47,937 nt of DNA. It comes from a bacterium (GTDB lineage: Bacteria; Bacillota_I; Bacilli_A; Izemoplasmatales; Hujiaoplasmataceae). Each line of letters begins with the position of its first letter. Within the stretch, counting starts at the first letter, position 1. The translations under genes were made by a program, and so were the position numbers. Of the stretch, positions 1 through 47,937 are shown in pieces. Under the pieces are notes generated by a model that saw only the letters and a list, made by a program, of their open reading frames with translations, was not told the origin of the DNA and did not search any database. The stretch covers positions 1-47,937 of the forward strand of contig JAUXXX010000026.1 of NCBI GenBank assembly GCA_030684695.1, given 5' to 3'.

Positions 1-2
1 CT

Positions 3-152
3 GGCAAGCATGATCATCACACGTGCCATACTTTTTTAGATGACATCGTTGGGGCAATTGCTGCAGCAGCATCCACGCGTGTCGCACAAATAGAAAACGA
101 AAATGAAGCAAGAAAAGACCCACGGGTGTTTGAAGAACCTAAATTATTCTAA
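3..152 (+). CDS. C-terminal end of an unidentified protein (truncated by window edge)
   Basis: An open frame enters from the window edge and stops at TAA 150-152. The visible 49 residues begin GKHDHHTCHTFLDD, then an alanine-rich stretch (GAIAAAAS) and an acidic/charged tail ending in EEPKLF. The His/Cys/Asp cluster could be metal-binding, but I do not recognise the family from so short a tail. The next gene begins 33 bases later with a strong ribosome site and no visible promoter or terminator between, so the two are probably co-transcribed. Confidence 0.6.
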   Translation, partial: GKHDHHTCHTFLDDIVGAIAAAASTRVAQIENENEARKDPRVFEEPKLF

Positions 153-185
153 GGAATAAACCAAAGATAGAAGGGAGGTGTTTTC

Positions 186-1778
186 ATGGACAACAGAGAA
201 AAAACATTAGATGAGTTTTTTAGAAAAAATGATCATAATCAACGTACGAAAAAAACAACCAAAGAAGAACCCAAAAAGATTGATCAATACTTTGAAACTG
301 TTGTACAAACAAAAGCACCGAAACGAAGATCCCTTCTTGACAAAATCGTCCATTTTTTTCGAATCACTTCCTTTAAAAATCGTTTTGATGAAAAAAAGGT
401 CTCTGTCAATCGAAAACAGCTTGTCGTTGAAGGAAAGAGTAAACTTTCCATTTGGTGGCAAACCATATCCAATCAATTCGTCAACTGGTTTAGTTTTGAA
501 GCTGGAGTTGACATCTTGGATGAAACTCAAGTTTTGTACCGCAAGAATCTGGTAATTAAAAACATTATTTGGATTACCAATATCATATTCTTACTATTTA
601 CCGCCATTACTTCAGAAGCCATTACCCCGGCAACGAACTTAATCGTCATCGGAGCCATCTTTTTAATCATGTTTTTTACCAACCGTTCTACAAAAAGAAT
701 CATTTATGAAACACCAACGACACTTGCTAGACAACAAATGGGCGAGTATATCTCCGGGGTCTACATTTTAATGATGGCCATCACTGTTTATATCAAGATT
801 CGGGTAACCCTTGGTAGCGTGGAAGCAGAAGGATATTTTTCAATTACACAAGCAGCTTACTCCTTGATTTATTTTGCTTTGGTTGTGATTGCGTTATATC
901 AGGATTCCAAACTTTTGAAAACCATTTTCAAGGTTACCATTATTGCGATGACGATCATTCATTTCACTGTGTTGTATCAAGTATACAACTTCGCTTCGGA
1001 TATTATGGTGTTATGGAATTATCTCAAAGGACCCATTTTAGCAGATATCGTATTACGTACGCTCGTCTTGGCAGTATTTATGATAGCACTTTATTCAACC
1101 GCTAAAATTTCTGAAGATATGAATTACAAACGCAAAGAAGAATTGATCAAACGAAGAGCCATGGAAAAAGATTTTAAAGGCGTGGTTTCGGATGTATTTG
1201 ATGTCATTGGCGTATACAAACGGCATGGAGAACCAGAACAAGCCTTGCAGGAAGGTAAATCTGCGGTTCGGATTGCCGATGTGGCGAGTCGACTGGGGAA
1301 TTATTTAGGATTTTCGCCAAAACTATGTAAAGAAATTTTTGATTTTTCGAAAATTCATATCGATAAAGAAAAGATTCTTGATATTAGTGAGTACGAAGAC
1401 AAAGATGTATTAGATGAAGATGATTTTAAGCAAATTCGAGAGAAAACCATTATTGGGTCTGTCATCATTAAACGTCTTCAACTCGACCAAAAAGCAGAAG
1501 ATATCGTACGTGCTCATTTTGAAAAAACAGCAAATACGGAATTTATCAAAGAAATGAATGCCATTCAAAACAATCGCGAATCCCAAGTCATTTTGTTGGC
1601 TCATTTATATGAGATTTTACGTCAAGATCGAAATTACAAACGAGCATTAAAACATTCACGAGCAATCGATTTATTGCAACTGGAGTTTTATCCGTATTTC
1701 GATGCACAAATACTCGATCGATTCGTGAAATATGGCGATGATTTCGAAGCGCTTTATTATAAGATTAGCCAACGATAG
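186..1778 (+). CDS. Six-helix membrane protein with degenerate HD-GYP-like cytoplasmic domain
   Basis: 530 residues, preceded by GAAGGGAGGTG. Residues 1-110 are hydrophilic and highly charged. About six hydrophobic segments follow (roughly 125-145, 150-168, 190-207, 222-241, 247-268, 283-304), then a soluble tail of about 200 residues. The tail has the helical rhythm of HD-GYP phosphodiesterase domains: a segment like [17 protein letters not shown] where active enzymes carry HxxRVA, and GSVIIKRL...IVRAHFEK where active enzymes have GA.IL......HHE. The canonical HD dyad and most metal-binding histidines are not seen, so it may be a ligand-binding or regulatory relic rather than a nuclease. The family assignment is by pattern only. 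It lies directly before metK, with 11 bases between its stop and my preferred metK start, suggesting one transcript. Confidence 0.6.
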
Positions 1779-1789
1779 GAGACATGACT

Positions 1790-2944
1790 ATGTATAAATT
1801 CTTTACGTCCGAATCGGTAACCGAAGGACATCCCGATAAAATATGTGATCAAATTAGCGATTCCATTTTGGACGCTATATTGACTGATGATCCCAATGCG
1901 CGTGTTGCTTGTGAAACACTTGTTTCAACGGGTCTTGTATTGGTTGCTGGAGAAATCACGACCACGACTTATGTAGATATCCAAAAAATTGTACGCGACA
2001 CCGTAAAAGAAATTGGTTATGATCGCGGGAAATATGGCTTCGATGCAGACAATTTAGCTGTATTGGTTACCATCAACTCCCAATCACCAGACATCGCTCA
2101 AGGGGTAGATGAAACCATTGACCACGAACAAGGTGCAGGTGACCAAGGAATGATGTTTGGCTATGCCACCAATGAAACTCCTGAGTACATGCCAATATGC
2201 ATTGTATTAGCCCACCATTTAGCTCGTCGTTTGGCTCACGTTCGTAAGGAAGGAATCATTACTTACCTTCGACCAGATGGCAAAACTCAAGTGACAGGTC
2301 AGTTTGATGAGCAAGGAAAACTTATCCGAGTGGACAAGGTTTTAGTTTCTTCTCAACATTCTCCTCAAACAACACAAGAACAAATCCGCAAAGATATTAT
2401 TGAGCATGTAATCAAAGTGGTGATTCCACCACACTTCATCGATGATTCAACGGAAATCTTAGTCAATCCCACCGGACGATTTGTCATTGGTGGTCCCCAA
2501 GGAGATTCAGGATTAACAGGTCGCAAGATTATAGTGGATACATATGGAGGAATGGCGCATCATGGAGGTGGAGCGTTTTCAGGAAAAGACCCTTCTAAGG
2601 TCGATCGTTCCGCTGCGTACGCTGCCCGATGGGTTGCTAAAAACTTAGTCGCTGCAGGAATTGCATCACGTTTAGAAATTCAAATTTCTTATGCCATTGG
2701 AGTAGCAAAACCCACGTCCATTGGTGTAGAAGCATTTGGAACTTCGACACTTTCCAACGATGAAATCATCAATATCATCAATAAACATTTCGACTTACGT
2801 CCAAGAGCCATCATCGAGTCCTTACAATTAAAGTCGCCGATTTATCGACAAACTGCAGCTTATGGACACTTTGGTAGGCTTGACCTTGATTTGCCATGGG
2901 AGCGCCTTGACAAAGTCGACCTCCTAAAGCAATATCTGAAGTAA
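1790..2944 (+). CDS. metK: S-adenosylmethionine synthetase
   Basis: Makes S-adenosylmethionine from methionine and ATP in the cytoplasm; it supplies the methyltransferases and radical-SAM enzymes encoded nearby. Family signatures are clear: [17 protein letters not shown] at the N terminus, [12 protein letters not shown] in the middle, and the phosphate-binding [25 protein letters not shown] near residue 260. At about 384 residues it is full length. Two in-frame ATGs compete, at 1784 and 1790. AGGAG at 1777-1781 lies only 2 bases from the first but 8 from the second, so I prefer 1790. That AGGAG overlaps the stop codon of the upstream membrane protein, suggesting translational coupling. I see no SAM or T-box riboswitch upstream. 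Confidence 0.97.
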
Positions 2945-2953
2945 GGTGATGAT

Positions 2954-3430
2954 ATGATATTAGCTACTACCTTAGAAATCATTCTCGAAATCACTTTGTT
3001 ACTCATTGTACTATCATTGCTGGCCGGAATTGCCTCGGTATTCGTAGTTCGAAACCTTAGAAAAACGTATAAAGAATTGTTTCGTTCACAATCAAAGTTT
3101 GATATTGAACTTCGTAAAGCTGCGAATTTATTGTCAAAAGTAGTCAAATCAGAAGAACTGAAATCATTTCAAAATCGAGTGATTAAAGAACTTCCTTATG
3201 TGGTGAAGAAACATCTACTTGATATCGTTGACGAAGCATTTACGGAATTAGATTTAACCAATGAACTGTATTCGTATTTGGTGGAAACGTATGAGAACCT
3301 ACAAGAAAGTCGTCGAGTTTTGGATGCTAAGATTTTGCTTTTCAATCAAAAGATTTCCTTTTTTCCATTCAGTTTGTACGCAAAGATTATGAAGTTTAAG
3401 AAGCATAAATATTATACTAATAAAATATAA
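2954..3430 (+). CDS. LemA-like membrane-anchored protein
   Basis: 158 residues with one N-terminal membrane helix (about 8-32) followed by a helical, charged cytosolic or surface domain. The C-terminal third matches the LemA pattern: ETYENLQESRRVLDAKI, then a helix ILLFNQKISFFPFSLYAKIMKF, equivalent to the LemA block where a helix ending in YN is followed by FP....A..F. The N-terminal half is more divergent than classical LemA. The function of LemA proteins is not settled. The gene follows metK by 9 bases with GGTGATG as ribosome site and ends in a shared terminator. It is the last gene of the metK transcript. Confidence 0.55.
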   Translation: MILATTLEIILEITLLLIVLSLLAGIASVFVVRNLRKTYKELFRSQSKFDIELRKAANLLSKVVKSEELKSFQNRVIKELPYVVKKHLLDIVDEAFTELDLTNELYSYLVETYENLQESRRVLDAKILLFNQKISFFPFSLYAKIMKFKKHKYYTNKI

Positions 3431-3451
3431 AAAGGCCATTGGCCTTTTTTT
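3429..3451. terminator. Bidirectional intrinsic terminator
   Basis: AAAGGCC-ATT-GGCCTTT hairpin with an A-run on one side and a T-run on the other. It sits between the convergent LemA-like gene and mnmM, so it can end transcription from both strands. Confidence 0.85.
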
Positions 3452-3452
3452 A

Positions 3453-3989
3453 CTATAAAATCTTGGTTATTTGAAGGATAAATGGTGCTAATTCCTTATT
3501 CACTACACTAATCTTAATGACATCATACAATCTTCCATCTAGACGCTGACAGAAGCGAAGTACTTCGTTTGCTTCATCGTTGTTTTCCTTGGGATAGAGG
3601 GTAATAAAGATGTTTGAGCCGATGTTACAACGAGGCAATACTAGTTGGAGGGATAAAATTGTGGAATGAGCCGATGTGCGAATCGTTTTGTCTCCCCCCG
3701 GTAAATAACCTAGATTGTAAATGACAGTATCAATTTGAGGAAACTTTGAGTAATCAAACGTAGAATGATCTGCTAAGAGTAAGGTAACGTTATGGATATT
3801 GTGAATTTGCAATAACTCTTTGGTGGATTGAATGGCGAGTGGTTGAATATCCAAAGAGAGTACCTGGTGGTGTGTAGAGGCTAAGTACTTGGTATCTAGT
3901 CCCCTGCCTGCAGTCATATCAATGGCAAATGGGTAAGGGGTGGCCCGAAGGGAGGAGTATTGATGCACCAAATCTGTGAGTTTAATCAT
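3453..3989 (-). CDS. mnmM: tRNA wobble-uridine aminomethyl methyltransferase (MnmM/YtqB family)
   Basis: 178-residue Rossmann methyltransferase. SAM-binding motif I is AIDMTAGRGLDT (about residues 22-33), followed by the acidic loop LSLDIQ and the family hallmark YNLGYLPGGDK, which defines the YtqB/MnmM group. MnmM methylates aminomethyl-(2-thio)uridine at position 34 of tRNA to the methylaminomethyl form, replacing the methylase half of MnmC in Gram-positives (family knowledge). Ribosome site AAGGAGTG lies before the ATG. It overlaps the end of the upstream radical-SAM gene by 8 bases. That pairing is typical for this pathway and strengthens the call. Confidence 0.88.
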   Translation of the reverse strand: MIKLTDLVHQYSSLRATPYPFAIDMTAGRGLDTKYLASTHHQVLSLDIQPLAIQSTKELLQIHNIHNVTLLLADHSTFDYSKFPQIDTVIYNLGYLPGGDKTIRTSAHSTILSLQLVLPRCNIGSNIFITLYPKENNDEANEVLRFCQRLDGRLYDVIKISVVNKELAPFILQITKIL

Positions 3990-4914
3990 AATAATGCACT
4001 CCTTGATAATGACTTCTACTCCTTAAAAGTTTGTCAATTTCATTTTGAACTACAAATTTTTTGAGTGACCAAACAGGCTCAATCAACAATTCTTTGGGGG
4101 CATCTCCTGTGACTCTATATACAACGATATCTTTTCTTAATATAGCAATTTGACTGGCGACAATATCGGCATATTCAACAAGCGATAGTATAGGAAACGG
4201 GGTAGATAGGTAGTCTTGAGCCATCACGGTATGTTTCATGATATGTAACATATGTATTTTTACCCCATGAATGTCCAATGTGTTCAAATGCTGGATGGTG
4301 GCTAACATGTCGTCTTTTGATTCATAAGGAAGGCCATTGATGATGTGAGCAACTACATAGATTTTGGATCCCGACAAACGTTTGATTGCGTCATCAAAGC
4401 AATTTAGATCATGACCCCGGTTCAGCCAAGAAGCCGTTTTTTCATGAATCGTTTGAAGTCCTAGTTCTACAAATAAACTGGTTTTATACGATAGTTCTTT
4501 TAAGTAATCGACAATTTCTTCTCCTAAACAATCAGGTCTAGTTGCTATAGCAAGTCCAACAATGTCTGGTGATAAGGAGAGGGCAGATTCGAACAACTCT
4601 TTTAAAATAGGGAGTGGGGCATAGGTATTCGTATTAGCCTGGAAGTATGCAATGGCTTTTCCAGTGGGCCATTTTTGCTTCATTGTTTGAAAAATGTCAT
4701 TAAATTGTGTTTGTAAATCATCTTTTGGGTTTCCTGCAAAATCTCCTGATCCCGATTCAGAACAATACAAACATCCTTGTGTGGATAAAGTACCATCCTT
4801 ATTGGGACAAGTAAAGTTACCATTTAAAGATACTTTAAAGACTTTTTGACCGAAATGTTGTTGATAAAAATCATTCACGGTATAAAAAGGACGTTCTTTT
4901 CCTTGAAAGTTCAT
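3982..4914 (-). CDS. mnmL: Radical SAM protein, MnmL/YtqA (TIGR01212/YhcC) family
   Basis: 310 residues. Radical-SAM cysteines are C36, C48 and C51 (CPNKDG...GCLYC), the spaced C-x11-C-x2-C arrangement of the YhcC/YtqA family. It continues with FVELGLQTIHEKTASWLNRGH and HIINGLPYE, typical SAM-barrel segments. In Bacillus this family works with MnmM in making mnm5(s2)U34 in tRNA; that role is taken from family knowledge and the mnmM neighbour. The start is chosen by AAGGTGAT just upstream. The two-gene minus-strand operon faces a plus-strand membrane protein gene across a short promoter region. Confidence 0.85.
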   Translation of the reverse strand: MNFQGKERPFYTVNDFYQQHFGQKVFKVSLNGNFTCPNKDGTLSTQGCLYCSESGSGDFAGNPKDDLQTQFNDIFQTMKQKWPTGKAIAYFQANTNTYAPLPILKELFESALSLSPDIVGLAIATRPDCLGEEIVDYLKELSYKTSLFVELGLQTIHEKTASWLNRGHDLNCFDDAIKRLSGSKIYVVAHIINGLPYESKDDMLATIQHLNTLDIHGVKIHMLHIMKHTVMAQDYLSTPFPILSLVEYADIVASQIAILRKDIVVYRVTGDAPKELLIEPVWSLKKFVVQNEIDKLLRSRSHYQGVHYYD

Positions 4915-4957
4915 TGTATCACCTTGTATCCATTATAACATATTATGAGAAAGTCAT

Positions 4958-4986
4958 TTGGCTCAAATCAATGGGTATGGTATAAT
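4958..4986 (+). promoter_or_regulatory. Promoter of the membrane protein gene at 5003
   Basis: -35 TTGGCT at 4958-4963, 17-base spacer, -10 TATAAT at 4981-4986 with an extended TGG immediately before it. The -10 ends only 16 bases before the start codon, so the leader is very short. Confidence 0.75.
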
Positions 4987-5002
4987 AATACAAGGTGATT
5001 TT

Positions 5003-5806
5003 ATGTACAGTATAATTCATGACTCGATTATTCAACCCAAAAATATCTTATTGTATCGAAATAAATCAAGTTGGTTTACAACCTTCTATTTGCTGTTTCT
5101 CGTATTGCTTGTCAGTATAAGCACGTTTGTCTACGTATTTGGATATAATAGCAGCTCAGTGATGACTTCTGATGTAACCTCCTGTTCGTTTGTAAATGAT
5201 GAATTCTTCTGTACCACAGAAGGAATCCGTGAATTTAATCTATCTGGATATACCATATACATCTTCAATAAAGAGGAAACAATTCCTTCAAACATTCGAG
5301 ATAATGCACTCATATTCATGGGAAGTTCATTTACCGTTTACGCAGATCAAAAGATGCTTTTTAGTTTGCCAGTACCTACAAGATACATTCAAAGTGGATT
5401 TGACGCCTTCTTTGAGTTTTTTCATACCACTTTAAAAGTTGGGTTGATTATCAATTCCTTGATTTCCAATTTGTTCTTCTTGTTATTTGTCGTGTTTATA
5501 TCCACGTTTTCATTTATGAGAATTCGTCAGTTTATTCCCTATGGTAAAATATTCAAACTTGTGGTATTTGCGACAACACCATTGGCGTTCTTATTGGCCA
5601 TTTATCATTTGTTAGGACTTCCAGATTTGGTGTTCTTCTTGTTTATTCTAATCGGATATCGCTCGGTTTTTGTGTTACAACGAGAACTATTTTTCCAAAC
5701 TTCTGTTTATCTAGAAGGCCAAGCAATGAAAAAGGAAGAATCTCCATCGGTAAGTGAAACAGAGGATAAAGAAACAGAAGAAGACGCGGATATCGAAGAA
5801 GATTAA
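5003..5806 (+). CDS. Polytopic membrane protein, possibly DUF1189-like
   Basis: 267 residues from ATG 5003, chosen because AAGGTGATTTT lies directly upstream; the frame is open further 5' but that part is the promoter. There is one membrane helix near residues 21-46, a soluble extracellular section of about 90 residues containing two cysteines, then three hydrophobic segments in the second half. A very acidic tail ends ETEEDADIEED. The topology (helix, outside loop, helices, cytosolic tail) and the opening phrase PKNILLYRNKS recall DUF1189 membrane proteins, but I cannot confirm it. No function is inferred. It is monocistronic: a fresh promoter and T-box leader follow. Confidence 0.6.
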   Translation: MYSIIHDSIIQPKNILLYRNKSSWFTTFYLLFLVLLVSISTFVYVFGYNSSSVMTSDVTSCSFVNDEFFCTTEGIREFNLSGYTIYIFNKEETIPSNIRDNALIFMGSSFTVYADQKMLFSLPVPTRYIQSGFDAFFEFFHTTLKVGLIINSLISNLFFLLFVVFISTFSFMRIRQFIPYGKIFKLVVFATTPLAFLLAIYHLLGLPDLVFFLFILIGYRSVFVLQRELFFQTSVYLEGQAMKKEESPSVSETEDKETEEDADIEED

Positions 5807-5817
5807 CGATTTTTAAC

Positions 5818-5847
5818 TTGCATAGATAGTCATCATTGTGATATGAT
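5818..5847 (+). promoter_or_regulatory. Promoter of the T-box/leuS transcript
   Basis: -35 TTGCAT at 5818-5823 and -10 TATGAT at 5842-5847, 18-base spacer, with TG shortly before the -10. It is correctly placed just upstream of the T-box leader. Confidence 0.6.
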
Positions 5848-5854
5848 ATAACAA

Positions 5855-6073
5855 AAGCAACGAACCAAAAAAGTACGAAGAATCGACTAATAGAGACTCA
5901 GTGGTTGGTGAAAACTGAGGTCATGAATTCGGGCATCTCATTTGGGGAGCTGATGAGGCAACTGGTCTCATCCGATATATCTGCGTTAAAGATATCAAGT
6001 GCCAAACTTTTTGTTTGGAAACAAGGTGGTACCACGGTGCAAATCGTCCTTCTATAGAAGGGCGTTTTTTTTT
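5855..6073 (+). ncRNA. T-box riboswitch leader controlling leuS
   Basis: Classic tRNA-sensing leader. The near-invariant T-box bulge AAGGTGGTACCACGG is at 6023-6037, followed by the intrinsic terminator. The stem I region (about 5890-5965) contains the GGTGAAAACTGAGG element and a loop with CTC at 5937-5939 as the likely leucine specifier codon. Uncharged tRNA-Leu would stabilise the antiterminator and allow leuS expression; charged tRNA favours termination. The specifier assignment rests on position and on the downstream gene, not on a computed fold. Confidence 0.92.
6045..6073 (+). terminator. T-box regulated terminator
   Basis: CGTCCTTC-TATA-GAAGGGCG stem followed by nine Ts. Its left arm lies close after the T-box bulge, as needed for mutually exclusive antiterminator and terminator folds. 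Confidence 0.85.
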
Positions 6074-6092
6074 ATAAAAAAGGAGTGTTATA

Positions 6093-8513
6093 ATGAGTCA
6101 GTTTGTCCCTACGTTTCAACACGAAATCATTGAACCCAAATGGCAAAAACGGTGGTATGATTCCACTTTATTTCAGGCAGTTGATTTTAGCTCCAAACCG
6201 AAGTGGTATAATCTAGTGGAGTTTCCATATCCATCAGGAGCTGGTATGCATGTCGGTCATATCCGGGCGTATTCTTCGTTGGAAGTATTAAGTCGAAAAC
6301 GTCGGATGGAAGGATATAATGTACTATTTCCCATTGGATTTGACGCCTTTGGACTTCCAACTGAAAATTATGCGATTCAATCAAAAATCCATCCTCGAGT
6401 AATCACAGATCGAAATATTGAAACCTTTACGAAGCAGTTACAGGCTGTTGGTTTTTCCTTTGATTTTAAACGGGTAGTGGATACCACAGATCCAGAGTAT
6501 TACAAATATACCCAATGGATTTTTTTACAGCTATTTAAAGCAGGGTTGGTATACCGAAACAAAACTTATGTCAACTTCTGTCCACACGATTTGGTCGTAT
6601 TGTCCAATGAAGAATCCCAAGGTGGAGTGTGTGATCGGTGTGGAACCGAAGTTGTTCAAATGGAAAAAGATGTGTGGTTCTTAAAAATAACAGCTTACGC
6701 AGATAAACTACTTCAAGGACTACAAGTGCTTGATGCCAGTTCGCGCATCAAAATCGAACAAGAAAAATGGATAGGCAAGTCGGAAGGTGCATCGATTCAC
6801 TTTCCTCTTTTTGGACTACCTTCCTCACTAGAAGTCTTTACCACCAGACCGGATACCATCTTTGGAGCGACATTTATGGTCATCAGTCCAGAACACCCCA
6901 TCATCAGTTCGTATGAATCGAGAATTCAAAATATGGATGAAGTTCGAAACTATCAAGAAAGTGCCAAGAAAAAGACAGAATTCGAACGGACTCAAATGAA
7001 CAAAGAAAAGACAGGTGTCTTGCTTCAAGGCTTGCAAGCCTTGAATCCAGCAACCAACCAACCCATTCCGATTTTTATTGCGGATTACGTAACCATTTCC
7101 TATGGGACAGGAGCCATCATGGCGGTTCCAGGACATGATGACCGCGACTATGCGTTTGCGTCCGTATATCAATTGCCAATCATCGAAGTCATACTTGGTG
7201 GCGATATTTCCAAAGAGGCTTATACATCTACTGATTCCGGGATACTAGTCAATTCAGGGTTTTTAAATGGGCTCTGTGTGGAAGAAGCAAAAATCAAGAT
7301 TACGGAGTACTTAGAAAAGAACAACTTGGGACACGCCACAAAACAATTTAAAATGAAAGATTGGGCGTTTAATCGACAACGCTATTGGGGAGAACCCATT
7401 CCGTTGATTCATTGTCCCACTTGTGGAGTAGTCCCTGTTCCAGAAGATCAATTACCAGTTCGTTTACCGATGGTAGAAGCATTTCAACCTACAGATACTG
7501 GAGAGTCTCCACTAGCTAATATTGACTCGTTTGTAAACTGTACATGTCCAACATGCAATGGTCCTGCAAAACGTGAAACAGATACCATGCCACAATGGGC
7601 AGGTTCTTCGTGGTATTATCTGCGGTATATGGATCCTTTCAATAAGACAGAATTTGCATCCAAAGAGTTACTTCGATATTGGGGTCAAATTGATTGGTAC
7701 AATGGGGGAATGGAACACGTTACAAGGCATTTAATCTACTCTAGATTTTGGAATCAATTCCTTTATGATCAAGGTCATGTTCCTTTCAATGAACCTTATT
7801 TGAAACGAACAGCTCAAGGATTAATTCTTGGAAGCGACGGCGAGAAAATGTCGAAATCTCGGGGAAATGTTGTAAACCCAATGGAGATTGTTAGCGAGTT
7901 TGGCGCGGATACTCTGAGGATGTTTATTTTATTCATTGGAGATTATGAAATGCCAACTCCATGGAACGAAACCGGTGCAAAAGGCTGTCGAAGATTCTTA
8001 GATAAAGTTTGGCGTTTACAAGAAAAAATCGTCGATTCTGTAGAATATTCTCAAAAATCAATTTCATTGATGCATAAAACAATTAAAACGGTAAGTGAAG
8101 ACTACGAGGCAATGAAGTTCAATACCGCCATTGCAAAAATGATGATTTTAGTAAATGAGTTGACATCACTTGAATCTGTTACCACAGCAGACATGTCTTC
8201 TCTTCTGAAACTACTATATCCAGTTGCACCGCACATTTGTGAAGAAATTTGGGAGCGTTTGGGTCACCAACACTTTTTACAAGAGGCAACTTGGCCAAAC
8301 TATGACGAACAATATTTGGTGGAGCATTCGCTTGAAATCGTTGTAAACATCAACGGAAAGATTCGGGAACGATTTTCAGCGCCAGCAACAACTAAACCAA
8401 GCGAACTCGAAAAGATGGCGTTTGAATGTCCAAGAATCATCGAACTACTAGCGGGTCAAACAGTGAAGAAAGTCATTGTCGTACCTGGAAAACTTGTGAA
8501 TATTGTCATTTAA
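6093..8513 (+). CDS. leuS: Leucyl-tRNA synthetase
   Basis: 806 residues, full length for a bacterial LeuRS. The HIGH motif appears as HVGH at residues 53-56 within PYPSGAGMHVGH, and KMSKS is exact at 585-589 (EKMSKSRGN). Zinc-binding cysteine pairs occur around FCPHD...CDRCG and CPTCG...CPTCNG. The editing domain includes the TTRPDT stretch and GTGAIMAVPGHDDRD. It charges tRNA-Leu in the cytoplasm. AAAAGGAGTG precedes the ATG. Regulation is by the upstream T-box leader, and an intrinsic terminator follows at once. Confidence 0.98.
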   Translation: MSQFVPTFQHEIIEPKWQKRWYDSTLFQAVDFSSKPKWYNLVEFPYPSGAGMHVGHIRAYSSLEVLSRKRRMEGYNVLFPIGFDAFGLPTENYAIQSKIHPRVITDRNIETFTKQLQAVGFSFDFKRVVDTTDPEYYKYTQWIFLQLFKAGLVYRNKTYVNFCPHDLVVLSNEESQGGVCDRCGTEVVQMEKDVWFLKITAYADKLLQGLQVLDASSRIKIEQEKWIGKSEGASIHFPLFGLPSSLEVFTTRPDTIFGATFMVISPEHPIISSYESRIQNMDEVRNYQESAKKKTEFERTQMNKEKTGVLLQGLQALNPATNQPIPIFIADYVTISYGTGAIMAVPGHDDRDYAFASVYQLPIIEVILGGDISKEAYTSTDSGILVNSGFLNGLCVEEAKIKITEYLEKNNLGHATKQFKMKDWAFNRQRYWGEPIPLIHCPTCGVVPVPEDQLPVRLPMVEAFQPTDTGESPLANIDSFVNCTCPTCNGPAKRETDTMPQWAGSSWYYLRYMDPFNKTEFASKELLRYWGQIDWYNGGMEHVTRHLIYSRFWNQFLYDQGHVPFNEPYLKRTAQGLILGSDGEKMSKSRGNVVNPMEIVSEFGADTLRMFILFIGDYEMPTPWNETGAKGCRRFLDKVWRLQEKIVDSVEYSQKSISLMHKTIKTVSEDYEAMKFNTAIAKMMILVNELTSLESVTTADMSSLLKLLYPVAPHICEEIWERLGHQHFLQEATWPNYDEQYLVEHSLEIVVNINGKIRERFSAPATTKPSELEKMAFECPRIIELLAGQTVKKVIVVPGKLVNIVI

Positions 8514-8519
8514 AGAATT

Positions 8520-8558
8520 CCACCCCTTCATGCGTAAGTTATATGGGGGTGGTTTTTT
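8520..8558 (+). terminator. leuS terminator overlapping the comFA ribosome site
   Basis: CCACCCC at 8520-8526 pairs with GGGGTGG within 8545-8552, followed by six Ts. The right arm of the stem is also the only purine-rich ribosome-site-like sequence before the comFA ATG at 8561. Confidence 0.75.
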
Positions 8559-8560
8559 AT

Positions 8561-9811
8561 ATGAAAGTTTCTATTTATCGACCACTAGTAGGCAATTATG
8601 AGTCGATTGAAGCAATAACGCATAATCAATGCAATCGATGTGGGGGTCTCATTACTTTTGAACGAAGTGAACTAAAAGAACGATATTGTCGAAACTGTTT
8701 ACCATTTGGAATGGTATCTGAGCGTTCGAAACTATATTTATACTCACGTGATTGCTTGGTAGTAGATCACAAGTTATTGTTGTCCTTTGAACTTACTAGT
8801 TCGCAAAAACAGGCAAGCGATTTCTTAATGGATTGCTATAAGCAAAAGCAAAATGGCATTTTGCAAGCAGTTTGTGGTGCTGGAAAAACAGAGATGTTGT
8901 ATCAAGTCATTTTGTATGTGTTGAAAGAGCAAAAGCGAGTGTGCATAGCAATTCCTAGGAAAGATATTGTGCATGAGTTAACCAGACGTCTACAGGGTGT
9001 ATTTCCAAATACGGTAGTAAAATGCTTGTCAGAAGATTACAAAGAAGACGAAGGAGCTCATTTGGTATTATCGACGGTTCATCAACTCGTACATTTTTAT
9101 CAAGAATTTGATTTGATAATAGTAGATGAAGCAGATGCATTTCCATATAAAGACAATGAGTTACTAGAAAGATTTATCCAAAAATCAAAACGACTCCAAG
9201 GAATTATCATCAAGATGACTGCGACGATGAGTGCATCTTTAAAAGTGCATCAAAAGGCCAATCAGATCCCATTCTTCTATATCCCAGTGCGTTATCATCA
9301 ACATGTCCAAGATATTCCACAATTAACGCACATGAAGGAAGCATCCACCACTTTACTTGATTCTATGTTTGTGGAATCCCTTCGTAAGCAAAACAATCAA
9401 CATCGATTTACATTGATTTTCGTTCCCTCCATTCACCTTTGTGAATTGCTAAAACGTCGGATGCAAGAGTATCAATTTCTTGTAGATTGTGTACATTCGA
9501 AGTCCAAGAATCGTTTCCAGTTGATTGAACTGTTTTCCTCTAAAAAAGTAGCATTCTTGATTAGCACTTCTATTCTGGAACGAGGTGTTACATTTGAAGA
9601 CATTGATGTGTTTGTGTATCAAGCAGATGCAACTTTGTTTGATAAAGATACATTAGTTCAAATGGCAGGACGCGTGGGAAGAAGTGCTGTTTATCCAACA
9701 GGGAAGATTGTTTTTTTTGCAAAAACAAAATCAAGAGCCATGATTGAAGCAATTAATCATTTAAAAAAAGCCAATCATGTGGCAAAAAAGCAAGGGTTGA
9801 TTTCTAGATGA
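8561..9811 (+). CDS. comFA: ComFA-like ATP-dependent DNA-uptake helicase
   Basis: 416 residues from ATG 8561; another in-frame ATG at 8543 lies inside the terminator hairpin. It has an N-terminal four-cysteine zinc site (C24, C27, C43, C46), Walker A CGAGKTEM near 105-112, Walker B IIVDEADAFP, motif III TATMS, and C-terminal helicase motifs ILERGVTFEDIDVF and QMAGRVGRS. This domain order is that of ComFA, the cytoplasmic motor that pulls single-stranded DNA inward during transformation. It overlaps the next, ComFC-like gene by four bases (ATGA), so a comFA-comFC pair is retained. The other competence genes are not in this window. Confidence 0.92.
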   Translation: MKVSIYRPLVGNYESIEAITHNQCNRCGGLITFERSELKERYCRNCLPFGMVSERSKLYLYSRDCLVVDHKLLLSFELTSSQKQASDFLMDCYKQKQNGILQAVCGAGKTEMLYQVILYVLKEQKRVCIAIPRKDIVHELTRRLQGVFPNTVVKCLSEDYKEDEGAHLVLSTVHQLVHFYQEFDLIIVDEADAFPYKDNELLERFIQKSKRLQGIIIKMTATMSASLKVHQKANQIPFFYIPVRYHQHVQDIPQLTHMKEASTTLLDSMFVESLRKQNNQHRFTLIFVPSIHLCELLKRRMQEYQFLVDCVHSKSKNRFQLIELFSSKKVAFLISTSILERGVTFEDIDVFVYQADATLFDKDTLVQMAGRVGRSAVYPTGKIVFFAKTKSRAMIEAINHLKKANHVAKKQGLISR

Positions 9812-10209
9812 AATGTAGAGTTTGTGATCAACATGAGTTGGTATCCTTGACGTTTTATTCGCTATTTTATAAAGAAATCTATTGTAGTTCTTGTAAAAAG
9901 AAATACGTTCCTATGATAGAAGAGATTGCCTTTCCCATAGAGTTAGGTAGTGTACGTATCAATTTTTTGTTTGGGTGGAAGAATCACGATGATATTTTAG
10001 AATCGCGGTTGTTTCTATTTTGGGAAAAATTGCTACAAATAGCGATATCACAACAACATAGTTTTGATATAATTATGTGGTCTGATGAAGAAATTTGGAC
10101 TGTTTATCCGATTTGGAGCCGCTTATTTGAATCCATTGGTACTATTTACATCTTTTCTTTATTTTTACCACCCATCGAATTTGATGCACAATTTCCGAGT
10201 ATAATATGA
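9808..10209 (+). CDS. Short ComFC-position protein with N-terminal zinc finger
   Basis: 133 residues starting inside the comFA stop codon. Residues 1-35 carry C3-x2-C6 and C26-x2-C29, like the zinc finger that opens ComFC proteins. ComFC is normally 200-240 residues with a phosphoribosyltransferase-type domain containing a conserved acidic PRPP loop; I do not see that loop here. The rest is aromatic-rich (WSDEEIW, IWSRLF). It may be a shrunken or fast-evolving ComFC. The position is the strongest argument; the sequence alone would not identify it. Confidence 0.6.
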   Translation: MKCRVCDQHELVSLTFYSLFYKEIYCSSCKKKYVPMIEEIAFPIELGSVRINFLFGWKNHDDILESRLFLFWEKLLQIAISQQHSFDIIMWSDEEIWTVYPIWSRLFESIGTIYIFSLFLPPIEFDAQFPSII

Positions 10210-10236
10210 GTTTTCTGTGAAAAACAGGTCAACTGG

Positions 10237-10265
10237 TTTACAACCCATTTCACGAGTGCTATAAT
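10237..10265 (+). promoter_or_regulatory. hpf promoter
   Basis: TTTACA at 10237-10242, 17-base spacer, TATAAT at 10260-10265. The hpf ATG is 37 bases downstream of the -10 box. Confidence 0.75.
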
Positions 10266-10301
10266 GAAGTCGTAGAACCACTACAAGAAGGAGTGATTAG
10301 T

Positions 10302-10838
10302 ATGAAACTAGACGTGCGAGGAAAAAGTGGATTCGAGATTACTGAAGCAATACGCAACTACTTAGAAAAGAAACTCAAGAAGGTAGAAAAAGTATTTTCA
10401 GAAGAACTCGAAGCATTCGTTGTCTGCAGCATCTATCGTGACTTAACAAAAGTTGAAATCACCATCCCGATCAAATTCTTTACCATTCGTGCAGAAGTGG
10501 AGGACAAGGATTTATACGCCGCAATTGATATTTCGGTGGATAAGTTAGAAGCACAAATTCGTAAAAACAAGCACAAAATGAATCGCAGTTTACAAGTTCG
10601 TATGGGAATCAAAGAAGCGTTTAAAACCGATGAGCTCGATTTCAAAGCACTCGAAAAAGAACTATTAAGTCCTATCAAAAAGAAAAGAATTAAACTGGAT
10701 ATTTTATCCTTAGACGAAGCAATCACCCAAATGGAATTATTGGGTCATGACTTTTTCATCTATATGAATGAAGACAAAGATGTATCTGTTCTCTACTTAA
10801 GAGATGACGGAAAATACGGATTAATTGAAACCGAATAG
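10302..10838 (+). CDS. hpf: Long-form hibernation promoting factor
   Basis: 178 residues from ATG 10302, placed by AAGGAGTGA upstream. The first ~100 residues form the ribosome-binding S30AE/YfiA fold (MKLDVRGKSGFEITEAIRNYLEKK). A linker of variable sequence follows, then the conserved C-terminal dimerisation domain (EAITQMELLGHDFFIYMNEDKDVSVLYLRDDGKYGLIE). Long HPF dimerises to pair 70S ribosomes into inactive 100S particles in stationary phase or stress. It has its own promoter and its own terminator, so it can be regulated independently of comFA and secA. Confidence 0.96.
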   Translation: MKLDVRGKSGFEITEAIRNYLEKKLKKVEKVFSEELEAFVVCSIYRDLTKVEITIPIKFFTIRAEVEDKDLYAAIDISVDKLEAQIRKNKHKMNRSLQVRMGIKEAFKTDELDFKALEKELLSPIKKKRIKLDILSLDEAITQMELLGHDFFIYMNEDKDVSVLYLRDDGKYGLIETE

Positions 10839-10849
10839 ACAAGATTCAG

Positions 10850-10878
10850 TGGAATCCTGCAAAGGGTTCCATTTTTTT
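10850..10878 (+). terminator. hpf terminator
   Basis: TGGAATCC-TGCAAA-GGGTTCCA hairpin (one mismatch) followed by seven Ts. Confidence 0.85.
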
Positions 10879-10911
10879 GGAGAAAAACCAACAGAAATAA
10901 TCAACCATTTC

Positions 10912-10929
10912 AGTGACCTTTAGGTCACT
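10912..10929. repeat. Perfect 7-bp palindrome upstream of the secA promoter
   Basis: AGTGACC-TTTA-GGTCACT. It is not followed by a T-run, so it is unlikely to be a terminator. It lies 25 bases before the secA -35 box and could be an operator. Confidence 0.7.
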
Positions 10930-10954
10930 AGTTCATGGAACAACTCGAAATAAG

Positions 10955-10983
10955 TTGAGAAGACCTATGTTTTATGGTATGAT
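10955..10983 (+). promoter_or_regulatory. secA promoter
   Basis: TTGAGA at 10955-10960, 17-base spacer, TATGAT at 10978-10983 preceded by TGG (extended -10). The ATG is 28 bases downstream of the -10 box. Confidence 0.7.
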
Positions 10984-11011
10984 TAATCGTGAATATAGAA
11001 GAGGTGACCAT

Positions 11012-13498
11012 ATGTTTGGATTTTTAGATGCAAATAAAAAAACATTAAAAAGATTGGATAAGATGGCGGATAAAGTCTTGGCTCTAGCCCCACAGTATCA
11101 ATCACTAACGGATGAACAAATTAAAGAAAAAACAAGTGAATTTAAGGCTCGCTTCCAAGCAGGAGAAACCTTAGATCAATTACTAGTGGAAGCATATGCA
11201 TTGGTTCGCGAAGCGTCAACACGCTTTACTGGCATGACACCATTTAAGGTTCAAGTGATGGGAGCCATCGTCATTCATGAGGGCAATATTGCCGAAATGA
11301 AAACCGGGGAAGGAAAAACCTTAACCGCGGTAATGCCTGCTTATTTAAATGCACTCTGTGGAGATGGTGTCCACATCGTGACAGTCAATGAATATTTAGC
11401 CGCACGTGAAGCTGAAGGCGAGATTGGCAATTTATTCCGATTCTTAGGACTCACTGTTGGTCTGAATATTCGTGAGTGGACAGCAGAACAGAAAAAAGAA
11501 GCGTACAACTGTGATATTTTGTACTCCACCAACAATGAATTAGGATTTGATTATTTAAGAGATCACATGGCAATTTACCAAGAAGCGATTGTTCAACGCT
11601 CATTAAGCTATGCAATTATCGATGAAGTGGACTCCATATTAATCGATGAAGCAAGAACACCATTGATTATTTCAGGTGGCGAAAAAAACACTGCAGATTT
11701 GTATAAGTATGCCAATGGATTTGTCTTAAAATTACAAGCAGACATCGATTATGCCATTGATATTAAGTCCAAAGCCATCAACTTAACCGAAGAAGGCATT
11801 CATAAAGCAGAAATGCATTTCCATATTGATAACTTGTATGATATTCAACAAGTTTCTTTGCTTCACCATATCAATAACGCACTACGTGCCAACTACATTA
11901 TGGTCAAAGATGTGGATTATGTCGTTCAAGAAAACCAAGTAATCATCGTTGATTCCTTTACGGGACGTTTGATGATTGGACGGCAATTCTCCGAAGGGCT
12001 CCATCAAGCTTTGGAAGCCAAAGAAGCAGTCGAAATCAAAAAGGAAACCACGACCTTAGCTACCATTACCTTCCAAAACTTCTTCCGCATGTATAAGAAG
12101 CTTGCTGGTATGACTGGTACTGCAAAAACCGAGGAAGAAGAATTTAGAAATATTTACAACATGGACGTTGTAGAAATTCCAACTAATATGCCAGTGGTTC
12201 GGATTGATGATAATGATTTAATCTTTGCATCCATGCAAGCGAAATATATCGCATTAGCGGATGAAATAGCAAGGCGAAATGCGCTCGGTCAACCCATGTT
12301 GATTGGGACAATTTCGATTGAATCGAGTGAGCTTTTATCTGAACTACTTCGTAAACGTAAAATTAAACATAACGTGTTAAACGCGAAGCAACATGAGCGA
12401 GAAGCTGAAATTGTCGCGAATGCAGGTTTAATCGGGGCAGTTACCATCGCTACGAACATGGCTGGTCGTGGAACGGACATCAAACTTGGTGTTGGAGTGA
12501 AAGAACTAGGTGGCCTTGCGGTACTGGGTACAGAGCGCCATGAATCAAGACGGATTGACAACCAATTGCGTGGTCGAAGCGGACGTCAAGGAGATCCGGG
12601 GTATTCCAGATTCTTCTTATCTGCAGATGATGATCTAATGAGACGATTTGGTGGAGAACGTTTTAAACGGATGTTGTCCATGGTAACCATGAGCAAAGGG
12701 TCTGATACTGAAACGCCACTTGATTTTAAGATGTTTTCTAAAATGGTGTTGCGTGCGCAAAACCAAATTGAAGGAAACAACTTTGACAGACGTAAAACTG
12801 TATTACAATACGATGAGGTCCTTCGACGTCAACGGGAGATTATTTATAAACAACGTTCTGATGTATTATTCTTAGAACAAATCGAAGAAGATTCCTTCCA
12901 TATGATTGAAGAATCTCTTAAACGCGCAATCAATACAGCCATGGATGATCGTGAAGCCATCTTTAAGAATGTGAATAAGTATTTCTCAAAAGATGTCGTC
13001 GATCACTCGATTATCATCAATCCTGCCACCAACGTTGAAGAATATGTGATTGATTTAGCGAAGCGAGAGTTTGAAAACAAGAAATTACTCACTAGTCCTC
13101 AAATCTTCAATGATTTCTTAAAAGCAATTACATTGCGAGTGGTCGATACTTATTGGGTCAAGCATATTGACGCAATGAGCGAATTGCGTCAAGCGGTATC
13201 CTTACAAAGTTATGCACAAATCAATCCATTCCGTGAATACCAAGAAACAGGATTTGAAATGTTTTCAACAATGATAAGAAACATACAAGAAGAAGTTACA
13301 CGCTTTGTTCTAAAAGCACAAGTTCGTCAAAACACAGAACGCGTGCAAGTAGCGAAACCTTTATCTACTTCTTCTGGAAAAGAAGACGAATCTCGTAAAA
13401 AAGCCCCCGTTCGCGTATCCGTAAAAGTGGGTAGAAATGATCCTTGTCCATGTGGTTCAGGAAAAAAATATAAATACTGTCATGGTATCGATAAATAA
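11012..13498 (+). CDS. secA: Preprotein translocase ATPase SecA
   Basis: 828 residues from ATG 11012, chosen by AGAGGTGA just upstream. It drives post-translational export through SecYEG. Walker A is TGEGKT at 98-103 in [14 protein letters not shown], Walker B is [21 protein letters not shown], and the second nucleotide-binding domain shows [13 protein letters not shown] and [13 protein letters not shown]. The C terminus keeps the SecB/lipid-binding zinc motif [14 protein letters not shown]. Full length and intact. prfB follows by about 20 bases without a terminator, as in many Firmicutes. The secG partner is also encoded in this window at 42639. Confidence 0.98.
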
Positions 13499-13519
13499 AC
13501 TAGACATCAGGTGATGACG

Positions 13520-14629
13520 TTGAACTTCTTAGAGTTAAACAACTTAATCCCTAGTCTTGAAGTCCGGTTTGACAAACTGAGCGAGTCGTTTCACTCAGAT
13601 TTTATTCACTCTCGACTTCAAGTCTTAGAACAGACGGTGCAACATCCGTCTTTTTGGCAAGACCAAAAGAAGGCTCAAACCATCATCCAAGAGCAAAATG
13701 ATTTACAAGGAAGATTAGATTTGTTCGCTGCTATTCAAAGTGACTTAGAAACCATCCAACTTACAGCTGAGCTATCTAGTTTGGATGAAAGCTTCGATTT
13801 ATCTGAAGTAGAAGATGTAATTTTTCGCTTTGAACAAGCATTGGAAGAATTAACGATAAAAGTATTGTTAAATCAACCCTATGATAAGTTCAATGCGATT
13901 GTCGAATTTCATCCAGGAGCTGGTGGAACCGAAAGTCAAGACTGGGCTGAGATGTTATATCGGATGATGACCAGATGGGCGGATTCCAAGCGTTTCAAAG
14001 TGACGGTTTTAGATTACCAAGAAGGGGAAGAGGCCGGGATCAAATCCGTCACCATTCAAATTGTTGGTGCTTATGCCTACGGCTATTTAAAGAGCGAACA
14101 TGGAGTCCATCGATTGGTTCGGTTATCCCCATTTGATTCATCGGGAAGACGTCATACATCGTTTGCCTCCATTTCAGTAGTCCCAGAAATTGATGAGTCG
14201 ATCGAAGTTGAAATCAATGAAGCAGATTTACGGATTGACACATATCGGAGCGGTGGGAATGGCGGTCAAAGTGTGAACACGACCGATTCAGCTGTTCGAA
14301 TTACCCATATTCCGACTAAAACAGTAGTTACATGTCAAAATGAACGTAGTCAAATGCAAAATCGTGAAACTGCATTAAAGGTCTTGCGAGGAAAATTATA
14401 TCAACTCGAACTTGAAAAAAAACAACAAGAGCGTGATATCATTTCTGGATCAAAACTGTCCAATGGGTTTGGCTCACAAATTCGTTCCTACGTATTTCAT
14501 CCTTATTCCATGGTAAAAGATCATCGAACTGATTATGAAACAGGCAATACACAACGGGTAATGGATGGCGATCTTGACCCGTTTATAAACGCCTATTTGC
14601 GTGAATATAACCGCCAGAAAGCCGAGTAG
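13520..14629 (+). CDS. prfB: Peptide chain release factor 2
   Basis: About 369 residues. Carries the RF2 stop-codon recognition motif SPF (in RLSPFDSSGRRHTSFAS) and the universal GGQ (RSGGNGGQSVNTTDSAVR). It terminates at UGA and UAA codons. The frame is continuous from start to stop: the usual internal CTT-TGA-C programmed frameshift of prfB is absent. Candidate starts are GTG 13511, ATG 13514 and TTG 13520. AGGTGATG lies in the position used elsewhere in this window only relative to TTG 13520, so I place the start there, with moderate certainty. The presence of RF2 supports TGA as a stop in this organism. Confidence 0.95.
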   Translation: MNFLELNNLIPSLEVRFDKLSESFHSDFIHSRLQVLEQTVQHPSFWQDQKKAQTIIQEQNDLQGRLDLFAAIQSDLETIQLTAELSSLDESFDLSEVEDVIFRFEQALEELTIKVLLNQPYDKFNAIVEFHPGAGGTESQDWAEMLYRMMTRWADSKRFKVTVLDYQEGEEAGIKSVTIQIVGAYAYGYLKSEHGVHRLVRLSPFDSSGRRHTSFASISVVPEIDESIEVEINEADLRIDTYRSGGNGGQSVNTTDSAVRITHIPTKTVVTCQNERSQMQNRETALKVLRGKLYQLELEKKQQERDIISGSKLSNGFGSQIRSYVFHPYSMVKDHRTDYETGNTQRVMDGDLDPFINAYLREYNRQKAE

Positions 14630-14638
14630 TAACAACAC

Positions 14639-15559
14639 ATGATTTCGCGTATTCGTAGTATTACAAAAGTAGAACTATACCTTATGCTCACCCTTGGCGT
14701 CTTCGTCATGGCGATGGGTTATTATTTCTTTATCATACCCTCAGGTTTAGTCACCGGAGGTGCCACAGGGATTGCGATTATCTTAACCAGATATTTTCCT
14801 GACATACCTGTATCTTTGTTTTCTTTAGGTTTAAACGTGATTATCATGACACTGGGCTTCTTTTTCTTAGGAAAGAAAGAGTTCGTTCGCTCTGCCGTGG
14901 GTTCTTTAGAGTTTCCAATGTTTCTTGCTTTGTTTGAGTTAATCATCAAACCACCCCAATTCAGTATCAATGATATGATTTTGATGGCTTTATATGGAGG
15001 TGGATTGGTTGGCTTAGGGTTTGGGATTGTAACTCGGTATGGGGGTTCTACTGGGGGGTCGGATATTATCATCCGTATCGTCAAAAAGTATACTCCTTTG
15101 TCTCTTGCTCAAAGCTTATATGCAGTGGAAGCGACCATTGTATTAGCTGGTGCAATTACCTTCCAATCGGGATTCTCGAATGGAATTATCGCAGCATTGT
15201 ATGCCGTTTTAGTCATTTTTGTATCCGGAAAAGTGGCCGATATGATTGTCATCGGTGCGCAGCAAAAAAAGGCGGTCAATATCATCACGGATCATCCCAA
15301 AGAAATCAAAGCAGCTATATTTACATCATTGCGTCGGGGAATGACCGAAATTCCATCGCTTGGTGGATATACAGAAAGTAAAAAAACAGTACTCATCTTG
15401 GTCATCCAAAACTCGGAATATCACATTGTACGAAAAATTATTCAAGCCAATGATCCGAAAGCGTTTGTGTATGTGACTCCCGCGTCGGAAATCCATGGCG
15501 AATGGTCTTCCAAAGAAGAGGTGTTCGTAAAGCATGAATCAAATCCTAGAACGAAGTAA
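14639..15559 (+). CDS. YitT family membrane protein (DUF161/DUF2179)
   Basis: 306 residues with five or six membrane segments in the first ~200, including the family hallmarks FIIPSGLVTGGATGIAII and GFGIVTRYGGSTGGSDI. A cytosolic C-terminal DUF2179 domain of about 80 residues follows (AVNIITDHPKEIKAAI...RGMTEI...GGYTESKKTVLILVI). The function of YitT proteins is unknown. The ribosome site is weak; translation may depend on the preceding prfB, 9 bases upstream. The last 26 bases overlap recX, indicating a tight operon. Confidence 0.9.
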   Translation: MISRIRSITKVELYLMLTLGVFVMAMGYYFFIIPSGLVTGGATGIAIILTRYFPDIPVSLFSLGLNVIIMTLGFFFLGKKEFVRSAVGSLEFPMFLALFELIIKPPQFSINDMILMALYGGGLVGLGFGIVTRYGGSTGGSDIIIRIVKKYTPLSLAQSLYAVEATIVLAGAITFQSGFSNGIIAALYAVLVIFVSGKVADMIVIGAQQKKAVNIITDHPKEIKAAIFTSLRRGMTEIPSLGGYTESKKTVLILVIQNSEYHIVRKIIQANDPKAFVYVTPASEIHGEWSSKEEVFVKHESNPRTK

Positions 15560-16358
15560 ACGTAAGGGAAATTATTATGTCATCATGCTTTCTCCAAACG
15601 GGCAAAAGACCGAATATGCAGTATCTGAAGACATGATTGTGGAGCATCGTTTGATTGAAGGCAAAATTCTTGATGATTTTGCCTTTTCTGCTTTTATCAA
15701 AGCGCATGCAATTGATACGATTTATCAACGAATTGTCAAATCAATTGTGAGAAAACCCAAAACGACTCACGAAATCAAAGAAGAACTTCGCGAGAGTGCC
15801 TTGTCTTTGACGGTCCAAGATCAAATCATAAAAAAACTAAAAAGTAGGTTTTTGCTTGATGATGATCGATTGACCCAAAGCATTGTAGACTATCAAATGG
15901 ATGTCTTAGGAACTGGACCAAAAAAAATAGAATATGATTTACAAAAACGAGGAATCCATCCTGACCTAATCTCGAAGTACCTTAGTCAAATTGAAGATGA
16001 TGTAATCTTGCGACATTTGGAAAAACTATGGAAGAATGTGTTGAATAAAACAACAAAACAACCACTGATGCGCACCCTCGAAGTAGCGAAACGGTATTTT
16101 TATGACAAGGGATATTCAGACAATCAAGTGAAACGTTTTTTATCTGCTAAATCTCATGAACTGAAAGATCAAAAAGACGATGGTTTACTCCTAAAACAAG
16201 AGTATCAAAAACAACAAGCCAAACTACAAAAAGAATCGTTAGATCCATTTCAATATAAACGCAAATTGGTAAGTCGCTTGTTACAAAAAGGCTATCGCTA
16301 TGAGGATATATTATCCATCATTGAAGGAGGATTTGTAGATGAATTATCAGATGTCTGA
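15534..16358 (+). CDS. recX: RecX family regulator of RecA
   Basis: 274 residues, close to Bacillus RecX length. It consists of the three-helix RecX repeats: IVKSIVRKPKTTHEIKEELRE, a middle repeat with LGTGPKKIEYDLQKRGI, and C-terminal KLVSRLLQKGYRYEDILSII. RecX proteins bind RecA filaments and modulate recombination and SOS (family knowledge). It overlaps yitT by 26 bases and glgB by 20, so its expression is tied to a metabolic operon. No recA is in this window. Confidence 0.88.
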   Translation: MNQILERSKRKGNYYVIMLSPNGQKTEYAVSEDMIVEHRLIEGKILDDFAFSAFIKAHAIDTIYQRIVKSIVRKPKTTHEIKEELRESALSLTVQDQIIKKLKSRFLLDDDRLTQSIVDYQMDVLGTGPKKIEYDLQKRGIHPDLISKYLSQIEDDVILRHLEKLWKNVLNKTTKQPLMRTLEVAKRYFYDKGYSDNQVKRFLSAKSHELKDQKDDGLLLKQEYQKQQAKLQKESLDPFQYKRKLVSRLLQKGYRYEDILSIIEGGFVDELSDV

Positions 16359-18243
16359 GTTTGAACTGTTCTTATTTAACGAAGGTAAGCTTGAAAAAGG
16401 GTATCATCACTTTGGTGCACATTTACAAATTGATGCGATTGGACAAACTCAAGGGGTATGGTTTCATGTCTATGCACCTCATGCATCGATTGTCTCGGTT
16501 GTTGGCGATTTCAATCATTGGGATTCCAGAACCCATGTGATGAACAAGACCGATGATTTTGGGATTTTCTCACTGTATATTGCTGGGATAGGCGAATGGA
16601 CAAAATACAAATACTGTATTGTTACCAGTTATGGTCAAACATTATTCAAGGCAGATCCTTATGCATTCTTCAGTGATTATCGTCCAGAAACAGCATCAAA
16701 AGTATATGATATCGATGGATATTGTTGGAATGATGAAACCTATTTATCGAAAAGAAAGTCAAAAGACCACAAAGCAGAACCACTTTCTGTTTATGAAGTC
16801 CATCTTGGCAGTTGGATGCAAAAACCAGGTGGCATATTTCATAAATACAACGAGCTCGTTGATTATTTGATTCCTTATGTAAAAGCGCATGGATTTACAC
16901 ACATTGAGTTAATGCCGTTGACAGAACACCCTTTGGATGAATCATGGGGATATCAAGGGACGGGATATTTTAGTGCAACTTCCAGATATGGAGTGCCCAA
17001 AGATTTGATGTACTTTATCGATCAATGTCATCAACAAGACATCGGTGTAATTCTTGATTGGGTGCCTGGTCACATATGTAAAGACGCTCACGGTCTTTAC
17101 ATGTTCGACGGAGAACCACTCTATGAGTATGATAATTATCACATTCGTGAAAACATTGTCTGGGGAACTGTAAATCTTGATTTAGGAAAAGGGGTCACAC
17201 GAAGTTTCTTACTCTCGAATGCTCATTTTTGGTTGGATTATTTCCACGTAGATGGTTTTCGAATCGATGCTGTGTCGAATATTGTCTACCATTTAGGAAA
17301 TCCAAGTGTAGGGACTAATTATGGAGCGATTGAGTTTTTACAACGACTTTCGAATTCCATCAAAGAAAAAGATTCTTCCATCCTTATGTTTGCCGAAGAT
17401 TCTACTACATTTCCTGGAATGACAAAATCTGCTAAGGATGGCGGAATGGGATTTGACTACAAATGGAACATGGGATGGATGAACGACACACTACGCTATT
17501 TTGAAAAAGACCCAATTTATCGAAAATATCATCATGACTTGATTACTTTCTCCATGGTGTATGCTTATTCAGAGGCGTTTATATTGCCACTATCTCACGA
17601 TGAAGTGGTCCACGGAAAGCATTCACTCATCAATAAAATGCCTGGAGATTACTGGCAAAAATTCGCCAATTACCGCGTTTTAATCGGATTTCAATTTATG
17701 CATCCCGGGAAAAAACTATTGTTCATGGGTGGAGAGTTTGCTCAAATGCATGAATGGAAAGACAAAGAAGAACTTGATTGGTTCTTACTGGAGTACCCAT
17801 TGCACGAACGTGCCAATCGTTTTGTACGGGATACCTTACTCGTGTACAAACACCACAAAGCATTGTTTGAACTTGACCATGATCTTAGAGGGTTTTCATG
17901 GATTGACCAGTCCAATCGGGACCAATCCATTTTATCATTTGCACGCTATGGTAACAATTCCATGGATTGCGCTGTGGTGGTTCTTAATTTTACTCCTATT
18001 GTTTATCGTGACTATCAAATAGGGGTTCCTTTTGCTGGAACCTATGAAGAAATATTAAACAGTGATAAGGATATCTACGGTGGATCCAATCAATTCAATG
18101 GTGGAAGTATTCATTCACAGCCTCAATCCATCCATGGATATCAACAAGCTATTTCAATCACCATAGCACCGTTATCGATAGCTGTATTGATGTTTCAAAA
18201 GCCAACCACTCAAGAGGTAAATCAACAAGAATCGTTTTTTTAA
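16339..18243 (+). CDS. glgB: 1,4-alpha-glucan branching enzyme
   Basis: 634 residues. Introduces alpha-1,6 branches into growing glycogen. It has an N-terminal CBM48 module (VWFHVYAPHASIVSVVGDFNHWD) followed by the GH13 barrel. Catalytic residues are D310 (VDGFRIDAVS), E353 (FAEDST) and D421 (LSHDEVVHGKHSL); the last phrase is a GlgB hallmark. A C-terminal beta domain completes it. The start ATG 16339 lies within the end of recX, preceded by GAAGGAGG inside recX. It is the first gene of the glgB-glgC-glgD/A run. Confidence 0.97.
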   Translation: MNYQMSEFELFLFNEGKLEKGYHHFGAHLQIDAIGQTQGVWFHVYAPHASIVSVVGDFNHWDSRTHVMNKTDDFGIFSLYIAGIGEWTKYKYCIVTSYGQTLFKADPYAFFSDYRPETASKVYDIDGYCWNDETYLSKRKSKDHKAEPLSVYEVHLGSWMQKPGGIFHKYNELVDYLIPYVKAHGFTHIELMPLTEHPLDESWGYQGTGYFSATSRYGVPKDLMYFIDQCHQQDIGVILDWVPGHICKDAHGLYMFDGEPLYEYDNYHIRENIVWGTVNLDLGKGVTRSFLLSNAHFWLDYFHVDGFRIDAVSNIVYHLGNPSVGTNYGAIEFLQRLSNSIKEKDSSILMFAEDSTTFPGMTKSAKDGGMGFDYKWNMGWMNDTLRYFEKDPIYRKYHHDLITFSMVYAYSEAFILPLSHDEVVHGKHSLINKMPGDYWQKFANYRVLIGFQFMHPGKKLLFMGGEFAQMHEWKDKEELDWFLLEYPLHERANRFVRDTLLVYKHHKALFELDHDLRGFSWIDQSNRDQSILSFARYGNNSMDCAVVVLNFTPIVYRDYQIGVPFAGTYEEILNSDKDIYGGSNQFNGGSIHSQPQSIHGYQQAISITIAPLSIAVLMFQKPTTQEVNQQESFF

Positions 18244-18261
18244 TCTGTGAGGAGTGATTTC

Positions 18262-19392
18262 ATGAACCATCCAATTGTTGCCATGATTTTAGTGGGCGGA
18301 AAAGGGACGAGACTCAAAGAGTTAACCAAAGAAATCGCAAAACCTGCGGTTTCTTTTGGTGCGAAATATCGATTGATTGATTTCACCTTGTCTAGTTTGA
18401 CCAATAGTCAACTTGATGTTGTTGGAATCGTCACACAATACGAGCCATATGAACTCATGCGCTACATTGGCAGAGGGGCTTCTTGGGACTTAGATACCAT
18501 CGATGGCGGAATCACATTTCTAACTCCTTATGCCAAGAATGGCGATGTTTTATGGCAAAAAGGGACTGCTCATGCAGTCGCCCAGTATTTTAACTTTGTC
18601 AAAGAACATCAGGCCAGACAAGTCTTGATTTTATCAGGAGATCAAATCTACAAAATGGATTATCAAAACCTGGTTCGTGAACACTTACTAAATAATCGAC
18701 AATTAACCATTGCCGCAACAGAAGTACCATGGAATGAAGCACATCGATTTGGCATCTTGGATGTGGATGCATCCTCTAGGGTTGTTGGCTTCGAGGAAAA
18801 ACCAAAACAACCCAAACACAATTTGGCTTCCATGGGGATTTATTTGTTTAACACAGAAGTACTTGAATCTCTTTTGCAAGGAGCGAATACCGCAGAGTCG
18901 ATCGATTTTGGTCAAAATGTTATTCCAAGTGCCATTTATGGGGGAATGAATGTTGGGGTTTATCGCTTTAAAGGGTATTGGCGTGATGTTGGAACGATTG
19001 AGTCGCTTTATGAAGCGAACATGGATATGATTGACGACCAAGATTTTTTAGGATTAAACAGCAGTAAAAACTTGCCCGTATATTCCAAATCACTGAATTT
19101 GCCCCCGCATATAGTACTTGAGGATGGAGAAATCAAAGCATCGATCATTGCGGATGGATGCGTGATTGATGGTAGAGTATTTCACAGTACCGTTGGATAC
19201 TCCTGTATCATCAAGAAGAATGCATCCGTGAGTCGCTGTGTTATTTTACCTGGTTGTGTCATTGGTGAAGGGGCAATCATTGAGAATGCGATTGTTAATC
19301 ACAATGTAAAAGTTCCAGATCATTTTGTGTTTCGTCCCAAACAAGTAACCATCCTGGACACGATTCCACAAGGAGGGCTTGTTTATGAATAA
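18262..19392 (+). CDS. glgC: Glucose-1-phosphate adenylyltransferase
   Basis: 376 residues from ATG 18262 (GAGGAGTGATTTC upstream). It makes ADP-glucose from ATP and glucose-1-phosphate, the committed step of bacterial glycogen synthesis. The nucleotidyl loop GGKGTRLKELTKE is intact near the N terminus, followed by KPAVSFGAKYRLIDF and the substrate loops YWRDVGTI and FEEKPKQP. The C-terminal hexapeptide beta-helix starts around residue 290. It overlaps the downstream glgD/A fusion by 8 bases. The fusion's N-terminal half is the usual non-catalytic partner (GlgD) of this subunit. Confidence 0.96.
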   Translation: MNHPIVAMILVGGKGTRLKELTKEIAKPAVSFGAKYRLIDFTLSSLTNSQLDVVGIVTQYEPYELMRYIGRGASWDLDTIDGGITFLTPYAKNGDVLWQKGTAHAVAQYFNFVKEHQARQVLILSGDQIYKMDYQNLVREHLLNNRQLTIAATEVPWNEAHRFGILDVDASSRVVGFEEKPKQPKHNLASMGIYLFNTEVLESLLQGANTAESIDFGQNVIPSAIYGGMNVGVYRFKGYWRDVGTIESLYEANMDMIDDQDFLGLNSSKNLPVYSKSLNLPPHIVLEDGEIKASIIADGCVIDGRVFHSTVGYSCIIKKNASVSRCVILPGCVIGEGAIIENAIVNHNVKVPDHFVFRPKQVTILDTIPQGGLVYE

Positions 19393-21799
19393 TCTATTTT
19401 TGGTGATAGATGCGACGAACAAAGGCTCCTTTTCGAAGTTAACAAGACACCGGATGCCTGGTGCGTTGCCGTTTGGAGCGAAGTATCGGTTGATAGACTT
19501 TGCATTATCCAATTGTAAAAACTCATTAGTAACGAATGTGGCAATTTTTCCGTATGGAAATTATCGATCTTTATCTGACCATATCGGTTCTGGAGATCGC
19601 TGGGATTTAAATCGTCGAAAGGATGGTATTTTTATATTACCTCCAAAAAATCTAAACCTTACATATGAGGATTCTATTAGCTTCCAACGAATGTATGAGC
19701 ATTTGGAATACTTCGTTCGAAGCTCACAAGAATATGTGCTAGTAAGTCCAGCAAATATTGTCTGGAATGTGGATTATAATGTAATACTTCACCACCATTT
19801 GGTACAGGGTGCTGATATTACCGAAGTATTGAATGCTTCGAATGAACGCTTACGGACGTTTTTATTATCGAAGAAAACATTGTTAGAGTACATTGAGCAT
19901 TTTGATTCCATCAAATTTCGGAATTTAACCGAAGTGTTTGACTATGCACTTGGTTTACGTAAAACACGCTATGTATTTGAAGAACCATCGTTCATCATTG
20001 ATACACCAGAAGCCTTGTTTCGCGCTAACATGAATTTGTTGGATGTCCAATTAAAAGGACAAATTTTCAAACAAAATCGCCCCATCTTTTCCAAGGAAAC
20101 CATGTCTTCTCCTTCGCGATATGGATCAAAATCATTTGTAAAGCACAGTTTAGTTGCATCAGGTGCTGTAGTGAATGGAAGTGTCTTTTCCTCGATTATT
20201 GGACGTAAAGCTACCATCCATGAAGGCGCCCATGTTCATCACTCGGTTGTGATGAATCAGTGTATCATTGAAAAGGGGGCGACGGTGGAATACGCAATTT
20301 TGGACAAGGAAACAGTCGTAAAAGCAGGTGCGGTGGTCAAAGGTACCTTGGAGCATATTTTCGTTTCTGAGAAAAAGCAATTGGTCCAAACGGCAGAAGA
20401 AATCACAGTACTTCAACTGGCCGTTGAATGTGTTCCTTTTATTAAAACGGGAGGACTTGCGGACGTTGTTGGGGCACTATCCAAAGAACTAAGCAAACAA
20501 GGAATTCAATCAATTGTCATGTTACCTCTTTTTACTAAAATTAAGGAAAAGTATCAACTCTTTTTGGAGTTGATAGCCGAGCAAGCCATTCTCTATGACG
20601 GTGTGTTACGGAGAGCATCCTTATATAGTTATAACGATAAGCAAACGATGTTTTACTTCATCGAAAACTTTGACTTTTTTGAACGGAATAACATTTATGG
20701 ATACGAAGATGATGGAGATCGATTCGCATTTTTCACCAAAGCTTCTTTGGCGTTCTTAGATGTGTTATCTAAAAAACCAGACATCATTCATGTTCATGAC
20801 TGGCATTTGGGGTTGACTCCATTACTACTTAAATATTCACCAAATTATAGTCATATCAAGACATTATTAACCATTCATAACATTGAATACCAAGGAATAC
20901 ATTCTTCCGACATTTTACGTAAAGTCGGACTGGAGTCTTTGGTTTATCATGGACATCAAATCAATTATCTAGAAACGGGACTTCAACACGCAACGAGGAT
21001 TTCAACGGTTTCACCAACGTATCGCGATGAGTTAAAGTATGAATACTACTCGAAGAATCTCGTAGATTTAATCAATCGTCGAGATCGTGATTTTTATGGA
21101 ATCTTAAATGGCTTGACTGATCAATCCAATCCGAAAACGGACCTTTCTATCCAACAACGATACGAAAAATCCAATGTGAAAAGCGCAAAACATAAAAATA
21201 AGAAATTTTTACAAGAAACGATGCATTTAATCGTTGCGGATGATATGTTTGTGATTGGTATGGTTGGTAGAATTGTTGAGCAAAAAGGATTTGATATCAT
21301 CTTTGGAGCATTTGATCAGATGATGCAAAACGATAAAATTCAATTTGTACTTCTTGGTACAGGAGATGCGTATTACGAACAACGTCTTCGTCAATTAGAG
21401 GAACGATATCCAGGAAGAGTCAAAATGAATCTATCATTTGATGCTACAGATCCATCGTTTATCTATTCTGGTGCAGATGTCTTCTTGATGCCTTCTCGTT
21501 ATGAACCTTGTGGCACATCACAAATGATTGCGCTAAAATATGGTACTATCCCGATTGTTCGTCAAACCGGAGGGTTAAACGATACCGTAGAACAATACAA
21601 TCCTGTAACTAAAAAAGGAAATGGTTTTAAATTCTATAATTATGACAGCCGTGATTTGGTGTTCCAAATCCAAAATGCTTACCAATATTTTGCATTTCAG
21701 CCAGAAGATTGGACGCGTTTGGTGAGAAACGCGATGGATGCATCGTTTTCTTTTGAAACAACAGCTACCCATTATGCAGAGTTATACCGGATGATGTAA
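19385..21799 (+). CDS. Fused GlgD-like regulatory adenylyltransferase and glycogen synthase (GlgA)
   Basis: 804 residues in one uninterrupted frame; the start is ATG 19385, 7 bases after AGGAGGG. Residues 1 to ~335 resemble GlgD: LFLVIDATNKGSFSKLT, then MPGALPFGAKYRLIDFALSN, HIGSGDRWDL, and a C-terminal hexapeptide beta-helix. The catalytic GGxGTRL loop is missing, as in GlgD. From about residue 338 a complete GT5 glycogen synthase follows: LAVECVPFIKTGGLADVVG (ADP-glucose site), HVHDWHLG, GRIVEQKGFD, and SRYEPCGTSQMIALKYG. The two activities are normally separate proteins. The order glgC-[glgD+glgA] equals the usual glgC-glgD-glgA order with the stop/start junction removed. Confidence 0.93.
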   Translation: MNNLFLVIDATNKGSFSKLTRHRMPGALPFGAKYRLIDFALSNCKNSLVTNVAIFPYGNYRSLSDHIGSGDRWDLNRRKDGIFILPPKNLNLTYEDSISFQRMYEHLEYFVRSSQEYVLVSPANIVWNVDYNVILHHHLVQGADITEVLNASNERLRTFLLSKKTLLEYIEHFDSIKFRNLTEVFDYALGLRKTRYVFEEPSFIIDTPEALFRANMNLLDVQLKGQIFKQNRPIFSKETMSSPSRYGSKSFVKHSLVASGAVVNGSVFSSIIGRKATIHEGAHVHHSVVMNQCIIEKGATVEYAILDKETVVKAGAVVKGTLEHIFVSEKKQLVQTAEEITVLQLAVECVPFIKTGGLADVVGALSKELSKQGIQSIVMLPLFTKIKEKYQLFLELIAEQAILYDGVLRRASLYSYNDKQTMFYFIENFDFFERNNIYGYEDDGDRFAFFTKASLAFLDVLSKKPDIIHVHDWHLGLTPLLLKYSPNYSHIKTLLTIHNIEYQGIHSSDILRKVGLESLVYHGHQINYLETGLQHATRISTVSPTYRDELKYEYYSKNLVDLINRRDRDFYGILNGLTDQSNPKTDLSIQQRYEKSNVKSAKHKNKKFLQETMHLIVADDMFVIGMVGRIVEQKGFDIIFGAFDQMMQNDKIQFVLLGTGDAYYEQRLRQLEERYPGRVKMNLSFDATDPSFIYSGADVFLMPSRYEPCGTSQMIALKYGTIPIVRQTGGLNDTVEQYNPVTKKGNGFKFYNYDSRDLVFQIQNAYQYFAFQPEDWTRLVRNAMDASFSFETTATHYAELYRMM

Positions 21800-21801
21800 C
21801 C

Positions 21802-21854
21802 AGTTTCATTAACGTATCACAATAACACCATGTTACCTATGGTATAATGAAACT
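21802..21854. repeat. 10-bp inverted repeat around the glgP promoter
   Basis: AGTTTCATTA at 21802-21811 and its exact reverse complement TAATGAAACT at 21845-21854, 33 bases apart. The right arm overlaps the TATAAT box at 21843-21848. It could be a pair of operator half-sites or the base of a long-loop hairpin. Confidence 0.75.
21843..21848 (+). promoter_or_regulatory. glgP -10 box
   Basis: TATAAT preceded by CTATGG, 20 bases before the glgP start. I see no convincing -35; the extended context and possibly an activator would have to compensate. Confidence 0.6.
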
Positions 21855-21868
21855 TGTGAGGTGATTTT

Positions 21869-24283
21869 ATGAAGAAATTAGGAGTGTTTTCTACCAAGAA
21901 AACCTTAATGTTGGCCATGCAAGAGCGGATGCGTTCTTTATATTTGGTAGATGTTGAAGATTCATCGATTCGTCAACGCTATAATGTGCTTGGCAGTTTA
22001 GTAAAAGAAGAAATTGCGATTGATTGGATGAAGTCCATTCAAGCGTTACAACAATCGACGACAAAAGAAGTTCATTATTTTTCGATGGAGTTCTTGATTG
22101 GTCGTATGATTACGAATAATTTGATTAATTTGGGGATTCGAGATACCACTCAAGCTGCATTTGAAGAACTTGGTTTTGATATTAATGAAGTCGAAGAATA
22201 CGAATCCGATCCCGGGCTTGGCACAGGTGGATTGGGTCGTTTGGCCGCATGTTATTTGGATTCCATGGCATCCCTTGGTTATTTTGGCTTTGGACAAACG
22301 ATTCGCTATCGTTATGGACTATTTAAGCAAAAAATCAAAAATGGGTATCAAGAAGAACGTCCTGACAACTGGCTTTCGGATGGATATGTATGGGAGATTA
22401 GAAAAGACGAGGAAGCAGAAGACATTCCTTATTTTGGTTATGTAGAATACGATGGAAAGATGACGTATAAACCAGAAGAGTTCATCAAAGCGGTTCCATA
22501 TGATGTACCTATCGTTGGCTCTGGGAATCAATTTGTAACCCACTTACGCATGTGGAATGCTGAGCCAAGTCGTAAATACCCAAAAAACAAATCCGCCTTT
22601 GATTATGAGTTTGATTTGCAACAAATTTCCGGGTTTTTATATCCAGATGACACCACAGACCAAGGGAAACGATTGCGGTTGATGCAACAGTATTTCTTTA
22701 GTTCTGCTGGAGTAAAAAGTGTCTGCCGGAAGCATAAAGCGAAGTATGGAACGTTATCGAATTTGCATGAACACGTGTTGTTTCACATCAATGATACCCA
22801 TCCAACACTAGTTATTCCTGAGTTAATGCGTATTTTGCTTGATGAAGAACACATGGAATGGGCAGAAGCTTGGCACATTACCCAACACACAACCGCGTAT
22901 ACCAATCATACGATTATGGCGGAAGCACTTGAAAAATGGCCTATCCATTTACTGCAACCCATTTTACCTCGAATTTATCAGTTGATTGAGGAAATCAATC
23001 GCCGATTCATGAATCAGTTGATTGAAAAATATGCTCAAAGTAATCCAGAAGTGATCTCTCGCTTAGCAATCATTCATCATGGAATGATTCGTATGGCGAA
23101 TCTATGCATCGTCACATCTTCATCCGTCAATGGGGTGGCGAAGCTTCATACCGAAATTCTTAAAACGATTGAAATGAAAGATTTTTATGAATTATACCCC
23201 GAAAAATTTCAAAATGTAACCAACGGGATTACTCATCGTCGTTGGCTGATTCACTCCAATCCAGAGTTATCAACGATTCTTGATGATACTATAGGAACAT
23301 CCTGGAGAAAAAACCCAAGTGATTTAGACAAATTGGAAGCTTTTAAGAACGATTCTGTGATCCAAGCAAAAATTCATCAAATGAAGCATGACAAGAAACA
23401 AGCACTTGCGGATCGAATTTTTCGTGAACAAGGAGTGAAACTTGATCCAAGCTCGATGTTTGATATTCAAGTGAAGCGACTCCATGAATATAAGAGACAA
23501 CTATTGAATGCTCTACATATTTTAGATGTTTATCATGAGTTAAAAACCAATCCTTCCTTTAAAGAAGCCTATGTTCCTCATAGTTTCATCTTTGGTGCGA
23601 AAGCAGCGAGTGGGTATTATTTCGCAAAGAAAATTATCAAACTTCTAAATACCATTGCAGACAAAGTCAACAATGACCCACAAACAAATGCCTTCTTAAA
23701 AGTGATATTTGTAGAAAATTATAACGTCAGCTACGCAGAAATAATCATGCCTGCAGCGGACCTTAGTGAACAAATTTCTACGGCATCCAAAGAAGCCTCT
23801 GGGACTGGAAACATGAAGTTTATGATGAATGGTGCATTAACCATTGGTACAGAAGATGGAGCCAATGTGGAAATTCATGAATTGGTTGGCGATGAAAACA
23901 TCTTTATCTTTGGATTAAACGCTGCACAAGTCAATGAATTCAATCATAACAAATCGTACAATCCCAAAGCGATTTATGATGAATCACCAACCATCAGACG
24001 CGTACTTGATCAACTCATCAATGGATTCTTTGACCAAGTAGACAAAAACGAGTTTCGTGAAATTTTTGATCGTTTGGTGTATCAAGATGGCTATTTTGTA
24101 CTTCGTGATTATGAAGCATACAAAGAAGCCCACAAAAGAGCAAATGAAACGTATAAAAACAAAGAGTCTTGGGGAAGCAAAACAATCGTGAACATTGCAA
24201 AAAGTGGTGTATTTAGCTCAGATCGTTCCATTCAAGATTATGCGAATAACATTTGGCATATCTTGCCTTTTAACAATCAATAA
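21869..24283 (+). CDS. glgP: Glycogen/starch phosphorylase
   Basis: 804 residues, full length. It releases glucose-1-phosphate from the ends of alpha-1,4-glucan. The PLP attachment site is exact: EASGTGNMKFMMNGALTIG with K650 as the cofactor lysine. Other signatures are SMEFLIGRM, GLGTGGLGRLAACYLDSMA and NVTNGITHRRWL. It has its own promoter and terminator, separating breakdown from the glgB-C-D/A synthesis genes. GAGGTGATTTT precedes the ATG. Confidence 0.97.
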   Translation: MKKLGVFSTKKTLMLAMQERMRSLYLVDVEDSSIRQRYNVLGSLVKEEIAIDWMKSIQALQQSTTKEVHYFSMEFLIGRMITNNLINLGIRDTTQAAFEELGFDINEVEEYESDPGLGTGGLGRLAACYLDSMASLGYFGFGQTIRYRYGLFKQKIKNGYQEERPDNWLSDGYVWEIRKDEEAEDIPYFGYVEYDGKMTYKPEEFIKAVPYDVPIVGSGNQFVTHLRMWNAEPSRKYPKNKSAFDYEFDLQQISGFLYPDDTTDQGKRLRLMQQYFFSSAGVKSVCRKHKAKYGTLSNLHEHVLFHINDTHPTLVIPELMRILLDEEHMEWAEAWHITQHTTAYTNHTIMAEALEKWPIHLLQPILPRIYQLIEEINRRFMNQLIEKYAQSNPEVISRLAIIHHGMIRMANLCIVTSSSVNGVAKLHTEILKTIEMKDFYELYPEKFQNVTNGITHRRWLIHSNPELSTILDDTIGTSWRKNPSDLDKLEAFKNDSVIQAKIHQMKHDKKQALADRIFREQGVKLDPSSMFDIQVKRLHEYKRQLLNALHILDVYHELKTNPSFKEAYVPHSFIFGAKAASGYYFAKKIIKLLNTIADKVNNDPQTNAFLKVIFVENYNVSYAEIIMPAADLSEQISTASKEASGTGNMKFMMNGALTIGTEDGANVEIHELVGDENIFIFGLNAAQVNEFNHNKSYNPKAIYDESPTIRRVLDQLINGFFDQVDKNEFREIFDRLVYQDGYFVLRDYEAYKEAHKRANETYKNKESWGSKTIVNIAKSGVFSSDRSIQDYANNIWHILPFNNQ

Positions 24284-24309
24284 GCGACTTCGGTCGCTTT
24301 TCTTTTTCT
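24283..24309 (+). terminator. glgP terminator
   Basis: AGCGAC-TTCG-GTCGCT hairpin with a stable UUCG tetraloop, followed by TTTCTTTTTCTT. It begins inside the stop codon. Confidence 0.85.
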
Positions 24310-24338
24310 TGAATGAAACGGGTTACATTTGGTATAAT
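24309..24338 (+). promoter_or_regulatory. Promoter of the lipoprotein/cyclase operon
   Basis: TTGAAT at 24309-24314, 18-base spacer, TATAAT at 24333-24338 in a TTTGG context. The -10 box ends 17 bases before the ATG. Confidence 0.6.
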
Positions 24339-24355
24339 GGTAAAGAGGTGACACG

Positions 24356-25108
24356 ATGAAAAAATTGGGATTATTATTGATTGTTTTTATGTTAGGAATC
24401 ACACTAAGTGCTTGTCAGCCTATCAATACCGACTATTCTGTGGATGAAGCATTTGGCTTAATGAATGATGCCATTCAAAACTATTTAGAAGCAGAAAGTT
24501 TTATGGCTACGTTTCAAGGATCCTATGAGTCAGAGAACTACAACTCAAGTGATTTGATTGAAGTACGATTCCGCAATATTGGAAAAAGTAATTTTTTAGG
24601 ACGTGTTGAGTTGCTCATTTCAGAAAACTCTACAAGTTATCAAGGATTACAATTCTACCAAGCAGGAGTATTGTATAATCAAAAAATTGATTCATCCAAC
24701 ACGGAACGAGTTAGATTTGTCGAAGGTCCTGAAAAATACCTTTCCTTATATACCTCATATTTAAAAAAACAAGTGGATCAATCTAAAACAAGAGCTGTTA
24801 CAATCTTGATAGATTCCAAACAAGTGACTGTGAATTTTGAACTATCTTCTTCGGAAGTAGAAGCGACTTTTTTTGTTAGCAACGTGTTTACAACAGTTCG
24901 AAGTGCGAAAGCTTCTATTACATTCACGCATGATTTAAAATTGATTTCGATGAATGTGGAATACATCGCATTGATTCAAGGCATGGAAGGCATTGAACGC
25001 TATCAAGTGGATTTTAGTCGTTTCAATCAATACGTTACCATCAAAGAATTATCAAATGCTGAAAAAGCTCTTTTTATTCTAAGGGAAGTTAACGAAGCAA
25101 ATGAATAA
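24356..25108 (+). CDS. Putative lipoprotein of unknown function
   Basis: 250 residues. The signal peptide MKKLGLLLIVFMLGITLSAC ends in a lipobox with the lipidated Cys at residue 20. The mature part is predicted surface-exposed, with no further membrane helix. It alternates short beta-strand-like segments (VEVRF, GRVELLI, VTVNFELSSS, ASITFTHDLKLISMNVEY), suggesting a beta-rich fold. I do not recognise the family. It overlaps the following cyclase-family gene by 8 bases, so the two are co-expressed. GAGGTGACAC precedes the ATG. Confidence 0.75.
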   Translation: MKKLGLLLIVFMLGITLSACQPINTDYSVDEAFGLMNDAIQNYLEAESFMATFQGSYESENYNSSDLIEVRFRNIGKSNFLGRVELLISENSTSYQGLQFYQAGVLYNQKIDSSNTERVRFVEGPEKYLSLYTSYLKKQVDQSKTRAVTILIDSKQVTVNFELSSSEVEATFFVSNVFTTVRSAKASITFTHDLKLISMNVEYIALIQGMEGIERYQVDFSRFNQYVTIKELSNAEKALFILREVNEANE

Positions 25109-25736
25109 AATTATCGATTTATCATGGACCATTCACGAACATATGCCACTGTTTCCTGGAGACCCTGCTTTGCAAGTTCACTCCATCAAACAAGTTAGTC
25201 TTGATGGCTATGCGATAAAGACCATTCAAGCAGGGATGCATGTGGGAACCCATTTGGACGCACCTGCACATTTTCTTGCACTAGGAAAAACGGTTGAATC
25301 CCTTGATTTGTCTTCTTGTGTTGGCAAAGCGACATTAATCACTGTACAACCAGTTTCTGGGATACTCCCCACGGAAGTAATCGTCTCCAGATATCAAAAT
25401 GCTTTGGAACAACATCCGATTTTGTTAATTCACACAGGGTGGAGTCATAAGGTAGAACAAGTAGAGTACTTTACACAGTTCCCGGCGTTTGAACCTTCTT
25501 TTATCCAATTTCTTGATGAACACAAGATAAAAACCATCGGTGTAGACATGCCATCCATTCAATTTCCTAAAGGAGATTTTTCAGGGATTCATCAAGCACT
25601 ACTATCTAGAGATATCGTGATTATCGAGAATTTAGTTCATTTAGAACAATGCCCGGGTGTCTTTACATTGATTGCTCTTCCATTGAAACTACAAGGATTT
25701 GATGGGTCGATGGTTCGGGCAATTGGAATCATCTAA
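25101..25736 (+). CDS. Cyclase family protein (kynurenine formamidase-like metal hydrolase)
   Basis: 211 residues. The N-terminal phrase IDLSWTIHEHMPLFPGDP and the metal-binding motif GMHVGTHLDAPAHF are the signature of the cyclase/arylformamidase family (PF04199). Members hydrolyse N-formylkynurenine, open or close other amide or lactone bonds, or have unknown substrates. No tryptophan-degradation genes are nearby, so the true substrate is undetermined. The C-terminal half includes HTGWS and IGVDMPSIQFP, also typical. It is translated from inside the end of the lipoprotein gene. Confidence 0.85.
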   Translation: MNKIIDLSWTIHEHMPLFPGDPALQVHSIKQVSLDGYAIKTIQAGMHVGTHLDAPAHFLALGKTVESLDLSSCVGKATLITVQPVSGILPTEVIVSRYQNALEQHPILLIHTGWSHKVEQVEYFTQFPAFEPSFIQFLDEHKIKTIGVDMPSIQFPKGDFSGIHQALLSRDIVIIENLVHLEQCPGVFTLIALPLKLQGFDGSMVRAIGII

Positions 25737-25747
25737 GTAAATAATCC

Positions 25748-25776
25748 TTGACAAGTTTATAAGAATCCTTTATAAT
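25748..25776 (+). promoter_or_regulatory. Consensus promoter of the FMN-riboswitch transcript
   Basis: TTGACA at 25748-25753, 17-base spacer, TATAAT at 25771-25776: a perfect sigma-A consensus. Transcription would start about 20 bases before the riboswitch. Confidence 0.85.
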
Positions 25777-25803
25777 AATCGTGTAAAATTACATAAAAAA
25801 CAA

Positions 25804-25906
25804 ACTTCAGGGCAGGGTGAAATTCCCGATCGGCGGTGATAGTCCGCGAGCGTAAGCAGGAATAGGTGTAAATCCTATACCGACAGTAAAGTCTGGATGG
25901 AAGAAG
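25804..25906 (+). ncRNA. FMN riboswitch (RFN element)
   Basis: Contains the conserved RFN segments AGGGCAGGGTGAAATTCCC, GATCGGCGGTGATAGTCCGCGAGC, a variable arm, and AGTCTGGATGG. The closing helix is CTTC with GAAG. It binds flavin mononucleotide and, with the terminator downstream, should shut off the riboflavin transporter gene when FMN is plentiful. Confidence 0.95.
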
Positions 25907-25943
25907 TTCGCGTCTTTTTTTGCGCGTATTTTCTTTTGACATC

Positions 25944-25968
25944 AATGCCTTGAAAAAGGCATTTTTTT
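25944..25968 (+). terminator. Riboswitch-controlled terminator
   Basis: AATGCCT-TGAAAA-AGGCATT hairpin followed by a T-run, between the FMN aptamer and the ribosome site of the transporter gene. It is the expected expression platform. Confidence 0.85.
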
Positions 25969-25987
25969 ATGATTTCAGGAGGAAAGT

Positions 25988-26851
25988 ATGAGTCCAACAG
26001 TTGTAACAATTCTCACCATTTTATCTATTTTCATCGCGGTCGCATTATTGTTTTTAATTGCAAAATCCAGACAGTTTGGAGCTTCAAGCAAGCAAAGTAA
26101 GATTGTAGGTATCGTAGCAATACTCGTAATTATTGGAGGAATTAGTTTTGGTCTCGCTACCAAAAGCACACCATCCAGTTTTGAAGACATTTTGCTTGTT
26201 AATTCAGTCATATTGGTATCATACTTGGCAATACTAGCAACTGCTGGTTATGTCAATCATCGTCGCCAATTACCAAGCAAACTATCCACCAGAAAAATCG
26301 CTTTCTTAGGAATTATCATTGGTCTAGCAAGTGCATTGATGCTTCTTGGCTTCCCAGTGATTCCAGGGTTTGTGTTTTTGAAGGTCGAGTTATCCGGCCT
26401 GATTATCTTTATGACCCTACTATGGTTTGATTTCAAAACAGCAGTGATTGTCTCATTGTTTACAAACTTTATCCACGTGTTTATGCCTGGTTCACCACCA
26501 TTGATCATCTTTTTGGATGAAGGAGTTAACTTTATCGCGACCATGGTTTTCTTAACCCCGATGGCCGTGATGATTAATCGCAAGAAATTAGCAGAAAATA
26601 CAACCATCAAGCAAATGGCGTTGATCTCATTTCTAGGGGTCATATTTACGACGGTAGTGATGACTTTATACAACGCGTTTATCAATTTACCTATCATTTA
26701 TGGATGGCCTCTGCCATTCAATCAAGTGGTTGAAATCTTCGGATTGTTTAATTTAATTAAGTGGGGATTGGTTGCCTTAGTCATTAATTTGACATGGAAA
26801 CGCCTGTACACTCTACGTAATTATGGAGAAGAAGACTATTGCGAGTTGTAA
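25988..26851 (+). CDS. RibU-like riboflavin ECF transporter S component with extra N-terminal helices
   Basis: 287 residues. The C-terminal ~190 residues look like RibU, the substrate-binding subunit of the riboflavin ECF transporter: IAFLGIIIGLASALMLLGFPVIPGF, LKVELSGLI, and INLPIIYGWPLPFNQVVEIFGLFNLIKWGL. The preceding ~95 residues add three hydrophobic segments (about 4-25, 37-57, 70-89) not found in ordinary ~190-residue RibU. Control by an FMN riboswitch supports riboflavin as cargo. The energising ECF module (EcfA/A'/T) is not in this window. AGGAGGAAAGT precedes the ATG. Confidence 0.85.
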   Translation: MSPTVVTILTILSIFIAVALLFLIAKSRQFGASSKQSKIVGIVAILVIIGGISFGLATKSTPSSFEDILLVNSVILVSYLAILATAGYVNHRRQLPSKLSTRKIAFLGIIIGLASALMLLGFPVIPGFVFLKVELSGLIIFMTLLWFDFKTAVIVSLFTNFIHVFMPGSPPLIIFLDEGVNFIATMVFLTPMAVMINRKKLAENTTIKQMALISFLGVIFTTVVMTLYNAFINLPIIYGWPLPFNQVVEIFGLFNLIKWGLVALVINLTWKRLYTLRNYGEEDYCEL

Positions 26852-26884
26852 GAAAAAATGCATCAAACATCCATTGATTAAAAT

Positions 26885-26935
26885 AGAATTGGGAATTGTG
26901 AAGTACTCACATATCGCCCAATTCTTTTCTTTTTA
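26885..26935 (+). terminator. RibU gene terminator
   Basis: AGAATTGGG at 26885-26893 pairs with CCCAATTCT at 26917-26925. The loop contains a smaller near-palindrome (GTGAAGTACTCAC), and TTTCTTTTT follows. Confidence 0.75.
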
Positions 26936-27008
26936 CTGTTTATACATGAATAAATATTCACATTTTATCAATATCGTAAAAAAACATGAATTTTCTTCAT
27001 CTAAATGG

Positions 27009-27037
27009 TTGTATTGATAATTCGTCTTTGGTATAAT
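27009..27037 (+). promoter_or_regulatory. hppA promoter
   Basis: TTGTAT at 27009-27014, 17-base spacer, TATAAT at 27032-27037 in a TTTGG context. Confidence 0.65.
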
Positions 27038-27081
27038 CGAGCCAAGAATGACTCACATGTCTTTAATAATCGGAGGAAATC

Positions 27082-29139
27082 ATGCAAGGATTGATTTTTT
27101 TAGGTATCGGTGGTGGCGTATTGGCATTGATTTACGCATCAATTTTGTACTTGAAAATCAAAAAATCACCAGAAGGTAATGATCGAATGAAAGAAATTTC
27201 AGGATTCATTCGAACAGGAGCGATGTCATTTTTATTTAGGGAATATATCGTACTCGCTCCATTTGTGCTTGTTTTGTTTTTATTGATTGGCTTGTTTCTA
27301 GACCCCCAAAGCATCTCAATGGGAGGAAGTTTAGGAACATGGCTAACGGCGATTTCCTTTTTAGGAGGGGCGTTCTTATCTGCGTTTGCTGGATTTGTTG
27401 GGATGAAATCCGCAACATCTGCCAATGCGAGAACTTGTCAAGCTGCAAAGGACAAAGGATTGATTGGTGCATTGAAGGTAGCTTTCAATGGCGGAGCCGT
27501 TATGGGAATGCTTGTTGTTGGACTTGGCTTGTTTGGGGTTACGTTATTTTTAATCATTGCTCGACTCATCTTTCAGTTTGAAATGATTGATGCCGCAAAA
27601 ATTCTAACAGGGTTTGGGTTAGGAGCTTCCTCAATTGCCTTGTTTGCCCGGGTAGGTGGAGGGATTTATACCAAAGCAGCCGATGTTGGAGCGGATTTAA
27701 TGGGGAAAATTGAAGCCGGAATTCCTGAAGATGATCCAAGAAACCCTGCCGTTATTGCTGATAATGTAGGGGATAATGTTGGAGACGTTGCAGGAATGGG
27801 TGCAGACTTGTTTGAATCTTATGTAGGTTCCTTAATTGCGGCAATCACTCTTGGTTTGATTGCGCCCAGTGGAGATTCAATGACAAACGTTTTATTTCCT
27901 CTACTGTTGTCTAGTGTAGGAATCGTTGCGGCAATCATTGGGTCGTTCTTCGTACGAACAAAAGGTAATAACCCACAACATGCGCTTGATTTTGGAACGT
28001 TGGTATCCAATCTGCTGGTCGTTATCGGGGCACTTGCCTTGTCTTATCTGATGTTTGGTGACTTAAGAGCATTTTTCACAGTGACACTAGGATTGTTTGT
28101 CGGAATCTTCATCGGAAAAACAACAGAGTATTATACTTCAGGAAAACATAGTTATGTTCAACGAATTTCAAAACAATCGTTGACTGGTTCGGCCACAAAC
28201 ATCATTGAAGGATTGAGTGTTGGTATGCGCTCTACAGGTCTACCAGTACTTGCCATCTGTGTGGGAATCATTGGGGCCCATGCAATGCTTGGGATTTATG
28301 GCGTTGCTTTAGCAGCGGTGGGGATGTTAGCCACCATTGGCATTACCGTAGCAATAGATGCTTATGGACCCATAGCAGACAATGCTGGGGGAATTGCAGA
28401 GATGGCACATCTTGACAAACACGTACGTGAAATTACTGATAAACTAGATTCGGTTGGAAATACAACAGCGGCCATAGGCAAAGGATTTGCAATTGGCTCC
28501 GCTACACTGACCTCACTTGCTTTATTTGCTTCCTTTTTAGCTGCAGTCAATGCCAATGGCGTTGAGATAGAGTCCATTGATATTACCAATCCGAAAGTAA
28601 TTTCAGGGTTGTTCATTGGTGCGATGTTACCCTTCTTATTTTCAGCAATGACGATGACTTCGGTTGGAAATGCAGCGAAGAAGATGATTGATGAAGTGAG
28701 AAGACAGTTTACCAATGAACCTGGGATTTTAGCAGGGACACATTTACCAGATTATGGAAAGTGTGTTGATATCTCGACATCAGCGGCTTTAAAAGAAATG
28801 ATTTTACCAGGGATTATGGCAGTACTCGCCCCACTGATTGTTGGAATTGTTTTAGGCGCAGAAGCGCTTGGAGGATTATTAGCGGGTTCATTATCCAGTG
28901 GATTAATGATGGCTATCTTTATGGCCAACGCTGGAGGTGCGTGGGACAACGCAAAAAAATACATTGAAGAAGGCTACTATGGTGGAAAAGGATCAGAATC
29001 GCATAAAGCAGCGGTTACTGGGGATACCGTAGGGGATCCATTTAAAGATACTTCAGGACCATCCATTAATATTTTAATCAAATTGATGACCATTGTTTCC
29101 TTGGTCTTTGCATCGTTGTTTGGGACAGGATTATTCTAG
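27082..29139 (+). CDS. hppA: Membrane-bound K+-dependent ion-translocating pyrophosphatase
   Basis: 685 residues with about 16 membrane segments. It hydrolyses pyrophosphate to pump H+ or Na+ across the membrane. The substrate and Mg-binding motif is present: [36 protein letters not shown] second metal-binding block lies near the C terminus ([28 protein letters not shown]). At the K+-switch position the sequence reads [10 protein letters not shown] with A463; family knowledge assigns Ala to K+-dependent and Lys to K+-independent enzymes. I cannot decide between Na+ and H+ from motifs alone. Monocistronic, with its own promoter and a shared terminator. Confidence 0.95.
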
Positions 29140-29144
29140 AAAAT

Positions 29145-29170
29145 AAAGCGAGTCCGATGGGCTCGCTTTT
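29145..29170. terminator. Bidirectional terminator between hppA and the convergent membrane gene
   Basis: AAAGCGAG at 29145-29152 pairs with CTCGCTTT at 29162-29169. A-rich on the left and T-rich on the right, so it can serve both strands. Confidence 0.8.
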
Positions 29171-29172
29171 GA

Positions 29173-29925
29173 TTAGGATGTATATAGAATAGACTGAATT
29201 TCCTTGGGGAATTGAATTCGAACTTGTCGGTTGACGTTCTCCAAATAAAACTTTCTCATGGATTTGATATTCGAACTTCCATAAGAAGAATCATAAATGG
29301 TTTGGCTGAATGATTGTAGTTGACCAGATTCGTCGAGATGTAGTCTTATGACGTATTGTTGCTTGGCATTTCCAATTTGCTTACTGAATTTTACTTTGAT
29401 GAGACTGGATTTTTCTTTGATCTTGATTTTATCAAAGCGTCTATTTGATAACCAAAATGCAACTTCAGCCAAGCGATTCTGTATGGTTGCGATGTCTGTG
29501 GAAACATTCACTCTTTTTGACTTATCGTCATACTGGATGATACGATTTGATTGAATATACTCCCGAGTATTTTTGGCTTGATAATACACAAATGGATCTT
29601 GATTAGAATCCATGCCCACTGAAAGAATCAGTTTGCGTTTTTGAGTAAGGAAAGAAAGAAGTAAGCCAAAGAAAAGAAATAGTGATAAACCTATTACAAT
29701 GAAAAGCCAAAGGTAGAACTGAATATATGCTGGATCTCCGGGATACACCAAAGAATCATTGATCTCGATGGATTCTTGTAATACATACAAGATAATAAAT
29801 ATGATCCAAAACGGAATCAGGGAACCAAAAATAGTGAGCAGAATAAATAATCCCATTCTATCTTTGTAATACAATTCATAACTTTGAAATTTTAGAAACA
29901 ACTGTTTAATACGGTTTAACTCCAT
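29173..29925 (-). CDS. Membrane protein of unknown function
   Basis: 250 residues. Two long hydrophobic segments lie near residues 26-50 and 68-96. They are followed by a basic, soluble domain of ~150 residues with many Lys/Arg and the phrase FWLSNRRFDKIKIKEKSSLIKVKF. I do not recognise a family. A longer frame would begin at 29949, but the -10 box for this strand lies there and the purine-rich ribosome-binding stretch (AGGAAGGATG) precedes the ATG at 29925, so I use that start. The gene stands alone, convergent with hppA and divergent from the phosphodiesterase gene. Confidence 0.6.
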   Translation of the reverse strand: MELNRIKQLFLKFQSYELYYKDRMGLFILLTIFGSLIPFWIIFIILYVLQESIEINDSLVYPGDPAYIQFYLWLFIVIGLSLFLFFGLLLSFLTQKRKLILSVGMDSNQDPFVYYQAKNTREYIQSNRIIQYDDKSKRVNVSTDIATIQNRLAEVAFWLSNRRFDKIKIKEKSSLIKVKFSKQIGNAKQQYVIRLHLDESGQLQSFSQTIYDSSYGSSNIKSMRKFYLENVNRQVRIQFPKEIQSILYTS

Positions 29926-29947
29926 AACAATCACATCCTTCCTATTC

Positions 29948-29953
29948 ATTATA
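29948..29953 (-). promoter_or_regulatory. -10 box of the minus-strand membrane gene
   Basis: Reads TATAAT on the minus strand, about 22 bases before the chosen ATG. No clear -35 is seen. Confidence 0.45.
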
Positions 29954-30027
29954 CATTATTTATAGCAAAGAGAATCTAAAATAATCGCCCTAATTCGGTT
30001 TTTATTGTTTATTTAAAGTGTCTAACA

Positions 30028-30043
30028 TGATAAAATGTTATCA
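30028..30043. repeat. Small perfect palindrome before the phosphodiesterase gene
   Basis: TGATAA-AATG-TTATCA. It lies 26 bases upstream of the start codon and covers the only -10-like sequence (TAAAAT). A possible operator; no T-run follows. Confidence 0.5.
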
Positions 30044-30069
30044 GTAGTTTCCTAAGAGAGAGTGAGTAC

Positions 30070-30789
30070 ATGAATACGGTAAAAATAGATAAATATTTTC
30101 GGGGAATGGTGGCTCATCGGGGATTAAGTGGTATCGAAACAGAGAACACCATCCCAGCATTTATCGCCGCTGCAAATCGAAGTTATTTTGGAATTGAATG
30201 TGATGTTCATGCATCCAAAGACGGAAAAATCATCGTGACACACGATGATACTTTACTACGTCTTGGAATGTTAAATCTATATATCCCTTCCTTTAAATTT
30301 GATGAAATTCGTAAGTTTACATTAATTGATCGCAAAACTGGAAATCTATCCGATTATATTAGTATTCCTTTGCTTGAAGATTATTTAATGATTTGTAAAA
30401 ATTACCAAAAACATGCCTTTATCGAATTAAAACAAAATATGACCAATGAACACATTGATAAGGTGATTCAGTTGGTATTTGATCACCATTATCATGACCA
30501 TGTATCGATTATTACGTTCCAAGAAAAATACATTACATACATTAAAAAGCGTTATCCACAAATCGATTTGTACTTGTTAACAGATGAACTCAATGACCAC
30601 GTGATTGAGTTTTGTGAAAAGTATGTGGTTCATTTGGATATTCGCTATGACTTGATTGATGAAGCCACCATCAAACGGCTTCACTTAATCGGTTTAAAAG
30701 TCGCTGTATGGACAGTGGATGACAAAGATACTGCGGAACGTTTGATCAAACTAGGCGTCGATTACATTACGTCTAACATTTTGGAGTAG
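30070..30789 (+). CDS. Glycerophosphodiester phosphodiesterase
   Basis: 239 residues of the GDPD TIM-barrel. Motifs are VAHRGLSGIETENTIPAF (catalytic His and substrate loop), GIECDVHASKDGKIIVTHDD (metal-binding Glu/Asp and second catalytic His), and C-terminal AVWTVDDKDTAERLIKLGVDYITSN. It hydrolyses glycerophosphodiesters to glycerol-3-phosphate and an alcohol. No signal peptide is visible, so it is probably cytoplasmic, acting on imported or turned-over lipid head groups. The ribosome site is weak (AGAGAGAGTGAG). The PfkB gene follows after 2 bases. Confidence 0.93.
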   Translation: MNTVKIDKYFRGMVAHRGLSGIETENTIPAFIAAANRSYFGIECDVHASKDGKIIVTHDDTLLRLGMLNLYIPSFKFDEIRKFTLIDRKTGNLSDYISIPLLEDYLMICKNYQKHAFIELKQNMTNEHIDKVIQLVFDHHYHDHVSIITFQEKYITYIKKRYPQIDLYLLTDELNDHVIEFCEKYVVHLDIRYDLIDEATIKRLHLIGLKVAVWTVDDKDTAERLIKLGVDYITSNILE

Positions 30790-30791
30790 TC

Positions 30792-31691
30792 ATGAAAAAA
30801 ATCCTTGTGATTGGAGCCTCATCGATGGATGTGGTTGCTCAAAGTAGTGACGCCATAAAATACGGAGATTCGAACCCTGGTAAAGTAGCTTTGACACCAG
30901 GAGGAGTAGCACGTAATATTGCCGTGAACTTACATCGTCTAGGACAAGAAGTCACCTTTATTTCCGTCTTTGGGAATGATCCTTTTTCACATGTCATCAA
31001 GAATGAGTTACAAATGATTGGATTGAAGACCATTGAGGTTGTTCATTCTACGCAACGTACCCCATTGTTTGTATCCATTCTTCATCCAACAGGAGAATTA
31101 GAAACGGCTGTGAGCGATTTTGTGGCAATGGAAGAACTAACACCCGAAGCGCTACAAAACGCATTAAACGGCCAAGAAACCTTTGATGTCGCAGTAATTG
31201 ATGCAAACGTTCCTTTAGAAACCATTTCAAGCTTCATCAAACAATATCCAGATACATTATTATATATGGATGGTGTATCACAAGCAAAAGTGACGAAGTT
31301 AGTATCGATTTTATCGCACATATCACTATGCAAAATCAATAAATCTGAACTGAGTTCTTTGCTTAATAAAAAGTCAGATGATGTGATCTTAGCCGTCAAA
31401 GAATTAATTTCGAGAGGTCTCAAACAAGTGATTGTAACCAATGGTGCAGAACCAATCACTTACAATATTGGACGATCGATTTATCAAACGGTTGTCTTTG
31501 AACCTGAAGTTCAAGTATCAACACTAGGTTGTGGCGATGCATTATTTGCGGGGACTATTTATGGACTTGTCCAAGGTAAATCGATGCATGAAGCCCTCAA
31601 TTTAGGAAAACAAGCGGCAGCGATTACCATGGAAGTATCGGACGCAACCAATCCTCATTTATCTAAAGAATCGATTGAAAACGATATATAA
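30792..31691 (+). CDS. PfkB-family carbohydrate kinase, pseudouridine-kinase-like
   Basis: 299 residues of the ribokinase fold. The N-terminal signature TPGGVARNIAVNLHRLGQEVTFISVFGND resembles pseudouridine kinases (PsuK), where GGVARNIAENLARLG is typical. The C-terminal catalytic motif reads STLGCGDALFAG, with C247 where most members have Ala (GAGD); the catalytic Asp is D249. PsuG, the usual partner that cleaves pseudouridine-5'-phosphate, is not nearby, so the substrate could be another nucleoside or sugar. It is co-transcribed with the phosphodiesterase before it and the nitroreductase after it. Confidence 0.8.
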   Translation: MKKILVIGASSMDVVAQSSDAIKYGDSNPGKVALTPGGVARNIAVNLHRLGQEVTFISVFGNDPFSHVIKNELQMIGLKTIEVVHSTQRTPLFVSILHPTGELETAVSDFVAMEELTPEALQNALNGQETFDVAVIDANVPLETISSFIKQYPDTLLYMDGVSQAKVTKLVSILSHISLCKINKSELSSLLNKKSDDVILAVKELISRGLKQVIVTNGAEPITYNIGRSIYQTVVFEPEVQVSTLGCGDALFAGTIYGLVQGKSMHEALNLGKQAAAITMEVSDATNPHLSKESIENDI

Positions 31692-31701
31692 AGGAGATCT
31701 T

Positions 31702-32244
31702 ATGAGTAATCAAACCATCGAAACAATCTTGAATCGACGAAGTGTTCGCTCCTTTACTAACCAACCAGTATCAGTTCAAGACATCTCTTTAATTGTAGAA
31801 GCGGGATTGTACGCACCTTCTGCGAGGAATCGTCAGAATTGGCATTTCACGGTGGTAACAAACCCAGAAATGATTGAAAAAATGCATCAATTAACCTTAC
31901 AAGGGATGGAACAACGCGGATTAAAGGTGGATGAAAAAGACCATACGTTTTATCACGCTCCCTTAGTCATAGTTGTAAGCTCATTGATTGAAGGATTCGC
32001 GGAGTTTAATGCTGGGTGTGCCATTGAAAATATGGCAATCGCAGCGAAGTCACTGGGCATAGATTCTTGTATTATTGGACAAACTCGGTTCATGTATTCA
32101 CAAACCAACAAAGTCGATGTTAATTTGATGCTGAAGGTTCCTTTTGAGTATGAACACGATTGCTCGATTTGTTTTGGTTATGCCAAAGGCGAGTATCCGG
32201 TGGCAAAAGAACGAAAAGCAGGCGTTGTCGATTACATTCGTTAA
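31702..32244 (+). CDS. Nitroreductase family flavoprotein
   Basis: 180 residues from ATG 31702, placed by AAAGGAGATCTT. The opening TIETILNRRSVRSFTNQPVS is the FMN-binding start of the nitroreductase family, followed by AGLYAPSARNRQNWHF and, later, GCAIENMAIAAKSLGIDSCIIG. These FMN enzymes reduce nitro compounds, quinones or flavins with NAD(P)H; the natural substrate is unknown here. Ten bases separate it from the kinase gene, so they share a transcript. Confidence 0.9.
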   Translation: MSNQTIETILNRRSVRSFTNQPVSVQDISLIVEAGLYAPSARNRQNWHFTVVTNPEMIEKMHQLTLQGMEQRGLKVDEKDHTFYHAPLVIVVSSLIEGFAEFNAGCAIENMAIAAKSLGIDSCIIGQTRFMYSQTNKVDVNLMLKVPFEYEHDCSICFGYAKGEYPVAKERKAGVVDYIR

Positions 32245-32309
32245 TCATAGATGCTTTTGCTTACATGCAAAAGTATCTTTTCTTTCAAGTAGAAATGGAG
32301 ATGTATAGT

Positions 32310-34016
32310 ATGTGGCGGGATCATTATGAACGGTGGTTGGCATATCCTGAATTGGAGCCATCCCTTCGAAAAGACATGGAAGACAAAACAGAACATGAGT
32401 TGGAAGAAATGTTTCATTCTTCCCTTGGTTTTGGGACAGGTGGTATGCGAGGCATTCTTGGCGCAGGAACGAATCGCTTAAATGTGTATACCATTCGCAA
32501 AGCCAATGATGGGTTGGCAAGATATTTAGTCAAGAATTACCGCAAGAGTGAGTTAATTCGTGGTGTATGCATCGCCTATGACAATCGTAAAATGTCCAAA
32601 GAGTTTGCAATTGAATCGGCGAAAGTACTTGGATATTATGGCATTAAGTCCTATTTGTTTGATGATTTACGACCGACTCCAGAATTATCTTTTGCAGTAC
32701 GGCATTTAAAAGCGATTGCTGGTATTGTGATTACTGCTTCCCATAATCCACCAAACTACAATGGCTATAAAATATATGATGATTCAGGCTGTCAGTACAC
32801 CCCATTTTATGCAGATCAAATCGTTTCGATGGTGGAAGAAGTGACCGATTTATTTTCAGTTCCAGTACTAGAAGAATCTGAACTCAAATTACTTGGGTTA
32901 TTAGAATACATTGGCAAAGAAATTGACGATGCTTATGTGGCGTTGGTCAAAACAGTTTTGCTTCATCCAACACTTGAAAAAAAGCTCAAGGTTGTGTTTA
33001 CACCACTTCATGGAACGTCTAGAGTTCTTGGAGCGAGATTGCTAGAAGAATGTGGTTTTACATTCTTTCCAGTCATGAGTCAATTTAATCAGGATTCTTC
33101 CTTTTCCACCGTAAAATCTCCCAATCCAGAAAGTCCCGCCGCTTTTGAAGAAGCAATCAAAGTGGGAAACATTCACCAAGCAGATCTATTGATTGCGACC
33201 GATCCCGATGCAGATCGATTGGGAATAGCGATAAAACAAGAAAGTGGTTATTTATTACTTTCTGGGAATCAAACAGGGGCTATTTTAATTGATTACTTAT
33301 TAAAACAACGAAGAGTACTACAAACATTGCCCAAACGAGGTGTCGTATTTAATACCATTGTTACGTCTGATTTGGGTGCGAAGATTGCCAGAGAATTTGG
33401 ATATGATGTTATTTCTACTCTTACTGGATTTAAGTTTATCGGCGAGCAAGCGAAGCTGATTGAGAAAAGTGATGTTGAATTTTTGTTTGGGTATGAAGAA
33501 TCCTATGGGTATGTGGTAAAGGACTTTGTAAGAGACAAAGATAGTTTACAAGCAATGATGTTGGCGGTTGATGCGGCGAATTATTACTTGGTAACCGAAG
33601 GCAAAACATTGGTTGATAAACTTCATGATATTTACAAGGAGTATGGATATTACTTAGAAGCACTGCATAGCATTGATTTATTTGGAATTGAAGGAGCGAA
33701 ACGAATCAACCGGATTGTGGAATGGTTCCGGAATCATCCAGTTCGCTTTATTGCTGGAAATAAAGTGGATATCATTGAAGATTATGAAACAGGGAAACGA
33801 CTTCAAAATAGAAGCATTAAAATGTTAACATTGCCTCGTTCCAACGTCATTAAGACGATTCTAGAAAACGGGGATTGGTTTGTTTTACGACCTTCTGGAA
33901 CCGAACCCAAATTAAAGTTGTATGTAGGTGTGACGGGTCAAACATTAGAAGAAGCCCAAGAACGGCTACATAGTTTATCAAAAGCCATATTAGCGATGGT
34001 GGAACCAATCGCTTAA
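32310..34016 (+). CDS. pgcA: Phosphoglucomutase/phosphomannomutase
   Basis: 568 residues. Three in-frame ATGs lie close together (32295, 32301, 32310); GGAG at 32297-32300 has workable spacing only to 32310, so I start there. The catalytic serine S144 is in TASHNPPNYNGYK, the metal loop is TDPDADRLG, the sugar-binding loop is GYEESYGYVVKDFVRDKD, and the phosphate-binding loop RPSGTEPKLKLYVG is near the end. The length and the GYEESYGY motif match the PgcA/PGM2 class that interconverts glucose-6-P and glucose-1-P. It would feed GlgC and accept the GlgP product. Confidence 0.94.
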   Translation: MWRDHYERWLAYPELEPSLRKDMEDKTEHELEEMFHSSLGFGTGGMRGILGAGTNRLNVYTIRKANDGLARYLVKNYRKSELIRGVCIAYDNRKMSKEFAIESAKVLGYYGIKSYLFDDLRPTPELSFAVRHLKAIAGIVITASHNPPNYNGYKIYDDSGCQYTPFYADQIVSMVEEVTDLFSVPVLEESELKLLGLLEYIGKEIDDAYVALVKTVLLHPTLEKKLKVVFTPLHGTSRVLGARLLEECGFTFFPVMSQFNQDSSFSTVKSPNPESPAAFEEAIKVGNIHQADLLIATDPDADRLGIAIKQESGYLLLSGNQTGAILIDYLLKQRRVLQTLPKRGVVFNTIVTSDLGAKIAREFGYDVISTLTGFKFIGEQAKLIEKSDVEFLFGYEESYGYVVKDFVRDKDSLQAMMLAVDAANYYLVTEGKTLVDKLHDIYKEYGYYLEALHSIDLFGIEGAKRINRIVEWFRNHPVRFIAGNKVDIIEDYETGKRLQNRSIKMLTLPRSNVIKTILENGDWFVLRPSGTEPKLKLYVGVTGQTLEEAQERLHSLSKAILAMVEPIA

Positions 34017-34022
34017 TAAAGA

Positions 34023-34057
34023 AGGATTGCACTTTGTTCGAGTGCAATCCTTTTTTT
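34023..34057 (+). terminator. Phosphoglucomutase terminator
   Basis: AGGATTGCACT-TTGTTCG-AGTGCAATCCT hairpin, perfectly paired, followed by seven Ts. Confidence 0.9.
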
Positions 34058-34075
34058 CTTATGTATAGAATGTGG

Positions 34076-34081
34076 TATAAT
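34076..34081 (+). promoter_or_regulatory. -10 box of the Cys-rich protein/ung operon
   Basis: TATAAT in a TGTGG context, 20 bases before the ATG. No clear -35; the preceding bases are the terminator T-run and its flank. Confidence 0.55.
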
Positions 34082-34101
34082 ATGCATAAGGTGGTGATGA
34101 T

Positions 34102-34308
34102 ATGCCATATGTTATTGGAGTACTCGTTGTCGTAGCAGTTGTTGTTTTATATGTTGTTAGTTATACCGCAAATGAAAAAACCAAAGCGCCAGAAGGGTGT
34201 GCGCTTCCAGCGGACTTTAAAGGATGCGGTTCATGTAGTACCAATAGTTCTTGTTCGTTAAATAAAAAGATTGAAGATATTAATATAAAAGAAATTAATG
34301 TTAAATAA
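34102..34308 (+). CDS. Small Cys-rich single-helix membrane protein
   Basis: 68 residues. Residues 3-23 form a Val-rich membrane helix. They are followed by a short segment with four cysteines (C33, C42, C45, C51 in GCALPADFKGCGSCSTNSSC) and a Lys/Ile-rich tail. The layout resembles the short FeoB-associated Cys-rich membrane proteins, but no feoB is nearby, so the assignment is tentative; metal or Fe-S binding is possible. AAGGTGGTGATG precedes the ATG. It overlaps the start of ung by 11 bases. Confidence 0.65.
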   Translation: MPYVIGVLVVVAVVVLYVVSYTANEKTKAPEGCALPADFKGCGSCSTNSSCSLNKKIEDINIKEINVK

Positions 34309-34960
34309 CGATTGGGATGAATTGCTCTTCACTGAGTTTCAAAAACCCTATTTTTTGCAATTGGTTGCACAAATCAAAAAAGAGTATGAGTTATACACGT
34401 GCTATCCACAAATGAATCAAGTATTCGAAGCTCTTCGATACTCCAGTTTTTCACAAACCAAAGTGGTTATTTTAGGGCAAGACCCTTATCACTCCATTCA
34501 TCAAGCCATGGGTTTATCGTTTAGTGTGCCTTTAGAAGTAGAGGTTCCTCCTTCCTTACAAAACATCTTTAAAGAGCTTAACTCTGATTTAGGAATCCCT
34601 ATTTCACGCAAAGGTGATTTACGACCATGGGCAAAACAAGGGGTATTACTACTGAATTCTATTTTAACTGTCAGGGAACATCTTCCATTGTCGCATCAAT
34701 CCTATGGATGGATGACATTTACGGATCACATTCTTTCGTTGTTAAATCAAAAAAGCACTCCTATCGTCTTTGTACTATGGGGGTCTTTCTCTCGTCAAAA
34801 GAAATCATTGATTACCAATCCGATTCATTGTATCATAGAGGGGCCACACCCTTCTCCGCTTTCTGCGTATCGAGGTTTCTTTGGCTCAAAACCATTTTCA
34901 AAAATCAATGATTTTTTAGCTTCGACAAATCAAACAACGATAAATTTTGGTTTGTCCTGA
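34298..34960 (+). CDS. ung: Uracil-DNA glycosylase (family 1)
   Basis: 220 residues. Removes uracil from DNA to start base-excision repair. The catalytic water-activating motif GQDPYH has D62, and the leucine-intercalation loop HPSPLSAYRGFFG is intact. Full length and typical. The start ATG lies 11 bases inside the upstream Cys-rich gene with no good ribosome site, so translational coupling is likely. It ends in TGA, which supports the standard code. Confidence 0.96.
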   Translation: MLNNDWDELLFTEFQKPYFLQLVAQIKKEYELYTCYPQMNQVFEALRYSSFSQTKVVILGQDPYHSIHQAMGLSFSVPLEVEVPPSLQNIFKELNSDLGIPISRKGDLRPWAKQGVLLLNSILTVREHLPLSHQSYGWMTFTDHILSLLNQKSTPIVFVLWGSFSRQKKSLITNPIHCIIEGPHPSPLSAYRGFFGSKPFSKINDFLASTNQTTINFGLS

Positions 34961-34971
34961 CAAGGAGAATT

Positions 34972-35724
34972 ATGAAAAAACCAACCTTGCAGCAACTAGC
35001 ATTCACCGGATTGTTGGTTGCAATTGGAGTCGTGTTAAGTCAATTAGTTTCCATTACCTTGCCAACTCCATCCAACCCAATTATTAAGTTTGGCATTGGC
35101 TATGTTCCGATTATCATCGCATCCATTCTCTATGGACCCATTGTAGGTGCGATTGCAGGATTGTCCCAAGATTTGTTGGGATTTTTCTTAATCGGTGGGC
35201 CGATTTTTGGGCAAACATTTCATCCGGGATTTACCTTAAACGCTATCGTTTATGGAATTATTCCAGGGCTACTCTTTATGTTTTTTAAACAAAGCAAAAA
35301 GCAACAACATTATTTTTACATCAACTTTGTGGTGATTGGCATCTTTGTATTGCTGGTTGCCTGGTATTTTTTTGATATTGAACAAGTGGATATTTTAACA
35401 CTGAATGGGAATTTTAATTATTGGTTGGTTGGAATGAGTCTTGTTTCTGCGATTGTGCTTTCGATTTTTAATGTGTGGACGTATCGAAAAACAGGGTATA
35501 AATATCCATTGACACAATTGTTGTTTGTTGTGACGATTTTATACATCGTTGTCTCGCTTGTATTCACACCGTTTTGGCTCTACTTAATGAATCCTGGGAT
35601 TTCATTTTGGGCTCGAATTCCATTACGAATTGTCAAAATGCCCATTGAAATTATTGCCTATGTCTTGGTGTTAACGCCATTATTACATACCATTGATTCA
35701 TTAATCCATAAAGTAGAAGAATAG
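34972..35724 (+). CDS. Folate-type ECF transporter S component (FolT-like)
   Basis: 250 residues with about six membrane segments. Resembles FolT: KFGIGYVPIIIASILYGPIVGAIAG, QDLLGFFLIGGPIFGQTFHPGFTLNAIVYGIIPGLLF, and the C-terminal RIPLRIVKMPIEIIAYVLV. The Arg-x-Pro-x-Arg pattern with a downstream Lys is characteristic of folate S components. It would pair with a shared EcfAA'T module encoded elsewhere. A middle section (about 105-160) is longer than in short FolT proteins. AAGGAGAATT precedes the ATG. Confidence 0.82.
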   Translation: MKKPTLQQLAFTGLLVAIGVVLSQLVSITLPTPSNPIIKFGIGYVPIIIASILYGPIVGAIAGLSQDLLGFFLIGGPIFGQTFHPGFTLNAIVYGIIPGLLFMFFKQSKKQQHYFYINFVVIGIFVLLVAWYFFDIEQVDILTLNGNFNYWLVGMSLVSAIVLSIFNVWTYRKTGYKYPLTQLLFVVTILYIVVSLVFTPFWLYLMNPGISFWARIPLRIVKMPIEIIAYVLVLTPLLHTIDSLIHKVEE

Positions 35725-35744
35725 TCGCTAAGCGACTTTTTTTT
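35723..35744 (+). terminator. FolT-like gene terminator
   Basis: AGTCGC-TAA-GCGACT hairpin overlapping the stop codon, followed by eight Ts. Confidence 0.85.
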
Positions 35745-35764
35745 ATAAAGAAATGGATTTTTCC

Positions 35765-35793
35765 TTGATAAATGCCAGTAAGTGGTCTATGAT
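35765..35793 (+). promoter_or_regulatory. Promoter of the second lipoprotein
   Basis: TTGATA at 35765-35770, 17-base spacer, TATGAT at 35788-35793. The leader of about 90 bases is longer than most in this window. Confidence 0.6.
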
Positions 35794-35888
35794 AAGAGTA
35801 TAGTTTACTTAAAAGAGGTAAAAAAATACGAAAATCACCATTTTTGCCATCACAAATAACGCAATACTTTATTAAGGGGATGAATCAA

Positions 35889-36953
35889 ATGAAAAAGATA
35901 TTGTTAGGTATTTCCTTGGTTTTCTTGATGTTTTCTTTTGCAAGTTGTGACTTTTTATCAACACTTCAAGCAGTAAAAGGTTTTTATGAGGAATACAATG
36001 CCATCCGACCACATTATGAACAATCGACTACTGTTTTAATAGCAGCGAGTGCCAGTGTAGTGGTAAAAGAAGCAAATTTTACACCAAGTGGACCCACAAG
36101 TTTTGAGTTATCACTTTCATCGAATGCCGAAACCAATATTACGAATGTAGAGTTTGCTAGAAACGGAGTCACTCGAAAAAGCATCCTCATGGATGTAGAA
36201 GGACTACAACTTGAGTTTTTAATTGAAGATACGCTTGTGACTCCATTGATGAAAGAAGATAGCGAAATTGCAGATTTGATTGACGCTTTTCTGTATAGTC
36301 AGTTTCAATTTTCGATTGATAATATTAACAATCAATTGAAGACTGGAGCACGTTCTTATCAGCTTGATTTGTTTTTAGATCGTTTCGCTGATGAAAAAAT
36401 TGTCAATGCAATCATCAAGCAATTTGGATTTAACCCACTCAAGGCTGGAACATTCGTCAATATGCCAGGTCATGTCAAAGTGGCATTTCTTGAAGTGAAT
36501 CATGGAGTACGTCTTCAAATCTTTATTAATGATCAACGTCTTGAATTAGCGGATGACTTGTATGCAATCGTTTCGATTGAAGCAAACGTATTAATTGAAA
36601 TACCTCAAAATGTAGAATCCATTGAAGTCATGGTGGCTCCTTACGTCTTTAAAGCAGTGGATGATATCCGATTGGCCTTGAAACTCTATCGGGCAGATTT
36701 GAGTAATACACTACCATTTACTGCATCCATTCCAGGATACATGCGATTTGAACTAACTGCTGGAACCTATCAAATTCAAAGTCCTCAGTTGAGTAGTATT
36801 GGTCAGTCTACTATTCAAGATACACAAGGATTATTTATTCAAATTTCAAGTCAAAATCAGCAGTTTACAATTTCGGAAGCTGGAGTTTATTACTTAAAAG
36901 TCATTTCTCAAACTACACAATCAGTTACCTTAACAATCCAAAAAATGTCGTAA
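35889..36953 (+). CDS. Putative lipoprotein of unknown function
   Basis: 354 residues from ATG 35889, chosen because AAGGGGATG lies 9 bases upstream and the signal peptide MKKILLGISLVFLMFSFASC starts there; the frame is open upstream to a TTG at 35844. The lipobox FASC puts the lipidated Cys at residue 20. The mature protein alternates beta-strand-like stretches. The last ~100 residues (TASIPGYMRFELTAGTYQIQSPQ...EAGVYYLKVIS) have the feel of a small beta-sandwich, perhaps pre-peptidase C-terminal-like. I do not recognise the main domain. Monocistronic. Confidence 0.7.
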   Translation: MKKILLGISLVFLMFSFASCDFLSTLQAVKGFYEEYNAIRPHYEQSTTVLIAASASVVVKEANFTPSGPTSFELSLSSNAETNITNVEFARNGVTRKSILMDVEGLQLEFLIEDTLVTPLMKEDSEIADLIDAFLYSQFQFSIDNINNQLKTGARSYQLDLFLDRFADEKIVNAIIKQFGFNPLKAGTFVNMPGHVKVAFLEVNHGVRLQIFINDQRLELADDLYAIVSIEANVLIEIPQNVESIEVMVAPYVFKAVDDIRLALKLYRADLSNTLPFTASIPGYMRFELTAGTYQIQSPQLSSIGQSTIQDTQGLFIQISSQNQQFTISEAGVYYLKVISQTTQSVTLTIQKMS

Positions 36954-36967
36954 TAAATGAATAATAC

Positions 36968-36991
36968 AAAAGCCCCGAAATCGGGGCTTTT
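36968..36991. terminator. Bidirectional terminator between lipoprotein and GH13 gene
   Basis: AAAAGCCCCGA-AA-TCGGGGCTTTT, a perfect GC-rich stem flanked by A and T on the two sides; it serves both convergent genes. Confidence 0.9.
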
Positions 36992-36992
36992 C

Positions 36993-39062
36993 TTATATTT
37001 CGATGATTTTTACTTCTCCTGGGGAAAGATACAAATATACTGATCCATCCGCATGGAATTGATCAAACATGCGAGGCCATTCGTACGTTCCATATACAAG
37101 TTTTCCGCTTCGCGCAGAGTTGTTGGCCTCGTCTCGCAGTTTTTGAATCGCACAGTTTACATGGATTCCAGTATGGTAGTTTGCATTAGCAAACACCAAC
37201 AGCATTTGATGACTAGTTGGATTGAAATAGCCAAATCCAACTACTTCTGAATCAAACTCATTGACATATAAGGGGATGTAATAGTCTAAATTCGTTAAGG
37301 AATCAATCCATCTTGCCCTTATGTGTTTGAGTCCATCTAGATGATCGGCTAATTCCCAACGATTTTCATTGAGGTAGTGGATGGCATATTTATCAAAGAG
37401 TGCCAATTTTCCATAAAAGAGATCTTCACTTGGTAAATTGTATTTGTCTTTGTCAGTACAATCAATGCCCGTATTCATCGGTTGGGTTTCATAGACTTCT
37501 TGTCCAGAATTGATAAAGGGTACTAAGTTTGGTAAGAAGAAGTTGAGTGCAGTTACCATTCTCGCAAGCACTCTTTTTCCATCACGGCCAGCAATACGAG
37601 CGGTGTCATGAGTTTCTGCACAAGCAAACATAGGAAGGGCAACATCTTTGGCACCATACACAAACTTGTGGAATCTTTTTTCCCAAATTCGTGGTTGCAT
37701 CCAAAATCCATTTCCAATGATCATGTTATAGCCAAGTGCTTTTGCTTTGGGAGCGTTGTCTTGATTGAGTTCTTCAGCGATAAAGGCAAAATCTGGATCA
37801 TTGGCTTTCGCTTGGGAAATAATCATGTCTAATAACTCTTTGGGAAGTGCATGTCCCATGTCAATACGCGCACCATCAATACCATAATGGGTTTGATAGT
37901 AAGGAATGATGTTTGCTAAGGTATTCCATAGTTCCATGTTTGGAAGATGCCCTTGGAATAGATTTGATTTAATCGTATCAAACAAAATATAGGGTGGTGT
38001 TTGTTTGTTCTTTAGATAGCGTACGGTTTCTTTAGGATGATCAAGATACATACGAAAGAATGTGACATCAGTCCAAGGTGGTTGGACATCATTGATGTGA
38101 TCACTAAATGCGGGAGCGATTTTTAAATCAAACTGCTGTTCAATCGCAGTGGTTAAATTTGTTGGATTTGACGCAATAAGTGCATTCCACTTTACTTCGT
38201 CTTGAAGTTTTGGATTGTGTTGAAACATCGAGATGTGGCGCATTACATCTAAGGAATGATAGACTTGAGGCATGTATTTTGGGTCAGGGGAGAGAGTGTC
38301 TTCAAGACCATCCACATAAGGAACTTTGTACTCGTGAAATTTCGATGCTTTGATCCAATAAAACCAATCAGGATGGTCTTTGATTAAATCATTTTCTACG
38401 GCATTAGTACGTGGAATGATATCGATGACCACACGCATTGAAAGCAAGTGACACGCTTCCACAAACGCTTTGAATTCATCTTCTACGGTTACTTGTGCTC
38501 CCGTTAAATCGTCTTTTAAGTTTGGATCTAAATCAAAGAATGATGCGACTCCATAGGGACTTCCGAGTTCACCCTTTTTATCCGTTAAGGAAAAACGCGA
38601 AATAGGTAACATATATACGGTATCTACCCCCATTTTTTGTAATAGAGGAAGCAACGATAGCATTTTCACAAACGTTCCAGTTTCCTTGAGTCCATCCAAG
38701 TTACACAAATCAAGAGAGTAACTACGGTCATGATCCCATGCGGTAGAAGTCCGAATCATTGTGGAATACATGACGGATTTACGAACCCAATCGCCACCAA
38801 AGGGATGAACGATTTGATTCATTTTGCTTAATGATTGAGAATAGATTTTTTTTGGTTCTTTGTGGATCAATATCCATTTTTTGATGACGGATGCATAAAA
38901 TGAGTACGGATTGACAAGCAGTTCTCCGCTGGGTAGTTTTCGAAGTTCTTCGCCTTGATAATTCCATGCATTCCACAAATCGGGAACGACATAATTGATT
39001 TTACCGTTAGGGATTTGTTTTTCTAAGATTGTTAATAGCTTTTCTAGTTTTGTGACAGCCAC
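36993..39062 (-). CDS. Intracellular GH13 alpha-glucan hydrolase/transferase
   Basis: 689 residues, no signal peptide. Starts with GTG at 39062 after AGAGGTGATATC. The GH13 barrel is recognisable: GVDTVYMLPISRF, VVIDIIPRTNA, nucleophile Asp in GIDGARIDMGHALP, acid/base Glu in FIAEELNQ, and the third Asp in AETHDTARIAGR. The ~100-residue N-terminal extension (PDLWNAWNYQGEELRKLP) and the short C-terminal beta domain do not match a textbook subfamily I can name. It probably trims or rearranges glycogen or maltodextrin in the cytoplasm. It diverges from gpmI across a cre-like site. Confidence 0.85.
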   Translation of the reverse strand: MAVTKLEKLLTILEKQIPNGKINYVVPDLWNAWNYQGEELRKLPSGELLVNPYSFYASVIKKWILIHKEPKKIYSQSLSKMNQIVHPFGGDWVRKSVMYSTMIRTSTAWDHDRSYSLDLCNLDGLKETGTFVKMLSLLPLLQKMGVDTVYMLPISRFSLTDKKGELGSPYGVASFFDLDPNLKDDLTGAQVTVEDEFKAFVEACHLLSMRVVIDIIPRTNAVENDLIKDHPDWFYWIKASKFHEYKVPYVDGLEDTLSPDPKYMPQVYHSLDVMRHISMFQHNPKLQDEVKWNALIASNPTNLTTAIEQQFDLKIAPAFSDHINDVQPPWTDVTFFRMYLDHPKETVRYLKNKQTPPYILFDTIKSNLFQGHLPNMELWNTLANIIPYYQTHYGIDGARIDMGHALPKELLDMIISQAKANDPDFAFIAEELNQDNAPKAKALGYNMIIGNGFWMQPRIWEKRFHKFVYGAKDVALPMFACAETHDTARIAGRDGKRVLARMVTALNFFLPNLVPFINSGQEVYETQPMNTGIDCTDKDKYNLPSEDLFYGKLALFDKYAIHYLNENRWELADHLDGLKHIRARWIDSLTNLDYYIPLYVNEFDSEVVGFGYFNPTSHQMLLVFANANYHTGIHVNCAIQKLRDEANNSARSGKLVYGTYEWPRMFDQFHADGSVYLYLSPGEVKIIEI

Positions 39063-39079
39063 GATATCACCTCTCTTCT

Positions 39080-39085
39080 ATTATA
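39080..39085 (-). promoter_or_regulatory. -10 box of the GH13 gene
   Basis: Minus-strand TATAAT preceded by TGA (extended -10), 17 bases before the GTG start. Confidence 0.6.
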
Positions 39086-39122
39086 TCAAATCGTTTTAAA
39101 AACGCACCAGTTTTCGCCAATG

Positions 39123-39136
39123 TGTAAATGCTTACA
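39123..39136. promoter_or_regulatory. cre-like operator between GH13 gene and gpmI
   Basis: TGTAAATGCTTACA: inverted repeat TGTAA-N4-TTACA, matching the LacI/CcpA-type catabolite-responsive element except for T instead of C in the central CG. It lies upstream of both divergent promoters. Confidence 0.5.
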
Positions 39137-39155
39137 AAGTGTTCTTTCCACTTTG
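39135..39155. repeat. Inverted repeat overlapping the gpmI -35 box
   Basis: CAAAGTG-TTCTTTC-CACTTTG, 7-bp arms. The right arm overlaps TTGAAA (39153-39158) and the left arm abuts the cre-like site. Confidence 0.6.
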
Positions 39156-39180
39156 AAAAAAAGCGGTTTTAGGGTATAAT
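39153..39180 (+). promoter_or_regulatory. gpmI promoter
   Basis: TTGAAA at 39153-39158, 16-base spacer, TATAAT at 39175-39180 after AGGG. The -10 ends 21 bases before the start codon. Confidence 0.65.
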
Positions 39181-39201
39181 GTGCATGATAGAGGTGAAAT
39201 C

Positions 39202-40719
39202 ATGAAGAAACCCGTAGTACTAATTATCATGGATGGAATTGCCATTGGCGATAAATCTCCAGGCAATGCCTATGAGATTGCTCGTAAACCCCATCTTGAT
39301 TATTTATTTTCTGAATATCCATCGACATTGATGGAAGCATCCGGTGAGGCTGTTGGTTTACCAGAGGGTCAAATGGGCAACTCTGAAGTTGGACATTTGA
39401 ACATTGGGGCAGGTCGTACGGTGTATCAATCACTCACTCGCGTCAACGTTGCTATTAAAGATGGCTCGTTTTGCACGAATGAAGCATTCACACAAGCATT
39501 TGATCATGTAAAAAAACATCAATCAAAACTACATATTTTTGGTTTGTTATCTGATGGAGGAGTCCACTCCCACATCACACACATCAAGGCATTATTCGAC
39601 ATTGCCAAGCGCAATGGAGTTCCTCAAGCCTACATGCATGCATTCTTAGATGGACGAGACGTTCCACCGAAGTCAGCGATTGGGTACATCCAAGATTTAG
39701 AACAAAAAATGAATGAAATTCAATATGGTAAAATCGCTACCGTATCTGGTCGATATTACGCGATGGATCGCGATAAAAACTGGAATCGAATTCAAGTCGC
39801 TTATGATGTTATGTCATTTGGAAAAGGCAAAAGAGCAGAAAGCGCAGTTTTGGGAGTCGAAGCCTCCTATAATGAAGGTGTTAATGATGAGTTTGTTATT
39901 CCCTTCTTAGTCGACGAACAAGGGTTGATTCAGTCCAATGATGCCATCATCTTTGCTAACTTTAGACCGGATCGCGCCATTCAAATCGGTACGGCTTATT
40001 CAAATCCTTCTCAAGCAGGATGTGATATTACCAATCATCCTACCAACGTATTCTTGGTTTCGATGATGAAGTATGCAGACTCAGTAAAGGGTCCACTAGC
40101 TTATGACTTAAAAGACTTAACCAATACGTTTGGAGATTATCTCTCTGTAAAAGGATTGACTCAATTACGAATTGCAGAAACAGAAAAATATGCACATGTA
40201 ACGTTTTTCTTTGATGGCGGCGTTGACAAAGAAATTAAGGGCGCTACACGTATCCTGATTCCTTCGCCGAAGGTACCAACCTACGATTTAAAACCTGAAA
40301 TGAGTGCCTATGCCATTACAGATCAAGTGATTGAAGCACTAGATAGTGGAACTTATGATGTTGTTGTTTTAAACTTTGCCAACGGTGATATGGTTGGCCA
40401 TACTGGAGTCATACCTGCAGCAATCAAAGCAGTAGAAACAGTTGACGAGTGTGTGGGTAGAGTCGTCGATAAAGTACTGGATATGGGCGGTGTAGCATTG
40501 ATTACATCTGACCATGGGAACTGTGAAAAGATGATTGATACGGATAATACCCCATTTACTGCACATACCACAAATCCAGTTCCATTCTTAATCACGAAGA
40601 AAGGCATTACTTTACGTACAGGTGGAGCGCTAGGCGATATCGCCCCCACCATGCTTGAACTTCTCGGAATGGATAAACCAGAAGATATGACAGGCATATC
40701 CATGATTCAAGCATGGTAA
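39202..40719 (+). CDS. gpmI: 2,3-bisphosphoglycerate-independent phosphoglycerate mutase
   Basis: 505 residues from ATG 39202, placed by GAGGTGAAATC. Converts 3-phosphoglycerate to 2-phosphoglycerate. The alkaline-phosphatase-like core shows LIIMDGIAIGDKSPGNA (metal Asp), the phosphoserine S61 in GQMGNSEVGHLNIGAGR, FLDGRDVPPKSA, and LITSDHGNCE with the second metal cluster. Full length. It overlaps the next small membrane gene by 7 bases and is followed at a short distance by enolase, the next glycolytic step. Confidence 0.97.
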   Translation: MKKPVVLIIMDGIAIGDKSPGNAYEIARKPHLDYLFSEYPSTLMEASGEAVGLPEGQMGNSEVGHLNIGAGRTVYQSLTRVNVAIKDGSFCTNEAFTQAFDHVKKHQSKLHIFGLLSDGGVHSHITHIKALFDIAKRNGVPQAYMHAFLDGRDVPPKSAIGYIQDLEQKMNEIQYGKIATVSGRYYAMDRDKNWNRIQVAYDVMSFGKGKRAESAVLGVEASYNEGVNDEFVIPFLVDEQGLIQSNDAIIFANFRPDRAIQIGTAYSNPSQAGCDITNHPTNVFLVSMMKYADSVKGPLAYDLKDLTNTFGDYLSVKGLTQLRIAETEKYAHVTFFFDGGVDKEIKGATRILIPSPKVPTYDLKPEMSAYAITDQVIEALDSGTYDVVVLNFANGDMVGHTGVIPAAIKAVETVDECVGRVVDKVLDMGGVALITSDHGNCEKMIDTDNTPFTAHTTNPVPFLITKKGITLRTGGALGDIAPTMLELLGMDKPEDMTGISMIQAW

Positions 40720-41201
40720 AGACGGTAGAAAAAAAACCACGATTTCATCAATTAACATTCATTAAGGTGGTGTTGGTTGCGGTCATCTTTAATGTCTTTC
40801 TTGCCTTTGTGAATGGATTGTTATCTTCACTTGTCCAAGAAGGAACCGGCTTTGACCCTTCCAATGTCTTGTTATTCTTACAATGTTTATTGATTGGAAA
40901 GATGGTTCGTCGATTGTATGATGTATCTCATGTAGTATATCCGATTGTTACCGTGATGGGCTTATTGTTAGCTTCATCGGTCATCATATTCTTACCTGAA
41001 GTATTGGTATTAGCCAATCAAATGGGCGCATGGGAAACAGTGTTTCAAGTGAAACTATATGTAGATTTTGCCTTTGAATTTTATAATCCGATCAATTGGA
41101 TACAACATTTTAGTGTTGCATACATGATTCAACTATTGATTGTGTTTGCAGGGATTACCGTCAGCTTATTTCAAACAAATGCACAACGAAATACTAAATA
41201 A
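40713..41201 (+). CDS. Small four-helix membrane protein of unknown function
   Basis: 162 residues. Hydrophobic segments lie near 17-38, 47-63, 76-96 and 130-152. The N terminus is basic (MVKTVEKKPRF), suggesting it faces the cytoplasm. I see no recognisable motif. The start codon lies inside the end of gpmI and the gene ends 31 bases before eno, so it is embedded in the glycolytic operon. That context does not by itself indicate a metabolic role. Confidence 0.65.
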   Translation: MVKTVEKKPRFHQLTFIKVVLVAVIFNVFLAFVNGLLSSLVQEGTGFDPSNVLLFLQCLLIGKMVRRLYDVSHVVYPIVTVMGLLLASSVIIFLPEVLVLANQMGAWETVFQVKLYVDFAFEFYNPINWIQHFSVAYMIQLLIVFAGITVSLFQTNAQRNTK

Positions 41202-41214
41202 ACGATTAAAATAG

Positions 41215-42525
<1,311 letters not shown>

Positions 42526-42540
42526 CATGTGAAGTAAAAA

Positions 42541-42574
42541 AAGGTGCTTTTGGGTATTCCAAAAGCCTTTTTTT
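42541..42574 (+). terminator. eno terminator
   Basis: AAGGTGCTTTTGG pairs with CCAAAAGCCTT (one bulged T), followed by a T-run. The secG -10 box follows 4 bases later. Confidence 0.85.
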
Positions 42575-42578
42575 ATGG

Positions 42579-42584
42579 TATAAT
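42579..42584 (+). promoter_or_regulatory. secG -10 box
   Basis: TATAAT preceded by TATGG. Any -35 would have to lie in the eno terminator hairpin (TTCCAA at 42557-42562 is the nearest candidate). The ~50-base leader can form an 8-bp hairpin at 42598-42620 containing one G-U pair. Confidence 0.55.
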
Positions 42585-42638
42585 ATCTAAGTGCTAAAGA
42601 TAAGGCTGTGTTCGCTTTATCGATGTAGGAGGTATACA

Positions 42639-42866
42639 ATGCAATTTCTAGATTGGCTATTGATGGTGGTCTCGGTTCTCTTAATCGGACTCGTGATGAT
42701 TCAAGAATCAAAAGACGATGTGAAAAACACGTTTTCAGGTGAAAAATCCGAATTGTTTAAAAACCAAAAGCAACGCGGTCCTGAATTATTCTTCGCCAGA
42801 GTAACAATGGCAGTCTCTATTCTTTTTGCTGTTGTGACGATCCTTGCATTAATCCGACCCTTTTAA
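42639..42866 (+). CDS. secG: Preprotein translocase subunit SecG
   Basis: 75 residues from ATG 42639, preceded by TAGGAGG. Two membrane helices (about 3-21 and 52-72) flank a charged loop with QESKDDVKNTFSGEKSELFKN, the usual SecG layout with the conserved VLLIGLVMIQESK stretch. It is the small accessory subunit of the SecYEG channel, working with SecA encoded at 11012. The position between eno and rnr is conserved in Firmicutes and supports the call. Confidence 0.92.
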   Translation: MQFLDWLLMVVSVLLIGLVMIQESKDDVKNTFSGEKSELFKNQKQRGPELFFARVTMAVSILFAVVTILALIRPF

Positions 42867-42881
42867 ATTCAGGTCACTCTA

Positions 42882-42910
42882 AAGAACACATTGAATGTGT
42901 TCTTTTTTTT
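42882..42910 (+). terminator. secG terminator directly before rnr
   Basis: AAGAACACA-TTGAA-TGTGTTCTT hairpin with eight or nine Ts. Only 17 bases separate the last T from the rnr start codon, so no promoter fits between. Confidence 0.9.
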
Positions 42911-42927
42911 CGAAAGGAGGCGATGTT

Positions 42928-45021
42928 GTGAAAAAACAACTCACCGAATTATTCCAACACCCCCAATATAAACCAGAAAGCTTGTTAGAATTAACAAAGC
43001 GTTTTTCAGCAAAGAAAACCGAAGAGTTTCAAGCAATTACCAAAGCACTCAACGAACTAGAGCGTGAAGGAATCATTGCTAAAAATAAAAAAGACCAATA
43101 TAACACGATTGAACGTCTGGGTTTGATTCGTGGTATTATCGATTTGAAAACCCAAGGATTTGGGTTTGTAACTCCACTTGGAGAAGTCAAACAAGTCGCA
43201 GATATTTTTATTCCTCGTGATCAAACCTTGGACGCGATGAATAAAGATGAAGTCTTGGTACGAATAACAAAAAAGACCACGCCAACAAGAATGGAAGGAA
43301 TGGTCTTGAGGGTTATCAAACGTCAGTTAGAAATTGTCGTTGGTGAATATTTTCAAGGAGCGGTATTTCCTCGAAAAAATCAAGAAGATTATCTTTTTAA
43401 AGTCAAACCAAAGAATCGCGAAGGTTTGGTTGATCATTCCTTGGTGAAAGCACGTGTTGTCAAGTATCACCCATCAAAAATCCTCGATGTTGTTGTAGAA
43501 GCCATACTTGGGGGAATCAACGAACCTGACGCTCAAATGCGTGAGATGATAGCCAGTCATAATGTTGAAGTGGATTTTCCTCAAGAAGTACTTCAATTTG
43601 TGAAGAAAATTCCAAGTACCGTTCAAGAAAAAGATAAATCAGGTCGAACAGATCTAAGAAATGAGCAAATCTTTACCATTGATGGGGATGATACCAAAGA
43701 TATCGATGATGCAGTGTCCATCAAAAAACTGGACAACGGTCGATATGAACTTGGTGTTCATATCGCAGATGTCAGTTACTACGTAATCGAAGACTCTGTA
43801 CTTGATAAAAATGCGTACCAAAGAGGAACGAGTGTCTATTTGGCTGATCGTGTCGTTCCGATGCTACCCAAAGAATTATCGAATGGAATTTGTTCGTTAA
43901 ATCCACAAGTGGATCGATTAGCAATGTCATGTATCATGGAACTAGATGCATCTGGTAATTTAATAAAGAAACGTTTTTTCCCATCCATCATTCATAGTCG
44001 ATATCAAATGACGTATTCCAATGTGAATGCGATTTTGCTTGGAGATGAAGAAATCACGAAGAAGTATCAAGATATTGTACAAACACTTCACCTCATGCAA
44101 GAATTAGCTCTGATTTTACAAAAGAAACGAACCGCTGAAGGCTCAATCAACTTTGAAACGATTGAACCCAAACTCCTGTTTGATGAACTGGGCCAAGTCA
44201 AAGACATCGTGATCCGTTCACGAGGAGCCTCAGAACGGATCATTGAAGAATTTATGTTGATGGCCAATCAAGCAGTTGCTCAAACTTTCATGAAAAAGCA
44301 GTTGCCCTTTATATACCGAATCCACGATACTCCTGACCAAGAGAAAATCGCGGCATTGTTCAAGTTAGCAAAAGAGATTGGTTATGTAAAAACAGTCCCG
44401 ACAATATTTACTCCCAAACGTTTGCAAGAGTTACTTACTGGCGTGGAAGATACAGAGTATGAAAAAGTTATAAACATGTTAATGCTACGCGCCATGGCAA
44501 AAGCGAAGTATTCGCCTAGTAATGTGGGACATTATGGTTTGGGATTTGAAGACTACACTCATTTTACATCGCCTATCAGACGATATCCGGACTTAATTGT
44601 TCATCGGTTGATTCGCACCTATCTATTTCATGGAAAAACAGAAGCAGATACCTTACGACATTATGATCAAATCTTGGATGAAATCGGGATCTCTACTTCG
44701 AAATCCGAACGTACTGCCATGATGCTAGAACGTGAGGTCATGGATTGGAAAAAATCAGAATTTATGACTCCATCTGTAGGAATGACCTTTACTGGTGTGA
44801 TTTCTACACTAACAAAATTTGGGATGTTCGTTGAACTTCCAAACACAGTAGAAGGACTTGTCCATATGTCGACATTCAAAGAAGCCATTGAGTTCAATGA
44901 AGCTTCTATGACATATCTTGGCATAACCAGTAGAAACGTGTATAATATAGGAAAGATAGTGAAGGTGAAATTGATTCGTACCAATCCAATTTTGGGACAA
45001 ATTGATTTTGAGCTCGTATAG
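42928..45021 (+). CDS. rnr: Ribonuclease R
   Basis: 697 residues starting with GTG 42928, 7 bases after AAAGGAGG. A processive 3'-5' exoribonuclease that degrades structured RNA and tmRNA-tagged messages. Domains: N-terminal winged helix (ELTKRFSAKKTEEFQAITKALNELEREG), cold-shock OB folds, the RNB catalytic block with IDGDDTKDIDDAVSI (metal aspartates), RVVPMLPKELSNGICSLNPQVDRLAMS and YTHFTSPIRRYPDLIVHR, and a C-terminal S1 domain (GMTFTGVISTLTKFGMFVELPN). It is followed by smpB and ssrA, its partners in trans-translation. Confidence 0.97.
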   Translation: MKKQLTELFQHPQYKPESLLELTKRFSAKKTEEFQAITKALNELEREGIIAKNKKDQYNTIERLGLIRGIIDLKTQGFGFVTPLGEVKQVADIFIPRDQTLDAMNKDEVLVRITKKTTPTRMEGMVLRVIKRQLEIVVGEYFQGAVFPRKNQEDYLFKVKPKNREGLVDHSLVKARVVKYHPSKILDVVVEAILGGINEPDAQMREMIASHNVEVDFPQEVLQFVKKIPSTVQEKDKSGRTDLRNEQIFTIDGDDTKDIDDAVSIKKLDNGRYELGVHIADVSYYVIEDSVLDKNAYQRGTSVYLADRVVPMLPKELSNGICSLNPQVDRLAMSCIMELDASGNLIKKRFFPSIIHSRYQMTYSNVNAILLGDEEITKKYQDIVQTLHLMQELALILQKKRTAEGSINFETIEPKLLFDELGQVKDIVIRSRGASERIIEEFMLMANQAVAQTFMKKQLPFIYRIHDTPDQEKIAALFKLAKEIGYVKTVPTIFTPKRLQELLTGVEDTEYEKVINMLMLRAMAKAKYSPSNVGHYGLGFEDYTHFTSPIRRYPDLIVHRLIRTYLFHGKTEADTLRHYDQILDEIGISTSKSERTAMMLEREVMDWKKSEFMTPSVGMTFTGVISTLTKFGMFVELPNTVEGLVHMSTFKEAIEFNEASMTYLGITSRNVYNIGKIVKVKLIRTNPILGQIDFELV

Positions 45022-45035
45022 AGAGGAGTCCATTT

Positions 45036-45482
45036 ATGAAGCTGCTTGCTTCCAATAAGAAAGTGTCGCATGACTACTTCATAATTAACACTTTCGAGTG
45101 CGGCATTGTTTTAAAAGGAACAGAAATTAAATCCGTTCGGTTGGGTAAAGTCCAAATTGGCGATGCGTATGCACGCATCAAGAACTTTGAACTATTTGTC
45201 CTAAATATGAACATTTCGAAGTATGACTATGGTAATATTTTTAATCATGAAGAAACCAGAGAGCGTAAACTACTCATGGGAAAGACCGATATCATCCGTC
45301 TATCATTGAAGTTAAAAACAGAGGGTCATACGTTAATCCCTACGAAGGTATATTTAAAGGATGGTTTTTGCAAGATTGAAATTGCCCTTTGTAAGGGGAA
45401 GAAACTTTACGACAAGCGTGAGGTAGAAAAAGAAAAAGATACACTACGCCGATTGGACAAAGTAATGAAAGACTACGTCTAA
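45036..45482 (+). CDS. smpB: SsrA-binding protein
   Basis: 148 residues. Binds tmRNA and delivers it to stalled ribosomes. Motifs are ASNKKVSHDYFIINTFECGIVLKGTEIKSVR, then NMNISKYDYGN, KLLM at the helix, IPTKVYLKDGFCKIEIALCKGKKLYDKRE and the basic C-terminal tail. Complete. GAGAGGAGTCC precedes the ATG, 14 bases after rnr. The tmRNA gene starts 13 bases after its stop, so rnr-smpB-ssrA are compactly arranged. Confidence 0.97.
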   Translation: MKLLASNKKVSHDYFIINTFECGIVLKGTEIKSVRLGKVQIGDAYARIKNFELFVLNMNISKYDYGNIFNHEETRERKLLMGKTDIIRLSLKLKTEGHTLIPTKVYLKDGFCKIEIALCKGKKLYDKREVEKEKDTLRRLDKVMKDYV

Positions 45483-45495
45483 GGCGTAGATAATT

Positions 45496-45837
45496 GGGGC
45501 TGTTCTGGATTCGACAGGATGGTTTGAGCTTGGTAAGCATGCGATCACGTGGATCTAAAGCACATCGGCTAATAACCGGAAATTCAAATTACGCTTACGC
45601 TGCTTAAGAAGAAGTAGCGAGTTTCTTTAGGGCAGCCTGCGGCCCTAGACAAACTTCAGTTAGCAGGATAGCGAAGCGTGTCGCCGCCTTAGGCCCGTTA
45701 GCAAAGTTAACAAGGCTGGTCATTTGATAGTTTGTCTTCTGGCAGTCAAGTGATAAGAAAAACCAGAATACTAAGCATGTAGAAAACCAAGTAATCTGCC
45801 ATTTTGGACGGGGGTTCAAATCCCCCCAGCTCCACCA
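45496..45837 (+). ncRNA. ssrA: tmRNA (transfer-messenger RNA)
   Basis: Starts GGGGCTGTTCTGGATTCGAC and ends TTCAAATCCCCCCAGCTCCACCA with an encoded CCA. The acceptor stem (GGGGCTG with CAGCTCC) and the T-arm are intact, and the typical CTAAGCATGTAG segment is at 45771-45782. The tag frame ends at TAA 45605-45607 and reads ...GNSNYAYAA. Most bacteria end with ALAA. The resume codon cannot be fixed by eye. One-piece tmRNA, 342 bases. Confidence 0.96.
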
Positions 45838-45848
45838 AAAACCAAAAA

Positions 45849-45873
45849 AAAGCGCCAAATATGGCGCTTTTTA
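45849..45873. terminator. tmRNA terminator, also usable for the convergent transposase
   Basis: AGCGCCA-AATA-TGGCGCT hairpin preceded by an A-run and followed by a T-run, just after the tmRNA CCA and just before the end of the minus-strand transposase gene. Confidence 0.88.
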
Positions 45874-45875
45874 CA

Positions 45876-47150
45876 TTAAGATAGATTGAATGAGTAATAA
45901 ATTTCTTCCTTTTTCATTGGTGTCAGGAGACCTATTCCTTTATGATATCGTTGCGTGTTGTAATAATTCATATACTCGTTAACGTGTTGGATGTATTCTT
46001 GAATCGTGCGAAACGATTGCCTCTGATAGATGGCTTCCTTTTTGAAGTTAGAAAAGAACGATTCCATGACAGAGTTGTCGTAGGGATATCCTGGAGCGCT
46101 GAATGATTGAGAGATTTCTTGTTTTCTAAGATACATCTGGAACTGTTCCGAAGTGTATTGAACCCCGCGATCACTATGAAACATGTGAGGCTTTGTTTTG
46201 CGATTATCAGTAGCTGAATCAAAGGTAAGGAGCGTTAATCTTGTGTTACATTTCCTCGAAACAAGATGGGCGATAATCTTTCTAGAAAATAAATCCAAAA
46301 TAGCACACAAATAGACAGGTTTTTTGTTGATCTTGATTTCAGTAATATCGCTGACCCAGACTAAATTGGGAGCTTTCTGGGTGAATTGTTGATTGAGAAG
46401 GTTCTTACAGTTTTCATTTGTTCGTTTCGGTGGTCGAATGAAAGCTGGCTTCTTTTTCGATTGATCGCTGATACCCATATCTTGCATTAATTGATACATT
46501 TTCTCTATGCTTATGGATGTTCCGTTAAGAATCATATCATTTCGCATCTTAACGCCACCGATTCTTTTCTTATGTTTTAAATAAACTTTCATGATTTCCT
46601 TTTTAAGCAACTGATCACGTAACTGATGGATTGTCATTTTTGTATGATACTGATAGTAATAGGTCGAACGGGAATAGTTGAATACCTCACATAGCAATTT
46701 GAGTGAATGTTTCGGTCGAAGCGATGTGATGATAGCTTGTTTTTCAAACACACTCATATCGTGCGTAATCGATGTGGATTTAAGTAATGAGTTAATGGTT
46801 TTAAGGCGTGTGGTTTGATCTGTTGCGTAGGCCCTTTTACTTGTCAACTCATTTGGTAAAGATTGCTTGTATTTCCTTGTCCACAAATAGACAGTACTTT
46901 GCTTGAGATTGTAATCAATGCAAAGGCTTTTAACAGAAATACCCGAGAGAACTTTAAGTACAATCATCGATTGTTCCTTTTGAGAGTAAACAGTTGATTT
47001 GTCTTGAATAAAGGCTTCCTTCTGGTTGATCCATGAATAGATTGTACTTTTTTTTAGCTTGTAATTTTTACCTATTTCTTCGACGTTTTTTCCTTTCAGA
47101 AAATCAATATATACTGAATTTTGGAGGTGTAGCCTCTGCTCTTTATTCAT
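45876..47150 (-). CDS. IS3-family transposase (single-frame)
   Basis: 424 residues, apparently intact. The DDE catalytic triad of the retroviral-integrase fold is D268 (WVSDITE), D327 (FHSDRGVQYTS) and E363 (NSVMESFFSNFKKE). The N-terminal 95 residues contain two similar helix-turn-helix units (about 12-42 and 61-92). IS3 elements usually split HTH (orfA) and DDE (orfB) into two frames joined by ribosomal frameshifting; here both are in one frame. AAAGGAGACC precedes the ATG. I could not find convincing terminal inverted repeats or a target duplication. Confidence 0.92.
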   Translation of the reverse strand: MNKEQRLHLQNSVYIDFLKGKNVEEIGKNYKLKKSTIYSWINQKEAFIQDKSTVYSQKEQSMIVLKVLSGISVKSLCIDYNLKQSTVYLWTRKYKQSLPNELTSKRAYATDQTTRLKTINSLLKSTSITHDMSVFEKQAIITSLRPKHSLKLLCEVFNYSRSTYYYQYHTKMTIHQLRDQLLKKEIMKVYLKHKKRIGGVKMRNDMILNGTSISIEKMYQLMQDMGISDQSKKKPAFIRPPKRTNENCKNLLNQQFTQKAPNLVWVSDITEIKINKKPVYLCAILDLFSRKIIAHLVSRKCNTRLTLLTFDSATDNRKTKPHMFHSDRGVQYTSEQFQMYLRKQEISQSFSAPGYPYDNSVMESFFSNFKKEAIYQRQSFRTIQEYIQHVNEYMNYYNTQRYHKGIGLLTPMKKEEIYYSFNLS

Positions 47151-47179
47151 TTTTGGTCTCCTTTGTGATTTTACTGAAG

Positions 47180-47185
47180 ATTATA
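47180..47185 (-). promoter_or_regulatory. -10 box of the transposase gene
   Basis: TATAAT on the minus strand, 29 bases before the transposase ATG. No certain -35. Confidence 0.5.
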
Positions 47186-47508
47186 CAACAAATAGATAAA
47201 AACATGTTAAATACAAAAAAAAACGGTAATTTCTATCATTGATGTTTAATTTTTCCGATATTAATGGAGCGCTACATCTGGAGATATTCATTTGAAGAAA
47301 TACAATTTAGACTTCCAATTTTTGATCACAAATGAACACTAATTTCAATCATTTCTCATATATATGGAGAAATAGCCTGTATTCATCGATATTATGCAAC
47401 AAAACGTGAAAATACCATCAAATAGTTGGACAGTATGTTTGTGAAATAATTAACCTTTATTTTTATCATGTATGTTTACTATTTATTATTAAAGTGCTAT
47501 ACTTGGGC
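47186..47508. other. AT-rich gap without a recognisable gene
   Basis: No coding frame with a ribosome site is seen. It contains a near-palindrome at 47351-47373 (ATTTCTC and GAGAAAT arms around ATATATATG). Near its right end is a promoter-like pair, TTTACT 47475-47480 and TATACT 47498-47503 with a 17-base spacer, pointing into the degenerate tmRNA copy. Confidence 0.6.
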
Positions 47509-47596
47509 CTAGAAAGCATATGTAGCAGAAACTGAAAATGATTATGTTGGAGATTATTCCAGTAATTAGGGTGTTCAAATCCCCTCAACTCTACCA
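47509..47596 (+). repeat. Degenerate second copy of the tmRNA 3' end (att-like relic)
   Basis: The last 27 bases align with the tmRNA terminus around an identical TTCAAATCCCC core, followed by CTCAACTCTACCA versus CCCAGCTCCACCA. Upstream, AAGCATATGTAG mirrors AAGCATGTAG of the tmRNA. The T-stem has a mismatch and no 5' partner strand for an acceptor stem exists, so it is not a functional tmRNA or tRNA. This is what an att site left by an ssrA-targeting element would look like. Confidence 0.65.
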
Positions 47597-47604
47597 GTAT
47601 TCAA

Positions 47605-47937
47605 AACAAAGGCTGTAAGACATGCCCTGGTGATAACATCTCCGTGAGCATACTAGAACAAGCGATTCAAAACCAAGTAAACTACATCACTCAGCATAAG
47701 AAAGCATTCCTTCAGCAAGTCTTTGATGCCGTTCAAAACAATCCTAAACGACTAGAACTTGTCCGCAATCAAGAAGAGTTAAGTAAAAAGATAGAGGTTT
47801 TAGAAGAGAAAATATGTGGCGTACAAGAAAGCAAAGAAGAGTTTTATAGAATGGTTCAAGCGGAGATTGAACGGGAGTTAACCAGCTGTAGATTAGAGCT
47901 TGCAAACACGAAAAACTTGTTAGCAACTACTCTAAAT
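47605..47937 (+). pseudogene. Truncated serine-recombinase-like C-terminal fragment (runs off the window)
   Basis: An open frame with no start codon or ribosome site continues to the window edge. It reads NKGCKTCPGDNISVSILEQAI, then a Lys/Glu-rich coiled coil (LVRNQEELSKKIEVLEEKI...). This resembles the zinc-ribbon end and coiled coil of large serine recombinases, whose N-terminal catalytic domain is missing here. The frame is blocked upstream by TAA at 47563-47565 and begins in the att-like repeat. Probably the remains of the element's own integrase. Confidence 0.6.

Follow-up and report, generated by a model that had tools for sequence, protein, structure and literature searches.

A fused GlgD-GlgA gene within the glycogen operon of wall-less Bacilli

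The glycogen operon usual in Firmicutes has the gene order glgBCDAP. The window, which is the whole stretch of DNA analysed (47,937 nucleotides), corresponds to C15, one of the 129 contigs of a draft genome of 1.93 Mb (87% complete), and the host order is a deep lineage of Bacillus relatives that lack a cell wall. The glycogen locus in the window reads recX-glgB-glgC-glgDA-glgP, all on the forward strand (Table 1), and represents the glgBCDAP order of the Firmicutes with D and A merged. The segment 19385-21799 is a single open reading frame of 804 residues without an internal stop, and glgDA is a real merger of two adjacent glycogen-making genes, widely kept. The first-pass annotation had described an uninterrupted 804-codon GlgD-GlgA fusion with glgC just upstream; the translation bore this out, as did scores above the cut-offs of both TIGR02092 and TIGR02095, and the 8-base overlap that it gave between the start of glgDA and the stop of glgC was read directly (ATGAATAA, 19385-19392). 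The mechanical start of the frame is a TTG at 19379, and the ATG at 19385 is preceded by a strong ribosome-binding site. Relatives with names, showing 60-65% identity over GlgDA, are mostly Candidatus Izemoplasmatales and other Tenericutes or Bacilli metagenome genomes, which makes membership of that order very probable.

Table 1. Positions in the window of the glycogen genes, of recX and of the parts of glgDA
Feature	Coordinates	Strand	Basis or remark
recX	15534-16358	+	directly upstream, runs into glgB
glgB, glycogen branching enzyme	16339..18243	+	NF003811, 811.8 bits, over cut-off
glgC, catalytic ADP-glucose pyrophosphorylase subunit	18247..19392	+	GGKGTRL, SGDQIYKMDY and FEEKP present
Ribosome-binding site AAGGAGG of glgDA	19370..19376	+	within the end of glgC, 8 bases before ATG 19385; read directly
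glgDA, fused GlgD-GlgA gene	19385..21799	+	804 aa + stop; TIGR02092 and TIGR02095 over cut-offs; 53 distinct full-length homologues
GlgD half, residues 1-319	19385..20341	+	degenerate nucleotidyltransferase domain, then left-handed beta-helix; alignment, Pfam, fold match
Joint, residues 320-340	20342..20404	+	GlgD C-terminal strand, few residues, then first GlgA strand
GlgA half, residues 341-804	20405..21796	+	complete GT5 ADP-glucose glycogen synthase; Pfam, TIGR02095, Foldseek
glgP, glycogen phosphorylase	21869..24283	+	TIGR02093, 1067 bits, over cut-off

The N-terminal half exceeded the cut-off of the NCBIfam model for GlgD (TIGR02092) by a narrow margin, 244.6 against 236.6 bits, this cut-off being exceeded also by some GlgC proteins. 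Pfam recognised the hexapeptide beta-helix at residues 248-318, in agreement with the first description, together with a weak nucleotidyltransferase match at 19-147, and a Foldseek search with the GlgDA model returned the ADP-glucose pyrophosphorylases 5w6j (TMt 0.69) and 5l6s. Alignment with GlgC and free GlgD proteins showed that the GGxGTRL loop is absent, as had been noticed, and that the losses go further: the catalytic Asp of the SGD motif is gone, SPA standing in its place, and about 40 residues with the EEKP sugar-binding segment, its Lys included, are missing. The SGD motif is replaced across the 50 aligned fusions. In the GlgD tree the fused halves lie on the GlgD side, not on the GlgC side, of a fully supported branch.

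The mean frequency of the top residue, calculated over 50 genomes, was 0.72 for residues 1-150 of the GlgD half, 0.71 for the N-terminal domain of GlgC, and 0.59 and 0.64 for two parts of the GlgA half. Judged by these values, the dead N-terminal domain of GlgD is under strong constraint, like the catalytic N-terminal domain of GlgC and more than the GlgA half. The GlgD half is probably a functional partner, because its dead domain is as conserved as that of GlgC and a relic would have decayed. The glgC product is its likely partner, and gene order and conservation suggest that the GlgD half binds and modulates GlgC.

The C-terminal half scored 474.6 bits with the NCBIfam model for the ADP-glucose-type GlgA (TIGR02095; cut-off 328.45), and Pfam assigned Glyco_transf_5 to residues 342-564 and a GT1-type C-terminal domain to 619-763. 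The catalytic and donor-binding set is kept in the 53 homologues, namely the Lys of KTGGL, the Asp, the His, the RxxxxK element and EPCG; K354, D360, H469, R629, K634, E707 and C709 are invariant among them. The model superimposed on E. coli glycogen synthase 2qzs (TMt 0.90, rmsd 2.3, 31% identity) and showed the GT-B fold. These data uphold the original assignment of a complete GT5 glycogen synthase, and the half is predicted to transfer glucose from ADP-glucose to the glucan.

An AlphaFold2 monomer model was built from the 53-row alignment. Each half was confidently predicted (mean pLDDT 90.7), and the relative placement of the halves was of low confidence (pTM 0.61), so that their orientation is not fixed. 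The modelled beta-helix stops near residue 319, and residues 341-345 make up the first GlgA strand; the junction, formerly placed at about residue 338 (20390-20405), is thereby refined to about residues 320-340 (Table 1). The 53 distinct full-length fusions differ widely (pairwise identities of 34% to 97%); the joint is nevertheless free of gaps over 27 columns and the beta-helix over 78, while several dozen gapped columns occur in the GlgA half of the same alignment. Near the joint, the 53 fusions share no internal start preceded by a ribosome-binding site; free GlgA is therefore probably not made from glgDA, and an internal start releasing it was rejected as a candidate. Two proteins of family f10 retain a Met at the old GlgA start, without a ribosome-binding site.

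The fusion was followed in two samples of genomes. The order-level sample consisted of 61 genomes, i.e. that of the window and 60 relatives from its own family and order; the full-length fusion was present in one frame in 50 of them, in pieces in seven, and was absent from four. The seven partial cases run to or near contig ends, and in one of them, on a low-coverage contig, a stop lies just short of the contig end. A split of glgD and glgA from the fused state was not seen in any of the 61. Of 395 genomes sampled across the class, those with the fusion outside the order belonged only to families f10 (three genomes) and f14 (six genomes). Separate glgD and glgA genes were found in two more f14 genomes, both of genus g79, and in matches from f21 and f7. 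A search of the class with the GlgD profile gave, among the matches listed, at least about 100 free GlgDs, each in a frame of about 367-390 residues; among these matches none outside the order, f10 and f14 was fused. A second draw from the phylum returned only genomes of this class, with no further fusion. Apparent fusions in distant organisms, Clostridia (L055, L060 and L072) and one labelled Methanobrevibacter (L070), were rejected, their D or C and A frames being separate.

The draft state of the genome might have raised the suspicion that assembly or sequencing had joined two genes. This explanation is refuted by the identical in-frame joint in dozens of independently assembled genomes, including single-contig ones such as CP076020.1; a stop or frameshift at the junction, separating two ordinary genes, is excluded, as the 53 distinct full-length relatives are open through it.

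The order glgB-glgC-glgDA-glgP is kept wherever the contig is long enough, and the overlap of glgC with glgDA is exactly 8 bases in 34 of the 51 measurable cases. Upstream, a yitT-like gene and recX (14639-16358, forward strand) overlap into glgB, an odd pairing of DNA-repair and glycogen genes, and many relatives keep recX next to glgB. Past the downstream end of the operon, after a few genes, lies a membrane H+-pyrophosphatase (27082-29139, forward strand; Pfam H_PPase, 914 bits), through which the cell could regain energy from the pyrophosphate that GlgC sets free. Further genes of glycogen metabolism may lie in the region, given a phosphoglucomutase-type enzyme (32160-34016, forward strand) and an alpha-amylase-like protein with a weak match (36993-39062, reverse strand). 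A transposase with an integrase core is found near the end of the window (45876-47150, reverse strand).

The same genome (G000) carries a second pair of genes on another contig (C35:1-2366; L107, L002), consisting of an unfused GlgA, 37% identical, directly followed by a catalytic GlgC; the contig ends within this GlgC, in which the catalytic loop is present. The pair is common to most relatives. Because it exists beside glgC-glgDA, these cells have two ADP-glucose routes. This could be a reason for physically pairing one set; alternatively, it may indicate that glycogen is not made by the fused set alone. A fusion in the second locus itself, suggested for instance by an 886-residue frame in G082, was rejected, GlgC and GlgA being separate frames there.

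Phylogenetic analysis supports a single origin of the fusion. In the GlgA tree all fused halves form one clade (SH-aLRT 99), and in the tree of the joined D and A data the fused clade again has a support of 99, with the unfused g79 as its sister (89). The GlgD tree taken alone agrees, though its weak support for the fused clade (52) is a point against. The joined data reject f14 as a single clade (AU p 0.0175), a conflict that could reflect transfer between lineages, long branches or an uncertain species tree. Secondary splitting as the source of the unfused g79 genes is not favoured, since their GlgA lies outside the fused clade and the monophyly of f14 is rejected.

In unfused relatives the end of GlgD is usually only a few codons from the start of GlgA, and in g79, f21 and others one stop codon is all that parts the two genes, which share a frame. 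In g79 of family f14 (L089, 2440-2600; L090, 2860-3000) TAA-ATG alone separates glgD from glgA, and the ribosome-binding site of glgA lies inside the end of glgD. This arrangement is likely to represent the state before fusion, and loss of the stop with little other change would yield the joint observed. The free GlgD of g79 is already shortened, showing that the shortening does not depend on the fusion; probably GlgD was shortened first and the fusion followed later, once.

In the Firmicutes studied so far, GlgC and GlgD form heterotetramers in which the inactive GlgD raises the activity or alters its control (PMC9093745). By analogy, the reading that we favour and regard as reasonably probable joins a single stop-loss origin to a GlgD half that enters the complex with GlgC, giving a pyrophosphorylase with a glycogen synthase on each GlgD. 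A stop codon would have been lost between adjacent, in-frame glgD and glgA of a glgBCDAP operon; the dead GlgD half would associate with GlgC in the way of the free GlgD of other Firmicutes, and the ADP-glucose pyrophosphorylase would consist of about two GlgC and two GlgDA chains. The main effect would be to hold the enzyme that makes ADP-glucose and the one that uses it in one particle, at a fixed ratio, and to have them translated together. Heterotetramer formation, tethering and any effect on flux or control are inferred. Tethering of the two steps, as proposed in the first-pass annotation, is a fair reading of what GlgD does in other Firmicutes: if GlgD binds GlgC, the synthase is attached to the GlgC/GlgD complex. 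Neither channelling nor shared allostery is implied by this. Some features speak against the favoured reading: the model for the assembly comes from distant relatives whose GlgD is free and longer, the present one being about 40 residues short of the usual length, the placement of the halves is uncertain in the model, and most genomes have the separate GlgA/GlgC pair, so that fixed pairing is not the only glycogen route.

The fusion might instead be nearly neutral, a chance loss of the stop after which both halves work as before, the gain being at most that D and A are made in equal amounts. Neither half is unusual, the closest unfused relatives would become fused by losing a single in-frame stop codon, and with one origin just one event has to be explained; a neutral joint should however drift in length or split again, whereas this one is kept free of gaps across the order and two other families, with no split among the genomes of the order sampled, and we hold this explanation to be possible but unlikely. 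It is rather unlikely that GlgC and GlgDA constitute an obligate two-step machine, with a channelled donor or allostery from GlgD to the synthase, set apart from the second GlgA-GlgC pair. Decidedly unlikely, and not favoured, is substrate channelling, in which the tethered GlgA site would receive ADP-glucose from GlgC without its entering the common pool, or allosteric control shared across the joint. Consecutive enzymes are indeed held together, the length of the joint is constant in the 53 proteins, and the second pair would compete in many of the same cells for the free pool of ADP-glucose; but the fused GlgD is the non-catalytic subunit, which puts the GlgC site on a neighbouring chain, the orientation of the halves is not fixed by the monomer model, and the structure of the comparable TreS-Mak complex is said to rule out channelling (PMC11046441). 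The shortening and divergence of GlgD, together with the activity of GlgC alone in other Firmicutes (PMC9093745) and the chance that GlgC acts here as a homotetramer, would suit a GlgD half that does not pair with GlgC and serves GlgA as an oligomerisation or glucan-binding scaffold. We consider this very improbable, given the glgC gene directly upstream with a conserved overlap, the N-terminal domain of GlgD constrained as much as that of GlgC, and the shortened free GlgD of the unfused sister genus, which makes the shortening independent of the fusion.

Bacterial glycogen synthesis is controlled at ADP-glucose pyrophosphorylase, of which GlgD is the least understood component in Firmicutes. 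The conserved link between GlgD and the synthase suggests that pyrophosphorylase and synthase may act as one complex, perhaps a transient one where the genes are separate. The fused gene offers a ready-made construct with which tethering and channelling could be tested in glycogen synthesis, and as a clean, rare genomic marker it links one wall-less order of Bacilli to parts of two further families.

The components and the pathway are standard; the architecture appears to be new, no report of a GlgD-GlgA fusion having been found in the open-access literature, including the glycogen papers on Turicibacter, Izemoplasma/Izimaplasma and Tenericutes. For environmental Tenericutes, glgABP has been reported with the fusion unmentioned (PMC7301438). 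A 2024 review of prokaryotic alpha-glucan enzymes lists the fusions TreS-Mak, GlgB-MalQ and GlgA-GlgB (PMC11046441), and GlgD is not mentioned in the accessible part of its text. As GlgD is free elsewhere in the class and the fusions described are of other glycogen enzymes, the initial impression of a non-standard architecture is supported.

The closest known system is the glgBCDAP operon with a GlgC/GlgD heterotetramer of Geobacillus stearothermophilus, Ruminococcus albus and Streptococcus mutans, which has the same genes in the same order, a catalytic GlgC with a non-catalytic GlgD, and an ADP-glucose-type GlgA; the present locus differs in that GlgD and GlgA form one chain and that about 40 residues around the sugar-binding segment are gone from GlgD. 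In the GlgA-GlgB protein of Waddliaceae and Criblamydiaceae, called exceptional in its paper, a glycogen synthase is likewise joined to a pathway enzyme through neighbouring genes, but the partner is a branching enzyme, C-terminal and reported inactive, and the GlgC route, intact here, is broken (PMC7935935). The Neisseria suica GlgB-MalQ is also a merged pair of glycogen genes, with different enzymes and a different pathway (PMC11046441). TreS-Mak (TreS-Pep2) of the GlgE pathway similarly unites consecutive steps that in other bacteria are carried out by separate, complex-forming proteins (PMC11046441); both of its halves are catalytic and it belongs to a different pathway, whereas in GlgDA the synthase is fused to the non-catalytic subunit of the enzyme that precedes it in the pathway.
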